From positions 191,673-255,672 of the forward strand of contig NZ_KI912097.1 in the NCBI RefSeq assembly GCF_000517025.1: a stretch of 64,000 nt of DNA. Direction: 5' to 3'. Below, in pieces: positions 1 to 64,000 of this stretch; positions within the stretch are counted from its first letter, which is position 1, and every line of letters begins with the position of its first letter. Source of the stretch: Halonatronum saccharophilum DSM 13868 (GTDB lineage Bacteria > Bacillota > Halanaerobiia > Halobacteroidales > Halobacteroidaceae). A program made the position numbers and the translations under genes. The notes under the pieces are model-generated. The model saw only the letters and a list, made by a program, of their open reading frames with translations. It ran no database searches and was not told the DNA's origin.

Positions 1-18
1 TAGGAATCTAAAATCTAG

Positions 19-50
19 AAAACCTAAATTACTTAAGTGATTTAGGTTTT
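19..50. terminator. Bidirectional hairpin, likely terminator
   Basis: The arms AAAACCTAAAT and ATTTAGGTTTT surround a self-complementary ACTTAAGT centre, with one T-G mismatch. The A-rich and T-rich ends would let it stop transcription in both directions. The gene it serves lies off the left edge. Confidence 0.6.
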
Positions 51-251
51 AACTTTACACCCAAAAATAAAGCTTTGCCCTATTTTTATTTCTCCTTTCA
101 CCTTTTAATTTATCTAGCCTTAGAATATACATATATATTTTTTTATCCTCTATTGTACTAAAATTATCTCACTTTTAATAAAATGTAAATATATGGAATG
201 CTTTTGTGCGCTTTCTTACTCTCTTAGCCTCTAAAGAAAGGGGATGATAAA

Positions 252-437
252 ATGAATATTTTTCTTACAAGTTTTTTAAGTTTTTTAATATTTTTTATGT
301 TATTATTGACATATTTGATCTATAGGGTCAATAAAAAATTAGAAAAAGAAATTCAAGATTTGAGAAGGTTAATATATAAGATTCACAATGAGGTCAATGA
401 AATTATCCGCAATAAAAAAAATAGATATAAAGATTAA
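252..437 (+). CDS. Small single-pass membrane protein, unknown function
   Basis: This is a 61-residue protein that I do not recognise. Residues 4-24 form one hydrophobic segment rich in Phe and Leu. The rest is a charged helix (Lys, Glu, Arg and Ile every third or fourth residue) that could form a short coiled coil in the cytoplasm. A good ribosome binding site, AAAGGGGATGATAAA, supports the ATG. The stop codon lies inside a perfect palindrome that acts as a terminator, so this looks like a real single-gene transcript. It is one of the few genes on the plus strand. Membrane location is inferred from composition only. Confidence 0.6.
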   Translation: MNIFLTSFLSFLIFFMLLLTYLIYRVNKKLEKEIQDLRRLIYKIHNEVNEIIRNKKNRYKD

Positions 438-466
438 AGTCATCCAATATTGGATGACTTTAATCT
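431..466. terminator. Perfect 36-bp palindromic terminator
   Basis: The 36 bases read identically on both strands, centred on AATATT. The stop codon of the small membrane protein lies in the left arm. It should terminate transcription from either side. Confidence 0.75.
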
Positions 467-559
467 AAAAATATAATTTCTTTACACAACATATACTTGT
501 AATTTAAAGTATTTAGTTCTTTACTTTTGAAATAAAGCTACCAAATTAATAACCTAAAC

Positions 560-840
560 TTGACGCTCCACGGGGCAAGCCCGCGTGGATTCCTCATTCC
601 TAGAAACGAGCCTATTTCTGCTTAATATCAAGTATTAAGTAAGAAATTAGATCTTACAGTTTCTCCAGAGGCTTAGAATCCCGTACGCCCCCGTACGCCC
701 TACGGTAGATATGGTTTTTATGGTTTTCACGAAGAGTCTTGATGTTTAGACTCATAGGTTGACGATTAAGTAGTTCTGATACCTTGAATATTTTACGCAA
801 TAGAGGAGCTTGGTTATCGCTTCAATTCCTATTGCAGTGC
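560..840 (-). pseudogene. Remnant of a TnpB-type (IS200/IS605) transposon 3' end
   Basis: No complete reading frame remains. On the minus strand one frame ends in YRRAYGGVRDSKPLEKL and then TAA (656-654), which resembles the variable tail of TnpB proteins. Further on, a frame broken by stops reads IKQK...GIHAGLPRGAS and crosses a GC-rich hairpin, as the 3' ends of many tnpB genes do. The local GC content and CG dinucleotides are far above the surroundings, which fits foreign origin. The core catalytic region is missing and there are frameshifts near 780-830. The call rests on tail and hairpin resemblance, not on the nuclease domain. A different decayed insertion sequence is possible. Confidence 0.5.
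568..588 (-). other. GC-rich hairpin at the transposon remnant end
   Basis: CCACG pairs with CGTGG around GGGC-AA-GCCC, with one bulged base. IS200/IS605 right ends, which also form the scaffold of the TnpB guide RNA, carry hairpins of this kind. Here it is probably a relic. Confidence 0.45.
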
Positions 841-1018
841 TTTTTACATAAGTAGTTTTTGAATTTTAAAACTATGAATCTCCATATATTCAGTTTTTAG
901 ATTTACCTTAACTTATTAATAGTATACCCTATTTTAAAAATAATTTGCTTATATTAATTTTATTTTTTTATTTGTTTTTGGTAGAACTTAGCAGTCAAAT
1001 AGTGAGATGTTTTAGCTT

Positions 1019-2236
1019 CTATTCTAATTCTAAAATCTGATTTGCCCATTCAATTGCTTCAATATATAATTCCCCAATAATATATTCTTTTAACTTAAAT
1101 TTATCTATTAATTCTAATAATCTATCCCAATTAGCTCTTTCATAGGATAAAGTTAATTCGTAAACATCCCTTAACTCACCTTGAGCTCCTAAGAGTGCCC
1201 ATTTGATTTTATTAGAAATAGGTAGATCATTTAATATATCGACTAACTTTCTATTCATAAGGACATCTAACATAGAAAAGATACCCATTAAGAAAAACTC
1301 TGACTTATTCTCCTCAATTCCCATCTCTTCGGCAATAGATTCAGATAATTTAGCCCTAATTAAAGATGTCTTAATGTTTTCTGTTATAGTACCTTCTTTT
1401 GAAATATCCTTTATCACAATTAAACTTATCCATTTTTCAAATTCCTCAAGTCCTAGCAAAGCCAAGGCATTATTGATAGAATTGACCTCTTCTCTTAAAT
1501 AAAAAGATGCTGAATTAATAAGCCTCAATAGTTTATAAGATAAAGATAGATCTCTTTCAATAATTGAAGAAATTTTAGCTATATCAGGTTCTTCTTTATT
1601 TACCTCTTTAATAATTCTAAAATAGTTATTAGGAATCGTAGGTAAATCATTTCCACTAAGAATAACTGGCTTACTAAAGAAATAACCTTGAAATAAAGAA
1701 TACCCCATATCTAAAGCTTCTTCAAACTCCTCTCTAGTTTCCACTTTCTCAGCCAGTAAGGTAATACCTTTCCTCTTTCCTATTTGGGCCAACCTTCTTC
1801 TCTCATTTTTATCACTTTGGATAAAATCAACCTTTATTATATCAGCTAGCTCTAAAAGAGGTAGAAATTTGGGCTCAAAGATAAAATCATCTAAGGCAAT
1901 ACTATACCCTTTTTCTTTCATTCTCTTACAAGCATTTATAAGTTCCCTGTCTGGCTGTACACCTTCTAATATTTCTATCACTAAAATTTGTTTATTAAAT
2001 ATATTAGGAACTTCTTCTTTAAGTAATTTGGTTGTGAAGTTAATAAAGGCCTTTTTACCTTCAGTAAGGTTTTCGATCCCAATTAGTAAGAAACTATTAT
2101 TTATAACCTCAGATGTGGCCTTATCCCCATCTATGCTTTTATAAAAATTATCAAACCCATTTCTATAAAGTAGCTCATAACCATATATATTTTTATCTCT
2201 ATCAAATATTGGCTGTCTAGCTACAAAGACCTCCAC
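1019..2236 (-). CDS. EAL-HDOD signalling protein (YuxH family)
   Basis: This protein of about 405 residues joins a degenerate EAL domain (about 1-195) to an HDOD domain (about 200-385). The opening VEVFVARQPIFDRD and the later IALDDFIFEPKF are typical of YuxH-type proteins (COG3434). Several family members lack c-di-GMP hydrolase activity and probably act through protein contacts; here the EAL-position motif reads EIL. HDOD is a non-catalytic relative of HD phosphohydrolases. An upstream ATG at 2251 is less likely, because the GGAGGTGA just after it is an ideal ribosome binding site for the GTG at 2236. Other c-di-GMP proteins lie at 12.7-14.7 kb. The exact target is unknown. Confidence 0.85.
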   Translation of the reverse strand: MEVFVARQPIFDRDKNIYGYELLYRNGFDNFYKSIDGDKATSEVINNSFLLIGIENLTEGKKAFINFTTKLLKEEVPNIFNKQILVIEILEGVQPDRELINACKRMKEKGYSIALDDFIFEPKFLPLLELADIIKVDFIQSDKNERRRLAQIGKRKGITLLAEKVETREEFEEALDMGYSLFQGYFFSKPVILSGNDLPTIPNNYFRIIKEVNKEEPDIAKISSIIERDLSLSYKLLRLINSASFYLREEVNSINNALALLGLEEFEKWISLIVIKDISKEGTITENIKTSLIRAKLSESIAEEMGIEENKSEFFLMGIFSMLDVLMNRKLVDILNDLPISNKIKWALLGAQGELRDVYELTLSYERANWDRLLELIDKFKLKEYIIGELYIEAIEWANQILELE

Positions 2237-2382
2237 CTGCCTCACCTCCATTTATCATTTTAAAACATATTTAGTTTACCACGTTTACCACATATTAAAT
2301 TAAATTCTATAAAAAAATAATTATTCCTTCATCTTTATACTCAAATATTATTTTAAAGATTAAATTTTTTATTATAACTTCT

Positions 2383-2952
2383 TTAAATTGAAATCTCTTT
2401 TTTAGAAATAGGAGTCTCCTCTAATTCTTCTATCATCTTTTCTCTATTCCAAAGTTCAACAGAATTACAATGAGCCAACTCTTTAGCGGAAGCAGTAAAT
2501 GTACTATTAGTTATTATCATTGCATGAGAACAATTATAATAAGCCTTAGCAGCTACAACCTCCTGCACCGCTGAATTACCCACTTTCCCACTATAACGTT
2601 TAACTTGAACTACAATTCTCTTGCTTAAATTAAATAAATCACTCTTTTTTTTTCTTATTATAAGATCTCCCCCTTGATCTCTTGATCCCTGAGTAATCTC
2701 TGTTTTCACCCCTTTTTTATTAAAAAAGGTGAAAAGAAATTCTTCAAACTCTAGCCCCTCCATCTTATCAATATCAAAAATAGAAACCTCATCTTTAACA
2801 GAGCGCTTCTCTTCTATGAAAGAATTTTGCAAAGTCAAAATTATTAAAGCTAAAATAGGAGAAAAAGCTAACATAAATATAGGCCAATCCCTATAAAACC
2901 TTATTGCTCCTCCTAAAAAAATAAATAATATGATTAATTTGAAATACTTCAT
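2383..2952 (-). CDS. Membrane-anchored Mrr-like restriction endonuclease domain protein
   Basis: The protein has 189 residues. Two hydrophobic segments (about 5-22 and 27-43) precede a PD-(D/E)xK nuclease domain of the Mrr_cat type (about 60-170). Visible catalytic elements are Glu70 in LEFEEFL, Asp96 in QGSRDQGGD and Q116-x-K118 in VQVKRY. Free Mrr enzymes cut modified DNA; the membrane-tethered form is widespread in Firmicutes and its role is unclear. No methyltransferase or specificity subunit is adjacent, so it does not look like a classical restriction-modification pair. It stands alone between two gaps. Nuclease fold is well supported, substrate is not. Confidence 0.8.
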   Translation of the reverse strand: MKYFKLIILFIFLGGAIRFYRDWPIFMLAFSPILALIILTLQNSFIEEKRSVKDEVSIFDIDKMEGLEFEEFLFTFFNKKGVKTEITQGSRDQGGDLIIRKKKSDLFNLSKRIVVQVKRYSGKVGNSAVQEVVAAKAYYNCSHAMIITNSTFTASAKELAHCNSVELWNREKMIEELEETPISKKEISI

Positions 2953-3138
2953 ATCCTATAACATCCTTTTTGAAAAATATTATAACACCATTTTATACCA
3001 AGTATTTAATTGACTTTATCTTATTTTAACAAATTTTAATGAAAAAAGACAGATAATATACTTACTTGATTATAGTCAACAAGAACAGTTTTATTAATAA
3101 CAACATAATATATATAAACTAAGAAAGGAGGTGATAAA

Positions 3139-4023
3139 ATGAGTGATAAAATATTATCCTTTCTTGGTTTAATTGTTAGAAATATTTTAAATAATACCTT
3201 AGAAGGTTTATGGGGTGAAGTTTGGGAAATAATATTTGAACTGGTTATAGAAGCTGAGAAACGTTGGGATGAATCAGGCAAGGGTAAAGAGAAGAAAAAA
3301 TGGGTTATGGATAAGTTAATGAAGTATATAAATGAAAATATAAACCTTAATTGGATTAAAAAACAGTTAATAGAATTTTTCTTATCTAAAGTCATTGATG
3401 CCCTAATTGCAACTTTAAATGAATTTGTTGGAAATGATTGGATAGATAAAGTCGAAGAGTTAGAAGAAGAATGGCGAGATAGATTTGGTTTTGATGATGA
3501 TGAGCTTAAAAAAAACAATGACTTATTTAATAAAGCCTTTGATAAAGTTATTTTAAAGTATGAAGGCGGTTATGTTAATGATCCAATAGATAGAGGAGGA
3601 AGGACAAAGTATGGTATAACAGAAGAAACTGCTAGAAGAGCCGGTTATGATGGTGATATTAAAGGCTTAACCCTTGAAGAAGCAAAAGAAATATATTATA
3701 AGCATTATTGGGCCAATCACAATTACCAGAAGATAAATAACCCTGATATTGTAATCAAAGTTTTTGATCAAGCAGTTAATCTAGGGCCAAAACGAGCCAA
3801 CAAAAACTTACAACGTGCCTATAATGTTCTCAATAAAAATACTATAACAGTAGATGGAATCGTTGGCCCTCAAACTATAAAAGCTATAAACAATTATCAA
3901 TATCAAAATTATCTCCTCCACTCTTTAAATATATTTCAAGGTATCTTTTACATTAAAATTGTTGAAGAAGATGAGAGTCAAAAGAGATTTATCCGAGGTT
4001 GGCTAAAGAGAACTAAAAACTAA
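3139..4023 (+). CDS. Endolysin-like muramidase (GH108) with holin-like N-terminus
   Basis: Residues about 128-294 match a GH108 N-acetylmuramidase with a C-terminal peptidoglycan-binding region. Glu142 in LKYEGGYVND is the expected catalytic acid, followed by GRTKYGITEE and VDGIVGPQT. These enzymes cleave the glycan backbone of the cell wall and come from phages or phage-derived systems such as TtsA. The first 125 residues are unusual: amphipathic helices and the stretch GKGKEKKKWVMDKL, which recalls the tail of LLH-type holins, but with no clear signal peptide. It is a lone plus-strand gene with an AAAGGAGGTGATAAA ribosome binding site and no other phage genes nearby. It may be domesticated; a role in lysis or spore release is speculative. 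Confidence 0.75.
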   Translation: MSDKILSFLGLIVRNILNNTLEGLWGEVWEIIFELVIEAEKRWDESGKGKEKKKWVMDKLMKYINENINLNWIKKQLIEFFLSKVIDALIATLNEFVGNDWIDKVEELEEEWRDRFGFDDDELKKNNDLFNKAFDKVILKYEGGYVNDPIDRGGRTKYGITEETARRAGYDGDIKGLTLEEAKEIYYKHYWANHNYQKINNPDIVIKVFDQAVNLGPKRANKNLQRAYNVLNKNTITVDGIVGPQTIKAINNYQYQNYLLHSLNIFQGIFYIKIVEEDESQKRFIRGWLKRTKN

Positions 4024-4167
4024 TAATTATTTAAAATTAAATAGCTCTATTTAACACCAAAATATCGACCTTCTCTACTATAACAGCATACTTATTACTT
4101 TAAAACAATGTATAAATAAACAAATAATAGAAATAATAGAAATATAAATTGAATTAGGAGGTAAGAG

Positions 4168-4812
4168 ATGAGAGTACCTGAGCATATTGGAGTTATACCA
4201 GATGGAAACAGAAGGTGGGCAATACAAAATGGATTAAATAAGGAGGAAGGTTATACCTACGGATTAGCACCTGGCTTAGAAGTTTTAAATCTTTGTAAAG
4301 AAGCTGGGATTAAAGAGTTAACTTATTATGGCTTTACTATGGATAATACTAAAAGAAGATCTGTACAGACTAAAGCTTTTACTCAAGCTTGTATCGAAGC
4401 TGTTAAATTAATATCTAATGGGGATGTATCACTTTTAGTACTTGGAAACACTAAATCTCCTATGTTCCCTAAAGAACTTCTTCCTTATACAAAGAGAGTT
4501 AACTTTGGTAAGGGAAGTATTAAGGTCAACCTTTTAGTCAACTACGGATGGCATTGGGATTTAAGTGGTTTAAATCAAATAAATAGTCGATCAAAACAAG
4601 AAATAATCGGTTCTTTGAAATCTAAGGATATCTCTCCAATAGATCTAATAATCCGTTGGGGTGATAGACGACGATTAAGTGGGTTCTTACCAGCCCAATC
4701 TGTTTATTCTGACTTTTATATAGTAGATAAACTTTGGCCTGACTTTGAGGCGCAAGATTTTTATGATGCCCTCAAATGGTATGATAAGCAAGATATAACC
4801 TTAGGAGGATGA
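4168..4812 (+). CDS. UppS-like cis-prenyltransferase family protein
   Basis: The protein has 214 residues and belongs to the undecaprenyl diphosphate synthase family, which builds the lipid carrier for cell-wall synthesis. IPDGNRRWA at the N-terminus corresponds to the family DGNGRWA with the key Asp12, and near the C-terminus IIRWGDRRRLSGF then DKLWPDF match the second diphosphate-binding region. It is shorter than housekeeping UppS (about 240-250), and the usual glycine after the DGN motif is Arg. It stands outside the usual frr-uppS-cdsA cluster, so it is probably a paralog with another chain length or substrate. TAGGAGGTAAG gives a strong ribosome binding site. Confidence 0.75.
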   Translation: MRVPEHIGVIPDGNRRWAIQNGLNKEEGYTYGLAPGLEVLNLCKEAGIKELTYYGFTMDNTKRRSVQTKAFTQACIEAVKLISNGDVSLLVLGNTKSPMFPKELLPYTKRVNFGKGSIKVNLLVNYGWHWDLSGLNQINSRSKQEIIGSLKSKDISPIDLIIRWGDRRRLSGFLPAQSVYSDFYIVDKLWPDFEAQDFYDALKWYDKQDITLGG

Positions 4813-4887
4813 TAAAAATAATTGATAGTAAATAATATTCTTCTAAAACTAAACTTTATTAATAATCAACACTAAAATCAAACAATA

Positions 4888-4923
4888 AAAAGCTAACACC
4901 TTTAATTAAAGGTGTTAGCTTTT
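4888..4923. terminator. Perfect 36-bp palindromic terminator between convergent genes
   Basis: AAAAGCTAACACCTTTAA is followed by its exact complement. It sits between the convergent UppS-like and VanY-like genes and overlaps the stop codon of the latter, so one element can serve both. Confidence 0.85.
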
Positions 4924-5647
4924 ACTTACCTAAATACTCCTCTAAAACAATACCTCTTTTATGAATCTCTAAAGCAGCCTCTTCACCTACATATCTAATA
5001 TGCCAAGGTTCATAACTATAACCTGTAGTATCCTCTCTTCCTTGAGGATAACGTATTATAAACCCAAATTCAGGACCAACTTGAGCCAACCATTTACCTT
5101 CTTTAGTCTCTCCAAAATTTTCAGTCAATCCGTAACCAACACTAGAAGAGGTCAAATCAATAGCTAAACCACTTTGATGCTCACTATGACCAGGCTTTGC
5201 ACTTAGCCTTTTTGCTTCTTCTTCTCCTAGCTTCTTAGTGTAATAGTCAAATAAAAACTTTTGTCTTGCATAAGAGCGGTAGGCAGATACTCCATAAAGT
5301 TTAATCCCATCCTCCTTAGCCTGGGCAAATAACTTCTCTAAAGCTAAAGCCGCCTCTTCTCTTAACAACCTATTCTCTCTAGCCACCCTTGATAGATAAG
5401 GGATATTAGGAACTACCAGATCATCAGCTTCAAAATACTCCGGCAAAGACCAATCTTTATTGACTAATACCAAAATATCCATTGGGTCATCTAGGACTCC
5501 ACCATCTCTAACTTCCTCCTGGGCAGGGTATATAATTCTAATCTTAACTCTCTCTCTTCTCTCTTGAGCCAAAATATCCACTGCAATCATATTTAATCCT
5601 ATAAAATTAACTACAAATAATAATATAACCACTGATTTAATTTTCAC
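4922..5647 (-). CDS. VanY-type D-alanyl-D-alanine carboxypeptidase
   Basis: This exported protein of 241 residues has a signal peptide or signal anchor (about 4-27). The zinc peptidase motifs of family M15B are complete: SAYRSYARQ (121-129), H157 and D164 in GHSEHQSGLAID, and E213 and H216 in YEPWHIRYV. Such enzymes trim the terminal D-Ala from peptidoglycan stem peptides outside the membrane. The start is GTG. No vanS/vanR or other resistance genes are near, so a housekeeping role in wall remodelling is more likely than glycopeptide resistance. The adjacent convergent gene is also of a cell-envelope family, but it is transcribed separately. Confidence 0.88.
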   Translation of the reverse strand: MKIKSVVILLFVVNFIGLNMIAVDILAQERRERVKIRIIYPAQEEVRDGGVLDDPMDILVLVNKDWSLPEYFEADDLVVPNIPYLSRVARENRLLREEAALALEKLFAQAKEDGIKLYGVSAYRSYARQKFLFDYYTKKLGEEEAKRLSAKPGHSEHQSGLAIDLTSSSVGYGLTENFGETKEGKWLAQVGPEFGFIIRYPQGREDTTGYSYEPWHIRYVGEEAALEIHKRGIVLEEYLGK

Positions 5648-5723
5648 TTACCTAAGCTCCCTTCTATAAATCATACTACTTATATTAAAGAAAAGAGAGC
5701 AAAAACCTTCTTTTAAAATTAAG

Positions 5724-6089
5724 TTAATCCTTCTTCTTTTTTCTAATCACTTTAGTTATCCTTTTCTTACCATCTGTAACATCTTCTATTATCTCTTCTT
5801 CAACTTCTATTACCTCTTCACTTTCTAATGAACTTTCACTTGAATTAGTATTAATATCATCTTTTACTATCTTACGAATTTCAATACCACTATCAATAAT
5901 ACCCTTAAGACTTCCTTGAAATTCAATTAATTTATCCATATTAATATCCTCTAACCTCATTACTTCACGCATCTCCTCAGCCCCTGCATTAATCAATTCA
6001 GCCAAAGCTGCTCTTTCTAAAGCTGTAGCCTCTATTATATCTGTTAGGGCTTCATCTCGCTTCTTGGGATTAATTTTAACTTCTGGCAT
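5724..6089 (-). CDS. Conserved-looking small acidic/basic protein, unknown function
   Basis: The protein has 121 residues. The N-terminal half (about 10-60) is a predicted helix containing DIIEATALERAALAELINA, a pattern I have seen in clostridial and bacillar spore-coat or exosporium-associated proteins (IALEEAALAHIINAEGEK type). The C-terminal third is very acidic and then ends in a lysine-arginine cluster. It has no signal peptide or membrane segment. The AAGGAGGAGGTAATA ribosome binding site is excellent. A spore-surface role is a guess from this short resemblance and the sporulation genes elsewhere in the window. Confidence 0.5.
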   Translation of the reverse strand: MPEVKINPKKRDEALTDIIEATALERAALAELINAGAEEMREVMRLEDINMDKLIEFQGSLKGIIDSGIEIRKIVKDDINTNSSESSLESEEVIEVEEEIIEDVTDGKKRITKVIRKKKKD

Positions 6090-6215
6090 TATTACCTCCT
6101 CCTTAAATTTTAATTTCGATAAAATTATATCTTTTATATATCATTATATTCTATTAAAACCCGTCGAGATATATGATCAAAAATTCAAATTTATAATTAG
6201 ATTCTAATTATGTTT

Positions 6216-6350
6216 TATTAAAAATCACTCCCATATCATAGAGCCCATACCAATGTATTCTTAAGGGAGAAATTAGTTGAACCTTATATTTAAATTCTAG
6301 GTATAGGCCCTAAAATATAGGAGTAATTAATAGATAGTGATTTTTTAATA
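6216..6350. repeat. MITE-like 135-bp imperfect inverted repeat
   Basis: Terminal arms TATTAAAAATCACT (6216-6229) and AGTGATTTTTTAATA (6336-6350) are complementary apart from one extra T. Inside, 6230-6252 pairs with 6300-6321 at roughly 17 of 22 positions. The whole can fold into one long hairpin with a loop of about 48 bases. It has no coding capacity and abuts the broken abrB gene. It could be a small non-autonomous transposon or a structured RNA; no clear target-site duplication was found. Confidence 0.5.
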
Positions 6351-6386
6351 CACCCAACTGCTCTTAAGAGCAGTTGGGTGTATTAA
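6345..6386. terminator. Perfect 42-bp palindrome, likely terminator
   Basis: The 42 bases are a perfect palindrome centred on CTTAAG. It overlaps the last codons of the abrB pseudogene and the right end of the MITE-like repeat. Confidence 0.7.
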
Positions 6387-6653
6387 CTGAGCTGTCTTAT
6401 CTCCACTATCCAACTTGTCTAAAATTTTATGAACACACTCACCACAAACCTCTCTTCCTTCATAGTTCAATGTATCTTCAGTGCTATTGCAGAATATACA
6501 TACTGGTTGATACTTTTTAAATATAATCTTTTCTCTATCTACATATATTTCTAATGGGTCTTTAATATTAATCCCTTATACACCTCTCAACTCTTTAGGT
6601 ATAACTATTCTACCTAAACTATCCACCTTTCTTACTATACCAGTTGATTTCAT
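6345..6653 (-). pseudogene. AbrB/SpoVT-family regulator broken by an in-frame stop
   Basis: The frame starts with ATG at 6653 after an AAGGAT ribosome binding site and reads MKSTGIVRKVDSLGRIVIPK, the swapped-hairpin DNA-binding fold of AbrB-type transition-state regulators. At 6578-6576 a TAA replaces the codon expected before GIN. Downstream, the same frame is intact for 77 more codons and contains two cysteine pairs (CIFC and CGEC) typical of clostridial AbrB relatives. The frame finally runs through the 42-bp palindrome. A single base change appears to have killed the gene recently. A sequencing error is the alternative. The family controls the onset of stationary phase and sporulation. 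Confidence 0.8.
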
Positions 6654-6669
6654 AATTTATCCTTCCTAA

Positions 6670-8682
6670 TTAAATATTAATATCCAAATCATCACCATTA
6701 ATTAAATCATCAAAATTTAAATCTTCCTCTATATCTTTAACTTTATTTTTAATCTTTTTCTTTGCTTTTTTATTAGGCTTATCTAAACTATCTTCTAACA
6801 ACTTCATCAAAGCCTTCTTCCTATCTCTCTTCTCAGAGACTTTAAATTTCCTAACCAAATCCTCCATCTGACTAGCTTCTATACTTAGAGATCCACTTGA
6901 AGCAGCAATCTGTTCTACCATAGAAGCATTATCTTGGGTACCTTGGTTTAAATCTTCTAATGCATCTTGAGTCTGTTCTATTGCCGCAGCCTGCTCATTA
7001 GTAGCATTTGTTATAGATGAGATCGATTCATAGACATTAGTACTATTCTCAACTATATCCTCTAAAGTATGACCAGTCTGATTTACTAATTTATTCCCCT
7101 CTTCAATCTTTTTAATAATATTAGTAATTAACTTAGATATCTCTGCTGCTGAAGTTGCTGTTCTCTCAGCTAAATTCCTTACCTCATCAGCAACCACTGC
7201 AAACCCTTTGCCATGTTCACTCGCTCTAGCAGCCTCTACTGCAGCATTTAAAGCTAATAAATTTGTTTGTGAAGCTATCTCATTTACTACTACAATTATC
7301 TCAGATATTTTCTGACTGTAGTCAGTTATATCATCCATAGCATGAATTGTATTTTTTACAACATTTGCCCCCTCTTTTACCGAATCCATTGTTTCTTCTG
7401 AAATTTCATTAGCACTCTGTGAATTATTAGCAACATTTTGCATAGAAGATGCTATTTCTTCAATAGTTGCTGAAATTTCCTCTAAAGTCGAAGCATTATT
7501 TTGAGTTCTATTTGATAATTCATCATTCCCTTGGGCCAACTCATCAGATGATGAAGAAATATTAATTGTCGTACTCTTTACCTTCCAGATTACTTCACTT
7601 AATGAATCGATTGTCTTATTTAAAGAATCGGCCATTCTACCAAATTCATCTATGCTCTTTACCTTGACTTTCTGGCTAAAATCACCTTCAGAGACCTTAG
7701 CTAAAACCTTATTGATATTATTTACTGTTTTAGAGACTGAACTTGTTGCTAAAAAGACTATTGTTAAAATGATTAAGAAGAAAACAATATAACTTTTTAG
7801 TATCTCATTTGAAATATCACTAATAATATAAGTCAATTCATCTTCTGGTACAATTAATACCATTGACCAATTGGCATTAGGTATTGGATGATAAAAAGCA
7901 TACCTTTCTATCCCTTGATAAAAATAAGTGCCTGATCCTATCTCACCTCGAACCATTCTTTGTGCTAAAGTATTTAAATTGTTATCTAGACCACCTTCAC
8001 TATCTAATAAGTTAATCTCCATTGACAATGTCGGGTGAGCAATTACGGTTCCACTATTATCTATTATATAACCTATACCACTCTCTCCCAAACCAAAGTT
8101 TCCTATTAAATTTTTAAGACCTTCTAAGGGTACCTCTCCTGCTAAGGTAGCTAAATAATTATCCTCCCCATCAACTATAGGAATAAATATTTTAAATATA
8201 TACTCTCCATTGATTTTAGATATTAAAGGGGAAGTAATTAAAGCCTCTTTATCCGCCCTAACCTTTTGAAAATAATTGTTATCGCTATAATCATAAACCT
8301 TAGCTGTCTGTGTCTCAATAGCTTGTCCGTTATTATCTATCAAACTTATAGACTGAAAATCATAATCTAAATCCCCTTGCCTAATCAAGGTTAGTAATTC
8401 TCTCGTATTATTTTGATCCTGACGCAAAACCTCTTCTAGTCCAAGCATATTTGCAATAACTTGCAATTCATTTACTTTGCCTTCTAGCCATAAATTAACA
8501 AAATCAGCGTTATTTGCAACCATCTGCATTCCATTATTCTCAACAACCCCCACTATATTCTCAGAAATCAAATCATTATTCCTATCCATCACCCAAAATG
8601 TAATTATTACAAATGGAACCAAAATAAATATCAATAACTTGTTTCTTAAGGTTATTCTTCTCTTTAAAAATTCTAACACCAT
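6670..8682 (-). CDS. Methyl-accepting chemotaxis protein with Cache sensor domain
   Basis: This receptor has about 670 residues. In order it has TM1 (about 16-33), an extracytoplasmic double-Cache-like sensor (about 35-285), TM2 (about 290-315), a HAMP linker and a cytoplasmic signalling domain (about 380-640). The hairpin tip [20 protein letters not shown] is canonical and contacts CheA and CheW; the next residues read SEHGKGF, where most receptors have GEHGKGF. The tail is lysine-rich, then acidic. The ATG at 8682 is preferred over the GTG at 8688, which is part of the AGGAGGTG ribosome binding site. Decayed cheR lies just upstream. The ligand cannot be told from sequence; Cache domains usually bind small organic molecules. 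Confidence 0.93.
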
Positions 8683-8765
8683 TAGCACCTCCTATAAGGT
8701 CTTTCAAATTATTTTTTTATAAATCGTTGGCCCTACTAATTTCCAATCACCACCTTTAATAAAAT

Positions 8766-8925
8766 TTATAAATTCCGAGTTACCCAAGAATAACTCCAAA
8801 TTCTAAATTCTCTGCTACTACTCTCTTCCTTTAATTTTTTTTGAAATCTCATTAGCTATAAATTCAAAATGATGTCTTTCTCTAAAAAACCCAGTGACAT
8901 TTGTAGTTATAAAGTTTATAAAGAA
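8766..8925 (-). pseudogene. cheR (chemotaxis methyltransferase) remnant
   Basis: On the minus strand one frame reads INFITTNVTGFFRERHHFEF then IANEISKKIKGRE and stops. A second frame continues with EFRIWSYSWVTR. Together these match the end of the helical N-terminal domain and the RIWS entry strand of CheR, which methylates chemoreceptors. The next catalytic motif (CSTGEEPYS in the family) is destroyed. Stops and at least one frameshift separate the pieces, and nothing recognisable remains of either end. The region 8940-9060 may hold more decayed sequence. The adjacent chemoreceptor suggests a former receptor-cheR unit. Confidence 0.78.
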
Positions 8926-9062
8926 TGATTAAGTAACTAACATATCTTCTTTACAATATTAGCACCTTCCTTTATCTCTTATCTCAATGTCTTAGTCCAT
9001 CCATTAAAGCTCCTATCTCTTTCATATGACAGCCCCTTTTTACATACCTAAAATATTCTTTG

Positions 9063-9215
9063 TTATTTAGTTAATATCATATAGTCTAAAATTTTTTTAT
9101 CAAGAATTCTACTTAACTTTAAAACTTCTTTATCCAAAAGATCACCGTTTTGAGACTTCTTTAACATCTTACTTCTTAAATAATCAATATCTTTAGTCAA
9201 TTTAGTTCCTTTCAT
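9063..9215 (-). CDS. Spo0E-like aspartyl phosphatase (50 residues)
   Basis: This short gene encodes a 50-residue protein beginning MKGTKLTKDIDYLRSKM. Its pattern of leucines and the segment VLKLSRILDKKILDY match the Spo0E family, whose signature is SQELD. Spo0E proteins remove phosphate from Spo0A~P and delay sporulation. Here Gln-Glu of the signature is Arg-Ile, so activity is not certain. AAGGAAGTGG lies nine bases before the ATG. Upstream are four heptamer repeats with an 11-bp period followed by a possible -10 site, suggesting activation by a SARP-type regulator; the SARP-like gene is next upstream. A second Spo0E-like gene lies at 14.7-14.9 kb. Confidence 0.72.
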   Translation of the reverse strand: MKGTKLTKDIDYLRSKMLKKSQNGDLLDKEVLKLSRILDKKILDYMILTK

Positions 9216-9271
9216 AAATATAACCACTTCCTTTCAGAAAAAGTAATATTTTATTGATTGACCTTAAATAT

Positions 9272-9327
9272 ATTTTAACATTTCTAACTTATAAAAGACC
9301 TACAAATTACTTACAATACACTTACAA
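9272..9327 (-). promoter_or_regulatory. SARP-type direct heptamer repeats and promoter
   Basis: On the plus strand CTTATAA, CCTACAA, CTTACAA and CTTACAA begin at 9288, 9299, 9310 and 9321, an exact 11-bp period with 4-bp spacers. In transcription direction (minus) they are followed after ten bases by TAAAAT (9277-9272), a possible -10 site, and no good -35 is present. SARP regulators bind such heptamers just upstream of the -10. The promoter would drive the Spo0E-like gene. Confidence 0.65.
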
Positions 9328-9413
9328 ATTCAATTTTGTTCTATTTTTTATCTTTATTTTTTATTTTTGTCATTTTTCGACAATAAGCCTCTTTTTTCTC
9401 TTTCTCTAATAAT

Positions 9414-9441
9414 AAAAAACCAAGCCTGAGCTTGGTTTTTT
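9414..9441 (-). terminator. Rho-independent terminator
   Basis: AAAAAACCAAGC and GCTTGGTTTTTT flank a CTGA loop just after the SARP-like gene. Confidence 0.88.
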
Positions 9442-9455
9442 ATTTATTTAATGTA

Positions 9456-12400
9456 TTATTTTGTCAGGTTAATATAAAATTTCTTTATGTTTTCTCTAGG
9501 CTTTAGATTTAAATCATTAGCTAAAATTTCAACTAACTTATTATAAATTTTAACTGCCCTAGTTCTCATTCCAGTCTTTTCATAAGATTTCATCTTATAT
9601 AAATAGGCATCCTCAAAATAATTATCTACTTTAATAGCTTTATCAGCCAACTCAATAACTTTATCATATTTCTTTATAGAATAGTAATAGTCTAAAGATA
9701 TATTAATTATATCTAAATAAATCAATTCTAATCTATCTTTCTCTTTTATAATGGATTCTTGGTATAATATACTAGGCAAAAAACCATCATTATAAAGATC
9801 AATTGCTTCTTCATAAAATTTAATAGATATATATATATCATCTGTTCGTCTTCCTATTTTAACTAACTCTTTGAATTTTTGAACATCATAATCTACTAAA
9901 AAACTATTACTAACCCTATAGGTTGTACCTTTTTTAACTATAAAAACTGGATCTTCTTTTTTACCTCTATTGGGTTCTAGTACTTTATTTAAAGTGCTTA
10001 AAGCTACATAAAAATTACGTTCAGCAATTTCATAATCCTTGTCAGGCCAAAGCTGATTACATAATATATCTTTACAAACAGCATTACCATAATTAGCTAA
10101 TAATATCATTAGTAGCTCCTTAGACTTCTTTCTAGTCCATTTTTCTTCTAAAATCTTCTTATCACCGGCATATACCTCTAAACCACCAAAAGTTTTAACT
10201 CTAAGAGAATACCCAGGGTGGTAAGAAAGTCCCTCTAATCCAAATGACTTTAAAAAATCACTTACATAATCAACTTCTATCCCCTCTTTTTTTGCCTTTA
10301 GGAGCATTCGAAAAATAACACTTTGGTCTTTTATAAATATAGGATTCTTCTTTATTATAATATACTCGGCTGATTTTAAACTAGCTAACTTCAAAGCAGA
10401 TTTGATACTATTTTTGAACCTCTTATTATCTTCTAACTGATAATAAACAGCAGATAGACCAATATTACTACAAATTAAAAGCCTTTTATTATCTACCTTT
10501 TCAAAGTAACCTATAGATTTTTTAAAAGCATTAATTGCTCCTTTAAATTCCTCTTTAAAACAATAAGCTTTTCCTAAACGGTTAAGAAGTATTCCTTTAC
10601 TATAAACATCTCCTTTCTTCTCAACTTCTATAAGCCCCTTTTGGGCATAAGCTATGGCCTTATCATATTCCCCGCAAAGTATATTCATAGATACTGTATT
10701 AATTATAACCTGTAACTTTGGTCCAGAAACTGAAAATGGACATTCCTTAAACCTATCTATAAAATTCATTACTAAAGAATCTTTTATATATTTTTTTTCT
10801 ATTGATTTAGAAGAAAAATTAATTAGTTGAAGATAGTAGTTAGCAAATAATTTAACTATTCCATCTTCAAATTTAAATTTACTCCAGATATAAGCCTTAG
10901 CTTGATTATATTCTCCTCTTAGAAAGTAAATAATAACTGGAATAAAGAGAGTTCTAAAAAGTAATAAGTCATTAACCTTAACTTCTTCTAAGCCGCTATA
11001 TTTATATAAACTAAGGGCTTCATCAATCTTACCTCTTATAAAAAGATAATTAACTTTAATCTCATAGTATTTATTGGTTGATTGATCAATATTTTTTAAT
11101 ATCTGATCAATATTTTGGATCTTACCTTTTATGACCCCAACTATAGCCTGAAAATAAATAAAATTACATTCAGAGCATCTACCACAATTATAGTCTTTTA
11201 TACCTAAAGCATAATCTTCTGCTTTGCTTGAACCAAAAAAACAGTATAAACTTAATATTCTGCATTTTGGATAAATTAAGCTAGTACCATCTTCATAATT
11301 TTCAATTAACTTATCACCTTTATTATAAGCCCTTATTGCTTCATGATATCTTTTTTCTCCTCTTAAAATATCACCTTTGTAGATATAAAGTATAGGGTTA
11401 TTGTAATAAAGTTCTAAAGGTAAAGCATCTAAAGCTTTCGTCAATACCTTATTTTCTGACACTTCCATACATAAAGCACCTTGAGATTTTACTAACTCTA
11501 ATAGTTCTTTTTGATTTTTACTCTTAATTAAAGCATTGACCTTAGCTAGCAGATCATTATTTTTTTCATATATTCTAGCAACTCTTTTATATAAAACATT
11601 TAAATCATATGTTCTATTAGCTTCTTCTAATAAAAATTTTTTGAAAATCGGATGATATTTATATTTACCTTGATCATCTTCAGAAATAAAAACACCTTTA
11701 GCCTTTAGCTTATTTATTATAGCTTTAGAATTTTCTACTTCCATAAACTGATTACATATATCTATATTTAAATATTCTAAAACTGAAGTTTTATATAAAA
11801 AGTCTCTGTCTTCACCCTTTATACCCTCCATTATCTCGTACCCAAAGTAATCAAATATAAGTTCAAAGTCTAAACTTTCTGCAAGAATTATTTCTGACTC
11901 TAAACCTACATAAATCTTATCCCCAATAAAATCTAAAGCCAGTAACCATCCTTCAGTAAGTTCAAAGATTTCTTTTGATGTTTCTTCATCTAACTCAACC
12001 TTATATTGCTGTTTATACATCTCTTTTATTTGATCCTTATTTAATTTAAAATCTTTATCAGTTATTAACTGCACTTTTCTTTTAACTTTTAACCTTGAAA
12101 TAATAGGTAGATCAACCTTCATTCTAGATGATATTATTAAATGAAACTCATTAGGCATTACTCCAATAAAATAATTGAGCGAATCTAATATATCATTTTT
12201 GCCTATTATCTGATGAAAATCATCTAGAAGAAAAATTGTATCTTCTTTTAAGTTTGCTGATAATCTATTTATAAAATAATCAATTACATCTTCAATTTCA
12301 CCCTCTTTTTTCTTTATCTTAATAAGTAAAAAATTAAGTAAATCAATATCTTCTTTTTCTATAAAATCAAAACTAGACATCATACTTCTCCAAAAAAGTT

Positions 12401-12629
12401 CTAATCCCTTATCCTTAATCTTTAGATGATAGAAGTAATTGTTTTTAGAATGATACTTACTTAAAAAATAAGCTAGAGTAGTAGTCTTTCCAGACCCAGT
12501 CCTAGCTTCTACTATTGTTAATGGATATTTCATTACTCGATTATACTTAAATAACAAATTATTATTCTCCCAAAGATCTTCTTCTACACTCGGTAAAACA
12601 AGCTTCGGTTTCAAAATTATTTGATTCAT
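9456..12629 (-). CDS. Large STAND ATPase transcription regulator with SARP-like C-terminus
   Basis: The protein has 1057 residues. An N-terminal P-loop ATPase of the MalT/STAND type has Walker A EARTGSGKTT (41-50) and Walker B TIFLLDDFHQ (131-140). A long region of TPR-like helices follows. The C-terminus carries an OmpR-like winged helix (about 810-905, starting near RVKTFGGLEVYAGDKK) and a bacterial transcriptional activator (BTAD) helical domain (about 912-1055), the combination seen in SARP regulators. A cysteine cluster CGRCSEC near residue 480 could bind metal or sense redox. It is probably a signal-gated activator. Its own terminator separates it from the Spo0E-like gene, whose promoter holds SARP-style repeats, a likely target. 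The inducer is unknown. Confidence 0.85.
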   Translation of the reverse strand: MNQIILKPKLVLPSVEEDLWENNNLLFKYNRVMKYPLTIVEARTGSGKTTTLAYFLSKYHSKNNYFYHLKIKDKGLELFWRSMMSSFDFIEKEDIDLLNFLLIKIKKKEGEIEDVIDYFINRLSANLKEDTIFLLDDFHQIIGKNDILDSLNYFIGVMPNEFHLIISSRMKVDLPIISRLKVKRKVQLITDKDFKLNKDQIKEMYKQQYKVELDEETSKEIFELTEGWLLALDFIGDKIYVGLESEIILAESLDFELIFDYFGYEIMEGIKGEDRDFLYKTSVLEYLNIDICNQFMEVENSKAIINKLKAKGVFISEDDQGKYKYHPIFKKFLLEEANRTYDLNVLYKRVARIYEKNNDLLAKVNALIKSKNQKELLELVKSQGALCMEVSENKVLTKALDALPLELYYNNPILYIYKGDILRGEKRYHEAIRAYNKGDKLIENYEDGTSLIYPKCRILSLYCFFGSSKAEDYALGIKDYNCGRCSECNFIYFQAIVGVIKGKIQNIDQILKNIDQSTNKYYEIKVNYLFIRGKIDEALSLYKYSGLEEVKVNDLLLFRTLFIPVIIYFLRGEYNQAKAYIWSKFKFEDGIVKLFANYYLQLINFSSKSIEKKYIKDSLVMNFIDRFKECPFSVSGPKLQVIINTVSMNILCGEYDKAIAYAQKGLIEVEKKGDVYSKGILLNRLGKAYCFKEEFKGAINAFKKSIGYFEKVDNKRLLICSNIGLSAVYYQLEDNKRFKNSIKSALKLASLKSAEYIIIKKNPIFIKDQSVIFRMLLKAKKEGIEVDYVSDFLKSFGLEGLSYHPGYSLRVKTFGGLEVYAGDKKILEEKWTRKKSKELLMILLANYGNAVCKDILCNQLWPDKDYEIAERNFYVALSTLNKVLEPNRGKKEDPVFIVKKGTTYRVSNSFLVDYDVQKFKELVKIGRRTDDIYISIKFYEEAIDLYNDGFLPSILYQESIIKEKDRLELIYLDIINISLDYYYSIKKYDKVIELADKAIKVDNYFEDAYLYKMKSYEKTGMRTRAVKIYNKLVEILANDLNLKPRENIKKFYINLTK

Positions 12630-12694
12630 ATTATCTCCTCCTCCCCTGCTATTATCTATATCCTATCTTAATTAAGTAGTCTTTAGAAAAAACA

Positions 12695-12738
12695 AAATAC
12701 TCCGTCATAGAGTCTATAGACTCTATGACGGAGTATTT
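12695..12738. terminator. Perfect 44-bp palindromic terminator
   Basis: AAATACTCCGTCATAGAGTC is followed by TA and its complement, symmetric over 44 bases. It lies directly after the degenerate GGDEF gene and before the SARP-like gene. Confidence 0.85.
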
Positions 12739-12742
12739 CATT

Positions 12743-13189
12743 TTAATCTATCTTTTCTGTATTAACAAATAACCTTCCAACCAAAGAATCTAATGAATCA
12801 TCCTCACTAGCTAAAGTACAGCCTATAAATATATCTACTCCAAGCTCTTTAAAATCGATAGTAAACTTAGTCTCCATTATCTCAACTCTAAGTTTATCAA
12901 CTACAATACTTAAATCTCCATCATAGATATTTTTTATTATTATCATAAACTTATTATCCTGCCAAGATAATAATTCATCAAAAAAGACATAATTCCTCTT
13001 AAAAATTAGAAATAATTCTTCAATTATTACCCACTTAACCAATTGACCATGGTCTTTTATCAAAGGTTCTAAAGTAGGAATTTCAATAAACAAAAGCCCA
13101 AAACTTGAATTACTATCTTTAGCATAATCCAAACTTTCTTTGATTCTCTTCTTTATCTCAAATCGATCTTCTATAATTTCTTTCTTCAT
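12743..13189 (-). CDS. Short protein resembling a degenerate GGDEF domain
   Basis: The protein has 148 residues. The fold pattern (GLLFIEIPTLEPLIKDHGQ, then WQDNKFMIIIKN, then IGCTLASEDDSLDSLV) resembles a GGDEF domain in which the catalytic GGDEF loop is replaced by WQDNKF. It cannot make c-di-GMP in the usual way and could bind a nucleotide or act through protein contact. It lies 43 bases after a gene for an intact GGDEF/HD-GYP protein, in the same direction, so co-transcription is likely. The family call rests on pattern only. Confidence 0.55.
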   Translation of the reverse strand: MKKEIIEDRFEIKKRIKESLDYAKDSNSSFGLLFIEIPTLEPLIKDHGQLVKWVIIEELFLIFKRNYVFFDELLSWQDNKFMIIIKNIYDGDLSIVVDKLRVEIMETKFTIDFKELGVDIFIGCTLASEDDSLDSLVGRLFVNTEKID

Positions 13190-13232
13190 TCTTTATACCC
13201 CTTTATAAATTTATTTTCACTTAATAATCAAT

Positions 13233-14708
13233 CTAAATAACCTCAATAAATTCTTTTACTATATTCGGGTCATACTTTATACCTGATCCCTTCTTTAGCT
13301 TAGATAAGGCCTCTTCTTTAGAAATAGGATCTTTATAAGAGTTGCCATAGATCATTTTATCATAGGCATCTACTATCCTCAACATTCTTGATAAAAGAGG
13401 TATCTCCTCTCCTTTTAACCCTTGTGGATATCCACTGCCATCCCAGTTTTCATGATGATATAGAATAAATTCAGAAATCTTATTTAAAGATTGAAAATTC
13501 TTTGCTATATTATACCCAGATTTTACATGAGTTTTTAATTCTTTTATTTCTTCTCTGTCTAATTCTTCCTTCTTATTTAATAATTCTGAATCTAATGTTA
13601 ACTTACCTATATCATGAAAGTCTGATAATAAGAGCAATTTCTCAAGAAGATTATCTGACAAGTTCATCTTCTTAGCTAACTCTAACGATAATTGTTTTAC
13701 CCGGCTAATATGTTTTTTCTCTTCAAATCCATTATTAAGGAAACGATCCATCAAAGAATTTAATACTGGGTTATCTAGACCTTCTTTTGCCGCTTCCTTT
13801 CTCTTATACATTTTATCTTCACCTTCACTAAATAAATCCTTTATACTCTTATTTATCTCATATTTAGTTGCACTTCCTAACGCTATATCTGGAGAGAAGG
13901 GCAGTGCTTTGCACGATTTACACCTTTTCTTGATTCTATCTATGATCTTTTGTGCACCTTGGTTATCTGTATTAGGTAAAATTATCGAAAATTCATCACC
14001 ACCCCAACGAACTACTAGATCATCAGATCTTGTTGCCTCTTTAAATATTTGAGCAACTTTTTTTAATAATCTATCTCCAACTTTGTGGCCAAATACATCA
14101 TTGGCTAACTTTAACCCATTTATATCGCCAATTATTATACTTATAGGAAGATTCTCTTCTTTATCAATCTGAGGTAGATGATTTTCAAAATAGAATCTAT
14201 TATAAAGACCAGTTAAAGTGTCATGAAAACTGGCATACTCAATCTTCTTCTCTATATTCTTTCTAAAAGTAATATCATAAGCAGAACATATAACTCTTTG
14301 TACATTCCCTCGCTTATCTAGTTCGGGACTTCTAGTCACATTTAATATTCTCTCTTCTCCTCTATCATTGGTATAATTCTCTTCTGTAATCAACACTTCC
14401 TTCTCTGTAAAAGCTCTCTTATTCTTAGCTATTTCTTCTTTAGCCTTTCTTTCTTTTAATACATTTCTTATAGTATTATTCTCTACCTCTTTTTTATCAA
14501 AACCTAAAAAATCAGAAAAGGGCTTATTTACAATCCCATAAGTCTCTTCAGTTTTTAAACACCATACATATACATCACAGTTATTTAAGATAGTCTTCTT
14601 TTTATTTAGTTTATCCCGTAAAATAAAATTTTTTCTAATTAATAGAAAAATCACAACTAAAGTAAAAATGGATAATAATCCAAGTTCTCCACCATTAACT
14701 ATTAGCAT
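13233..14708 (-). CDS. Membrane PAS-GGDEF-HD-GYP c-di-GMP enzyme
   Basis: This protein of about 491 residues has an N-terminal membrane segment (about 8-26), a PAS-like sensor (about 40-145), a diguanylate cyclase domain with intact RWGGDEF near 234, and an HD-GYP phosphodiesterase domain with FHDIGKL and HHENWDGSGYP near 419. Both making and breaking of c-di-GMP are therefore possible; in such hybrids one activity usually dominates and the other is regulatory. The ATG at 14708 is preferred over the GTG at 14717, which lies in the AAGGGGTGA ribosome binding site. A Spo0E-like gene precedes it by 23 bases and the degenerate GGDEF gene follows, so the three probably form an operon. Confidence 0.9.
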   Translation of the reverse strand: MLIVNGGELGLLSIFTLVVIFLLIRKNFILRDKLNKKKTILNNCDVYVWCLKTEETYGIVNKPFSDFLGFDKKEVENNTIRNVLKERKAKEEIAKNKRAFTEKEVLITEENYTNDRGEERILNVTRSPELDKRGNVQRVICSAYDITFRKNIEKKIEYASFHDTLTGLYNRFYFENHLPQIDKEENLPISIIIGDINGLKLANDVFGHKVGDRLLKKVAQIFKEATRSDDLVVRWGGDEFSIILPNTDNQGAQKIIDRIKKRCKSCKALPFSPDIALGSATKYEINKSIKDLFSEGEDKMYKRKEAAKEGLDNPVLNSLMDRFLNNGFEEKKHISRVKQLSLELAKKMNLSDNLLEKLLLLSDFHDIGKLTLDSELLNKKEELDREEIKELKTHVKSGYNIAKNFQSLNKISEFILYHHENWDGSGYPQGLKGEEIPLLSRMLRIVDAYDKMIYGNSYKDPISKEEALSKLKKGSGIKYDPNIVKEFIEVI

Positions 14709-14731
14709 TCTAATCACCCCTTATATAAGCT

Positions 14732-14920
14732 TTATAGATTAATAGGAAAATCTTCATCTTCAACATCATCAGCACTACTCATATATTCAAGAATTGCCTT
14801 ATCTAATTCTTTACTAACTTTTTGTAAATTATCATCTAATAAATTGTTTTTATTTTCATAAGCCATACTCACCATTCTCTTCTTTAATCTATTAATCTTT
14901 CTCTTTATTTGACTTTCCAT
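14732..14920 (-). CDS. Spo0E-like aspartyl phosphatase (62 residues)
   Basis: This small helical protein contains INRLKKRMVSMAYEN and SKELDKAILEYM, matching the Spo0E signature S-x-ELD and its preceding helix. Family members dephosphorylate Spo0A~P or related response regulators. The ATG at 14920 follows AAGGAAGGTGA at good distance; the GTG at 14929 belongs to that ribosome binding site. Its position at the head of the c-di-GMP genes suggests a link between sporulation control and c-di-GMP signalling, which is inference. It keeps the SxELD motif better than the paralog at 9.1 kb. Confidence 0.78.
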   Translation of the reverse strand: MESQIKRKINRLKKRMVSMAYENKNNLLDDNLQKVSKELDKAILEYMSSADDVEDEDFPINL

Positions 14921-14997
14921 ATTAATCACCTTCCTTTATATATAATCTCTTGCTTCATAAATATTTATAAAATTCTTTTTTAAATCTAATTATCAAT

Positions 14998-15014
14998 TAT
15001 TATTACTAATAATA
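14998..15014. promoter_or_regulatory. AT-rich odd palindrome between divergent genes
   Basis: TATTATTA-C-TAATAATA is a perfect 17-bp dyad in the divergent region between the Spo0E-like gene and superoxide reductase. It has the size of a PerR/Fur-type operator but matches their consensus only loosely. In DNA this AT-rich it could be chance. Confidence 0.25.
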
Positions 15015-15149
15015 TCACTAAAAAGAATAATTTTCAACCTCTTGATTGAAAATTAATATTAATTACTATTATTAGAAGGATATATTTAGCTTTTGTAGAA
15101 ATACTGACTTAGAAGTACTATTTAAAATTAATAAAGGAGTGATTTAGAA

Positions 15150-15527
15150 ATGACAAATTTAAGAGATCTTTATAAGTGTCAAGTATGTGGACATGTGGTA
15201 GAGATAGTGCACAAGGGCCAACCAACTTTAGTTTGTTGTGACGAGAAGATGAATAAACTTGAGGAACAGACTGAAGATGCTACTATCGAAAAGCATGTTC
15301 CAGTAGTTGAAGAGATAGACGGTGGAATTGAAGTTACAGTTGGGTCTACTGAACACCCAATGACTGAAAAACATTATATCCAATTTATCGAGGTTTTAAC
15401 TTCCGATAAGGTACTTAGAGCAGAGCTAAAGCCTGGAGATAAGCCAACTGCAAGCTTTAATGTGAACAAAAATAAAGTTGAAAAAGTTAGAGAGTACTGT
15501 AATCTCCACAATTTATGGCGAGTATAA
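15150..15527 (+). CDS. dfx: Desulfoferrodoxin (class I superoxide reductase)
   Basis: The protein has 125 residues. The N-terminal desulforedoxin domain binds Fe(Cys)4 through C10, C13, C29 and C30. The C-terminal domain carries the catalytic iron ligands H49, H69, H75, H120 and C117 in EKHVPV, EHPMTEKH and CNLHN. Glu48 and Lys49-equivalent residues near the site follow the family pattern. The enzyme reduces superoxide to hydrogen peroxide in the cytoplasm without making oxygen, typical of anaerobes. It is a single-gene plus-strand unit with an AAAGGAGTGA ribosome binding site and a strong shared terminator. The upstream region is AT-rich with a possible dyad operator. Confidence 0.96.
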   Translation: MTNLRDLYKCQVCGHVVEIVHKGQPTLVCCDEKMNKLEEQTEDATIEKHVPVVEEIDGGIEVTVGSTEHPMTEKHYIQFIEVLTSDKVLRAELKPGDKPTASFNVNKNKVEKVREYCNLHNLWRV

Positions 15528-15528
15528 A

Positions 15529-15572
15529 AAAAGAATGCCATCATTGCAGCTGCAATGATGGCATTCTTTTTT
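15529..15572. terminator. Perfect 44-bp palindromic bidirectional terminator
   Basis: AAAAGAATGCCATCATTGCA and its exact complement meet at GCAGCTGC, ending in a T-run. It lies between the convergent superoxide reductase and beta-clamp genes. Confidence 0.9.
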
Positions 15573-15602
15573 AACTTTTAACTCTCAATTCTCAACTGAA
15601 CT

Positions 15603-16703
15603 CTAAGCACTCCTTACAGGCATTATCACGTAAACATAATCATCTGAATCTCTCTTTATAACTCCCGGGGCCAAAGACCCAGAAAGCTCAACATTAACAG
15701 TTTCATCCTTCATAGCCTTTAAACAATCTACTAAGTAATTGGCATTAAAAGCTATCTCTGTCTCCTGTCCTAGCAATGATATACTTACTTCTTCATAAGC
15801 TTGACCTACCTCTGGAGCATTTGCTGTAATAACAAGCCTATCCTCTTTTAGATTTATCTTAATTATATCTGCATCTTGCCTAGCTAAAAGAGCTGCACGT
15901 TTAGTTGCTCTTAAGAGTTCCATTCTATCAACTTCAACCTTAGTCTTACTATTCTTTGGAATTACCTGTTTGTAATTAGGGAATTGTCCTTCTATTAATC
16001 TAGATACCATAGTTATACCTGCAAAGTTAAAAAGTATCTGATTCTCTGTAAGAACCACTTCAACAAGATCTTCTGAATCATTTAATAACTTTGCAATTTC
16101 GCTAATTGTATTGCTAGGAACTATAGCATCTCCCTCTATATCCAACTCTTCAATACTATCTTCTCGATAAGCTAATCGGTAAGTATCAGTTGCTACTAAC
16201 TTTATCTTATCTTCCTCAAAAAGTAAGAGTCCTCCATTTAAAAAAGGTTTACTCTCATCTTTTGATATAGCAAATTCTACCTGTCCAAAGATCTCTTTTA
16301 ATCGTCCTTCTTTTATCTTAAAGCTCTTTCCAGACTTCACCTTTGGCAAAGAAGGAAACTCGTCTGCAGGAGAACCATTGATATTAAACTTTGAATATCC
16401 ACACTTAATAAAAGCTGTATTGTTATCTTTACTTATCTCTAAGTCAACCTTCTCATTTGGCAACTCTTTGATTATATTTGCAAAGTAAATAGCCGGAAGA
16501 ACTACTTCTCCCTCTTCAATTATTTCAGCCTCTACAAAGGCCTCTATACCCATCTCTAAATCTGTTCCCACTAATCTCAACCTTTGACCTTCTGTTTTTA
16601 ATAATATCCCCGATAAAATTGGAAGAGTAGTCTTGGTTGATACCGCTTTCCTTACAATATTAATAGCTTGATAAAAATCCTTTTGATTTACTTCTACTTT
16701 CAT
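15603..16703 (-). CDS. dnaN: DNA polymerase III beta sliding clamp, copy 1
   Basis: The protein has 366 residues, the usual length. It forms the ring that holds replicative polymerase on DNA. Visible family features are ATDTYRLAYRE in the middle domain, SRLIEGQFPNYKQVIP, and the C-terminal YVIMPVRSA. The motif order and three-domain size are normal. It is a lone gene, not next to dnaA, recF or gyrB, and a second full-length clamp gene lies 10.8 kb away; the two look clearly more than half identical over their full length. Whether this is the housekeeping clamp cannot be decided here. AATTAGGAGGTTATTT precedes the ATG. Confidence 0.93.
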   Translation of the reverse strand: MKVEVNQKDFYQAINIVRKAVSTKTTLPILSGILLKTEGQRLRLVGTDLEMGIEAFVEAEIIEEGEVVLPAIYFANIIKELPNEKVDLEISKDNNTAFIKCGYSKFNINGSPADEFPSLPKVKSGKSFKIKEGRLKEIFGQVEFAISKDESKPFLNGGLLLFEEDKIKLVATDTYRLAYREDSIEELDIEGDAIVPSNTISEIAKLLNDSEDLVEVVLTENQILFNFAGITMVSRLIEGQFPNYKQVIPKNSKTKVEVDRMELLRATKRAALLARQDADIIKINLKEDRLVITANAPEVGQAYEEVSISLLGQETEIAFNANYLVDCLKAMKDETVNVELSGSLAPGVIKRDSDDYVYVIMPVRSA

Positions 16704-16971
16704 AAATAACCTCCTAATTAAAGATTAAAAAATGGCTTTATCTGAAGATCAATTAACACTAATCCCTAAAATAAAAGATAAGTGATAATACCTCTCTGCT
16801 TGGCTTGTCCCCATTTAAAAACATAAGCAATAATTCCAAATAAATAGTTTTCTTATACCTTATGTATAAAATATATATGAGTTAATACTAATAATTAATT
16901 CTGCATCTATATATTATATCATTACTATTATTTTTTTCAAATCAAATAATAATTTATATAGCACAAAAGAA
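16704..16971. other. Intergenic stretch without recognisable content
   Basis: This AT-rich stretch upstream of dnaN copy 1 shows no open frame, repeat or RNA I can support. It presumably holds the dnaN promoter. Confidence 0.4.
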
Positions 16972-16995
16972 AAGAGAGCCTATTTTTACTCTCTT
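16972..16995 (-). terminator. Probable terminator of the small membrane protein gene
   Basis: AAGAGAG and CTCTCTT enclose a ten-base loop and are followed on the minus strand by TTCTTTT, 36 bases after the stop of the 55-residue gene. Confidence 0.6.
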
Positions 16996-17030
16996 AGTAA
17001 TTTCTATTATAGATCAAATTTCTATAGTTA

Positions 17031-17198
17031 TTATCTACGAAGCATTAATATAGGATAAATAATCCAACTAGAAATAAAGAATATAATACTGCCTCTAAGG
17101 TTAACCTTTAAAGTTCTAAAATCATTGATCAAATAGATAATAAAAACTAAAAAATTAAAAAAGACTCCTAATAAGTATAACCAAATTATTATATTCAA
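17031..17198 (-). CDS. Possible 55-residue two-pass membrane protein
   Basis: A TTG codon at 17198 follows AAGGGAGTTGGAGTA and opens a frame of 55 residues. Two hydrophobic stretches (about 3-24 and 38-53) are joined by a basic loop (DFRTLKVNLRG). The protein ends in LRR. A terminator-like hairpin stands just after the stop, which supports a real gene. I recognise no family. The frame is short and the start is non-ATG, so it may not be expressed. Confidence 0.45.
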   Translation of the reverse strand: MNIIIWLYLLGVFFNFLVFIIYLINDFRTLKVNLRGSIIFFISSWIIYPILMLRR

Positions 17199-17543
17199 AT
17201 ACTCCAACTCCCTTCTTATTATAATAGCTCACCAACCTACTAAAGTCATTTACTTATAAGGGATAAGCAAAAAGTATTCTACTTGATACTATAAGTATAT
17301 ATTCTTTATGTTTTTTAAAAATCCTCTTTAATCCAAAGATAGATTTTCATCTAAACCTCATTTTGCCCTTAATCCTACTGATAATAATAATTAAAAAGTT
17401 TATTTGTATCTAAAGTTAAAATTAACAAGGAAAAATAAATGCTTATGTCGAATAAAATACTAAAGGGTACTCGTATCCCTTTGTAGATTCAATTATAAAT
17501 TTCAACAAAAAAGAATTTAAAACCTTAAAGGGGGCCAACGGTT
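17199..17543. other. Leader region of cheV, one weak hairpin
   Basis: This is 345 bases without a gene. AAAGGG and CCCTTT form a small imperfect hairpin at 17462-17483. No sigma-D-type promoter could be placed with confidence. Confidence 0.4.
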
Positions 17544-18461
17544 ATGAGAAATAAAAACAACATATTATTAAAAAGTGGAACTGGAGAGTTAGAAGTTCTA
17601 AAGTTTGAAGTAGGAGACTCATTATATGCTATAAATGTAATAAAAGTTAAAGAGATCTTACAACTAAAGAATGAAGCTATAGAGCCTCTACCAGCTCAAG
17701 ATAATGAAGCAGTAAGGGGAATTACAAATATTAGAGGTGATGTTGTTAGTGTAATTGATCTTAGATATTATCTAGGAGCTAAAAACAACTTAGATAGTAA
17801 CGGGCTTAATTTAAGTATATTAACTAATTTCAACAATACTAAGGTATTATTTGTTGTGGATCAAGTACTAGGTATTAGCAGGTTAACTTGGAAAGATATA
17901 AGAGAACCTAATCAATTAATGGGTAATTTGACAAATGGAGTTATAAACTTGGATAATAATCTAGTTAACTTCTTAGATTTTGAGAAAATCCTTGATGATT
18001 TGAGCTTAAATCAAGGTATGGCTTATGAATCGAATATAAGCGAAGGGGATAAAAAAAGAAGACAGAATATTACCCTAGCTTTAGCTGATGACTCTCCAAC
18101 CATTAGGGAGATTCTAAAAGATTCTTTAACTAAGGCTGGTTATAATGACTTTATATTCTTTAATGATGGTCAACAATTATTAAAACATCTGTATAAAATC
18201 AAAGAAGAGAATCAAGGTGATAGCATCCTAAATCATATCCAAGGTGTCATTACAGATATTGAAATGCCTCAACTTGACGGTCATACTTTAACTAAAAGGA
18301 TTAAAGATGACTTTTATTTAAAAGAACTACCCGTAATAATATTCTCCTCACTGATAAATGATGAGCTTAGACATAAAGGAGAATCTGTAGGAGCTGACGA
18401 GCAGATAAGCAAACCTGAAATAGATAAATTAGTAGATATATTAGACAATTTAGTGATTTAA
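17544..18461 (+). CDS. cheV: Chemotaxis coupling protein CheV
   Basis: The protein has 305 residues. A CheW-like domain (about 14-155, with GITNIRGDVVSVIDLRYYL) couples receptors to the CheA kinase. A receiver domain (about 175-303) holds the acidic pair in LADDS, the phosphoacceptor Asp near 237 in ITDIEMPQ, the serine pair in FSS, and Lys in SKPE. Phosphorylation by CheA is thought to tune adaptation. The ribosome binding site is unusual: AAAGGGGGCCAACGGTT, where the G-run overlaps the over-represented GGGCCAA heptamer. It is a single-gene unit; the receptors at 6.7 and 33.6 kb are likely partners. Confidence 0.94.
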   Translation: MRNKNNILLKSGTGELEVLKFEVGDSLYAINVIKVKEILQLKNEAIEPLPAQDNEAVRGITNIRGDVVSVIDLRYYLGAKNNLDSNGLNLSILTNFNNTKVLFVVDQVLGISRLTWKDIREPNQLMGNLTNGVINLDNNLVNFLDFEKILDDLSLNQGMAYESNISEGDKKRRQNITLALADDSPTIREILKDSLTKAGYNDFIFFNDGQQLLKHLYKIKEENQGDSILNHIQGVITDIEMPQLDGHTLTKRIKDDFYLKELPVIIFSSLINDELRHKGESVGADEQISKPEIDKLVDILDNLVI

Positions 18462-18487
18462 AAAAATGGGCGTACGCCCATTTTTTT
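18460..18487. terminator. Perfect palindromic bidirectional terminator
   Basis: AAAAAAATGGGCGT and its exact complement end in a T-run. It lies between convergent cheV and copA. A decayed repeat of the GTAATGAGTAA type follows at 18488-18575. Confidence 0.88.
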
Positions 18488-18571
18488 AGTAATGAGTAAT
18501 AGGTTAAGAGTAATGAGCAAGATCAAAATCCAAAATTAAATGAAATTATTGATTTTAATACTTACTCATTA

Positions 18572-21043
18572 CTAGTTACCTCCTTTATACTCTGGCTCTA
18601 CCTCTACCTTTCTTAAACGAGTAGAATTTAAGATAACATTTATTGAGCTAGTTGCCATAGCAATAGCACCAATAATTGGGTGAATCAACCCTAAGAAAGC
18701 AGCTGGAATGGCTAAAGCATTATAGAACCAAGCCCAGAAGTAATTCTGCTTAATCTTAGCAAAGGTAGCATTAGAAAGGTTGATTGCTGAAATAACGCTA
18801 CTTAAATCACCACGAACCAAAGTAATATCTGCTGCTTCAATGGCAATGTCTGTACCTGTACCAATAGCTATACCCACATTTGCTTGCTTTAAGGCTGGAG
18901 CATCATTGATCCCATCTCCTACCATAGCTACCGTTTCATACTCTTCTTGTAACTTTTCAATCTCATTAACCTTACCATCAGGTAATACTTCAGCTAGAAC
19001 TCTGCTTATACCCACCTTCTTAGCAATAGCATTAGCAGTCCTTTGGTTATCACCTGTAATCATTGCTGTTTTAATACCCATTCTTTCAATCTCTTTAATA
19101 GCTTTAATTGAATCTCCTTTGATAGTATCGGCTACAGCTATAATACCTGCCAATTTATCATCTAAAGCTAATAACATAGCAGTCTTAGCTTCATCCTCTA
19201 ATCTAATCAACTCTTCTTCATATTCTTTATAATCTATACTATTCTCATCCATTAACCTTCTATTTCCAATCAAAACTCTATTATCTTCTACCAAACCTTC
19301 AACACCCATACCGGTAATAGAAGAGAAGTCTTTAACCTCTGCTAAATCATCTAACTCTTCGTTGGCCCTATTAAAGATAGCCTCTCCTAAAGGATGTTCA
19401 GATGACTTCTCGATACTACCTGCATAAAATAGTATATCTTCATCTTCATAATCATTAAAAGATAATAAGTCAGTAACCTCTGGCTTACCCTTTGTAATAG
19501 TACCAGTCTTATCAAAGGCAATTATTTGAGTATTTCTAATGGTTTGAATCGCCTCTCCCTTTCTAATTAGCACACCCTTCTCTGCTCCTAAACCACTACC
19601 AACCATAATAGCTGTTGGTGTTGCTAATCCTAAAGCACAAGGACATGAGATTACTAAAACTGCAATTGTAGCCAGTACCGCTAATGAAAATTGGGGTAGA
19701 TCTACTGTTGTCCAAGGGAAATTGAAGAATTCAACTATACTTATATGAAATTGTGGAAATAACATCCACGAAATAAATGCTAAAATGGCAATTCCTATTA
19801 CAGCAGGTACAAAATAACCTGTAACTTTATCTGCAAATTCTTGGATAGGAACCTTAGAACCTTGGCACTCTTCAACCATCTTGATCACCTGTGAAAAGAA
19901 GGTATCTTTCCCTACCTTTGTTGCTTTAATCTTTAAAGCACCTTGCTTATTAATAGTAGATCCAATTACTTCATCACCCTCTGACTTCTTAACTGGTAGT
20001 GACTCACCAGTTGCCATAGATTCATCAATAGTACTTTGGCCATCTACTACAATACCATCAGTAGGAATCTTCTCTCCAGGCTTAACTAACATAATATCGT
20101 CAACCTTAACTTCTTCAATAGAGATTTCCATCTCTTCTCCATCCCTAACTACCCTTGCACTCTTAGCTTCCATCTCTAGTAACTTCTTGATTGCTTGAGA
20201 AGCTCTTCCCTTTGCCTTTGCTTCTAAGAACCTACCTACTAAATGTAAGGTCATAATAGAAGCCGCCATCTCTACAAAGGAGGTTATTGGCAACCAGAAC
20301 CCTAAGAAGTTTAAAAAGTAAGGAATAATAGATCCCATTGTTACTAGGGTATCCATATTAGGACTTAGATTCTTTAGGGCTCTAAAACTGGCCTTATGTG
20401 TCTCCCAACCTGCAATTACAATTGGAGGGAAACCTAAAATAGTTACTATAGCAAAGTAATTTGGTATCTCTCTAACAAACATATGAATCATCATCAAAAC
20501 CATAATTGTAGAAGCAAAGCCTGCTGCAAACCACATTTTCTTAGCAGCTTTCTCTAAACGCTTCTCATCTGCATCCTTATCTTCAACCTTCTCTTCATCA
20601 ATAACTTCATAACCTGTATCTTTAATATCCTTCTTTATCTGAGACAAACTTAATTCAGTCGGATAATAATTTATACTCACCTTCTCAGTTGCAAAGTTAA
20701 CATTTACTTGCTTTACACCTTCTAAATTATTTAAGGACTTTTCAACCCTTTGTGCACAAGAAGAGCAGGTCATTCCACCTAGCTTCAAAGAGACCTTCTT
20801 AGTCTCTTCATCCTTCTCTTTAGCACCATAACCTAATTCATCGATAGTAGAGATCATCTCCTCAACATCGATATCGCTAATGTCATACTCTACATATGCC
20901 TTTTCAACTGCAAAGTTTACCCTTGCAGAGATGATTCCCTCCATATCTTGTAGCTTCTTCTCTACTCTTTGAGAACAACTTGTGCAAGTCATTCCCTCTA
21001 TCTCTAAAGTAGTCTTCTTCACTTCTTTTGCAATACCAATCAT
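18572..21043 (-). CDS. copA: Copper-exporting P1B-type ATPase CopA
   Basis: This protein of about 823 residues pumps Cu(I) out of the cell. Two heavy-metal-binding domains carry EGMTCTSC (C20, C23) and GGMTCSSC (near 97-100). The membrane metal site CPC lies in [13 protein letters not shown] near 467, the phosphorylated Asp in DKTGTITKG near 507, and HP in [21 protein letters not shown] closes the ATP domain. The ATG at 21043 is preferred because AAAGGAGGTAATATTA precedes it; an upstream ATG at 21094 falls inside a leader hairpin. The promoter contains a CsoR-type copper operator. No CsoR or CopZ gene is adjacent. Confidence 0.96.
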
Positions 21044-21063
21044 TAATATTACCTCCTTTATAT

Positions 21064-21096
21064 CAATTGATAATTTTAAATTTTTAATTATCAATT
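21064..21096 (-). repeat. Hairpin in the copA leader
   Basis: On the minus strand ATTGATAATT pairs with AATTATCAAT around an AT-rich loop, directly before the copA ribosome binding site. It resembles the AATTGATAATTG repeat family seen near 62.97 kb. Confidence 0.55.
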
Positions 21097-21122
21097 TCCC
21101 TCTCGATTATTTTATTTCTTGC

Positions 21123-21177
21123 TACCCCCTGGGGGTATCTTTAAAGTAATATTAACATACTCTTTTGGATAAGTCAA
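21123..21177 (-). promoter_or_regulatory. copA promoter with CsoR-type copper operator
   Basis: On the minus strand TTGACT (21177-21172) and TAATAT (21154-21149) are 17 bp apart, a strong sigma-A promoter. Just downstream, TACCCCC-T-GGGGGTA (21123-21137) is the GC-rich dyad bound by CsoR repressors, which release DNA on binding Cu(I). The -35 overlaps the stop codon of the upstream methyltransferase gene. Confidence 0.82.
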
Positions 21178-21962
21178 GGGTATATATTAATCTTCACCTT
21201 TTGTACTACCGTATAAAAGACAGTATGTTCTCTAACGTTAAAAGATTCATCGACTTTTGGTGTATAACTTTCATTATGACCATATACCTCCATAGTCCCT
21301 AAATTGGCCTTAGCAAACATCTTGTCCAACTCAGGTAGGGTATAAGCCCTATAGTACCTTGTAGGTATCTCTTCTTTCTTCTCCCCATTATTATTTAAAA
21401 GAGATATCTTATCCACAACTTTACCACTATAAGGGTCAAATCTGGTCTCCCTTATAAAAGTCTTATCACCTTCATTCTCATAGCTTATGCTTTGATTATT
21501 TGCTATGTAATAAGGGTTAAAAGATTGTATTAATAATCTTCCTCCTACCTTCAAAGAAGCACTCACCCTCTTGATTAATTCTTCATTCTCCTTATCAGAA
21601 AAGATCCCAAAAGATCCATCTAAAACTATTATCCCATCATACTTACCCTTATCTCCTATCTCTCTCATATCACCTTTTATAAAATCCACCTTAACTTCTC
21701 TTCTGTTTGCCTCTCTCTTAGCTTGGGCCAATATCTGAGCTGAGTAATCTAAGGCTCTTACTTTATAACCTTTCTGGGCCAACAAAATACTATGCCTCCC
21801 ATTACCACACCCTAAGTCTAAAATTTCTGCACCTTTGCTTAAATTTAGAACCTCTTCTATAAACTCTACCTCTTGCTTAGCAGTAGAAAAATCTATGTAA
21901 TGGTAGTCATACTCTAAGTCCTTCATCTTATCATAGGCCTTGGCCCACCAATTATTAGTCAT
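21174..21962 (-). CDS. Class I SAM-dependent methyltransferase
   Basis: The protein has 262 residues. The SAM-binding motif ILDLGCGNGRHS, the acidic motif II ALDYS, and KGDMREI identify a Rossmann-fold methyltransferase. The C-terminal half (YYRAYTLPELDKMFAKANL) is typical of small-molecule enzymes of the Methyltransf_11/25 group, in which substrate cannot be predicted. Its stop codon TGA forms part of the -35 hexamer of the copA promoter, so read-through into copA is possible. The gene upstream has its own terminator, so this gene has its own promoter within 21963-22076. Confidence 0.88.
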   Translation of the reverse strand: MTNNWWAKAYDKMKDLEYDYHYIDFSTAKQEVEFIEEVLNLSKGAEILDLGCGNGRHSILLAQKGYKVRALDYSAQILAQAKREANRREVKVDFIKGDMREIGDKGKYDGIIVLDGSFGIFSDKENEELIKRVSASLKVGGRLLIQSFNPYYIANNQSISYENEGDKTFIRETRFDPYSGKVVDKISLLNNNGEKKEEIPTRYYRAYTLPELDKMFAKANLGTMEVYGHNESYTPKVDESFNVREHTVFYTVVQKVKINIYP

Positions 21963-22076
21963 AATTATCCCTCCTATATCTTATATTCTAATATTTTAGC
22001 ATAGTTATGTCCATACTTAAAGAGCAGATATAGTATCCACTTTAAAATTTAATTTTAAATTTTTATCACCCCTTTA

Positions 22077-22116
22077 AAATTAAGGATAGCAGACTTGAGC
22101 CTGCTATCCTTAATTT
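22077..22116 (-). terminator. Rho-independent terminator
   Basis: AAATTAAGGATAGCAG and CTGCTATCCTTAATTT pair perfectly over an eight-base loop, after the PepF-like gene. Confidence 0.88.
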
Positions 22117-22191
22117 AATAAAAAACATATAATAAAACAATAACATTCAAATATGAAAAACCTCTACTCATCTCTCCAGTCCCCCTAACAA

Positions 22192-23982
22192 CTAAGCTTT
22201 ACTAATGTAACTTTTCCAGATCTTATAACCTACAACTAAAGCTATCATTATTATAAAGGAGGTTAAGAAAAACGTGACCAAAACTGCCTTCCTCTCTCTT
22301 TGAACCCTTTCATACTCTCTTAATATATTATTAAAATGGGCCAAAGACCTTTCTATATTCTTCTCATCCATAATATTCCCCCCAGCATTAACCAACAAAT
22401 AAGGAGACTCCTCTGATCCACCACCCTTTAAGAAAGCAAGATAACTCTCTAAACTACCTTCTTGCTCCTCTAAAATATTATAAGCTATTGATAAGGCTGT
22501 AGGAAAACTGATGGCATACTGATAAACATAGAAGGTACTCTCATAAAAATGGGGTATCTGTGACCAATAACTTCCTTCACCAGTGCCAAAATACTCTTGA
22601 CTAAGATTATAATATAATTGAGATAAAAACTGAGCTGTTAAAGCTTCTCCTCTTTGGGCAACTTTATAAATTTCTCGTTCAAAATGGGCCAACATAGTTT
22701 GAAAGTAAAGTGTAGACTCAAACTCTTGCAAATAAAAATTAAGTAGATAGCTATACTCCCCCCTACTATCTGCATTATTTAAGAGATGATTTATTAATAA
22801 TATCTCATTAACAGTTGAGGCTACCTCTGCTAAAAGTATAGATGATCTTGAATAAAGATAAGGTTGGTTCTGGCTTGAGTAATAAAAATGAACTCCATGC
22901 CCAAGCTCATGGACCAAAGTAAATAATCCCCTTAGATCCTCAGTATAATTGGTAGCTATATAAGGGTTATGGTCATAAATCCCTATCTGATAGGCTCCTT
23001 TTCTCTTTCCTTTATTAGGATATAGATCTATCCACCTCTCTTCAAAGGCCTTATTTATAACTTTAATATAATCCTTACCTAAGGGTTCTAAAGCTTCTAC
23101 TATGATTTCTTGAGCTTCTAAATAACTTATCCCCTTATAAGGAGCAGATGTTGAAATTTTAAGGGGCTGGGTAGACCTATATCGGTGTAAGGATTCTAAA
23201 TTGGAGCTTACTAACTCAATTAAGGAATCATAGACCTCTACAGGAACCCCTCTTGACTCTCTAACACTCTCATAACCTCTTGCTCGCATATAAAAAATGT
23301 CTTTCTCCACCTTAGCATTTAATATTGCTGCTCGAGTGTTCTGATTTAATCCCCCACCCTTATCAGCATAATTTATCATTCTAAAGATATTGCGCGGACT
23401 CCCAGCCATTCCCCCAGCCAAAGATATTATCCTCTCCTCCTTGGGGCTTAGATACCCCCCGCCCCTAATTATACTTAATAAATAATCCTTATATACCATA
23501 AGCTTTTCTTCTTCCTCTAAAAGCTCCTGAAGCCTCTCTTCTGGTATATTGGCAATTTGTACACTTATAAGGGCAAAGACCTTATCTAAGTCTCCTTTCA
23601 ATCCTTCTGCCTTAAGAAGGAGTTTTTGATTATTATTGTCTCTAATATCCTCATCACTTCTTAATAGAGCATAAATGTATACCCTCTCTACACCCCTTGC
23701 AACCTCTTCTTTAAAGTTTATTAGATTTAATAACTCCTGACCACTAACCTCTACACTTATCCCATCCCTTTCAAACCCCTCCAACTTAGCCTGAAAATGA
23801 TCAAAATCTTTGGCCCATTCATCATCACTCGAATAAATAGAAGATAGATCCCACTTATATCTTTGTGGTATTTCCTCTCTATCCATTGTACTATAATTAT
23901 TTTTATTTATATTGAGAAATAATATTGTAAGTATTATTAAGGTAATCAAAGAAATCAGTCCATATCTCTTCTTTTTAAACAT
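22192..23982 (-). CDS. Membrane-anchored M3 oligoendopeptidase F-like peptidase
   Basis: The protein has 596 residues. The zinc motif HELGH (about 357-361) and the downstream glutamate in EVASTVNE place it in peptidase family M3, close to PepF, and HFYESTFYVYQYAISF is a family hallmark near the C-terminus. Usual PepF enzymes are soluble and cytoplasmic. This one adds a hydrophobic segment at about 8-26 and another at about 567-588, so the catalytic domain is probably held at the membrane, perhaps outside. The core is shorter than typical. AAGGAGGGGTTCT supports the start. Its substrate is likely short peptides, including signal peptide remnants; location is inference. Confidence 0.83.
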   Translation of the reverse strand: MFKKKRYGLISLITLIILTILFLNINKNNYSTMDREEIPQRYKWDLSSIYSSDDEWAKDFDHFQAKLEGFERDGISVEVSGQELLNLINFKEEVARGVERVYIYALLRSDEDIRDNNNQKLLLKAEGLKGDLDKVFALISVQIANIPEERLQELLEEEEKLMVYKDYLLSIIRGGGYLSPKEERIISLAGGMAGSPRNIFRMINYADKGGGLNQNTRAAILNAKVEKDIFYMRARGYESVRESRGVPVEVYDSLIELVSSNLESLHRYRSTQPLKISTSAPYKGISYLEAQEIIVEALEPLGKDYIKVINKAFEERWIDLYPNKGKRKGAYQIGIYDHNPYIATNYTEDLRGLFTLVHELGHGVHFYYSSQNQPYLYSRSSILLAEVASTVNEILLINHLLNNADSRGEYSYLLNFYLQEFESTLYFQTMLAHFEREIYKVAQRGEALTAQFLSQLYYNLSQEYFGTGEGSYWSQIPHFYESTFYVYQYAISFPTALSIAYNILEEQEGSLESYLAFLKGGGSEESPYLLVNAGGNIMDEKNIERSLAHFNNILREYERVQRERKAVLVTFFLTSFIIMIALVVGYKIWKSYISKA

Positions 23983-24103
23983 AGAACCCCTCCTTAGTCG
24001 ACCTTATTAATACTTATTAATGTCATAGATTAAAATGACGTGTAAAGATTAACCAAAAGGCAGTTGAAAATTAAGAATTAATAGTTAGGACCAAAATATA
24101 AAA

Positions 24104-24132
24104 AGAGAACAGGATATAATCTCCCATTCTCT
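24104..24132 (-). terminator. Imperfect terminator after the oxidoreductase
   Basis: AGAGAA and TTCTCT enclose GGAG/ATCC pairing, followed on the minus strand by TTTTT. A decayed AATTAAGAATTAATAG repeat lies just beside it at 24060-24088. Confidence 0.55.
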
Positions 24133-24259
24133 TGCTAAGCTCACACCTGTTACCCCTACCAACTTCTAATCTCTAACCTTTTTTTATTTTTCTTAGTAGT
24201 AAATAAACAGAATTATTAATATAATAAATTTTTCTAGTACAAAAGTAAAAAGTGAAGAA

Positions 24260-25249
24260 TTATCTTTTAAGATCAGCCTCAAAGACTATACCCCCATCCT
24301 TTCTTGCAGCTACAAGTACTTCCATTACCGATCTAGAATAATCTAACAGCTCATAACATCTTTCAAAATCCCCTCTATTATAGATGTCAGCAAAAGCTAA
24401 GATTTCATGGTATAACCTATTCATATTATCTTCTTGTTCATTTATTCTAATTTCTTTATCACCTATATGAAGGCTAAATTCACGACAACCATTGGCCCCT
24501 TTTTTTACATAGAGATACCCTTTCTCTCCTTGAATTAGGACAAAGTTCATACCAGTTGTATCTTTGGCCCCTACACATTCACAAATAAAATCTGAATATT
24601 CTAATACTAAAACTCCTGAAGTATCAATTCCATTTGGGTGCTTATTGGCTGTATAGCTGACTTTTTGGGGAGATCCAAAGATATTCATAACAAAGTGGAG
24701 ATTATAAATATTTATATCTTGTAAAGCCCCACCAGAGAACTTAGGATTAAATACATTGGGTGTCTGACCAGCAAGCAATTTATTATATTTACTTGAATAT
24801 TGACTATAATTACATTGAATCAATTTAATCCTACCCAATCTTTTCACACTCTCTTTTATCAGCTTATAATTTGGCAAATATATCGTTGTGATGGCTTCAA
24901 ATAACATCAACTTCTTCTCTTTTGCTACCTTGATTAATTCATCAATCTCATCTACTGTTGATGTAAAAGGCTTTTCACAGATTACATGCTTCCCGCTTTC
25001 TAAAGCCCTTAAAGATTGTTCATAATGTAAACTATTTGGTGATGCAACATAGATAAAATCAATATCCTCATCATCAAGCATAGCATCCAAATCAGTATAG
25101 ACCTTTTTAATACCAAATTTATCGGCTAAACCTCTCCCATTCTCTTCTCTTCTAGAGTAGACTGCATCACCTTTGGCCCCATCTACTTCTTCTACAGCAG
25201 ATAAGAATACTTTTACTATAGATCCTGTTCCTATAGTGCCAATTCTCAT
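24260..25249 (-). CDS. Gfo/Idh/MocA family NAD(P)-dependent oxidoreductase
   Basis: The protein has 329 residues. An N-terminal Rossmann fold has GTIGTGSIVK for the dinucleotide, and CEKPFTS near 91 is the family EKP motif whose lysine helps catalysis. The C-terminal alpha/beta domain has DINIYNLHF where many members carry DxGxYxxH; Gly is Asn here, but the His is kept. Members oxidise or reduce sugars, inositols and related cyclic compounds. No sugar-specific transporter or regulator is adjacent, so the substrate is open. AGGAGGTGTTCTA precedes the ATG. It seems to be a single-gene unit. Confidence 0.86.
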   Translation of the reverse strand: MRIGTIGTGSIVKVFLSAVEEVDGAKGDAVYSRREENGRGLADKFGIKKVYTDLDAMLDDEDIDFIYVASPNSLHYEQSLRALESGKHVICEKPFTSTVDEIDELIKVAKEKKLMLFEAITTIYLPNYKLIKESVKRLGRIKLIQCNYSQYSSKYNKLLAGQTPNVFNPKFSGGALQDINIYNLHFVMNIFGSPQKVSYTANKHPNGIDTSGVLVLEYSDFICECVGAKDTTGMNFVLIQGEKGYLYVKKGANGCREFSLHIGDKEIRINEQEDNMNRLYHEILAFADIYNRGDFERCYELLDYSRSVMEVLVAARKDGGIVFEADLKR

Positions 25250-25365
25250 TAGAACACCTCCTTTTTCAAATCATTTTTGATTAAACCATACTCTTATATA
25301 TAATATTCCTTTCAAAATCTTAAAGTCCTCCGTATTATCCTTACATATATCCATATAACAAAAAA

Positions 25366-25407
25366 GCTCATTCATCCCCTAAGACAAGCATAAGGGGTTT
25401 TCTGAGC
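25366..25407 (-). terminator. Terminator- or attenuator-like hairpin upstream of the oxidoreductase
   Basis: GCTCA/TGAGC and CCCCT/AGGGG nest in one hairpin, followed by TTTTTT on the minus strand, about 120 bases before the oxidoreductase start. It could end a decayed transcript or regulate the oxidoreductase leader. Confidence 0.5.
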
Positions 25408-25543
25408 GTTCCCTATAAATATTTTAATTTAAGTTGCATCTATGCTATATCCCTATTTAAATAATTTTACTTTCTTGTAGATTATAATTTATTTTACCTT
25501 AAATCACGTTAGGTATTAACTTATCTATTTTCTCTTGCTTTAC

Positions 25544-25583
25544 TTCATTATATTATTATTAGGATTAATAATAATATAATGAA
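25544..25583. repeat. AT-rich perfect hairpin
   Basis: An 18-bp stem (TTCATTATATTATTATTA) closes a GGAT loop in the 500-base gap upstream of the Crp/Fnr remnant. Nothing else is recognisable in that gap. Confidence 0.6.
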
Positions 25584-25784
25584 AGTCTTATTTTCATCTA
25601 CTTTTTTACAAATAAGAAGTATTTTTTATGCTTCTGTTAGTTACAATTTTGTGATTATATAGTTAAAGACTTTAATTTTATGACATCTCTCTGTTTTTTA
25701 GGCTTGCAGAAGTAAAAACTTTAATTTTTTCCTTTAATCTGATATAGTATTACTCAACATCCTTAGTATAGGAGGTTTTATAAT

Positions 25785-25997
25785 ATAAAAGAAAATTGTA
25801 ATAGATGCAAAAATAGATTGTGCGCCTCTAGGATTCCTATCTTCTCTACACTTTCAAGGGAAGAATTAGTAGAAATCATATCTACTACAGGTAGTGAAAA
25901 GTTTTCTAAAGGTGATACCATCTGCTTTGAAGGTATGGAAGCCCATACCCTTTATATAATCATCCTAGATAAAGATAAACTAAAAAGCTATACCTAA
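25785..25997 (+). pseudogene. Truncated Crp/Fnr-family regulator
   Basis: After a good AGGAGG site the frame begins with ATA where ATG is expected, then reads KENCNRCKNRLCASRIPIFS and continues with TLSREELVEII and FSKGDTICFEG. This is the start of a cyclic-nucleotide-type sensor domain with an N-terminal cysteine cluster, as in FNR-like redox regulators. It stops after LKSYT, so the rest of the sensor domain and the whole DNA-binding helix-turn-helix are absent. A terminator follows. Both the lost start codon and the truncation argue for a dead gene; use of ATA as a start is unlikely. Confidence 0.75.
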
Positions 25998-26021
25998 AAG
26001 ATTAAATAATCCAAGCTCTTT

Positions 26022-26056
26022 AAAGACCAAGATCATTGATGATTTTGGTCTTTTTT
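26022..26056 (+). terminator. Terminator after the Crp/Fnr remnant
   Basis: AAAGACCAA pairs with TTGGTCTTT, followed by a run of T. Confidence 0.82.
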
Positions 26057-26124
26057 ATTCAAAGTGATTCTAATCACATCTTTATTCAGTCATCTCCTTT
26101 ATAATAAAGTTAAGATTAATAGTA

Positions 26125-26175
26125 ATATAGTTAACTAGTAATCAGTGATGACTAAGGAGTAATGAGTAAGATCAA
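26125..26175. repeat. Decayed GTAATGAGTAA-type intergenic repeat
   Basis: The text ACTAGTAATCAGTGATGAC then GGAGTAATGAGTAAGATCAA matches elements at 18.49, 57.95 and 59.5 kb. The rest of the gap to 26292 shows nothing I can name. Confidence 0.5.
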
Positions 26176-26292
26176 GTGCTTACACCTCTCCCCCTGCCCC
26201 TTCTCTTTAGACAAGGGGATGGAGTCTAAGATTTTTGCTTTTGAACTAGCTTATGACATATGCCTCACAACTTATAGCTAGTGTAACTAAAA

Positions 26293-26340
26293 AAGATAAA
26301 GAGTAAATGAGAAGTTAAACCACCCTTTACTCTTTATCTT
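26293..26340 (-). terminator. Terminator after dnaN copy 2
   Basis: AAGATAAAGAGTAAA and TTTACTCTTTATCTT form a 15-bp stem followed by T6 on the minus strand. Confidence 0.87.
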
Positions 26341-26371
26341 CCTAGTATATTTAATTTATATCAAAAGCCGA

Positions 26372-27472
26372 TTAGGCACTTCTTACTGGCATAATTACCG
26401 AGATATAATCTTCCTTTTTAGTCTTTACTACCCCAGGGGCCAACGGTCCTGATAACTCTATAATAACCTCTTGCTCAGCTACTACCTTCAATGAATCTAT
26501 TAAATAATTTACATTAAAGGCTATTTGGGCTTCTTCACCTTTTAAAGATATTTTAACCTTTTCATAAGCTTTCCCAACTTGAGGAGCCTTTGCAGTGATA
26601 ACTAATTCTTTTGGGCTAAAGCTCAACTTGATTATATTATCATCTTGTCTAGCCAACAAAGCTGCTCGCTTAACAGCTTTTAAGAGCTCACCTTTTTTTA
26701 GTGAGACCTGTGTCTTACTTGTATTAGGAATAACATGCTTATAATTAGGAAATTGACCTTCAATTAATCGTGATACTACTACTATACCAGAAAATTCAAA
26801 AAGCACCTGACTTTGAGTAATAGCAACCTCTACTTCATCCTCTAAATCTGCTAGCAACTTACTTAATTCATTCATACTCTTTCTAGGTATAATAGCTTCT
26901 GCGCTAACCCCTTTATCTTCAATAACATTATACTTATAGGCTAGCCTATAAGTATCAGTAGCTATAAATCTAACTTCTCCATCTTCTACCATTAATAATC
27001 CTCCAGCTAAGAAAGGCTTTGTCTGATCTTGAGATACTGCAAAGTCTACACTATCAATCATCTCCTTTAACTTCCCTTGCTTAACCTTCAATCTAAGAGC
27101 CCCCTTAACTTCAGGTAATAAAGGAAAATCATCAGGACTGCCTGCATTAATACTAAAGTGCGACCCTCTACATTTAATAGATACTTTAGTCTTTGATGAA
27201 TCTAACTCCAATTTAATCTTTTCCCTTGGTAGCTCTTTTATTATATTAGCCAGGTAATTAGCCGGTAAAAGAACACTCCCTTCTTCCAGCACCTTTCCTT
27301 CTACAAAGGACTCAATTCCAACCTCCAAATCTGTAGCTATTAATTTAATCCTTCCAGACTCTGCCTTAATCAAGATACTAGATAGAATAGGCAAGGTTCT
27401 ATTCGAAGCTACAGCCTTCCTAACTATATTAATCCCTTGATAAAATCCCTTTTGCCCTAATTCTAACTTCAT
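26372..27472 (-). CDS. dnaN: DNA polymerase III beta sliding clamp, copy 2
   Basis: This is a second full-length clamp of 366 residues, exactly as long as copy 1 and ending in the same IMPVRSA. It keeps ATDTYRLAYK and SRLIEGQFPNYKHVIP. Differences are spread along the whole protein, so the duplication is old and both copies look intact. Like copy 1 it stands alone, with AAAGGGGGAAGGTT before the ATG and its own terminator; recQ follows upstream with 420 bases between them. A specialised role in repair or in spore development is possible but unproven. Two clamps are rare but known, for example in the Bacillus cereus group. Confidence 0.93.
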   Translation of the reverse strand: MKLELGQKGFYQGINIVRKAVASNRTLPILSSILIKAESGRIKLIATDLEVGIESFVEGKVLEEGSVLLPANYLANIIKELPREKIKLELDSSKTKVSIKCRGSHFSINAGSPDDFPLLPEVKGALRLKVKQGKLKEMIDSVDFAVSQDQTKPFLAGGLLMVEDGEVRFIATDTYRLAYKYNVIEDKGVSAEAIIPRKSMNELSKLLADLEDEVEVAITQSQVLFEFSGIVVVSRLIEGQFPNYKHVIPNTSKTQVSLKKGELLKAVKRAALLARQDDNIIKLSFSPKELVITAKAPQVGKAYEKVKISLKGEEAQIAFNVNYLIDSLKVVAEQEVIIELSGPLAPGVVKTKKEDYISVIMPVRSA

Positions 27473-27855
27473 AACCTTCCCCCTTTTAAGGATTTCTAGG
27501 TACCCATTTGTATATAATTAAAGAAACTCTATATTATGTAATCTATAATTTTTATATTTAGACATAGACTAAAATTTTCCTTCGCCATTATTTCTTTAAT
27601 CGTCTAGAAAAGTAATATAACATAACTTTATTACTAGGAATATGGCATCAGTAGCAAAACTATTTTTAAATGTTTTTAGGTAAAAATAATAAGAACGAAA
27701 AGCCTCTTTAGGCTTGTAGAGAATCAAAACATAAATTTTTAGGAACTAACGGTCTTACTGACTCCTGATTCCAAATTCCAAGTTCCTATAACTAAAAGTT
27801 ATATTTTATTATCTATAAGACCTTAGTATTAAATAAAAACAATTTTATAATCAAA
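27473..27855. repeat. Intergenic region with CTGATTCC-type repeat
   Basis: At 27758-27815 the text CTCCTGATTCCAAATTCCAA leads to AACTAAAAGTTATA, matched by a related element at 31868-31930. The remaining sequence upstream of dnaN copy 2 has no recognisable gene. Confidence 0.45.
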
Positions 27856-27882
27856 AAGAGAACAGCATTAGCTGCTCTCTTG
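27856..27882 (-). terminator. Terminator after recQ
   Basis: AGAGAACAGC and GCTGCTCTCT pair around ATTA, with TTTTT following on the minus strand, just downstream of the recQ stop. Confidence 0.82.
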
Positions 27883-27890
27883 TAATAACT

Positions 27891-29984
27891 CTATGCGTAG
27901 TTTTTCATAATTTTAATATGAAAATAGCTTACCTCGTCTGGTAAGGCTTCTTTAATAGGCTTTAACTTCCCAGTGTCATCTTCTTTAAGCTTGGATATGA
28001 TCAACTTCTTATAATCCTCTGGAACAAGAGATACCAGGTCCAATTCTAAACCTTCACTTGCTCCCCTAATCAGATGGCTTTCGATAGTAGTAGTAGCCAA
28101 TCCTCTATCCTTAGAGATCTCTTTAACTGTCTTCCCGTCTTGATATAACTTACAGCTTATCATATGGCTAGGGGTCTCATCACCCTTAGCTCTCCTAGAT
28201 GCTCTCTTTCTCTTTTTATCCAAATATTTTTCAATCTCTTCTAAAAAGATCTGACCATACTTTCTATACTTAACTATTCCCATCCCTTTGACCTTTAAAA
28301 GTTGGTCCTTATCACTTGGTAACTTACTTGCTAACTCCTTTAAAGTACTATCCTGAAATATAACATAAGGTGGTACCTTTTCCTCTTCAGCTAAGTTAGC
28401 TCTTAATTTACGCAATGATTCAAAAAGTTCGTCTTTAACAGATATTTTAGTCACTTTATCTCTTACTTTATGATAGACTTTCTTCTCACCCTTTAAAACA
28501 GGAGAAGCAGTTGAAGATAACTTAACTACTGAGTATTTGGAATTAGTTAATATAATATAGCCTTCTGCAATTAAAAAGTTTATCATATTCTTAATATCTT
28601 TAATCCGATACCCACTCATAATCCCATAAGTTGATAATTTATGCAGGTTTCTATTTAATATCTGCTTTCTCTTAGATCCCTTCAAGACCCCAGCCACTAC
28701 ACCTACACCAAACTTTCCTTTTAATTTATAAACACAAGAGAGTATCTTCTGTGCTTCTACCGTTACCTCCTCTAATTCATTACTACCATTACAGTTACTA
28801 CAATTATCACAGCCTTCTCCCATACCCATCTCACCAAAATAATCTAAGATGAAGTGCCTTAAGCATTGATTGGTATAGGAATAATCAACCATCCTTTGTA
28901 GTTTCTCATACTCATACTCTTTACGCTCCCCACTTAGATTGGATTGATCGATAAAGAACTTGGGTATTCTAATATCAGCAGGGCTAAATAATAATATACA
29001 CTCACTAAACTCTCCATCACGACCTGCCCTTCCAGCCTCTTGATAATAAGCCTCTAAATTCTTAGGCATATTATGATGAATTACATAACGAACATTGGAC
29101 TTATCTATTCCCATACCAAAGGCATTGGTCGCTACAATAATTTTCAACTTATCATAGATAAAACCTTCTTGAATAGCCTTTCTCTCCTGGTGATTCATCC
29201 CTCCATGATACTTGCCAACCTTATAATCCTTTCCTTTGAGAAATTCGTAAAGGGCTTCAACCTCTTTTCTAGTATTGGCATAGATTATACCCGAATCATC
29301 CTTGTTAACCTCTAAATACTCTTCGATAAATTCTCTCTTATCTTCTCCTGTTATAACCTTGAAATTTAGATTTGGTCTATCAAAGCCTGTTATAAAGGTA
29401 TCTCTCTTATTAATACTTAAAAGATCATTAATATCAAATCTTACCTCTTTAGTAGCTGTAGCCGTGAAAGCAGTCACTATAGGTCTAGGCTTTAAAGAGT
29501 CCATCAGCTTAGAAATCAACCTATAGCTAGGGCGAAAATCATGTCCCCAGCTAGATATACAATGAGCCTCATCAACAGCAACCATAGATATATCCATTCG
29601 GCCTAGACGCTCTAAAAAGTCTCCACTCCCTAAGCGCTCAGGAGCAATATATATCAACTTATACTCTCCTTGTCTAGCCATTGAGATACGCTCTTCTATC
29701 TCAATCCAATCTAAAGAGCTATTAATATATGTGGCTGGAATTTGAATAGTATTTAAGGCATCTATCTGATCCTTCATCAAAGAGATCAAAGGAGAAATTA
29801 CTAAAGTTACTCCTTCAAAACATAAAGCTGGAATCTGAAAACAGATAGACTTTCCTCCACCAGTAGGCATTATCCCTAGTGTATTTTTCCCCTCCAAAAC
29901 ATTCTCTATAATCTCGCGTTGGCCCTCTCTAAAAGAAGGATAACCAAAGTACTCCTGTAAATATTTCCTTGCCTTCTCTATCAT
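27891..29984 (-). CDS. recQ: ATP-dependent DNA helicase RecQ
   Basis: This 697-residue 3'-5' DNA helicase acts in recombination and repair of stalled forks. Walker A is MPTGGGKS near 40, the DEAH box is AVDEAHC near 139, and FTATAT follows. The RecQ zinc region has its first Cys near 373 and CDNCSNC near 390, then a winged-helix RQC region, an HRDC domain (about 520-595) and a C-terminal HTH_40-type domain (about 605-697), as in long Firmicute RecQ proteins. The ATG at 29984 follows AAGGAGTGTTTTG and is preferred over the adjacent TTG. It is a single-gene unit between terminator and repeat. Confidence 0.95.
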
Positions 29985-30006
29985 CAAAACACTCCTTATG
30001 TTTTAA

Positions 30007-30141
30007 GTTACCAGTGTGAGTTTGTGTTTTGCGTTGTAGGATCAAAAGCTTAAATCATTATTACTTTCTATCCTCAAATTTTCTACCTTTACTCACACTC
30101 ACTACCTACAACACACTACTAAGTGGCACGATAGTGCCACT
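30007..30141. repeat. Decayed inverted repeat with GTGGCAC hairpin
   Basis: CAGTGTGAGTTTGTG and GTTGTAGG on the left are mirrored by ACTCACACTCACTACC and CCTACAAC on the right. At 30122-30141 AGTGGCACGATAGTGCCACT forms a tight hairpin that recurs in the two 185-bp repeats near 57.9 and 59.5 kb. Confidence 0.6.
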
Positions 30142-30298
30142 CCATCCTATATAATCTTATCTAATTAATGAACAAAATTCAAGCCTCAAAGCAAAAGAGA
30201 ACCTCCAAAGCTCTTAGCTTAGAAAATTCTCCTGCCATTTTTCCAAAATAGGATATAGTTATTCTTAATATATCTTATAATTGCAAATTATAAATTAG

Positions 30299-30667
30299 CT
30301 AATTTTTTCTTCGCTCTGCTATCCTAATTATTACATAAGCAATTAAGGTGAAAACAAAGAATACTAAAAGCATCCAAGCAATGCTCTGCAAGGAACCAAT
30401 TAATGTCCTATAAATTTCTAAAGTCCAACGCTCTAGTGTTAAAGGTATAGGATCTCTACCACTAATTTGGGCAGTTATATACCTCTCTAAATCCCTAACC
30501 CTTACCCCACCTGAAATTCCAACTATATAAATAGCAAACTTTATATACTTCAACCAAGCTCGACTAATCTCCTTAGGAACTATCATATCCAATATTCTAT
30601 GAACAGAACTACTAAAAATTCTCACTACTATATAGCAAGATAATAATGCTACTAAGAAGGTCAACAA
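30299..30667 (-). CDS. Small membrane protein, unknown function
   Basis: The protein has about 122 residues with hydrophobic segments at the N-terminus (about 1-20) and C-terminus (about 93-115), and a central soluble region with VRDLERYITAQ. I recognise no family. The start is uncertain: the TTG at 30667 has no close ribosome binding site, while AGAGGGGGG lies nine codons further upstream with only non-standard starts (ATT, ATC) beyond it. The hydrophobic frame stays open through that stretch. A second small membrane protein gene precedes it, possibly co-transcribed. Confidence 0.55.
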   Translation of the reverse strand: MLTFLVALLSCYIVVRIFSSSVHRILDMIVPKEISRAWLKYIKFAIYIVGISGGVRVRDLERYITAQISGRDPIPLTLERWTLEIYRTLIGSLQSIAWMLLVFFVFTLIAYVIIRIAERRKN

Positions 30668-30751
30668 AATAAGTAGATAAAAGATATGAATCCCCCCTCT
30701 CTTTTAATATGTATTTTTTACAATAAATTACTTTTTATACTTGAAAGGATA

Positions 30752-31165
30752 TCAATTATCACCTCTAGCATCTAGTACTCTAGTAGATTTAAAGTAATCC
30801 TTGACCTCAGGATGAAACAAGAAGAAGGTGAAAGTTGCAAAAACTATTAGTCCAGGCAGTGCTAGAATCCATACTGCAGACACCAATAGATTAAGTGACC
30901 CAATAATTATATTCCAAAGCAGATAGAGAACCCTCCCCCAATTAAAACCCCTTAAGATGGCTATCCCACTTATAAGGGGTATAATCATTCCCGCATAAAT
31001 TAAGAAACCCTGTATCCAAATAGCAGAAGCATTACTATCCATCAATATTCTAATTTCAGACTCCTCCAGCTCCCCTAATAGATAAATAAAATCTAGAAGC
31101 GAAATACTTGCTAAGATAATTAAAACCCAAGAAATTATGGTTATAGAAATTGGCCTTTCATCCAT
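30752..31165 (-). CDS. Four-pass small membrane protein
   Basis: The protein has 137 residues. Four hydrophobic segments (about 8-27, 49-70, 76-94 and 95-117) alternate with short loops, and it ends in a soluble tail with FHPEVKDYFK. This layout is common in uncharacterised DUF-type membrane proteins of Firmicutes, and the ending recalls proteins that carry PEVKxYF near the C-terminus. The ribosome binding site AGGGTGAGGATAA supports the start. The function is unknown. It may be co-transcribed with the membrane protein gene downstream, which begins 85 bases later. Confidence 0.6.
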   Translation of the reverse strand: MDERPISITIISWVLIILASISLLDFIYLLGELEESEIRILMDSNASAIWIQGFLIYAGMIIPLISGIAILRGFNWGRVLYLLWNIIIGSLNLLVSAVWILALPGLIVFATFTFFLFHPEVKDYFKSTRVLDARGDN

Positions 31166-31325
31166 TTATCCTCACCCTTTCTCTAATTCAATACTCAGTG
31201 ATTGCTCAATTCATACCATTTCAACTTCTAGAATATCCTTAGCATTTATATACTCTCACTTCTTCCCTTAAAACTCAAGTTCTTAAAGAGATAATAATAG
31301 ATTCCTAGAGCAATTAAATCAATAA

Positions 31326-31634
31326 TTAATTGCAACCAATTAAAAATATCATAGTAGGTAGATATTCATTGGGTTGGCCCATCCTTCCCAATTCAAGTTT
31401 ATAGCCCCTTCTTCTTCTTAGCCTCCTTATAATATAGATATAAGCCACTACACCACCTAACAACTCTATATAAGGGCCTATACCTTCCAAGCCTAACACT
31501 CCAAATATTGCTCCTAAGGCACAAAAAGGGATACTAATTAAGTTTAAAAATAAAATAACCATAGCCATAACCTTCATACTATCCTTAATAGTCATCCCTT
31601 CTGCTAAAAGAAGCTTCTCCATATAAACACCCAT
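31326..31634 (-). CDS. Small membrane protein, unknown function
   Basis: The protein has up to 102 residues with two or three hydrophobic segments (about 19-44, 50-68 and a short C-terminal one), with an arginine cluster (RRLRRRRGYK) between. I recognise no family. No convincing ribosome binding site stands before either the first ATG or the internal ATG at residue 5, so expression is doubtful. It may be a decaying relative of the neighbouring membrane protein genes. Confidence 0.4.
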   Translation of the reverse strand: MGVYMEKLLLAEGMTIKDSMKVMAMVILFLNLISIPFCALGAIFGVLGLEGIGPYIELLGGVVAYIYIIRRLRRRRGYKLELGRMGQPNEYLPTMIFLIGCN

Positions 31635-31931
31635 TTAATATTTAATTTTATATAAATAAGCCAATAGATGTATTCCCAAATTTGGCCCTTGCTATATTAA
31701 TATTCTACATAAACACCTTTGCACCTTCTAAATATTGTAATTTAAGTTTTTTAATGAAAAAACTCACACAACAATTAACAGAATTCTAAAAAGCAGATTA
31801 AAACACGATCAAAGTTGCTTAAATCTGATTTAAACCCTTTTAACCTTTTTTATTTTTATTCTTTATGCCCTTGCCATTCCTAGTTCCTGATTCCTGAGTC
31901 CTAACTCCTGCAACCAAAAGTTATACTTAAG
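31635..31931. repeat. Intergenic region with CTGATTCC-type repeat
   Basis: At 31868-31930, TTCCTAGTTCCTGATTCCTG and CAACCAAAAGTTATACTT resemble the element at 27.76 kb. The heptamer TTGGCCC occurs at 31682. No gene is visible. Confidence 0.45.
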
Positions 31932-31973
31932 AAAAAATCCAGTACAGCCTATGTGGCCGATACTGGATTTTTT
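31932..31973 (-). terminator. Terminator overlapping the end of the MATE gene
   Basis: AAAAAATCCAGTA and TACTGGATTTTTT pair around a 16-base loop. The stop codon of the MATE gene lies in the loop, so the last codons encode part of the stem. Confidence 0.83.
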
Positions 31974-33304
31974 TCTCCAACCATTGATTTTTCTGTCCAC
32001 TTTCTACCCTTCCATCTATAATACATACAGATGCCTCTAAGCCATTCATCCAACAATAAGCCTAACCAAATTCCTGGAAGACCATAACCTAAAACTACTC
32101 CAAAGAAGTAACCTCCTAGCACCCCTACTCCCCACATAGAGAAGATAGCCATAACAACAGGAAAAATAACATCTCCAGCCCCTCTTAAACCATTTATAAT
32201 TACTATATTGAAGTTTCTTCCAGGCTCTAAGAAAGCATCTACCATTAAGGTAGCTACTCCTAAGGCAATTATCTCTGGATTATCTGTATAAAAGTTCATA
32301 AATACTCTTCCAAAAAGAATTAAAAATATCCCACCTATTATTGAAAAGACCATTCCAATCTTAAAGTTCTTAAGGCCTACATCATGAGCTTCATCAATTT
32401 CGTTGGCCCCTACAAGTTGACCAATCATAATCTGATTTGCCTGACCTATAGCAATAGAGAACAACATAGCAAACCAAATTATTGTCATTACATAGGTCCT
32501 TGTTATATAAGCATTCTCTCCTAAATTAATTAATATAATACTCATCAAAACTGTCTGAGATAAGTTATATGACATATTCTCCATCGCTGCTGGAAAACCT
32601 ACTTTAAATAACTTCTTGAGTATAATAAAAGATTTCTTTCCTAAATGAGAGAACATAGTAATTGGTACAAGCTTTTTAACTAAAAATACTGCAGCGGCAA
32701 TAGTTGCACATATTCTACTAAAGGTAGTAGCAATTGCAACACCTCTCACTCCTAAAACTGGAGCTCCAAAGAGGCCAAAAATAAATACAGCATCACCAAT
32801 AATGTTTACAATATTCATTATAACTGTAATTACCATAGTCTCCTTTGTATAGCCATGGCTTCTGATAATTGCTGTCAAAGTATTTAAAATTGCTTGGAAG
32901 AATAAAGCTCCACCTACTATCTTAATATAATCTGCAGCATAATTCATCAAATCTGGTGTGACACCCATCTGGATCAAAATCCATTCACCATAAAAGACCA
33001 TAAATATACTAATTATTATTCCTACAATTAAGTTCATAACCAAAGATACTGCACTAACCTTCTCCACTTCTTTCTTCATCTGTGCTCCAACTGCCTGAGC
33101 TACTAGTACAGCAGTCCCAGCAGAGATAATTGCAAATACTATGTTAAAATTACCTATGACCTGATTTGAAGCACCTACTGCTCCAGCAGCACGATCATCA
33201 AATTGGCTAAGCATAAAGATATCTGCAACTCCAAGTAGCATAAAGAGCAGGATCTCGATAAATATTGGCCCTGCTAGCTGATATAAATTCTTTCTTTTCT
33301 CCAT
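31949..33304 (-). CDS. MATE family multidrug efflux transporter
   Basis: This protein of about 451 residues has twelve hydrophobic segments and the MATE features NLYQLAGPIFIEILL at the N-terminus and GAVGASNQ, RSHGYTKET and GLRGAGDVIFP further on. Such transporters export cationic compounds using Na+ or H+ gradients. The ATG at 33304 is chosen because GAGGGTAATT precedes it and it gives the normal family length. An open frame continues 49 codons upstream but covers what looks like an untranslated leader behind a strong promoter at 33485-33513. The gene's end lies inside its own terminator. Confidence 0.88.
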   Translation of the reverse strand: MEKRKNLYQLAGPIFIEILLFMLLGVADIFMLSQFDDRAAGAVGASNQVIGNFNIVFAIISAGTAVLVAQAVGAQMKKEVEKVSAVSLVMNLIVGIIISIFMVFYGEWILIQMGVTPDLMNYAADYIKIVGGALFFQAILNTLTAIIRSHGYTKETMVITVIMNIVNIIGDAVFIFGLFGAPVLGVRGVAIATTFSRICATIAAAVFLVKKLVPITMFSHLGKKSFIILKKLFKVGFPAAMENMSYNLSQTVLMSIILINLGENAYITRTYVMTIIWFAMLFSIAIGQANQIMIGQLVGANEIDEAHDVGLKNFKIGMVFSIIGGIFLILFGRVFMNFYTDNPEIIALGVATLMVDAFLEPGRNFNIVIINGLRGAGDVIFPVVMAIFSMWGVGVLGGYFFGVVLGYGLPGIWLGLLLDEWLRGICMYYRWKGRKWTEKSMVGEKNPVSAT

Positions 33305-33360
33305 AATTACCCTCATTTCCATATACTGATTTAAGTATTCCTGCACTTCAAATATAATTA

Positions 33361-33414
33361 TTTCAATTGACTTAAGAGCTAGAGATAATGCCGAGGAAGT
33401 GCTTCCAATTGAAA
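33361..33414 (-). promoter_or_regulatory. Structured leader of the MATE gene, possible cis-acting RNA
   Basis: TTTCAATTG (33361-33369) pairs with CAATTGAAA (33406-33414), enclosing GGAAG/CTTCC and more sequence, in the 170-base leader between promoter and start. The shape suggests a multi-branched element, but I match no known riboswitch class. Confidence 0.35.
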
Positions 33415-33484
33415 CCAAAAAAATAAATTTAAATGCAACTAATTTCTTCAACCTTTTATTATAATAAATAATACGTTTAATAAA

Positions 33485-33513
33485 AGTATAATTTATTTAA
33501 AGACTAAAGTCAA
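33485..33513 (-). promoter_or_regulatory. Sigma-A-type promoter of the MATE gene
   Basis: TTGACT (33513-33508) and TATACT (33490-33485) are separated by 17 bp on the minus strand. The start of transcription would be near 33478, leaving a leader of about 173 bases. Confidence 0.7.
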
Positions 33514-33520
33514 TATTATT

Positions 33521-33566
33521 AAGAGTGAAAAATTAGATTTCTTGAGAAATCTAATTTTTCACTCTT
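33521..33566. terminator. Long hairpin terminator after the hemerythrin chemoreceptor
   Basis: A perfect 22-bp stem starting AAGAGTGAAAAATTAG closes on a two-base loop. The flanking ACTCTTAATTCTTAACTC text is a repeat also seen just after dnaN copy 1. Confidence 0.8.
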
Positions 33567-33571
33567 AATTC

Positions 33572-35170
33572 TTAACTCTTATTATAACTTTTAATATGAG
33601 CAGCTAATTTTTGATCTTCACGTTTTATATGCTCAATTAACCACCCAGTAACCATCTTATTTAATTTCATTAGTGCTGTTATATTAGCTGATCTATTGTA
33701 ATCATCAACTACCTCTTGTACTCTAGCTTTAAACCCATCATGTATCTTCTTGTGATTCTCATAATCAGGGTACTTATACTCCTGCTGTATTATTTCTTCA
33801 TCATCAAAGTGTTCTTCAATATAATCTACCAACCAATCTAAAACTTTATTTATCTCACTTTCACCTTTTTGCTCTTTATAAGCTTCTAAAAGATAGTTAG
33901 CCTGATCAAAGATACCTTTATGTTGCTCATCTATCTTCTCTACTCCTACTTCAAACTTATTACTCCACTGATTTCCATTAACCATATCCTCTAAAGTAAA
34001 TTTACCAAGATGCTTCTTTAAGCTATTCACCCTCTGATCTAAGCCCTTAGACGAATCATTAATTTCCTTTGACATACTTCCTATATCTTGAGCTGCTTCT
34101 AAGAGCCCTTCACTACTTTGGGCCAAATCCTGAGCTGTATAAGCAATCTGTTCAATCTGTGTAGCAGTCTCTTCAGTAGCTTTTTCAATCTCTATAAATA
34201 CTTGATTAGTTTCTTGAGTAATCTCTTGACCTTCTTTGGTCTTAACTTCAACCTCTTTTATAGCTTCTATTACCTTCTTAGAATTATTGCGAGTATTATT
34301 GATCAAATCTTTAACATTAATAGTTGCCTTAGTTGTCTCCTCAGCAAGCTCTCTAATCTCTTCTGCCACTACTGTAAAACCATGGCCCTGTTCCCCAGCC
34401 CTTGCCGCTTCTATAGCAGCATTTAACGCAAGTAGATTGGTCTGGTCAGCAACATTGGTAATCAATTCAATCATACTACCAATCTCTTCAGCATTATTAT
34501 TTAATTTTTCAACTAAAAAAACCGTATTATTTACCTGCTTTGAAATTGCCTCCATCCTATCTACAGTCCCCTCCATATTTACCTTACCTGTCTGAGTAAG
34601 TGAGGTTGACTCCTGGGCAAAGCTGGTAACCTCCTCTGAACTTGCTGAAATTTCTTGTATACTAGCTGAAATATTACTAATTAAATCATTTGTAGTCTCT
34701 ATTGCTGCATCTCCTTCTTCAGTACTAGCAGCCTGTATCTCACTATATAAAGAAAGATTCTCTGACTCTTCTAATATTTTAGTTATTAGGTTACTCTGTT
34801 GATCAACCAAACTATTAAAGGCTATGTATATATCCTTAAACTCTTTTGACCCTTCTTTTTCTATTTTTCTAGTTAAATCACCTTGGGCCAAGCCTTCAAG
34901 CCTACTCTTTATTAAGAACAATCCCTCATCGAAAGACTTGAATAATTTTGATATTATAGTCACTACTATAATATATAAAATGACAAAAGAGGATAGCATT
35001 GTAATAGTTATTGATCTTTTTAACCCCTCCATCTCTATTGATTGATCTAATTCTAATAAATTAGCCAAATAACCATTTATCAAAAAAAAAGCCAAGCTAG
35101 TAACCAAGATAAAAGACAGTGCTAAAAACAAATACTTACTCCTCTTATAATTAAATAATTTTCTTTCCAT
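33572..35170 (-). CDS. Chemoreceptor with C-terminal bacteriohemerythrin domain
   Basis: The protein has 532 residues. Two N-terminal membrane segments (about 13-35 and 53-75) enclose only a very short external loop. A HAMP-like region and a full signalling domain with [19 protein letters not shown] follow. After about residue 395 comes a hemerythrin domain with the diiron ligands in [21 protein letters not shown] and [10 protein letters not shown]. Such domains bind oxygen reversibly, so this is probably an oxygen or redox receptor steering the anaerobe away from air, as proposed for DcrH of Desulfovibrio. Its sensor is cytoplasmic, unlike the Cache receptor at 6.7 kb. AAGGAGATGGTAGG precedes the ATG. 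Confidence 0.93.
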
Positions 35171-35460
35171 CCTACCATCTCCTTGTTTTACTTAATTTCA
35201 AAACCCAATCCATTCTACCCCAAACTAAAAGTTAATTATTGAATTTTTTATAAACTGTAAATAACTTAAACTAATTATTTAAGCTCTAAGTCAGATAACT
35301 TATTTTGAAAAAGATATCTCTTACTTAAATCACTTGATTAATAATTTAGATGTATATTAATTTAATTAGCTAAAACTTAAATTTATCCTCTTTAATAATA
35401 TAAATTTTTATGAAAATTTATATAAAATAATAATATATTAGCTGGAATAGTAATAAAACA
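35171..35460. other. Intergenic stretch without recognisable content
   Basis: This AT-rich stretch upstream of the hemerythrin chemoreceptor shows no open frame, repeat or hairpin I can support. Confidence 0.4.
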
Positions 35461-35488
35461 TTTAACTCAAAGGGTGATTTAATTACCT

Positions 35489-36376
35489 TTATTTATTGAC
35501 AGTACTTTCTGGATCAATATGCACAAACACTTTTTTTACTCTGGGGTTTAAATTTTTTACACTACTTTGAACCTCTTCTGCCACCCTATGCCCTTCTACT
35601 ACAGTTAATTGATTATCCACTATAATTTCTATGTCTACAGATATGTTTGGCCCATAGAATCTCAATTTTATATCACCAACACCAAGTACTCTATCTAATC
35701 TATCTACTTCCATTTTAATCTTCTCCGCCTTTTTTTGATCTATGTTAGCATCCATTAATTCATTTATTGACCTAAATAATATTTCAAATCCTGTTTTTAT
35801 AATAAATAGAGCTATTATTAACCCTACTATTGGATCTAAAAAAAGATAACCTAATCTTGCTCCTCCAGCACCTATTAAAACTCCAATTGAAGATAAAGCA
35901 TCAGACCTCTGATGACAAGCATCAGCTATTAAACCCTTACTCTCGATCTTTCTGCCTATTTTAATAGTATACCTATAAAGAATCTCTTTACCAATAACAG
36001 AAATTAATGCTATCCACAAGACAAGCCCACCTGGAATATCAACGCCTCCCCTTAATAAATTAATTATTATATCCCTAAGTAATAAAACACCAGTCCCAAT
36101 CAATATCAAAGCCAATAATTTAGTCCCGATAGACTCTGCCTTGCCATGGCCATAAGGGTGGCAAGAATCTGGTGGTTGAGAAGAAACCTTCATACTTATT
36201 ATGACAATAATAGTAGAGGAGAAGTCTGACAAAGAATGGACTCCATCAGCTATCAAGGCACTACTATTAAAGGTCACTCCTACCACTATCTTGATTATTG
36301 ACAGTACTCCATTTATCAAAAAGCTAACAAAAGTAACTTTCTTTCCTACCTCGTACCTATTCACAATCTTAAACAC
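35489..36376 (-). CDS. Cation diffusion facilitator (CDF) metal exporter
   Basis: The protein has about 291-295 residues and six membrane segments, then a cytoplasmic metal-binding domain from about 210. The transport site residues lie in ADGVHSLSD (segment 2) and ADACHQRSDALSS (segment 5); PYGHGKAE follows segment 2 as usual. These proteins export Zn2+, Mn2+, Fe2+ or Co2+ in exchange for protons. Segment 5 has Cys before His where most have Trp-His, which may affect metal choice. The GTG at 36376 lies inside the AGGAGGTG site, so the true start is probably a few codons later, near 36364. No metal-responsive operator was recognised. Confidence 0.88.
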   Translation of the reverse strand: MFKIVNRYEVGKKVTFVSFLINGVLSIIKIVVGVTFNSSALIADGVHSLSDFSSTIIVIISMKVSSQPPDSCHPYGHGKAESIGTKLLALILIGTGVLLLRDIIINLLRGGVDIPGGLVLWIALISVIGKEILYRYTIKIGRKIESKGLIADACHQRSDALSSIGVLIGAGGARLGYLFLDPIVGLIIALFIIKTGFEILFRSINELMDANIDQKKAEKIKMEVDRLDRVLGVGDIKLRFYGPNISVDIEIIVDNQLTVVEGHRVAEEVQSSVKNLNPRVKKVFVHIDPESTVNK

Positions 36377-36559
36377 CTCCTAATATTTTATTTCATTATA
36401 TACTATTCATTAGAAAGTTAAGAGTGTTAAATACTACCGAGAAATTAAAATAAAGCCTAGCTTTATTAGCTATTAGCCTTTAGCTAAAAAGTTGAATCCC
36501 ATTTCAAAAGAATAATATTATTAACAAAGCCAACTCTTATTATAAAAACACATAAAAAA

Positions 36560-36581
36560 GAGCAGAGAATATTCTCTGCTC
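36560..36581 (-). terminator. Palindromic terminator of the antiporter gene
   Basis: GAGCAGAGAAT and its exact complement stand just after the antiporter stop, with T6 following on the minus strand. Confidence 0.85.
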
Positions 36582-36594
36582 CTAAGAAACTCAA

Positions 36595-37902
36595 TTATAC
36601 AATTAAAGCAACTAAAGTCGCCATTATAATCAATGGAATATTAAAGTGTAAGAAAGTTGGTACACAGGTATCCCAGATGTGATCATGCTGTCCATCTACA
36701 TTTAATCCAACAGTTACGCCCAAAGTACTATCAGAAGCCGGTGATCCTGCATCTCCTAAAGCTCCTGCAGCACCGATTAAAACGATAGTCGCTAAAGGGC
36801 TAAAGGATAATGCCTGGGCCAAGGGCACATAGATAGCTGCAAGGATAGGAATAGTTCCAAAGGAAGTCCCAATCCCCATCGTAACTACCAATCCAACAAG
36901 TAACATCAAGAATGCTCCAATAAGCTGACTACCGCCAATTAAACCTTGAACTGCATTTACTATACCATCTACCCCGCCAGTCTCTCTAATAACGCTACCA
37001 TATCCAGCAGCTACCAACATAACAAAGGCAATAAAGCCCATCATTCCAATACCGGAATTAATAAACTGGGAAATCTCTTTCCATTTAATAGCACCACTTA
37101 ATACCATAATCGTTAATCCAACCAAGGCTCCTAAAGGTAATGATCCATAAGCCCATTGTATCCCCAAGGCAGAAACCAAAGCGATTAAAGAAAATAGCTG
37201 CTGTAAGGTAAAAGAAGTTTCTTCACTTGTTGCAGCAACCTCCACTCCTGCTAAATCACTTTCATTTATATCATATTCTCTTTTTTCTCTATAAGTAAAG
37301 AATACAGCAATTACTAATCCTACCACCATTGCCAAACCTAAAGTCCACATAACACTGGCAATCTGTCCTAAGGAGACCTCCATACCGTTGGCCCCCATCT
37401 CATCGCGGATAATCCCATGGAATATAAGTCCATAACCGACTGGAAGAGCAACATAAGGAGCCTTTAACCCAAAGGTCAAAGCAGTAGCAACTGCTCTCCT
37501 ATCAATATTTAACTTGTTAAACAGCCCTAATAAAGGCGGAATTAAAATAGGAATAAATGCAATATGAACTGGAACTAAATTCTGTGATAAGGAAGCAAAA
37601 GCAGCAATCACTATAACAAACAATGATTTTCTCCCCTTAACAAATTTAACTAAAAAATCACTTAATATCTTTACCAAACCTATTCTCTCAACTGCTACAG
37701 CCAAAGCTCCTAACAAGATATAGCTTAAAGCAGTCTCAGCATTACCTCCCATACCACCAATTAAAATATCCATTGTCTCTGTAATTCCTAAACCACCAGA
37801 GATACCACCAACAAGTGCAGCCACTAATAAAGCTAAGATCACATTCAACTTTGCTAAACTAAGACCAATCATTACTAATACTGATATAAGTACTGGATTC
37901 AT
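36595..37902 (-). CDS. Na+/H+ antiporter family protein (YuiF/COG2056 type)
   Basis: The protein has 435 residues and about eleven or twelve hydrophobic segments. The stretches SLSQNLVPVHIAFIP, GTSFGTIPILAAIYVP and GALGDAGSPASDSTLG are typical of the NhaC-like antiporter superfamily, which also contains organic-acid exchangers such as MleN. Export of Na+ is plausible for a salt-loving organism, but the true substrate is not certain. The GTG/ATG choice is clear: ATG after AAAGGGG. Its promoter at 37996-38024 is buried in a long inverted repeat and followed by a second one, which suggests tight repression by an unknown regulator. Confidence 0.85.
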   Translation of the reverse strand: MNPVLISVLVMIGLSLAKLNVILALLVAALVGGISGGLGITETMDILIGGMGGNAETALSYILLGALAVAVERIGLVKILSDFLVKFVKGRKSLFVIVIAAFASLSQNLVPVHIAFIPILIPPLLGLFNKLNIDRRAVATALTFGLKAPYVALPVGYGLIFHGIIRDEMGANGMEVSLGQIASVMWTLGLAMVVGLVIAVFFTYREKREYDINESDLAGVEVAATSEETSFTLQQLFSLIALVSALGIQWAYGSLPLGALVGLTIMVLSGAIKWKEISQFINSGIGMMGFIAFVMLVAAGYGSVIRETGGVDGIVNAVQGLIGGSQLIGAFLMLLVGLVVTMGIGTSFGTIPILAAIYVPLAQALSFSPLATIVLIGAAGALGDAGSPASDSTLGVTVGLNVDGQHDHIWDTCVPTFLHFNIPLIIMATLVALIV

Positions 37903-37966
37903 CTATAAAAACCCCTTTCACTTTTAATTAAGCTTTGACTCAAATCTTCTTGATCAAATTATTGTT

Positions 37967-38036
37967 TTAATGCTTTAACTCACTAAAGCATTAATAGAAT
38001 ATCACAATTCTTTCTTGAAGTCAAGAAAGAATTGTG
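37967..38036 (-). promoter_or_regulatory. Antiporter promoter overlapped by two inverted repeats
   Basis: On the minus strand TTGACT (38024-38019) and TATTCT (38001-37996) are 17 bp apart. CACAATTCTTTCTTGA and its complement (38003-38036) cover the -35 and spacer. TTAATGCTTT and AAAGCATTAA (37967-37994) lie at the expected transcription start. The first looks like an operator, the second like an operator or leader hairpin. Confidence 0.68.
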
Positions 38037-38111
38037 TTTTTACAACAAGTTCTAGATAGCCGGCAAAAAACTCAAATTTAATAACAAAGGCTGACCACCT
38101 ATACTACTTAT

Positions 38112-40097
38112 TTAATTAACAAAATACTTACCTAAAGGATCGACCTTTAGCAGATAAGCATCTCTGCTACCATTAGAAGAGATAGCAGTATATCCTATCA
38201 ATAAATATCCCCCATCTTTACTTGGAATAATATCCATAAACTCACTAATCCCTCTACCATTATAATTCCTCTCCCACTCTAGCTTTCCATTAGAATCTAT
38301 CTTCAACAAATATCCACTATACTCTTTATATCGATTATCGCCTGTATAACCTAACAAAAGATATCCTCCATCTACAGTAGAAACTCCACTTCTAAATCCG
38401 CTATCATTATCTTCAAACCCATAACTTTTAGAGAAGAGCTCTCTTCCCTGCTGGTCAACTTTGATAACATATCCCTGATAATTAAAGGTATCAGGAGAGC
38501 CTAAAGCTCCTACTAATAGATATCCTCCCTCAGTACTAGGAAGAACCCTTTCAATCCTAAGGTCTAAATTATCTCTATCATAGCTTAAACTTTCAATTAA
38601 ATTACCCTTCTTATCTATCTCTACCAATAGTCCTTTCCCAAACTGACTTCCAAAGTCGCTAGTATAACCTGCCAATAAATACCCTTCTTCCTTCTCCAAA
38701 AGATGAGTAAAGTAATTATTGCTTCCTCCATCATAATGATTATATTTATACTCTCTAATATCTAACAGCCTACCCTTATCCTTACTCTTCTCTAATAAGT
38801 AGGCTAATCGCCCACCTTCATAGGTATAACCAACTACAAGATTATCACCTTTAGAATTTTTTACTACATTATAAAATTCTTCTTCTTTATTTAGCCCCCC
38901 ATAACTATAACGGGCCAACTCTTCACCTTTTATTCCATCTATCCTTAATATATATCCGTCCTTAGATCCATCGCGAAGGTTACTTCTAGCACCAACAAGA
39001 ATATATTCACCATCTTCTTCCTTACTAACACCTCTAAAATAACTAAAATCAGCCCTTGAGCTATCTATTAAAGACCACACCTTATCTCCGCTTTCATTGA
39101 CTCCTACTGCATAACCTTTAGGATAAGAGCTATTTTCATTAAATGAAGTAGTATACCCTACAATCAAATAACCGTCTTCAGTCACAGCTCCACTTTCAAA
39201 GCCATCATTGATAACACCACCAAAACTTCTCTCCCAAGTATCGATAACTGTAATAATCATATCGTAAACTAATTCAAATCCACTTTCATCTACTATACTA
39301 ACTTTTATTATATCTTCTCCCACTTCTTTAGGACTTAGATAAATAATCTCTTGCCCCTGACCTATAATCTCTCCTCGCTTAGCCTTCCATTTATAATCCA
39401 ATTCTCCATCTCTAGTGCTGAAAGCTTCTATATTAACTTTTTGGCGTTGGCCCTTGGCGATAATAGTACTTTGAGCAGTCAAACCCTTATCAGATATAAT
39501 AGGGTAAGCTTCAACTTCAATCTCAGCTTCACTTACCATCTCTCTACCCAGCTCATCTCTTCCAGCAACCTTTATCTTATCGACACCTTCTTTATCAGGA
39601 GCATTATAAATAACTTTATCTCCTTGGCCTAAAATTTCTCCCTTTTTGACCTCCCAACTAAAATTTAAACCCTTTATATTAGAAACAACCTCTAACTCTA
39701 AACTTTCACCAAGATAAACACTATCTTCACCTATGATCTTCATTCCAAAATCTATTACTACAACCTCTTCCTTTATAATCAACTCTTGGCCCCTATTGTC
39801 ACTGATCAATAAAGTTAATTGATAAACCCCTTCCTCTTTAGGGGGGTAATAAATTACTTTAGAATCTTCCCCCTTAATCTCCCCGGCTTCAACCATCCAT
39901 ATATAATTTAAATCCTCACTTATACCTTCATCTATATCCACCTCTAAAATTACACTCTCACCAATCAAAACTTCATTTGAACTTATGTTAAAAGAATTTA
40001 AGACCAAATTCAAATCAACCCCACTCCTACAAGACACTAAGAATATAATTAATAAAAAATTTACTATTAAGACATATAACTTATTACCTCTTAGCAT
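38112..40097 (-). CDS. Lipoprotein with Ig/PKD-like repeats and a beta-propeller-like repeat region
   Basis: The protein has 661 residues. A signal peptide ends in the lipobox FLVSC, with Cys23 as lipid anchor. Residues about 30-295 hold three related Ig/PKD-like modules, each with a GEI-x-G motif followed by VIYxxP and a later D-x-x-G-E. The second half repeats DGGYLLVGYT-like units seven or more times, a pattern of beta-propeller blades. It is probably displayed on the outer face of the membrane and binds proteins or glycans. No catalytic residues are visible. AGGGGGAGAGA precedes the ATG. Family relatives exist in clostridia and archaea, but function is unknown. Confidence 0.78.
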   Translation of the reverse strand: MLRGNKLYVLIVNFLLIIFLVSCRSGVDLNLVLNSFNISSNEVLIGESVILEVDIDEGISEDLNYIWMVEAGEIKGEDSKVIYYPPKEEGVYQLTLLISDNRGQELIIKEEVVVIDFGMKIIGEDSVYLGESLELEVVSNIKGLNFSWEVKKGEILGQGDKVIYNAPDKEGVDKIKVAGRDELGREMVSEAEIEVEAYPIISDKGLTAQSTIIAKGQRQKVNIEAFSTRDGELDYKWKAKRGEIIGQGQEIIYLSPKEVGEDIIKVSIVDESGFELVYDMIITVIDTWERSFGGVINDGFESGAVTEDGYLIVGYTTSFNENSSYPKGYAVGVNESGDKVWSLIDSSRADFSYFRGVSKEEDGEYILVGARSNLRDGSKDGYILRIDGIKGEELARYSYGGLNKEEEFYNVVKNSKGDNLVVGYTYEGGRLAYLLEKSKDKGRLLDIREYKYNHYDGGSNNYFTHLLEKEEGYLLAGYTSDFGSQFGKGLLVEIDKKGNLIESLSYDRDNLDLRIERVLPSTEGGYLLVGALGSPDTFNYQGYVIKVDQQGRELFSKSYGFEDNDSGFRSGVSTVDGGYLLLGYTGDNRYKEYSGYLLKIDSNGKLEWERNYNGRGISEFMDIIPSKDGGYLLIGYTAISSNGSRDAYLLKVDPLGKYFVN

Positions 40098-40178
40098 TCT
40101 CTCCCCCTCTTTCTTATATTATTTTTAATCTAATAACTACTTCTACTTTTTAAAGAAAATTCCTTGTCAAAAATAAAA
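40098..40178. other. Promoter region of the lipoprotein gene, nothing recognised
   Basis: The whole gap runs to 40481. It holds the niaR terminator described next; the remaining AT-rich sequence shows no gene or repeat. Confidence 0.35.
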
Positions 40179-40200
40179 GACCACTGTAAGCACAGTGACC
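40179..40200 (-). terminator. Probable distal terminator downstream of niaR
   Basis: On the minus strand GGTCACTGT-GCTT-ACAGTGGTC forms a hairpin with one weak pair region and is followed by TTTTATTTTT. It lies 280 bases after niaR. Confidence 0.6.
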
Positions 40201-40481
40201 TAATAAATAATATTCTAGTCTATCTAAATAAATTACCTAGTAACACCTCTTTTTATTACTGCACATAGCTATTCACTAAAAATAGTTTTTTAATATAATC
40301 TTATATTAATATATTCTTTGATTTCAGCAACAGCTAATAGCTAGGTAATAACTATACCTGTATTTAGCATTTATCTATAAACATTCTAATATTTTTCATA
40401 CTACCTTACTAACTTTAAATTTAGATAAATAAGTTTAAAGTTTAACTTTATTGATATAACTAAATATTTAAAATTTTTAAG

Positions 40482-41000
40482 CTACCTACCTTCAAGTAGA
40501 TAACCTCTCTTTTTAAGTTCAATTTCAATTAAATTAATCACCTCAAAATTTAATGCCTCAATAGTATGAAGATGAACACCGTCAGTTAAGGTAGATAACG
40601 GTTTGACTTCTTCTTCCTTATATTTTTTCATAAAAAGTTCTAAATCACTCTTCTTTTGAATCATTAGGTTTCCTTTAATCTCACCATATAAAGGATGTTC
40701 AACAATTACATCCCTTATTCTACCTCCATACTTTATTATTATTTCTAGCTCTTCTCTTGTTTCCACCCCACTATGTTTACAAGCTATCGTCTTTTTTACT
40801 ATATTATCTTCCTTCTTGTTAGTTATATATCCTTGAGATGTTGCCAATATATCTTTACCTTCTGCTCTTAATAGAGCAATATCTTGTACTATTACTTGCC
40901 TGCTCACCCCAAATTCATCTGCCAATTGAGACCCAGTCATTGGCCCATCACTTTGACATAGCTCCTCTAAAAGATTTCTCCTTCTATCTTTAGCAGACAT
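40482..41000 (-). CDS. niaR: NiaR-type transcription repressor of NAD biosynthesis
   Basis: The protein has 172 residues. An N-terminal winged helix (about 5-60, with GSQLADEFGVSRQVIVQDI) is followed by a 3H domain (about 75-170) named for three conserved histidines; here His76, His102, His143 and His145 are candidates. NiaR (YrxA) represses niacin uptake and NAD synthesis genes when nicotinic acid is plentiful and uses a metal ion. No nad or niaX gene is nearby in this window, so its targets are elsewhere. AAGGAGGTGAGTTCTTT precedes the ATG. Confidence in the family is high. Confidence 0.92.
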   Translation of the reverse strand: MSAKDRRRNLLEELCQSDGPMTGSQLADEFGVSRQVIVQDIALLRAEGKDILATSQGYITNKKEDNIVKKTIACKHSGVETREELEIIIKYGGRIRDVIVEHPLYGEIKGNLMIQKKSDLELFMKKYKEEEVKPLSTLTDGVHLHTIEALNFEVINLIEIELKKRGYLLEGR

Positions 41001-41297
41001 AAAGAACTCACCTCCTTAAATCATAGATTTATCTTATTAGTAATAAATTTCTGTATTATTTATTAATTCAATAACCTCAATTAAATACCTTCTAGAGATT
41101 AATATTATTCATATTCTAATTTATTTTGAGAATAAAAGTTGATTATTATTAAAAAAATAAAACAAACTGTAGTAATTAATTCAAATAAAAGATTTTATAT
41201 CTAGTTTTAACTAATTAGATTATTCTAAAGATATCTTTACTGGGATAATAATTAATTTGTGAGGAATAATATTAATAAATAAAAGGAGGTGAAAAAA

Positions 41298-41513
41298 ATG
41301 AGTATTAGAACTGGTAGTAATAGATTAGTAAACCCTATGGCTAAAGAAGCAATGGATAAATTCAAATTAGAGGTTGCCTCAAGTCTTAATATCTCTAATG
41401 ACTATCAGTCTGGCTACTGGGGAAATATGACTTCTCGTGAATGTGGATCTGTAGGTGGAGAAATGGTAAAAAAAATGGTTGAGCAGTATGAAAATCAATT
41501 GGCTAATAATTAA
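41298..41513 (+). CDS. Small acid-soluble spore protein, alpha/beta type
   Basis: The protein has 71 residues. FKLEVASSLNI fits the site cut by the germination protease GPR, and SVGGEMVKKMVEQ is the conserved C-terminal DNA-binding helix. These proteins coat DNA in spores and protect it from UV and heat. The start is the ATG at 41298; the GTG at 41289 belongs to the AAAGGAGGTG ribosome binding site. One oddity is TSRECGSVGG: most family members have Asn or another residue in place of this Cys. It is a single gene with a shared terminator. It is the best evidence that the organism can sporulate. Confidence 0.93.
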   Translation: MSIRTGSNRLVNPMAKEAMDKFKLEVASSLNISNDYQSGYWGNMTSRECGSVGGEMVKKMVEQYENQLANN

Positions 41514-41617
41514 ATTTAATAGACTAAAGATCAAGATAATTATTCCCCACCTGATAACTAGAATCTTTTCCAAATATAAGTTTAACTAACCTCTTTGCCT
41601 TTAAATTAAATGGCTAA

Positions 41618-41665
41618 CAAATTAATGATACCCCAACTACTAGTAGTTGGGGTATCATTAATTTG
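41618..41665. terminator. Perfect 48-bp palindromic bidirectional terminator
   Basis: The arm CAAATTAATGATACCCCAAC is mirrored exactly; the centre is CTACTAGTAG. It serves the convergent spore protein gene and the 75-residue gene. Confidence 0.9.
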
Positions 41666-41668
41666 AAG

Positions 41669-41896
41669 TTATTTTTTATTATCTTCTTTTTTTATAATTT
41701 TACTTATGTTTGAAATAAAATCTTGAATCAATCCAACTTCTTTCTGTTCTGTCTCTAAACCTTCTCTATGAGATAATCCTTCTAAAACTTCTAAATAGGA
41801 TGACCTCATAACTATTAAATCATTATTGGATTCTCTTATAGAATCGCTTTCATACAGATCACCCAAAGCCTTTATAAAATTATACTCTCTTCTCAT
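41669..41896 (-). CDS. Hypothetical 75-residue protein
   Basis: The protein is small, charged and probably helical throughout, with no signal peptide or membrane segment. Its middle reads LIVMRSSYLEVLEGLSHREG and the end is lysine-rich. I recognise no family. AGGAAGGGG precedes the ATG at good distance and the shared palindromic terminator stands right behind the stop, so the gene is probably real. Its convergent partner encodes a spore protein, but that does not show a common role. Confidence 0.55.
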   Translation of the reverse strand: MRREYNFIKALGDLYESDSIRESNNDLIVMRSSYLEVLEGLSHREGLETEQKEVGLIQDFISNISKIIKKEDNKK

Positions 41897-42129
41897 TTAA
41901 ATTCCCCTTCCTAATAAACTACATTGATCCTATAAATATTCTATCAACTTATATCAATTTAGACAAAAGAAATTAATGGAATAACAAACTTAAGTAAGAT
42001 TTAATATATTTGATTTGTTTTTTATTATGGCAGTAGCTATTTATTAGTTACTGGCCACTATCTAAAAATTTCAAACTTTACTCTAATAAAGACTAGTAGC
42101 TAGAACTTAATAACAAACAGCTAGTAATT

Positions 42130-43482
42130 TCATTTATTTCTTTTCTTATCAGCAACTATTCCAGCCACCATTACTCCATCTTTAGGAACTGAGAAAGGAG
42201 GTGCATAAGCTAAGTCTAGATCAATCAACTCATGAGCCTTCATCTTATTATGTATGGCAGTAGCTAGGACATCAATTCTCTTATCAACTCCATCTTCTCC
42301 TATTATCTGTCCTCCTAATATTTGGCCACTATCTTTCTCAACTGTTAATTTAATATTTATCTTTTTATAGTTAGGATAATAGCCTGCATGATTACCAGCT
42401 TTAACCACAGAGCTTATGACTTTATACCCTTCATTTTCAGCTTCACGCTGAGTTAAACCAGTCCTACCTACAGCTAAATCACAAACTTTAGTAATTGCTG
42501 TTCCTAATATCCCTTTAAATCTATCATTTCCTCCTGCCAAATTACTTCCAGCTACCCGGCCTTGCTTATTAGCTGTCGACCCTAAAGGAATCCAAACTTG
42601 ATTTCCTGTAATCATGCTCTTACTCTCCACACAGTCTCCGGCAGCATAAATATTCTCAACTGATGTTTCCATCTTTTCATTTACCTTAATAGCACCTGTT
42701 TTACCTATTTCTATTCCTGCTTTCTCTGCCAACTCTACATTAGGTTTTACACCAATAGCTAAGATAACCATATTAGCCTTTAACTTGCAACCAGATTGAG
42801 TGATGACCTTCTCTACCATAGTATCCCCCTCAAATTCTGCTGCTCCATCGCCTACTATAACTTCTACACCCTTATCCTTTAAGTGATCGTGAACAATCTC
42901 AGCCATATCATCATCCAAATTGGTCAATATTTGTTCGGCCATCTCTACAACACTTACCTCTATCCCTCTATCTAATAAGGACTCAGCCATCTCTAGACCA
43001 ATATAGCCCCCACCGACAATTGCAGCACTTTTAGGCTTCTTATCACTTATAAACTTATTTATAGTATCTGCATTATGAACATTGCGCAATGGGAATATAC
43101 CTTCTAATTCACTACCCTTAATTGGTGGCAAAAAAGCACTTGCCCCTGTAGCAATCAGTAGCTTATCATATCTAATATTTTTAACTTCATCAGTCTTTAA
43201 ATCTTTAACTACAACCTCTTTATTATCTAACAGTATATCTTCTACTAAATGTTCTGACCTTACCTCGGCTCCTTTCTTATCTTCAAATCTTTTTGGGGTA
43301 TAGATTATTATATCTTCTCTCCCCTCTACTATATCCGATATATAGTAAGGTAAGCCACAACCTGAATAAGATATGTCACTATCCCTTTCAAAGATGATTA
43401 TCTCAGCTTCTGGATTAACTCTTTTGGCCCTAGCAGCAGCACTTGTACCAGCTGCTACACCTCCAATAACTACTATCTTCAT
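42130..43482 (-). CDS. CoA-disulfide reductase / NADH oxidase family flavoenzyme
   Basis: This protein of about 450 residues belongs to the pyridine nucleotide-disulfide oxidoreductases. FAD is bound at IGGVAAGTSAAARAKR, NAD(P)H near VGGGYIGLEMAESLLDRG, and the second FAD motif is NIYAAGDCVES. The single redox cysteine is Cys42 in SYSGCGLPYYI, as in CoA-disulfide reductases and water-forming NADH oxidases. No rhodanese domain is fused. It probably keeps CoA or other low-molecular thiols reduced, or removes oxygen with NADH, useful for an anaerobe. The ATG at 43482 follows AAGGAGGTAAAGATA; an ATG at 43530 is an artefact of an open leader. Exact substrate is undecided. Confidence 0.88.
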   Translation of the reverse strand: MKIVVIGGVAAGTSAAARAKRVNPEAEIIIFERDSDISYSGCGLPYYISDIVEGREDIIIYTPKRFEDKKGAEVRSEHLVEDILLDNKEVVVKDLKTDEVKNIRYDKLLIATGASAFLPPIKGSELEGIFPLRNVHNADTINKFISDKKPKSAAIVGGGYIGLEMAESLLDRGIEVSVVEMAEQILTNLDDDMAEIVHDHLKDKGVEVIVGDGAAEFEGDTMVEKVITQSGCKLKANMVILAIGVKPNVELAEKAGIEIGKTGAIKVNEKMETSVENIYAAGDCVESKSMITGNQVWIPLGSTANKQGRVAGSNLAGGNDRFKGILGTAITKVCDLAVGRTGLTQREAENEGYKVISSVVKAGNHAGYYPNYKKINIKLTVEKDSGQILGGQIIGEDGVDKRIDVLATAIHNKMKAHELIDLDLAYAPPFSVPKDGVMVAGIVADKKRNK

Positions 43483-43525
43483 TATCTTTACCTCCTTAAT
43501 ATTGATAGAAATAAATAAAATAATT

Positions 43526-43563
43526 AACAATTAATTTAATACACCTTTATTAAATTAATTGTT
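43526..43563 (+). terminator. Hairpin followed by T-run, upstream of the flavoenzyme
   Basis: AACAATTAATTTAAT pairs with ATTAAATTAATTGTT over an eight-base loop and T7 follows on the plus strand. No plus-strand gene precedes it, so it may be a relic or act against antisense transcription. Confidence 0.5.
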
Positions 43564-43624
43564 TTTTTATATAAAACATCCTTTTTAATATGTACAAAAA
43601 ACAAATTTTAAATTCTTTCTTTAC

Positions 43625-43672
43625 CTATAAAAGCTAAGAAGTTGCCTTAAGGCAACTTCTTAGCTTTTATAG
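43625..43672. terminator. Perfect 48-bp palindromic terminator
   Basis: The arm CTATAAAAGCTAAGAAGTTG is mirrored exactly, centred on CCTTAAGG. It follows the DUF4912 gene at 100 bases on the minus strand. Confidence 0.82.
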
Positions 43673-43771
43673 TAGTATAATGCTTTTTAATATTTATATC
43701 TAATTACCCAACTATAGTTATTAATCAAGGATTACTCTACTAAAACAAATATGGATTTTATCTAAAATTAA

Positions 43772-44266
43772 TTAAACAGATAAGTTATAAGAAGAGTCAT
43801 AACAAAAACTATCTCCCTTAGACAAGATATAAATTTTTTCACCATCTTTACTGAGATCACTACTCTCTCCTGATGGTAAGTTAATTTCATTAGACTCTAA
43901 GTACGGGCGAAAGACTCCTTTGTTATCAAAAGCACCTAATTTTGCTATATAACTTGATCCACTTTTGAGATCATTTAAATAAAGACTACTCTCATCTAAA
44001 CTAACCTCTAGTTCTCTAAATACTTTGTAAGCTTCACCCTCCCTGCCAGAGTATTCTAACCTTAATACTAAGTTATTATTCAAATCACCTTCACATCCGA
44101 ACTCTGATAAAAAAACTTTAATTTTTTCATCTTCAAAATACCAATATAAATAAGCAGATCGCTCATTTTTAAATTGTAATCTTATAAGATCTTCTTTTTT
44201 ATCACCACTAATTCCTAGATATAACTCTGCATTCTCCAACTCATCTTTTTGTTGAATATTTAACAT
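43772..44266 (-). CDS. DUF4912 domain protein
   Basis: This protein of about 164 residues shows the DUF4912 pattern: SAYLYWYFEDEKI, then LVLRLEYSG, then SSLYLNDLKSGSSYIAKLG and RPYLESNEINLPSG. The domain is predicted to be a beta-sandwich that may bind sugars and is often found near amylase or glycogen genes. Here a cytoplasmic GH13 glucanase gene precedes it in the same direction, with a terminator between them. The start at 44266 follows AAGGAGGTATTATGGT; an in-frame ATG at 44296 has no ribosome binding site. The tail (about 140-164) is extra and unassigned. No catalytic residues are expected. Confidence 0.75.
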   Translation of the reverse strand: MLNIQQKDELENAELYLGISGDKKEDLIRLQFKNERSAYLYWYFEDEKIKVFLSEFGCEGDLNNNLVLRLEYSGREGEAYKVFRELEVSLDESSLYLNDLKSGSSYIAKLGAFDNKGVFRPYLESNEINLPSGESSDLSKDGEKIYILSKGDSFCYDSSYNLSV

Positions 44267-44435
44267 ACCATAATACCTCCTTATAAAAATTATCAAAGCA
44301 AATGACTATGTTATTTCTTAACACTAAGATAAGTATATTTAAATGAAATTAATTTATGACATAATTTCTATCTAAAATATGAAAAATATCAGGATTACTC
44401 TTAAGAAAGAGACATCTTCTTGCTTAATAATAAAA

Positions 44436-44462
44436 AGCTCTGAAGCATAAAAGCCCAGAGCC
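44436..44462 (-). terminator. Terminator after the GH13 gene
   Basis: GGCTCTG and CAGAGC pair on the minus strand over a 13-base loop and T5 follows. Confidence 0.82.
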
Positions 44463-44477
44463 ATAAAAAACATATAA

Positions 44478-45809
44478 TTACATCTCTTCTAAGAAGATTT
44501 CTTCTTTACCATCCTCAACTTTTACAGAGATAATTATAGGACTATTATTCAAACTCAACTTTCCTCCTACAACCTCAATCTCTTCACCATTAATTAAATT
44601 AGTATAGCTTCCATCTACTATCGGAAGGGCCAACTGTCCTACCTTGCTTTCTAAGTTAAAGATGCCATACCTTCTCTCATTCTTCAACCTATAAGAGGCT
44701 ACAGCAACTCCCTCCACCTCTAAATCTAAAAGCTCATAGTAACCCTTAGCAACTATCTCATCCCTCTTTATCTCCCCTAATTTCTTTAGTAATTGTAGGT
44801 ACTCTTCACTTTCACCGCTCCAGTCCACCAAATCACGATCAAATAGACTTGGTGTATTATCATCTTGTGCTTCCTGACCCGCATAGATTAAAGTTAGACC
44901 TTGTTGGAAGTAGTAGAAAGCCGTCCAATTAATCAACTCCTCCTCAGATGGGAACCAAGTTGTGGCTCTAGGCTGATCATGGTTCTCTATATACCTCATC
45001 TTCACATAGTTATCTGGATAGATATACTCTTGGCTCCTTACTTTCTCTAAATACTGACCTAAAGAGATCTTGCCTTCTTTATACTTCTTAAAATATTGGA
45101 AGACATCATAATCATATGTAGCATCAAAAGCATCATAAGTTTGAGAATCTGATAAAGCAATAAAACCTTCTCTTCTTAAAGCTCTAATAAAATCAGGCTC
45201 TACACTCTCTGCTAGCCAGATCACATCTTCTTTAACCTGGGCAACTTCCTTTCGAGCTCTCTGCCAAAAATCTAAAGGTAATAAAGAAGCTACATCACAA
45301 CGAAATCCATCTACCCCCTCTTTAACCCAATACTTCAATGCATCTATCTGATAGTCCCACAACTCTTTGTTATCATAATCTAAATCGATTATATCATACC
45401 AATCTCCTACCTTATTTCCTGTCTCTCCATCTTTTGTTCTATAAAACCACTCTGGGTGCTCTTCTAACAACTTAGAATCATGAGATGTATGATTATATAC
45501 CACATCAATTATAACCTTCATTCCCTTTTGGTGAACCGCTTCCACTAAACTTCTAAAGTCATCTAAATCCCCATATTCTGGATTAATACCTTTATAATCT
45601 TTAATAGAGTAAGGGCAACCTAGATCACCTTTCTTATTCTTTTTCCCAATTGGATGTATAGGTAATAACCAAAGAATATCTGTTCCTAAATCTTTGATCC
45701 GATCTAAATCTTTTTCAACTCCCTTAAAGGTACCTTCTTCACTATGATTTCTTACATAAACTGAATATATAATCTGATTTCTTAACTCAACCTTAGTATC
45801 ACTAGCCAT
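44478..45809 (-). CDS. Cytoplasmic GH13 alpha-glucan hydrolase
   Basis: The protein has 443 residues and no signal peptide. The four GH13 regions are present: DVVYNHTS, GFRCDVASL with the nucleophile Asp near 171, WLAESVE with the acid Glu near 199, and IENHDQPR with the third Asp near 281. A beta-sandwich C-domain follows. The short size and intracellular location suggest an enzyme that cuts maltodextrins or storage glucan; alpha-amylase or a related glucanotransferase cannot be separated by eye. AAGGAGGGACTATTA precedes the ATG. The DUF4912 gene downstream may be functionally linked. Confidence 0.9.
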   Translation of the reverse strand: MASDTKVELRNQIIYSVYVRNHSEEGTFKGVEKDLDRIKDLGTDILWLLPIHPIGKKNKKGDLGCPYSIKDYKGINPEYGDLDDFRSLVEAVHQKGMKVIIDVVYNHTSHDSKLLEEHPEWFYRTKDGETGNKVGDWYDIIDLDYDNKELWDYQIDALKYWVKEGVDGFRCDVASLLPLDFWQRARKEVAQVKEDVIWLAESVEPDFIRALRREGFIALSDSQTYDAFDATYDYDVFQYFKKYKEGKISLGQYLEKVRSQEYIYPDNYVKMRYIENHDQPRATTWFPSEEELINWTAFYYFQQGLTLIYAGQEAQDDNTPSLFDRDLVDWSGESEEYLQLLKKLGEIKRDEIVAKGYYELLDLEVEGVAVASYRLKNERRYGIFNLESKVGQLALPIVDGSYTNLINGEEIEVVGGKLSLNNSPIIISVKVEDGKEEIFLEEM

Positions 45810-45894
45810 TAATAGTCCCTCCTTATTATTATTTAATTAATTTAATTCTCGAAAACTAGATTAAATCCTGCTAAATTAAGAAATAATTTAAAGT

Positions 45895-46440
45895 TTAAAT
45901 TATTAATACTAAACCTAAGAAACAGAGAATGCTTCCCCCAAGATAAGCAGCATACTTCTCTACTAAAGAAAAGTTCTTAACATAATTAACTATATAGAAA
46001 GATGCCCAAGTTAAAAAAGAAGTTATCACCCCTACAATTATTGCACTTGTTAGTATATAGGCCATACTCCCTCCATAAAGAATAGAAAATCCTACCCCAA
46101 AGGCATCAATACTGACACTAATTCCTAAAACTATGTAAGTCCACAAGTTAAACTTCTTATAAACACAAGCTTCATCATTATAATGCCCTTCCTTTAAAAA
46201 TAAAATACCTATAATAATAATGATAATTCCACTTAAATAATTTGTAATATTAAAGAGATTAGCATTTATATAATTCCCTAACTCTGCCCCTAAAAAAGTC
46301 AATAAACTTTGAAAGAAGCCAAAAGAGAGAATTATTAAGGACTTCTCTTTTAATCTCAACCTATTACCACACCCCAGCCCCATTGCAACTGCAAAAGCAT
46401 CTAAAGCTAAAGCAAAACCAATCACTAATATATTAACCAT
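45895..46440 (-). CDS. mntP: MntP-type manganese exporter
   Basis: The protein has about 181 residues with six membrane segments. The two repeats with LALDAFAVAMGLG and SIDAFGVGFS carry the conserved aspartates of the MntP (YebN) family, which exports Mn2+. GFFQSLLTFLGAELG is also typical. The related sporulation protein YtaF is longer and has a different loop, so it is less likely. The ATG at 46440 follows AAAGGAGTGTTTAAA. I looked for the Mn-sensing yybP-ykoY riboswitch upstream and did not see it. Confidence 0.88.
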   Translation of the reverse strand: MVNILVIGFALALDAFAVAMGLGCGNRLRLKEKSLIILSFGFFQSLLTFLGAELGNYINANLFNITNYLSGIIIIIIGILFLKEGHYNDEACVYKKFNLWTYIVLGISVSIDAFGVGFSILYGGSMAYILTSAIIVGVITSFLTWASFYIVNYVKNFSLVEKYAAYLGGSILCFLGLVLII

Positions 46441-46615
46441 TTTAAACACTCCTTTTATATCTACTTCATCCACCTTCGACTTATAATTCTATTAATATCT
46501 TATTTTTTCCTAAGTTTAAGACTATTATAGCAAAGATTCTAAGATAATAAAAGAATAATCTCTTAATAATTAAAATCACTTCTTTTACACTCTAATTATT
46601 AGCTTTTAGGTCATT

Positions 46616-46915
46616 CTATTTTAATTCTTTTAAGTCATCATCTTCTTCTATTCGGTCAACCATAAAATCATAATCTAACTCTTGCTTATCTTCCTTTACC
46701 TCTTCTTCGACTCCATCTTCTATCTCGTCTTTAAGGCAACCATAATCAAAATCCAACTGATCCTCTTCTAATTCTCCAATTACAGCATCTCCTCCTAAAT
46801 CAAACTCTTCTTTCTCCTCTACTGGAAGTACCTTCTCCTTTGTAGTATGCTTTCTTTTTGCCCACCAAACAGCCACTACTATCAAAGCTACTAATACTAT
46901 GATTGTAATTAACAT
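46616..46915 (-). CDS. Single-pass membrane protein with acidic tail
   Basis: The protein has about 99 residues. One membrane segment (about 2-20, ending VAVWWAKRKH) is followed by a cytoplasmic tail very rich in Glu and Asp, with internal repeats of the type LDFDYG/ELDYDF. I recognise no family. The ATG at 46915 follows AAGGAGGATAAT and gives an N-out, C-in anchor; the longer frame from 46948 has no ribosome binding site. An acidic proteome is common in salt-in halophiles, but this tail is extreme. It could be a scaffold or anchor; function unknown. Confidence 0.6.
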   Translation of the reverse strand: MLITIIVLVALIVVAVWWAKRKHTTKEKVLPVEEKEEFDLGGDAVIGELEEDQLDFDYGCLKDEIEDGVEEEVKEDKQELDYDFMVDRIEEDDDLKELK

Positions 46916-47124
46916 ATTATCCTCCTTCATCCAGCAGCTAAGCGACACTAAATCCTATTCTTTATCTAAGTAAAGATCATTAGCATCAAGCATCTGAATT
47001 TTTAGCCTAAGTTTTAAAGTTGATAAAAATAAAAACTTGGCCCCACTTTATTTTTTCTTAATTAATATTTATATAAATAAGGAGGATAATATTCCTGTTT
47101 TTGATAAAATCAAGAAATAAAAAG

Positions 47125-47150
47125 AGCTAGGCTATAATTATAGCCTAGCT
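47125..47150 (-). terminator. Palindromic terminator of the MurC/Mpl-like gene
   Basis: AGCTAGGCTATAA and its exact complement overlap the last codons of the ligase gene; TTTTTATTT follows on the minus strand. Confidence 0.82.
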
Positions 47151-48512
47151 TAAACTTTTGGCCCATAAACGAGCAAAGTCATCTATATCTCCAGCTCCTA
47201 AAAAGAGGTAGATTCCATTATTCTTTGCTTCATACTCATTTAAAACTTCTCTTAACCCTTCATAATCTCCAAAATAAGACACCTTATCTTTACTTATAAT
47301 CTCACTAAGCTCTCTGCCCAGAGATTCTAACTTATTCTTTTCAACTTTTTCACGAACTTTATAAATCTTTAAAATCATTTTTTCATCTATCTTCTTATCT
47401 AAAATACCTTTATAATAATCAAAAAGAGAATTGGTTCTAATGTATTGATGAGGTTGGAATATTATAACCTTCTTTTTATCAGTCTTAATTCTCTCTAAAA
47501 TTTCAGCCACCGCCTCAACCTCACTTGGATGATGGGCATAATCACTGATTATTATCCTCTTAGAGTCATCTCTTAGAATTTCAAACCTTCTCTTTACCCC
47601 TTTCCAATTCATTAAAGCTTCTTTAAATTCCAAAGGATCTATACCAAAATAATTACCAACAGCAATAGCTTCTACACTATGCATAATATTATAATTACCT
47701 AAAGCATTTAACTTAAAAGAACTAACCTCCTTACCATGATAATATAATGTGAAATGAGAGGTTAATTCTTCTTCTTTAATATCTACAATATTAAAGTCAG
47801 CTTCTTTATCATTTATACCTACTGTAATAACTTCAATATCCATCTCCTTGGGATTTAAATTCAATTGATCAATTACTTCTTTATTAGTAATTAAAGCCTC
47901 ATTTAGATTATTAACATACTCTCTATAAGTTAAAAGCATATCTTCCATATCTATATATATATCAGGATGATCAAACTCTATATTGGTTATAACTCCAACA
48001 TCACTAGAGTATTTTAAGAAGGACTTCCCATATTCATCACCTTCTAAAATAAAATAATCACCTATATTAGCCTTGAAATTACTATTAAAATTATTCAAAA
48101 TCCCACCTATAATAAAACTAGGCTCTTTTTTAGCCTCTTCAAACAAATGGGCAATCATTGCAGATGTAGTGGTCTTACCATGAGTTCCAGCAGCTGAAAT
48201 GACCTTCTTGCCTTTGGTGATCCAAGCAAGAGCTTTAGAACGGCCTAGTGTATCAATCTCATATCTCTTAGCTGTAACTAACTCTACATTATCTTTAGGA
48301 ATAGCATCAGAATAGATAACCTTATCTATATCATTAAAGATGTTATCAGGACTATGACCTATACTTACCTCAATACCCATCCCCTTAAGTTCTTCTGTTA
48401 ATGATGTCCTATTTAAATCTGATCCAGTAACCTTATAACCTAATTTAATCAAAGATTGGGCAATAGCCGACATAGCTATTCCTCCAATTCCTATAATATG
48501 TGCCCTTTTCAT
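47145..48512 (-). CDS. MurC/Mpl-type Mur ligase
   Basis: The protein has 455 residues. The dinucleotide-like N-domain starts HIIGIGGIAMSAIAQSL, the ATP loop is AAGTHGKTTTSA (about 106-117), and later EGDEYGKSFL and NIEFDHPDIY complete the Mur ligase centre. MurC joins L-Ala to UDP-MurNAc; Mpl joins a recycled tripeptide. EGDEY and EFDHPDI are closer to the Mpl pattern (EADEYD, EFDHADI) than to MurC, while the length fits both. Mpl is mostly known from Gram-negative bacteria. The gene lies outside any division and cell wall cluster. ATP-grasp-free ligase chemistry is certain; the exact substrate is not. Confidence 0.8.
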   Translation of the reverse strand: MKRAHIIGIGGIAMSAIAQSLIKLGYKVTGSDLNRTSLTEELKGMGIEVSIGHSPDNIFNDIDKVIYSDAIPKDNVELVTAKRYEIDTLGRSKALAWITKGKKVISAAGTHGKTTTSAMIAHLFEEAKKEPSFIIGGILNNFNSNFKANIGDYFILEGDEYGKSFLKYSSDVGVITNIEFDHPDIYIDMEDMLLTYREYVNNLNEALITNKEVIDQLNLNPKEMDIEVITVGINDKEADFNIVDIKEEELTSHFTLYYHGKEVSSFKLNALGNYNIMHSVEAIAVGNYFGIDPLEFKEALMNWKGVKRRFEILRDDSKRIIISDYAHHPSEVEAVAEILERIKTDKKKVIIFQPHQYIRTNSLFDYYKGILDKKIDEKMILKIYKVREKVEKNKLESLGRELSEIISKDKVSYFGDYEGLREVLNEYEAKNNGIYLFLGAGDIDDFARLWAKSLS

Positions 48513-48598
48513 AATAACCTCCTTACAACCTGTTTATTTACATAATTTTTAAACACCTATTTTAGTATATTATACCTTATAGATAAATACCAATAATA

Positions 48599-50248
48599 TT
48601 ACTTATTTTTAAACTCATAGATATAAAAGTTACTACCTTCTTCACCTGCAAGAAGAAATATTAACTCTTGTCTAAAATCTCCTGTTATATCAGCAACGAC
48701 TATATCTTTAATCTTCCCTTCGAACTTTTTACTCTCCCACACTTTGATAAAATCTTCTCCATCCCATTTCCATGATACTAACTTTGAACTATCTTCTTCA
48801 TATTCAACCAAAAATATCTCTTTCTCTCCTCCACTTCTTATATCACTAAGGTTTATTATTGGAGCATAGGCCCCTGGGAAAGTATTGATTAATTTACCTT
48901 CTAAATCATAAACCTTAATTTTATAATCTTCATTACCATCATACGAGGTAATAACTATATTATCTTGCCCTTTTCCTTTTAAATCACCTGCTTTAACTCT
49001 AAAACCTTCATTACTCTTAACCCTTAGATTGAATTCCTCTAAATAATTATCACCTTGCCATTGATTAAACCTTAATAGATTTTGATTATTTCTAGTAATT
49101 AATAGATCTTTAGAGTTTATCTGGATCATAGCTTTGGCCCTATTTCTAAAAAACCCCTCTAAAAACTCTATACTATACTCTTCTCCATCCCACCTTAACT
49201 GGTAAAGGTTGTTTAAAAATTCAAAGATTACTACATCACCTTCACCCTCAATATCATTAATAGCTAATAATTTATAATCGTCATAAGGGGTAAGGGAGTA
49301 TTCATTTATAGAATCTAACTCAATAATATCATCATTACTATATGATAATATCTTTATCGAATCTCTAGTATTTAATACAATTTCTTTATTTTGATCATTA
49401 TTCAAATCTGCTATAACAAAGGATTCTCCATTATAATCTAACTTATCACTTTTATATAATAAACTATAAGACTTCTCTTCTGGATCATTATTATAAAGCT
49501 GAACTAGTTTTTCATCCTTAGATATAGTTAAAATATCTTCCCCAATCAAATCTAAACTCTTTCCACCTAAGAATTGTCCATGAAGAAAAAGGTTATTGAC
49601 ACCTTCAGATAATTCAATCTTTAAGAAAAAATCTACTTCTAACTCTTCTCTAAGCAGCTCTAATTGATGGCGCCTTAAATTTTCTCCAAACTCTAATTCA
49701 TCCTTTACTTTCTGAACCTTTAAATCAGATATTAAAGAATAAATTTCATTATTCTCTATTTTATATTCAAGGTTATCAATTAACTCTTCAAATAATCTCT
49801 GGTTGATTCCTTGGCCCTTAGAAGCTACTAGAGCAATAGACCTCGAACCAGTTCTCATCTCTACTTTATCTCCAACCCTAGCTCTTTTTCCACTATTATA
49901 ATTAATATTACCACTAGAGTGAAATTTATCAACTTCAGCTACTTCAACCTCTCCTATCTTCACCTTAATATCTCCTAAGATTAGGCCGGTCACAGGGTCT
50001 TTTAATATCCTTCTTTCCCTATATAAGTCAAATATATCCCCTTCATATATGTTGTTGTATTCTCCTAAGTTAATATAAACCTCTTTGTCTATGATCTCTG
50101 CTAAATACCCTTCATATTTTGCCTTATCACCTGATATTCCCGACCAAAACCTATCTAAACTATCACCTAGTATACCTCTTGATTCTAAACTTCCTTGCCT
50201 AATAAAAAGAATAAAGATAATAATTAAAATTATTTTAACTCTCTTCAA
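48599..50248 (-). CDS. Exported protein with FlgT-C-like domain and FG-GAP-like repeats
   Basis: The protein has 549 residues and an N-terminal signal peptide (about 4-22). Residues about 40-130 resemble the FlgT C-terminal domain (YLAEIIDKEVYINLG, then GDIFDLYRE and DPVTGLILG, then KIGEVEVAEV). The rest is a set of FG-GAP/VCBS-like repeats with acidic loops (IADLNNDQNKEIVL, VADITGDFRQEL) that usually bind Ca2+ and form a beta-propeller. It is likely secreted or held at the cell surface. The TTG start at 50248 is supported by AGAGGGATGAGCAA. No flagellar genes are near, so a flagellar role is not implied. Confidence 0.72.
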   Translation of the reverse strand: MKRVKIILIIIFILFIRQGSLESRGILGDSLDRFWSGISGDKAKYEGYLAEIIDKEVYINLGEYNNIYEGDIFDLYRERRILKDPVTGLILGDIKVKIGEVEVAEVDKFHSSGNINYNSGKRARVGDKVEMRTGSRSIALVASKGQGINQRLFEELIDNLEYKIENNEIYSLISDLKVQKVKDELEFGENLRRHQLELLREELEVDFFLKIELSEGVNNLFLHGQFLGGKSLDLIGEDILTISKDEKLVQLYNNDPEEKSYSLLYKSDKLDYNGESFVIADLNNDQNKEIVLNTRDSIKILSYSNDDIIELDSINEYSLTPYDDYKLLAINDIEGEGDVVIFEFLNNLYQLRWDGEEYSIEFLEGFFRNRAKAMIQINSKDLLITRNNQNLLRFNQWQGDNYLEEFNLRVKSNEGFRVKAGDLKGKGQDNIVITSYDGNEDYKIKVYDLEGKLINTFPGAYAPIINLSDIRSGGEKEIFLVEYEEDSSKLVSWKWDGEDFIKVWESKKFEGKIKDIVVADITGDFRQELIFLLAGEEGSNFYIYEFKNK

Positions 50249-50410
50249 TTGCTCATCCCTCTTTCTATTAAATTACTCCTACCATTATTAATTCTATAAA
50301 TTTTCCTCTATTCCTCTATTAGAATATTGAACTAAATACTATAAGCTACTTAAAGTCAAACTAAGTTCTGACTAAAGCCATAAAAAATATAACACCCCTA
50401 ATAACAAAAT

Positions 50411-50440
50411 AGAACAAAGCGGCATATGCCACTTTGTTCT
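50411..50440 (-). terminator. Terminator of the sigma factor gene
   Basis: AGAACAAAG and CTTTGTTCT flank GGCATATGCC, with one C-A mismatch. It overlaps the end of the sigma factor gene. Confidence 0.75.
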
Positions 50441-51269
50441 ATAAGAAATCTTTTAAATTCTTACTTTTATTTGGATGGCGTAACCTTTGCAAAGCCTTCT
50501 TCTCTATCTGCCTGATCCTTTCTCTAGAGAGATCATAATCTTGACCAATCTCACGCAATGTTCTCTCTCTTCCATCTAATAATCCAAACCTTAATTGTAA
50601 TACTCTCTTCTCCCTGGGAGATAGAGTATTTAATATATTTTCTAACTCTTCTTTTAAGATCATATTATAAGCCATCTGATCAGGAGTAAGGGTACTTACA
50701 TCTTCTATAACATCACTCAAATGAAAGTCATCCTCTTCACTTACTGGACTATCTAAAGAAGCAGGCTCTTGAATCAGTTCTCTAATCATTATGATCTTAT
50801 CTTCAAGCATATCTAATTCTTCTGCCATCTCTTCAATAGTAGGCTCTCTTCCAAGCTGTACAGACAGTATATTAAAGGATTGTACATATTTATTGATCAT
50901 CTCCCAGATATGAGCTGGAATTCTAATTGCCCTTGACTTATCTGCTAAAGCTCTATTTATCTTTTGCTTTATCCACCAAGTGGCGTAGGTACTAAAGCGA
51001 TACCCCTTTGTATAATCAAACTTCTTTATAGCTTGTATTAAACCCAAATTCCCTTCTTGAATCAAATCCAAAAAATCTAACCCTTGACCCAAATACTTCT
51101 TAGCAATACTTATAACTAACCTTAAATTAGCTTTAATCAATAATTGCTTTGCTTCATTATCTCCTTCATCAATTCTTTTAGCTAACTCTTGTTCTTCACG
51201 TGCAGACAATAACTCATGAGCAGATTGGTTAAGATATAAATTTATTCCATCATTCATTTTATACCACAT
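50439..51269 (-). CDS. RpoD-like sigma-70 factor (short, group 1/2)
   Basis: The protein has about 276 residues. Region 1.2 begins at [19 protein letters not shown], region 2 has [17 protein letters not shown] and [13 protein letters not shown], region 3 has [10 protein letters not shown], and region 4 ends in [22 protein letters not shown]. Region 1.1 and the long spacer of primary sigma factors are missing, so it resembles an alternative group 2 factor that reads sigma-A-like promoters. The housekeeping rpoD is usually beside dnaG, which is absent here. The ATG at 51269 is chosen because AAGGGGGAAGGTT precedes it. It may serve general stress or stationary phase. Confidence 0.87.
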
Positions 51270-51484
51270 AACCTTCCCCCTTCCCAAGGTCTTTATATAA
51301 TATTTATTCTTTAGCCGGAAGAAACTTTACCAATATCAATAATTAGTTATAAATAATTATTTCTAAACAAAAAAAAATTTTCCTGCATATTTGTTTATTT
51401 ATTTTTACTTTATATAAAACCTAGGTTGCGAATGGGTATTTAGTAATCTCAAATAAGAAACCAGGAAGAGCATAGGTCAAAGGC

Positions 51485-51604
51485 TTATGCGCTGACTAAG
51501 TTCAGACAAGAGCCGACAAAGCCAGGACAAGAGATTAAAAAAATTAATAAAGGTCTAGTCGGATCTTAGTCATCACTTATTTAAGGTCTTGTCAGCGCAG
51601 ATAA
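51485..51604. repeat. 120-bp inverted-repeat-bounded intergenic element
   Basis: TTATGCGCTGAC (51485-51496) is mirrored by GTCAGCGCAGATAA (51591-51604). Inside are several copies of GACAAG or GACAAAG and CTTGTC. It lies in the 400-base gap upstream of the sigma factor gene and downstream of aroA; the rest of the gap has no recognisable gene. Confidence 0.55.
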
Positions 51605-51651
51605 TTTTGCATTTGAAGTTTTAAGAAAATATAGATTAAAGAATATAAAAA

Positions 51652-51677
51652 AAGATCAGCCGATATCGGCTGATCTT
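51652..51677 (-). terminator. Palindromic terminator of the aromatic amino acid operon
   Basis: AAGATCAGCCGAT and its exact complement stand 11 bases after the aroA stop, followed by TTTTTTTATA on the minus strand. Confidence 0.88.
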
Positions 51678-51687
51678 CTAACATATA

Positions 51688-52974
51688 TTATAAACTCTTT
51701 AGCAAATCTGCAAAATTGGGGAAGGATATGTTTATACATTCAGCACCCTCAATAACTATAGGCTTCTCTGCAATCAAGGCTGCAATTGCCATAGACATAG
51801 CAATTCTATGATCATGATAGCTTTGACATGTTACCCCTCCAACTATCTTCTGACCTCCTAGAATCTCCATTCCATCTTCTCTCTCTTTAACTTCAACTCC
51901 AACTCTTCTTAGCTCTTTTACCATTGCATCTATTCTATCTGTCTCTTTAACCCTAAGCTCCTTAGCATCTTTGATAATAGTCTTCCCTTGAGCTTGAGTA
52001 GCTGCTATAGCTAATACAGGAATCTCATCTATCAACAAAGGAATTAAGTCTCCATCAATTACAGTAGCTTTTAATTGACTACTTTTCACTAATAGATCAG
52101 CTACAGGCTCACCATTTAATTCTCGCTCATTTAATAACTCTAAATTTCCATTCATCTTCTGTAAAGCTTTTATTATACCATATCTACTAGGATTTAAACC
52201 GACATTTTTAATTAAAAGCTCAGAACCATCAGTAATCATTGCTGCCACCATTAAGAAAGCAGCCGAGGATATATCACCAGGGACAACGACCTTATTCCCT
52301 TTTAAAGGCTTGCCTCCCTTTACTCTAACAGTTAAACCGTCAACCTCAATCTCTGCACCAAAGTACTCTAACATTCTCTCAGTATGATCCCTAGACTTAG
52401 AGGGTTCTCTTACTTCAGTTACTCCGTTGGCCCATAATCCAGCCAATAAAATAGCAGATTTAACCTGAGCACTAGCCACCGATGATTCATACTTAATACC
52501 TTCTAATTTATTTCCTCCTAAAACTGTTATTGGAAGTAGGTTGGCATTGTCCCTACCTTCAAAACTTCCTCCCATTTGGGCCAACGGCTCTGTAACCCTA
52601 GCCATAGGTCTCCCTCTTAAAGAGGAATCACCTGTAGCTACTGTATAGAAATCTTGAGCTGCCAAGATTCCCATCATTAATCGAGTAGTAGTCCCAGAAT
52701 TTCCAAAATCTAAAACATTATCTGCTTCTTCTAGACCATTCAACCCTCTACCATGGACCACCATCTTTTCTTCTCCAACACCTTCAATTTTAACTCCCAA
52801 ATCTTGAAAAGCTTTGGCTGTACTTAAACAATCTTCACCAGTTAAAAAACCTTCTATATGTGTCTTCCCCTCTGCTATAGCACCCAACATTACTGCCCGA
52901 TGGGAGATAGATTTATCTCCAGACACCTTAATCTCACCCTTTAAATTAGACTTAGGCTCTACCTTTAAATCCAT
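51688..52974 (-). CDS. aroA: 3-phosphoshikimate 1-carboxyvinyltransferase (EPSP synthase)
   Basis: The protein has 428 residues. It adds phosphoenolpyruvate to shikimate 3-phosphate, the sixth step of the shikimate pathway. GDKSISHRAVMLGAIAEG near the N-terminus, DFGNSGTTTRLMMG and RPMARVTEPL, and DHRIAMSMAIAA near the end are family signatures. Ala in the stretch LGNSGTTTR-type loop decides glyphosate class; here the loop FGNSGTTTRLMMGILA lacks the class I GNAGTAMR text and fits class II enzymes. It is the last gene of the operon, 12 bases after tyrA, and is followed by a perfect terminator. Confidence 0.96.
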   Translation of the reverse strand: MDLKVEPKSNLKGEIKVSGDKSISHRAVMLGAIAEGKTHIEGFLTGEDCLSTAKAFQDLGVKIEGVGEEKMVVHGRGLNGLEEADNVLDFGNSGTTTRLMMGILAAQDFYTVATGDSSLRGRPMARVTEPLAQMGGSFEGRDNANLLPITVLGGNKLEGIKYESSVASAQVKSAILLAGLWANGVTEVREPSKSRDHTERMLEYFGAEIEVDGLTVRVKGGKPLKGNKVVVPGDISSAAFLMVAAMITDGSELLIKNVGLNPSRYGIIKALQKMNGNLELLNERELNGEPVADLLVKSSQLKATVIDGDLIPLLIDEIPVLAIAATQAQGKTIIKDAKELRVKETDRIDAMVKELRRVGVEVKEREDGMEILGGQKIVGGVTCQSYHDHRIAMSMAIAALIAEKPIVIEGAECINISFPNFADLLKSL

Positions 52975-52986
52975 ACTAACTCCTCC

Positions 52987-54078
52987 CTACTTCTTCTTAA
53001 TTACCTTATATCCTGCTTCCTTTAATAAAGAACAACCCTTAATCTGCTCCTCTTCTTTAACAAAGCTTAATCTAAGGGTTCCCCCATCTTCTCTAACCTT
53101 TAAGACCTCTATATCCTGAATATTGATCTCTTCTCTCCCTAAAAGATAAGCCACTTCCCCAATAGCATTTGGTCTATCCTCTAAAGTTAAGATAAGTTCA
53201 TAATTGGTAGGTAAAAGACCCTTTTTCTTAATAGGAACCTCTAATCTATCCTGCCTGGCCTGAGCTAAATTATCAAACAACCCTTGATCTTCTTCTAAGA
53301 CTATTAGACTTTTAAACTCTTCTAAAGCCTCTTGAAAATAATCTATAGATTCCAAGACCATATCTTTGTTGGCTAAAAAGATATCACGCCACATAGTTGG
53401 ATCCCCTGCAGCTATTCTAGTAGTATCTCTAAATCCCCCTGCTGTTAATGATGTGATTAACTCATCATCTTGAGATTGCTTTGCAATTACATTCATTAGA
53501 TTAACCGCTACTATATGAGGTAGATGGCTTGTTAAAGCAACTATCTGGTCATGGTGCTTAGGAGAGAGAATAAGAACTTGAGCCCCTATCCCCTCTAATA
53601 ATGATTTCAACTTATTTAAATCCTCTTTATCCGTCTTCTCAGTTTCAGTTAAGACATAGATAGCATTCTCAAAGAGATACTTGTCTGCACCGGTAGGGCC
53701 AACAACCTCAGAGCCGGTCATCGGATGTCCTCCAACGTAAGGAAAATCTGCAACTACCTCCTCGATCTCCTCTACAAGTATAGATTTTGTACTACCTACA
53801 TCAGTGATTATTGTTCCTTCTTTTAAATAAGGTATAACCATCTCTACCAAAGGTTTAACCACACCAACTGGAGTAGCAAAGATAAGAAGATCAACCTCCT
53901 TAACACCATCTATTAAATCTGCCTTCTTATCAATGGCACCTATGGTTAAAGCTTCCTCTAAGTATTCCTCATTCTTATCTATTCCAACTACCTCTTTTAT
54001 ATCTTCTAACTCCTTTAGGGCCAAACCCAAGGAAGAACCAATCAATCCAACTCCAACAATCGCTACCCTTTTAATCAT
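52987..54078 (-). CDS. tyrA: Prephenate dehydrogenase with C-terminal ACT domain
   Basis: The protein has 363 residues. The NAD-binding loop is VGVGLIGSSLGLAL (8-21) and TDVGSTKS, GGHPMTGSE and SHLPHIVAVNL mark the catalytic domain that converts prephenate to hydroxyphenylpyruvate for tyrosine. The last 70 residues (from about 290, starting LILTLEDRPNAIGEV) form an ACT domain, which normally binds tyrosine for feedback control. It lies 12 bases before aroA and 12 bases after aroF in the operon. The ATG follows GGGGTGAAAGG. Length and motifs are normal for Firmicutes. Confidence 0.95.
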   Translation of the reverse strand: MIKRVAIVGVGLIGSSLGLALKELEDIKEVVGIDKNEEYLEEALTIGAIDKKADLIDGVKEVDLLIFATPVGVVKPLVEMVIPYLKEGTIITDVGSTKSILVEEIEEVVADFPYVGGHPMTGSEVVGPTGADKYLFENAIYVLTETEKTDKEDLNKLKSLLEGIGAQVLILSPKHHDQIVALTSHLPHIVAVNLMNVIAKQSQDDELITSLTAGGFRDTTRIAAGDPTMWRDIFLANKDMVLESIDYFQEALEEFKSLIVLEEDQGLFDNLAQARQDRLEVPIKKKGLLPTNYELILTLEDRPNAIGEVAYLLGREEINIQDIEVLKVREDGGTLRLSFVKEEEQIKGCSLLKEAGYKVIKKK

Positions 54079-54090
54079 CCTTTCACCCCA

Positions 54091-55107
54091 TTAAAATTGA
54101 CGATTAACTACCTCTCCAATACCTTTAAGTTCATTAACCATCTGCTTAAACTTCTCTGGTTTTAAAGATTGTGGACCATCACATAAAGCATTCTTAGGAT
54201 CTGGATGAACCTCAACCATTAGACCGTCAGCACCAATTGCAATTGCAGCCTTAGCCAAAGGACTTACATACTTCCACTTACCAGTCCCATGACTTGGATC
54301 TATAATAATTGGTAAGTGACTTAACTCTCTAACAACTGGAACAATAGACATATCTACAGTATTTCTAGTCTCGCTAACAAAAGTTCTAATTCCTCTTTCA
54401 CATAAAATTACATTATAATTTCCACCGGCCATAATGTATTCTGCAGCCATTAACAACTCTTTGTATGTAGCATTTGATCCTCTCTTTAATAGAACAGGAA
54501 CATCACTTTGACCCACCTCTTTTAAAAGGGCAAAGTTTTGCATATTTCTGGCACCAATCTGTAGGATATCAGCATATCTTCCTACTAACTCCACATCTCT
54601 AGTATCCATTACTTCTGTAACTATCTTCAATCCTGTCTCTTCTCTAGCCTCTGCCATCATCTTAAGCCCTTCTTCCATCAAACCTTGGAAGCTATAAGGT
54701 GATGTTCTTGGCTTAAAAGCTCCACCTCTTAGGATGTTGGCCCCTCCTTCTTTTACAGCTCTAGCAGCCTCAAATAACTGCTCCTTACTTTCGATTGCGC
54801 AAGGTCCAGCCATAATTGCAAAGTTGCCACCACCTACCTTAACTCCATCAACATCTATTATAGAAGGCTCAGATTTAAACTCCTTACCTACTAATTTATA
54901 AGGTTTAGTAATCTCCACTACATTTTCCACTCCTGAAAAAGCTCCAATACAATTTAATAGTTCATCTCTCTTACCACTACCTACAACACCTATTACAGTC
55001 TGTTTCTCTCCCTTATCTGGGTGAGCTTCAAAGCCCAACTCCTCAATTTTAGCAATTACATCATTAATATCCTTCTCAACAGCTAGCTTCTCCATTAATA
55101 TTATCAT
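54091..55107 (-). CDS. aroF: DAHP synthase, AroF-type with N-terminal ferredoxin-like domain
   Basis: The protein has 338 residues. The first 70 or so form a small ferredoxin-like regulatory domain with [10 protein letters not shown]; the rest is the TIM barrel with [47 protein letters not shown] and VEVHPDP. It joins phosphoenolpyruvate and erythrose 4-phosphate, the first step of aromatic biosynthesis. This beta-type class (as in Thermotoga) is feedback-inhibited by tyrosine or phenylalanine through the N-domain. AGGAGGAGTTAATA precedes the first ATG. It is in operon with hisC (43 bases upstream) and tyrA. Confidence 0.95.
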
Positions 55108-55150
55108 TATTAACTCCTCCTCTTTTACTCTCTACTTATTATTCTTATAA

Positions 55151-56248
55151 TTATTTATTCAAAAGGCTCTTTAAAGCCTTAATAAACTTCTTATTATCCT
55201 CAGGCAATCCAATTGTTACTCGAATCTTAGTCTTATACCCATAAGAAGACAAACTCCTGATAATTATTCCTTGCTTTAATAACTCTTTAAAGACCTGATC
55301 ATTTGATTTAGGTAGATCTACAAGTATAAAATTAGTTTCAGTTGGCACATAATCTAAACCAAGCTTATCAAATTCTCTATACAAGTATTCCTTACCTTGT
55401 CTATTATAGTCCAAACTCTCCCTAATATGACTTTGATCTTCCAAACTAGCCAAAGCACCTTCTTGAGCAATTGCATTAACATTAAAAGGTTGTCTTACCC
55501 TTTCTAAATAGCTTATTATCTTCTCATTTGCTATTCCATAGCCAACCCTTAACCCTCCCAATCCATAAATCTTTGAAAAAGTCCTTAAAATTATTAGATT
55601 CTCATAATCTAAAAGATAATCTAAGGATTGAGGATAATTTTTATCACTTACATATTCATAATAAGCTTCATCAAAGACTACAATTATATCTTCATTAACC
55701 TTATCTAAGAAATCCTCAACCTCTGCTCTTCCAACAGCAGTTCCAGTTGGATTATTTGGATTACAGATAAAGATCATCTTAGTATTATCACTAATGGTCT
55801 CTGCCATAGCCTTTAGGTCATGGGTATAGTCCTTTAAAGGGACCTTAACAATCTCGCCACCCATAATATTAGTAGCAAACTCATATTCACTAAAGGTTGT
55901 TTCGGCCATAATAACCTCATCACCCTTATCTATAAAGGCTTGGGCCAACATAACCAAAATCTCATCTGATCCATTACCAAAGATTAATTGATTACCTTCT
56001 ACCCCCAACTTAACACTTAGCTTCTCTCTTAACCTATGTACATTTCCATCAGGATATATATTTACTCCCTTTATTGTCTCTCCCATTCTTTCAACAGCTA
56101 AAGGCGATGGTCCTAAAGGATTTTCATTTGAGGCTAACTTAATAACCTCTTTTAATCCAAGTTCTCTTTTTACCTCTTCAATAGGCTTACCAGGAATATA
56201 GGGTTTAATACTTAAAATTTCTTTTCTTATCAACTTATTATCACTCAT
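55151..56248 (-). CDS. hisC: Histidinol-phosphate / aromatic aminotransferase
   Basis: The protein has 365 residues, a PLP enzyme of fold type I. KLASNENPLGPSP, CNPNNPTGT, FDEAYYEY and the lysine in RTFSKIYGLGGLRVGY (near 225) are the family signatures. HisC makes histidinol phosphate, but in Bacillus the same enzyme also transaminates phenylpyruvate and hydroxyphenylpyruvate and sits in the aromatic operon. Here its start codon follows the aroH stop directly (TAGATG), so the two are translationally coupled. The place between aroH and aroF argues for the aromatic role, with a possible double role in histidine synthesis. Confidence 0.93.
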   Translation of the reverse strand: MSDNKLIRKEILSIKPYIPGKPIEEVKRELGLKEVIKLASNENPLGPSPLAVERMGETIKGVNIYPDGNVHRLREKLSVKLGVEGNQLIFGNGSDEILVMLAQAFIDKGDEVIMAETTFSEYEFATNIMGGEIVKVPLKDYTHDLKAMAETISDNTKMIFICNPNNPTGTAVGRAEVEDFLDKVNEDIIVVFDEAYYEYVSDKNYPQSLDYLLDYENLIILRTFSKIYGLGGLRVGYGIANEKIISYLERVRQPFNVNAIAQEGALASLEDQSHIRESLDYNRQGKEYLYREFDKLGLDYVPTETNFILVDLPKSNDQVFKELLKQGIIIRSLSSYGYKTKIRVTIGLPEDNKKFIKALKSLLNK

Positions 56249-56623
56249 CTACTCCTCTTCTCCTTCCTTTATTAAATCTGGTCTCAAGCTTTTTGCTTCT
56301 CTTAGGTAGATATGCTCTATCTCTTCTAAAGACTTTTTTGTATTATAGTGAATTAAGATCCGGATACATTTCTCTAAGCTACCCTCAATATCAAGTTCCT
56401 TTGTACAAAACAAGGGCACACTAATCCAACCTATCTCTCTAGCTGCTACTGCAGGAAAGGCCTTAGTTAGATCCGATGTTGTAGAAAAGAATATGGAAGC
56501 AATCCTCTCTTCCTTTAGATCGTTAGCCCTTATCATCTTCTCTAACAATACCTTAGTTGCTGATAATATCTCCTTCTCATCATTACTTTTTACAGTAACT
56601 GCTCCTCTTATCCCTCTCACCAT
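56249..56623 (-). CDS. aroH: Chorismate mutase, AroH type
   Basis: The protein has about 124 residues. VRGIRGAVTVKSNDEKEI and later FSTTSDLTKAFPA, VPLFCTKELDIEGS and HIYLREAKSLRPDL match the trimeric AroH fold of Bacillus subtilis, which turns chorismate into prephenate. The active-site arginines (RGIRG, and Arg-90-type in the CIRILIH region) are present. The ATG at 56623 is preferred; the GTG at 56632 lies in the AAGGGGGTG site. It is the second gene of the operon, 38 bases or so after the HutP-like gene, and coupled to hisC. Confidence 0.95.
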   Translation of the reverse strand: MVRGIRGAVTVKSNDEKEILSATKVLLEKMIRANDLKEERIASIFFSTTSDLTKAFPAVAAREIGWISVPLFCTKELDIEGSLEKCIRILIHYNTKKSLEEIEHIYLREAKSLRPDLIKEGEEE

Positions 56624-56670
56624 CACATTCACCCCCTTGTCAGTTTAGAAATCAACACCTCTTAAATATA

Positions 56671-57084
56671 TTATACTGCTCGATGTCCTAAGCCTATTGC
56701 CATCTCATTTAAATGTAATAAGCCTATAGCAAAGAATATAGCTACACTTAAATGGTCACCTTTTCTTGCTACCCCAATCTTTCCACCTACGTTAAGACCT
56801 AAAGCTTTATGATTGATTTGAGTTAAAGCTTCTCTAGTAGCACCTGCCACAGCCCCTTGATCGGTATGAGTATCTTTGATTACCCCTTCCCTCTTAGCAG
56901 CTACAATAGCTCTTTCAATAATATTCTTTATCGAGGAGTTAAATTCACCACCAAAGTCCACTGCTGCTACCAATACTTCTTTATTCTTATAATCATCCTT
57001 CAATCTACTCTCTTCAACTCTATCACTTAGTGCCATCTTAATTGCTGCAGTTGCCACCTTCTTGCTCATCTCACGCTTATCCAC
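56671..57084 (-). CDS. HutP-like RNA-binding regulator heading the aromatic operon
   Basis: The protein has 137 residues. The pattern VDFGGEFNSSI, then IVAAKREGVIKDTH, then GATREALTQI, KIGVARKGDHLSVAIF and the final IGLGHRAV resembles HutP, the anti-terminator of Bacillus histidine use, which binds RNA when loaded with L-histidine and Mg2+. HutP uses His residues near the middle and the C-terminal GINHI; a His in DTHTDQG and the last GLGH could be counterparts. Here no hut gene is near; it is the first gene of an aro operon that contains hisC. Control of this operon by RNA binding is an attractive inference, not shown. The start is GTG after AAAGGAGGGGTATT. Confidence 0.72.
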   Translation of the reverse strand: MDKREMSKKVATAAIKMALSDRVEESRLKDDYKNKEVLVAAVDFGGEFNSSIKNIIERAIVAAKREGVIKDTHTDQGAVAGATREALTQINHKALGLNVGGKIGVARKGDHLSVAIFFAIGLLHLNEMAIGLGHRAV

Positions 57085-57102
57085 AATACCCCTCCTTTAA
57101 GA

Positions 57103-57131
57103 TTTATAAAATATGTTAATGAACATTTCAA
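57103..57131 (-). promoter_or_regulatory. Promoter of the aromatic amino acid operon
   Basis: TTGAAA (57131-57126) and TATAAA (57108-57103) are 17 bp apart on the minus strand, close before the HutP-like gene. The leader would be only about 15-20 bases. Confidence 0.55.
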
Positions 57132-57166
57132 AATCTCTTTAGAATATTTTATCCAAAAAATATTAA

Positions 57167-57193
57167 AAGTACCCCCTAGAACGAGGAGTACTT
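57167..57193 (-). terminator. Terminator upstream of the aromatic operon
   Basis: AAGTACTCC and GGGGTACTT pair on the minus strand and TTTTAATATTTTTT follows. It most likely ends the membrane protein transcript from 57.4 kb, or it may be a control point for the operon. Confidence 0.72.
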
Positions 57194-57370
57194 GTGATTT
57201 TTAATATACTTCCCCTACCTAGCCTACCATACTACCTACAGATTATTAAATTATACTACAACTACATAAAAATTAATAAAAAGCTACCTACTCTACCCTA
57301 AAACTACCATAGTACTTTATAACTGTTATACAATATGTTAGCATAACTCTATCATTAAAGCAAGTTATTT

Positions 57371-57889
57371 TTAAAATTTATTTATAACTTCAATATGACC
57401 CAAATCCTTATATTTATTATTAACCCAAAATTGTTTACCTTCTCCTAAGTTAATTAAAGGTTTTGATGTACTAGATATTTCAATCCAGATGCCTGAGCTA
57501 CTCTCTCTGCCATCTATGCTCAACCTATCCCCTTCATTGACTTCAATCTCTATGTAGTCTCTAGAAAAGTCACCAACCTTTTGGCCATTTAAAATCAAGT
57601 TAAAATCTGATCCCCTATCTCTATTATAAGTTGAAAGTTTTAAAGATATAGTCTCATTATTTATTTGAAATACCGGAACAGCATCTTCTTTAAAATCATC
57701 ACTTTGACCAATTGCCAAGACAGCTTCTAATCTGGGAATCCTAGCAATTAAGGTCTCCTCTAAATTTGGATTAGTTAATATTATCTGCACCCCAACTAAT
57801 ATCACCATACCTATAACTACTAGCCTAACAAGGATCTTTTCAATAACCTTAGCCAAACCTTCAACTAAATAAAATATATGCCTACCCAC
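57371..57889 (-). CDS. Membrane-anchored protein, unknown function
   Basis: The protein has 172 residues. One membrane segment (about 20-40) is followed by an extracytoplasmic or cytoplasmic domain of beta-strands with FNLILNGQKVGDF and IEIEVNEGDRLSIDG, and it ends WVNNKYKDLGHIEVINKF. I recall similar proteins in halophilic anaerobes but no function. The GTG start is supported by AAGGAGGGGTAGT. The gene is alone, with a terminator 180 bases downstream and the first 185-bp repeat just upstream. The domain could be an Ig- or cupin-like sandwich; this is a guess from strand pattern. Confidence 0.55.
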   Translation of the reverse strand: MGRHIFYLVEGLAKVIEKILVRLVVIGMVILVGVQIILTNPNLEETLIARIPRLEAVLAIGQSDDFKEDAVPVFQINNETISLKLSTYNRDRGSDFNLILNGQKVGDFSRDYIEIEVNEGDRLSIDGRESSSGIWIEISSTSKPLINLGEGKQFWVNNKYKDLGHIEVINKF

Positions 57890-57915
57890 ACTACCCCTCC
57901 TTAAACTAAATATTA

Positions 57916-58100
57916 TAGTAATAAAGTGTCACTTTCGTGCCACTAGTAATGGGTAATGAGTGAAGAGTAATGAGTAAAGTCAAAATCTCAAAACCTCTTA
58001 TAAGTCTTAGGTAACAAAGGGGTTTCTGTTTTTTTAAGGTTTTACCCATTACTCATTACTAATTACTCATCACCAGTAATAAAGCTATGCTTTATTACTA
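57916..58100. repeat. 185-bp intergenic repeat, copy 1
   Basis: The element opens TAGTAATAAAGTGTCAC, has TAGTAATGGGTAATGAG and GTTTTACCCATTACTCATT that can pair, and closes with CTTTATTACTA. It matches copy 2 at 59470-59654 in order, direction and length. The pair flanks the HI0933-like flavoprotein gene. Confidence 0.78.
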
Positions 58101-58197
58101 ATAATCTTAACTTTTAAATTAGCACACTCCGTTACTATAATAATATGTTTAAAGAGAGATTATATACTTGACTTCTTAATTCTCTTCCAATTATTAT

Positions 58198-59421
58198 CTA
58201 TACATTAATCCCAACTAAATATCCAGTTGAAAATGCACCTTGTAGGTTATATCCACCTGTATAAGCATCAATATCAAGAACTTCCCCTGCAAAGTAAAGG
58301 CCTTCTACCAATTTAGACTCCATAGTGCTAGGGTTGACCTCCTTTACGTCTACACCTCCAGCAGTTACAATAGCTTCTCTAAACCCACGTGTTCCAGTTA
58401 TAGTTATTCTAAAATCGGTCATTAAATTCAATAGTTCTTCACGCTCTTCTCTAGTAATCTGATGAACTTCTTTCTCACTATCAATAGAGGAGAGTTTAAT
58501 TATCACAGGAATCAGCTTATTAGGAAAAAGATCATTCAAAGAGTTTTTAAATTGCTTTCTCGAATACTTCTCAAAGTCACGTTGCAATCTATTATCAAGC
58601 TGCTCTCTAGATAAAGCAGGCTTAAGATTTATACTCAAGTAAGTATTCTTATCCAAGTTATAAGATACCTCTCTACTTATACTTAAGATTATTGGCCCGC
58701 TTACTCCAAAGTGAGTAAATAACATCTCTCCAAATTGACTTGTCTCCTTTTTACCATCTACAATTAAGCTAGCTTCTACATTTTTAAGCTGCAACCCTTG
58801 TAAGTCTTTTACCCACCCTTCTTTAGTGTTAAGAGGAACTAAAGCAGCTTTAATTGCTTCAATATTATGCCCAACTTCCTTAGCCATTGAATATCCATCA
58901 CCTGAGGATCCGGTAGTAGGATATGATTTTCCTCCAACAGCAATTAAGACCTTTGCACCTTTATAAGCATTACCATCTCTATCCTTTACACCCTTTACTA
59001 TTTCTCCCTCAGTGATTAAGCTCTCAATAGAAATCTTTAACCTAACCTCAAGGCCCTCTTTTTCTATAAAGGACTTCAAAGCTTCTACTATATCTTTTGC
59101 TGAATCAGATACAGGAAAGACCCTTCCACCTCTCTCTACCTTCGTTTTGACTCCTAACCTCGAAAAGAAATCCATTAATTGCCAATTGCTGAAAGAATAC
59201 AAGGCGCTATACAAGAACTTCCCATTTCCAGGAAAATTTTTAATGAAGTCTTCTATTTCACAATCATTTGTAAGATTACACCGTCCCTTACCAGTAATCA
59301 ACATCTTCTTTCCTAATTGAGCATTCTTCTCTAATAATAACACCTTTTTTCCCCTTTGAGCAGCAACTCCAGCTGCCATCATTCCAGCTGGACCACCTCC
59401 AACGACTATTAGATCATACAT
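58198..59421 (-). CDS. HI0933-like (YhiN/BaiN family) NAD(P)/FAD-dependent oxidoreductase
   Basis: The protein has 407 residues. FAD is bound at IVVGGGPAGMMAAGVAAQRG; GKGRCNLTND and the C-terminal GEVLDIDAYTGGYNLQGAF are hallmarks of the HI0933/BaiN family. One member, BaiN, reduces bile-acid double bonds in a gut clostridium, but most members have unknown substrates. Length is normal and the frame intact. It is a single gene flanked on both sides by direct 185-bp repeats, which would allow loss or amplification by recombination. AATGAGGTGTAAAA precedes the ATG. Confidence 0.9.
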   Translation of the reverse strand: MYDLIVVGGGPAGMMAAGVAAQRGKKVLLLEKNAQLGKKMLITGKGRCNLTNDCEIEDFIKNFPGNGKFLYSALYSFSNWQLMDFFSRLGVKTKVERGGRVFPVSDSAKDIVEALKSFIEKEGLEVRLKISIESLITEGEIVKGVKDRDGNAYKGAKVLIAVGGKSYPTTGSSGDGYSMAKEVGHNIEAIKAALVPLNTKEGWVKDLQGLQLKNVEASLIVDGKKETSQFGEMLFTHFGVSGPIILSISREVSYNLDKNTYLSINLKPALSREQLDNRLQRDFEKYSRKQFKNSLNDLFPNKLIPVIIKLSSIDSEKEVHQITREEREELLNLMTDFRITITGTRGFREAIVTAGGVDVKEVNPSTMESKLVEGLYFAGEVLDIDAYTGGYNLQGAFSTGYLVGINV

Positions 59422-59469
59422 TTTTACACCTCATTTTTATAAGTTTTTATTGCTGTATCTACGATAACA

Positions 59470-59654
59470 TAGTAATACAGTGGCACTATCGTGCCACTAG
59501 TAATGGGTGATGAGTGACGAGTAATAAGTAATATCAAAATATCGAAACCACTTATTAAAAATCAGCTAACAAATTAGTTTCTGGTTTTTAAGGTTTTACC
59601 CATTACTCATTACTGATTACCCATCATTAGTAATAAAGTAAAACTTTATTACTA
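59470..59654. repeat. 185-bp intergenic repeat, copy 2
   Basis: Same direction and length as copy 1. The hairpin GTGGCACTATCGTGCCAC (59480-59498) is perfect here, and CCCATTACTCATTACTGATT mirrors TAGTAATGGGTGATGAGT. It ends CTTTATTACTA shortly before the rnc terminator. Confidence 0.78.
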
Positions 59655-59681
59655 GAAGATTATGATAAATATAAAAAAAGC

Positions 59682-59699
59682 AGCTCGTCAAGACGAGCT
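59682..59699 (-). terminator. Terminator of the fab-rnc cluster
   Basis: AGCTCGTC and GACGAGCT pair over a two-base loop directly after the rnc stop; T7 follows on the minus strand. Confidence 0.86.
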
Positions 59700-59700
59700 A

Positions 59701-60396
59701 CTATATCTTACTTATTGCATCTTTAGCAGCTCTTTGCTGAGCTTCTTTTTTGCTAGAGCCTTTTCCTCTACCCAAAATATCACCATCAAAATCAACCTCA
59801 ATAGTAAACTCTTTATTGTGATCAGGCCCTTCTTCTTTAACAACCTTGTACTCAGGTCTAGAATTGGAATCTCTTTGAATAATCTCTTGTAATAAGGTCT
59901 TGTAATCTTGGATATGCTCCCCAATCTCTACATTTTTAATATCGGGAACTAAAAGACTTAAAATGAATTTTTCAACAACTTCTAACCCTCTATCTAAGTA
60001 TATACTACCTACTAAAGCTTCAAAAGCATCCGCCAAGATAGAATCTCTTTTTCTTCCTCCAGTCATCTCTTCTCCTTTACCTAAAAGAAGATAATCACCT
60101 AAGCTAATCTCACGTGCTTTTTGGGCTAAGACTGGAGCACTTACCACAACTGACCTTATCTTTGCCAAATCTCCTTCTGGGTGATCTGGATACTTCAAGA
60201 ACATATATTCACTTACTACTAAATCCTGAACAGAATCACCTAAAAACTCCAATCTCTCGTTATCTTTTAGGTTCAAATTTCTTCTTTCATTGGCATAAGA
60301 TTTATGAGTTAAAGCCCTCTTTAATATACTCTCATCTTTGAATTCAATCCCAATCTCTTCTTGTATTTTTTTTAAATAACCTTCCTTATCCTTCAT
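59701..60396 (-). CDS. rnc: Ribonuclease III
   Basis: The protein has 231 residues. The catalytic domain carries the signature ERLEFLGDSVQDLVVSEYM near 43-61 and the second acidic site in DAFEALVGSIYLD; the double-stranded RNA-binding domain covers about 160-231 (NKEFTIEVDFDG...AKKDAI region). It cuts double-stranded RNA in rRNA and mRNA processing. It is the last gene of the fatty acid cluster, 15 bases after fabF, an arrangement common in Firmicutes. The terminator overlaps its end. Confidence 0.96.
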   Translation of the reverse strand: MKDKEGYLKKIQEEIGIEFKDESILKRALTHKSYANERRNLNLKDNERLEFLGDSVQDLVVSEYMFLKYPDHPEGDLAKIRSVVVSAPVLAQKAREISLGDYLLLGKGEEMTGGRKRDSILADAFEALVGSIYLDRGLEVVEKFILSLLVPDIKNVEIGEHIQDYKTLLQEIIQRDSNSRPEYKVVKEEGPDHNKEFTIEVDFDGDILGRGKGSSKKEAQQRAAKDAISKI

Positions 60397-60411
60397 ATAT
60401 ACACACCCTAA

Positions 60412-61656
60412 TTAGCCAATATATTCTTTAAATATGACACAAGCATTATGTCCACCAAAACCTAAAGAATTAGACAAAGCAACTTTAACTTCAGTCTCTC
60501 TAGCTTTATTTGGTACATAATCTAAATCACATTCTGGATCCTCATTTTTATAGTTTATGGTAGGAGGTACAATATTATTCTTAATAGCTAAGATAGAAGC
60601 AATAGCTTCAATTCCACCTGCTCCACCCAATAAGTGACCTGTCATAGATTTGGTAGAACTTATAGCTAAATTATAAGCATAATCTCCAAAGATCTTCTTA
60701 ATAGCAGCAGTTTCTAATTTATCATTTGCTGGAGTAGATGTTCCATGGGCATTGATATAATCCATTTCTTCTACTTTAAGATCTCCTTTTTCTAAAGCCA
60801 TCTTCATAGCTTCTGCTGCACCTACACCACCTGGTGCTGGAGCAGTAATATGATGAGCATCTGCTGACATACCATAACCTACCATCTCTCCGTATATCTT
60901 AGCCCCTCTTTTTTGAGCACTCTCTAAAGATTCTAAAATTACAACACCTGCTCCCTCACCCATTACAAAACCATCACGCTTAGAATCAAAAGGTCTACTA
61001 GCTCCCTTAGGATCATCATTATTAGTAGTCATTGCCTTCATAGAACAAAATCCAGCACATGAAGCTGGGGTAATTGCTGCTTCAGTTCCACCAGCAATCA
61101 TCAAATCAGCATCTCCACGTTTAATCAATTCAAAGGCATCACCAATTGCATTTGTACCAGAAGCACATGCAGTGACTGAAGTTGTATTTGGCCCTTTGGC
61201 CCCAGTATATATAGATACCTGTCCAGCAGCCATATTAGCTATCATCATTGGAATCATAAAAGGACTAACTCTGTTTGGCCCTCTTTCTAATAATTTCTTG
61301 TGTTGTTTTTCAAAGGTTTCAACTCCACCAATACCTGAACCGATTAAAGTTCCAACCCGCTTAGCATTATCTTCATTCACCTCGAATTCTGCATCTTCAA
61401 GAGCCATCTTAGATGCAACAACAGCAAACTGAGCATATCTATCCATCCTTCTTGCTTCCTTACGATCTACACCGTAATTTTGTGCTTTAAAATCTTTAAC
61501 CTCAGCTGCAACTTTAGTCTTATATTCACTTGCATCAAAGTGGGTAATAGTATCAACACCTGAAACTCCATTGATTAACGATGACCAATACTCTTCTATT
61601 CCAATTCCAACTGGAGAAATTACTCCCATACCAGTTACAACAACACGATTATTCAT
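60412..61656 (-). CDS. fabF: Beta-ketoacyl-ACP synthase II
   Basis: The protein has 414 residues. The active-site Cys163 lies in [12 protein letters not shown], and the two catalytic histidines in [11 protein letters not shown] and [15 protein letters not shown]. It condenses malonyl-ACP with acyl-ACP to elongate fatty acids. Its start overlaps the fabK end by 8 bases, so the two are coupled in translation. Order on the minus strand is fabD, fabG, acpP, fabK, fabF, rnc. The frame is complete and of normal length. Confidence 0.97.
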
Positions 61657-62617
61657 TTGTTTTCCCTCCTAAATACTTCTTAGCATCACTTAATAAGTCA
61701 CTTATTATCTCCTTTACAGGCAAAACTTTATCAATTAAATGAGCTCTTTCCCCTGCAAAAACAAGACCACCCTCCATATCTCCTTCTTGAGCTTGGATTA
61801 AGGATTTCATAATGCAGAAACTATGTGAACACTTCTTTAAACATAAATAATCACAACTTTTTCCTGTATCAACCTCACTAGCTGTCAACCTATCAAAGAA
61901 AGGATTTCTTAGCGCCCTTCCTGGTAAGCCTACTGGACTATCGATCAAAACACTATCTTCTTTTGTGGCATTTATGTACACTTCTTTAAAGGAATCATCT
62001 ACCTCACACTCTTTACTAGCAACAAATCTTGATCCCATTTGAACTCCATCGGCCCCCATTTTTAATACCTCAGCAATATCTTCACCATTAATGATTCCAC
62101 CAGCGGCAATTACCGGTATTTTTACTGCCTTGACAATGTTTTTAACTAAAGACTTCATAGGCTTGTCAGTTCCTAAGTGTCCTCCTGCTTCTTTACCTTC
62201 TACAACAATAGCAGAAGCACCCATCTTTTCAGATATTTTGGCTAACTTCACCGAAGATACTATGGGTACTACCTCTATACCACTCTCTTTTCCCATAGTA
62301 AATAAGTCTCTAGAAAATCCAGCACCTGCTACAATTAGATCTATACCTTCACTTATAGCTGCATTAGCTAACTCTTTAAATTCACTAATTGCAACCATAA
62401 TATTTACTCCAATAATGCCTTTAGACATACTCCTAGCACGCCTAATTTCTTCTTTTAACTCTTCAACCTTCAACCCCGAACCTGCTATTAATCCAATAGC
62501 ACCTTCATTAGCAACTGCTGCAGCTAATGGTGCAGTGGATACCTTAACAGCCATTCCACCTTGGATAATAGGAACCTTAGCGACTAATTTCCCAATCTTT
62601 AACTTTGGTATATTCAA
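61649..62617 (-). CDS. fabK: FabK-type enoyl-ACP reductase / nitronate monooxygenase family flavoprotein
   Basis: The protein has 322 residues. [31 protein letters not shown] and [19 protein letters not shown] with [11 protein letters not shown] identify the FMN-binding TIM barrel shared by FabK and nitronate monooxygenases. The position between acpP and fabF argues for FabK, the last reduction step of chain elongation. An unusual C-terminal cluster, [14 protein letters not shown] near 253-266, is seen in clostridial relatives in fab clusters and could bind a metal or an Fe-S cluster. The TTG start follows GGAGGAATAATC. No fabI or fabL is seen in the window. Confidence 0.85.
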
Positions 62618-62664
62618 GATTATTCCTCCAATTTATAATATTATATAATAACTATTGCTTAAAG

Positions 62665-62688
62665 CCCCGTTTATCTAGATAAACGGGG
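62665..62688. terminator. Perfect 24-bp palindrome between acpP and fabK
   Basis: CCCCGTTTATCT and its exact complement lie 17 bases after the acpP stop. With only weak T-runs it could act as partial terminator or mRNA processing/stability hairpin, setting a high acpP to fabK ratio. Confidence 0.65.
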
Positions 62689-62704
62689 ACAAATTTAATA
62701 AGAA

Positions 62705-62935
62705 TTATAAAGCATTTTCAATATAATCTACAGCATCTTGTACTGTCTCGATATCTTCAGCATCTTCATCAGGAATTTCAATATCAAACTCCTCTTCAAA
62801 GGCCATAACAACCTCAACGATATCTAAAGAGTCAGCACCTAAATCATCAATAAATGAAGCCTCTAGAGTTACTTCATCAGCATCTACACCCAACTCAGCA
62901 ACTACAATATCCTTAACTGTTTCAAAAACGTCCAT
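62705..62935 (-). CDS. acpP: Acyl carrier protein
   Basis: The protein has 76 residues and is very acidic. [15 protein letters not shown] holds Ser36, to which phosphopantetheine is attached. It carries the growing acyl chain in fatty acid synthesis. The ATG at 62935 ([10 protein letters not shown]) is preferred; the GTG at 62944 is part of AAGGGAGGTG. It lies between fabG, 129 bases upstream with a repeat in the gap, and fabK. Confidence 0.97.
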
Positions 62936-62960
62936 TCTATTCACCTCCCTTCAAATGATT

Positions 62961-63070
62961 TAGTTTATAATTGACAATTGATAATTGATAGTTAAGGAGC
63001 AAAAACTTAAAAATATAAACCTTATTATATTAGTTTTTAACTATAAATTTTCAATTAACAACTTTCAACT
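62961..63070. repeat. Self-complementary AATTGATAATTG-type repeat between fabG and acpP
   Basis: ATTGACAATTGATAATTGAT and TAGTTAAGGAGC on the left face GTTTTTAACTATAAATTTTC and AATTAACAACTTTCAACTG on the right. The two sides can pair imperfectly. Similar text lies in the copA leader. Confidence 0.55.
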
Positions 63071-63073
63071 GTT

Positions 63074-63823
63074 TTACATTACCATTCCACCATCAACTCT
63101 AATTACTTCACCAGTAATATATCTTGCTTCATCACTGGCTAAGAATAGAGTTAAATCAGCTATATCTTCAGGCTGACCAAACTCACCCATAGGTATTACA
63201 GCCAACATCTGTTCTACTACCTTATCAGATAATTCATCAGTCATAGCAGTTTCAATAAATCCTGGTGCAATTGCATTTACTGTTATACCACGAGTAGCCA
63301 TCTCTTTAGCAACCGATTTAGTAAAACCAATTAGACCTGCTTTAGAAGCTGCATAATTAGCTTGACCAGCATTACCCATTAGACCTACTACTGATGATAT
63401 ATTTATTATTCTACCGCTTCTTTGCTTCATCATAGTCCTTGTTACACCTTTAGTAGCATTAAATGCACCCTTAAGATTAACATTCATAACAGCATCCCAA
63501 TCTTCTTCCTTCATCCTCATTAACAATCCATCTTTAGTAATACCTGCATTGTTAACTAAGATATCGATCCTTCCAAACTCCCCTTTAACCTCTTTAACCA
63601 TAGCTTTAACTTGATCTATTTTAGTTACATCAGCTTCTATTGCTATAGCCTCTCCACCAAGATCTTCAATCTCTTTTACTACCTCTTGAGCACCTTGGGC
63701 TTCTCCATCAAAAGGGTAGTTTATAATTAATTTAGCTCCCTCTTTGGATAACTTTAAAGCAACCTCTTTACCAATACCACGTGAACTACCTGTAACAATA
63801 GCAACCTTATCCTTTAATCTCAT
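63074..63823 (-). CDS. fabG: 3-oxoacyl-ACP reductase
   Basis: The protein has 249 residues, a short-chain dehydrogenase. GSSRGIGKEVAL binds NADPH, NNAG follows, and the catalytic Ser-Tyr-Lys lie in INISSVVG and NYAASKAG. It reduces beta-ketoacyl-ACP during fatty acid elongation. AAGGAGTGAGAAG precedes the ATG. fabD ends 63 bases upstream. Length and motifs are normal. Confidence 0.97.
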   Translation of the reverse strand: MRLKDKVAIVTGSSRGIGKEVALKLSKEGAKLIINYPFDGEAQGAQEVVKEIEDLGGEAIAIEADVTKIDQVKAMVKEVKGEFGRIDILVNNAGITKDGLLMRMKEEDWDAVMNVNLKGAFNATKGVTRTMMKQRSGRIINISSVVGLMGNAGQANYAASKAGLIGFTKSVAKEMATRGITVNAIAPGFIETAMTDELSDKVVEQMLAVIPMGEFGQPEDIADLTLFLASDEARYITGEVIRVDGGMVM

Positions 63824-63886
63824 CTTCTCACTCCTTCAAAAGAAACATAATAATATTTTACCAAATAAAGATTTTTTTATAACAAT

Positions 63887-64000
63887 TTATTTTATCTTTT
63901 TCAAGACTTTATTTAAAGACCTTAAATCCTCAACATTAAAAGCTTTCACCTTACGATCTATCCTTCTCATGAATCCTTTTAAAACTCTACCCGGGCCAAC
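63887..64000 (-). CDS. fabD: Malonyl-CoA:ACP transacylase, C-terminal end only
   Basis: Only the last 37 codons are inside the window. They read VGPGRVLKGFMRRI and then KVKAFNVEDLKSLNKVLKKI before TAA at 63889-63887. VGPGxVLxG is the usual FabD ending, and fabD before fabG is the common order. The catalytic Ser and His lie beyond the right edge. The over-represented GGGCCAA heptamer covers the VGP codons. Confidence 0.85.
   Translation of the reverse strand, partial: VGPGRVLKGFMRRIDRKVKAFNVEDLRSLNKVLKKIK

Follow-up and report, generated by a model that had tools for sequence, protein, structure and literature searches.

Can a SARP-type activator control a sporulation phosphatase in an endospore-forming anaerobe? 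The question is raised by a 64,000-nucleotide stretch of the Halonatronum saccharophilum DSM 13868 genome, referred to here as the window, in which a run of direct repeats lies between the gene of a large SARP-like regulator and a small Spo0E-like gene. SARPs have been studied as activators of actinobacterial antibiotic clusters. To our knowledge, no SARP control of Spo0E has been described in Bacillus subtilis or Clostridioides difficile, and a literature search for papers on both gave none. Based on the analysis described below, we conclude that the repeats are probably the operator of an activator-dependent promoter that is bound by the neighbouring regulator.

The original prediction described four heptamers exactly 11 bp apart and a possible -10 element, TAAAAT, ten bases past the last of them; both were found as described, the -10 being in addition TG-extended. 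The heptamers CTTATAA, CCTACAA, CTTACAA and CTTACAA start at plus-strand positions 9288, 9299, 9310 and 9321, and the run of four 8-mers from position 9287 (ACTTATAA ACCTACAA ACTTACAA ACTTACAA) has a period-11 score of 30 out of 32, the strongest period-11 run in the window. None of 150 first-order Markov shuffles of the window reached this score (mean maximum 25.9, SD 0.68); when periods 6 to 20 were compared in the real window, only period 7 gave an equally high one. The minus-strand sequence leading to the Spo0E-like gene is TTTGTAAGTGT ATTGTAAGTAA TTTGTAGGTCT TTTATAAGTTA GAAATGT TAAAAT. A TTGACA-like -35 is absent (best match, two of six positions), and from this layout transcription is expected to start near position 9265. 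The last repeat lies 10 bp from the -10 by the heptamer register and 7 bp when counted after the 11-mer, a difference of 1-2 bp from the published SARP figure of 8 bp. The promoter thus combines direct repeats at 11 bp, a 3' repeat at about the SARP distance from the -10 and a poor -35, which is how SARP promoters are defined (repeats 11 or 22 bp apart). Because a terminator hairpin lies between the regulator gene and the operator, the Spo0E-like gene forms a separate transcription unit with its own promoter. No such repeats were found upstream of the window's own regulator gene. The coordinates of all features are given in Table 1.

Table 1. Features of the regulator-operator-Spo0E locus, in window coordinates
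Feature	Position	Strand	Remarks
Regulator: MalT-type STAND ATPase, TPR repeats, C-terminal SARP domain (winged helix + BTAD)	9456..12629	-	1057 aa
Terminator hairpin in the regulator/operator interval	9411..9444		Scored on the plus strand; T-run on both strands
Presumed Spo0A-box consensus, TTGTCGAA	9376..9383	-	About 50 bp upstream of repeat 1
Operator repeat 1, TTTGTAAGTGT	9318..9328	-	Ungapped alignment with sites of other genomes
Operator repeat 2, ATTGTAAGTAA	9307..9317	-	Most conserved unit, consensus ATTGTAAGTnA; site alignment
Operator repeat 3, TTTGTAGGTCT	9296..9306	-	Covers the -35 position
Operator repeat 4, TTTATAAGTTA	9285..9295	-	TTAGAAAG/TTAGATAG in relatives, less repeat-like
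Extended -10, TGTTAAAAT	9272..9280	-	TAAAAT at plus 9272-9277, TG before
Spo0E-like gene	9063..9227	-	54 aa from GTG, 50 aa from ATG at 9215; PF09388, 1.2e-7
cheR remnant, between Spo0E-like and chemoreceptor genes	8710..8922	-	tblastn 1.8e-6 / 5.5e-7 to CheR of G005 / G003
Chemoreceptor gene (dCache-HAMP-MCP)	6670..8688	-	Likely ancestral operon member

The upstream neighbour had been described as a 1057-residue STAND regulator with SARP-like and BTAD domains, and Pfam, fold and profile comparisons all agree with this description. Residues 16-415 match the MalT profile (E 1.1e-58), the NCBIfam MalT model matches residues 7-441 (3e-46, below its full-length cut-off), and the P-loop G-x-G-K is invariant, as in a MalT-type ATPase; the middle of the protein consists of TPR repeats. 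For the last 256 residues, the structure was predicted with a pLDDT of 95, and the top fold matches of this model, AfsR (1.1e-9) and EmbR (6.4e-9), extend over the whole domain. A sequence profile of the SARP domain also matched AfsR, whereas no solved structure was matched by a profile limited to the winged helix and the first part of the BTAD domain. The BTAD domain (Pfam match, 7.1e-10) is the only one found in the genome. The order of an OmpR-type winged helix followed by BTAD is that of a SARP, but the domain occupies residues about 808-1057 of 1057 and not the N-terminus, where it stands in AfsR; we therefore claim a SARP domain in a different architecture. Judged by sequence and predicted structure, the regulator is a hybrid of a MalT-type sensor and an AfsR/EmbR-type output domain at the C-terminus. 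A literature search for MalT/BTAD in Clostridium gave no papers.

Behind the promoter, the Spo0E-like gene had been taken to be the only gene. A 50-residue PF09388 protein is indeed encoded there, a member of the family by score (32.1 bits versus a cut-off of 23) and by its S-x-x-L-D motif, with AAAGGAAGTGG preceding the ATG at 9215, but a chemoreceptor gene follows, separated from it by a decayed cheR. The layout with this remnant matches the intact spo0E-cheR-receptor order in the relatives G003 and G005. When regulator homologs were sought in 60 relatives, a close full-length copy being one above 500 bits, seven genomes of the order, the own genome included, were found to carry one. Five of these seven (G000, G003, G005, G011 and G012) have an ortholog of the chemoreceptor (E about 1e-60), always in the regulator neighbourhood, and it is absent from genomes without the regulator. 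The chemoreceptor gene probably once shared an operon with the Spo0E-like gene, as it does in relatives, and in view of its regular neighbourhood and of the gene order preserved by the remnant, the target of the operator is best seen as a Spo0E-chemoreceptor unit. Such a unit fits findings in B. subtilis and C. difficile, where Spo0E proteins influence motility as well as sporulation (PMC11115286).

Three further observations concern the surroundings of this unit. At 6411-6653 on the minus strand lies an AbrB-like transition-state regulator gene with one in-frame stop codon, about 60% identical to the copies beside the G003 and G005 regulators. A second Spo0E-like gene (14732-14929, minus strand), with no operator found upstream, heads a run of a PAS-GGDEF-HD gene and a GGDEF gene leading into the regulator. 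In G003 and G005, second place in the operon is taken by a gene for a protein of 215-218 aa with no confident Pfam match (L071:13543-14190, plus strand; L073:5147-5803, minus strand).

Putatively, the Spo0E-like protein dephosphorylates Spo0A~P. A serious possibility, if not a probable one, is that the operator is SARP-bound but that Spo0A is not the main partner of the Spo0E-like protein, which would instead serve a chemosensory or motility pathway, for example through a CheY-type or other partner. The present or former cheR and chemoreceptor genes of the operon speak for this, as does the receptor being as regular a neighbour as Spo0E, yet the window's own Spo0E-like copy keeps S-x-x-L-D, and Spo0A is encoded in its genome, as in all 13 genomes of the order. 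The motility effect of Spo0E in B. subtilis and C. difficile is independent of Spo0A (PMC11115286), and the Spo0E-like versions of G001 and G012 are degenerate; against this stands the clustering of Spo0A boxes around the regulators. In the 6.1 kb of intergenic DNA surveyed around them there are five copies of the heptamer TGTCGAA versus 0.094 expected, the highest count among 180 permuted heptamers; the figure is to be read as suggestive, since the count was made after the first boxes had been noticed. We take the sequence upstream of repeat 1 to be such a box, through which Spo0A feedback on the circuit is plausible. Even if the protein acts on Spo0A, the genome contains seven Spo0E-like genes, so the effect of the operator-linked copy may be small.

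The identity of the protein that binds the repeats was addressed by their distribution. PhoB and PhoP boxes are also 11-bp direct repeats in a similar promoter position, and geometry alone cannot separate them from SARP sites; the repeats could thus be bound by another regulator of the OmpR/PhoB winged-helix class, the adjoining SARP gene being incidental. We consider this improbable given where the operators occur. Among the 13 genomes of the order compared, the seven with a close full-length regulator all have a full-length operator, and the six lacking such a regulator have none (one-sided exact probability 1/1716, the genomes being related). The stronger point is the contrast between sister species inside two genera, g4 (G003 and G005 versus G007) and g7 (G011 versus G009). 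Most sites also lie in or near a regulator cluster. In relatives the regulator is typically followed, often after a terminator, by the operator; the gene behind this is Spo0E-like, belongs to a receptor operon or encodes the next regulator paralog. Finally, a regulator of phosphate genes would predict further sites in the own genome. A profile from the eight non-own sites ranked the own site first in the whole 2.88-Mb genome (E 3.9e-4; next, 0.087), and with a model from all sites the own operator was still the sole good match, so that the proposed genome-wide search returned one operator and no second one. The 64-bp model was needed here because a two-heptamer pattern is uninformative at two mismatches (46 matches versus 36 for the reversed control). 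With one BTAD domain found and one operator, the genome appears to pair one regulator with one promoter, and most likely the regulator activates that of the Spo0E-like gene alone.

The operator is conserved in detail. The 64-bp operator-promoter, with a fixed spacing to the extended -10 and no -35, recurs ungapped in relatives, next to regulator orthologs in G001, G003, G005, G011 and G012; conservation in relatives, on which the original prediction depended, was confirmed by the same repeats in the same -10 register beside regulator orthologs in six other genomes. Nine sites align without gaps over 64 positions; TGTAAGT of repeat 2 is invariant among them, and the distance to the -10 is constant. 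An extended -10 (TG one base before the -10) is present in 15 of the 17 sites with the common layout and a consensus -35 in none; the G001 site has no -10 in register. A first model, from whose training G002 was left out, found sites new to training before rubredoxin in G002 (E 7.8e-8), before a regulator in G012 (1.8e-4), before rubredoxin-desulfoferrodoxin in G003 (1.7e-4) and beside a hemerythrin gene in G005 (4.8e-5), and further new sites in G003. With leave-one-genome-out matrices, in which the tested genome was left out (for either g4 species, both), a true site ranked first in the sequence searched for each genome except G003, where the top rank went to a new operator-like site (L156:11250-11313) just upstream of a rubrerythrin gene (10733-11224, minus strand). 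A search of 38 other genomes of the class found no full-length operator, and no convincing one was found with distant full-length regulator homologs in other families of the class. A functionless tandem repeat born of chance or slippage was rejected on this conservation and is very improbable, for although the genome is AT-rich with many weak repeats and one period-7 run in the window scores equally high, sequence, spacing and position of the repeats are conserved across genera and the units are degenerate copies, unlike slippage products.

The genes behind the operator vary more than the operator itself. A search before orthologs of the Spo0E-like gene had been proposed; the repeats lie before such a gene in G003 and G005 and, where the gene is weak or degenerate, in G012 and G001. 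In G002, rubredoxin stands behind the operator and the Spo0E-like gene directly behind the second regulator, and G011 lacks a Spo0E-like gene altogether. The gene behind the operator is above the Pfam cut-off in G000, G003 and G005 and below it in G012, and in G001 it is a degenerate 56-aa version that has lost the key Asp and has no Pfam match. Going by these sequences, Spo0E is not an invariant target. G003 has four regulators, and its operators are also found before rubredoxin-desulfoferrodoxin, rubrerythrin and WrbA-like genes; hemerythrin or hemerythrin-receptor genes lie beside the regulator clusters of G002, G003, G005 and G012. A desulfoferrodoxin gene (15150-15527, plus strand) also stands beside the cluster in the window; it is behind an operator in G002 and G003, and none was found before the window's copy. 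SARP-type control of a sporulation phosphatase, as originally proposed, is well supported by the comparison of operators and regulators, but the target is broader: the chemoreceptor belongs to it, and so do, in relatives, paralogs of the regulator and genes for oxygen defence. From the G003 operators and the hemerythrin and desulfoferrodoxin genes near the clusters, an oxygen or redox signal to the regulator is no more than a reasonable guess. Rather unlikely as a whole, if attractive, is the wider scenario in which the MalT/AfsR hybrid STAND activator senses oxygen or oxidative stress and shifts cells from sporulation to escape and defence, through the Spo0E-like brake, the chemoreceptor and, in multi-copy species, superoxide reductase, rubredoxin and rubrerythrin, with Spo0A feedback via its boxes.

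The mode of activation is suggested by the position of the repeats. If the -10 hexamer is taken to span -12 to -7, repeats 3 and 4 cover about -41 to -20, and repeats 1 and 2, upstream of them, cover -63 to -42. In AfsR, two SARP protomers bind side by side to two 11-bp repeats at -40 to -19, the afs box, over the -35 and holding sigma region 4, and the inhibition that the STAND and TPR parts exert is lifted when ATP binds (PMC10936776). Since repeats 3 and 4 are placed almost as the afs box, activation most likely occurs by sigma adaptation, with the upstream repeats adding protomers, and the ATP-relieved inhibition of AfsR may serve as a model for the regulator's switch. In the scheme that we infer, from signal, SARP binding and activation to phosphatase target and direction of the sporulation effect, the MalT-like ATPase and TPR parts would detect a signal and free the C-terminal SARP domain with the help of ATP; protomers would then sit side by side on the 11-bp repeats, replacing the -35, and bring RNA polymerase to the extended -10. 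The output would be the Spo0E-like protein, probably together with the chemoreceptor encoded behind it. The former would reduce the Spo0A~P level and thereby restrain sporulation, the latter would favour taxis, and Spo0A could feed back through the upstream box.

If this model is correct, halophilic anaerobes that form endospores also use the SARP output domain and operator geometry, with a MalT-type sensor attached and a regulator of sporulation/motility as the target. The locus would provide a concrete case, with one operator and one promoter, for studying transcription activation by STAND proteins. It would also add a new candidate input to Spo0A in organisms whose control of sporulation has received little study. 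The closest known system is AfsR of Streptomyces coelicolor, a large SARP with STAND and TPR modules, which shares the SARP fold, direct 11-bp repeats where a good -35 would otherwise lie and a nearly equal position relative to the -10 (PMC10936776). However, AfsR carries its SARP domain at the N-terminus and the window's regulator at the C-terminus, behind a MalT-type sensor part; the afs box has two repeats, whereas here three strong repeats of TTGTAAG are joined by a fourth, weaker in relatives; and the setting here is a low-GC endospore-forming anaerobe with a Spo0E-like/chemoreceptor target. Escherichia coli MalT shares the N-terminal STAND ATPase and the TPR repeats but ends in a LuxR-type helix-turn-helix instead of a SARP domain. 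EmbR of Mycobacterium tuberculosis has the same winged helix and BTAD fold, combined with a phosphopeptide-binding FHA domain and without a STAND/TPR part. On the target side, the Spo0E-like protein resembles Spo0E of B. subtilis and C. difficile in being a small PF09388 protein.
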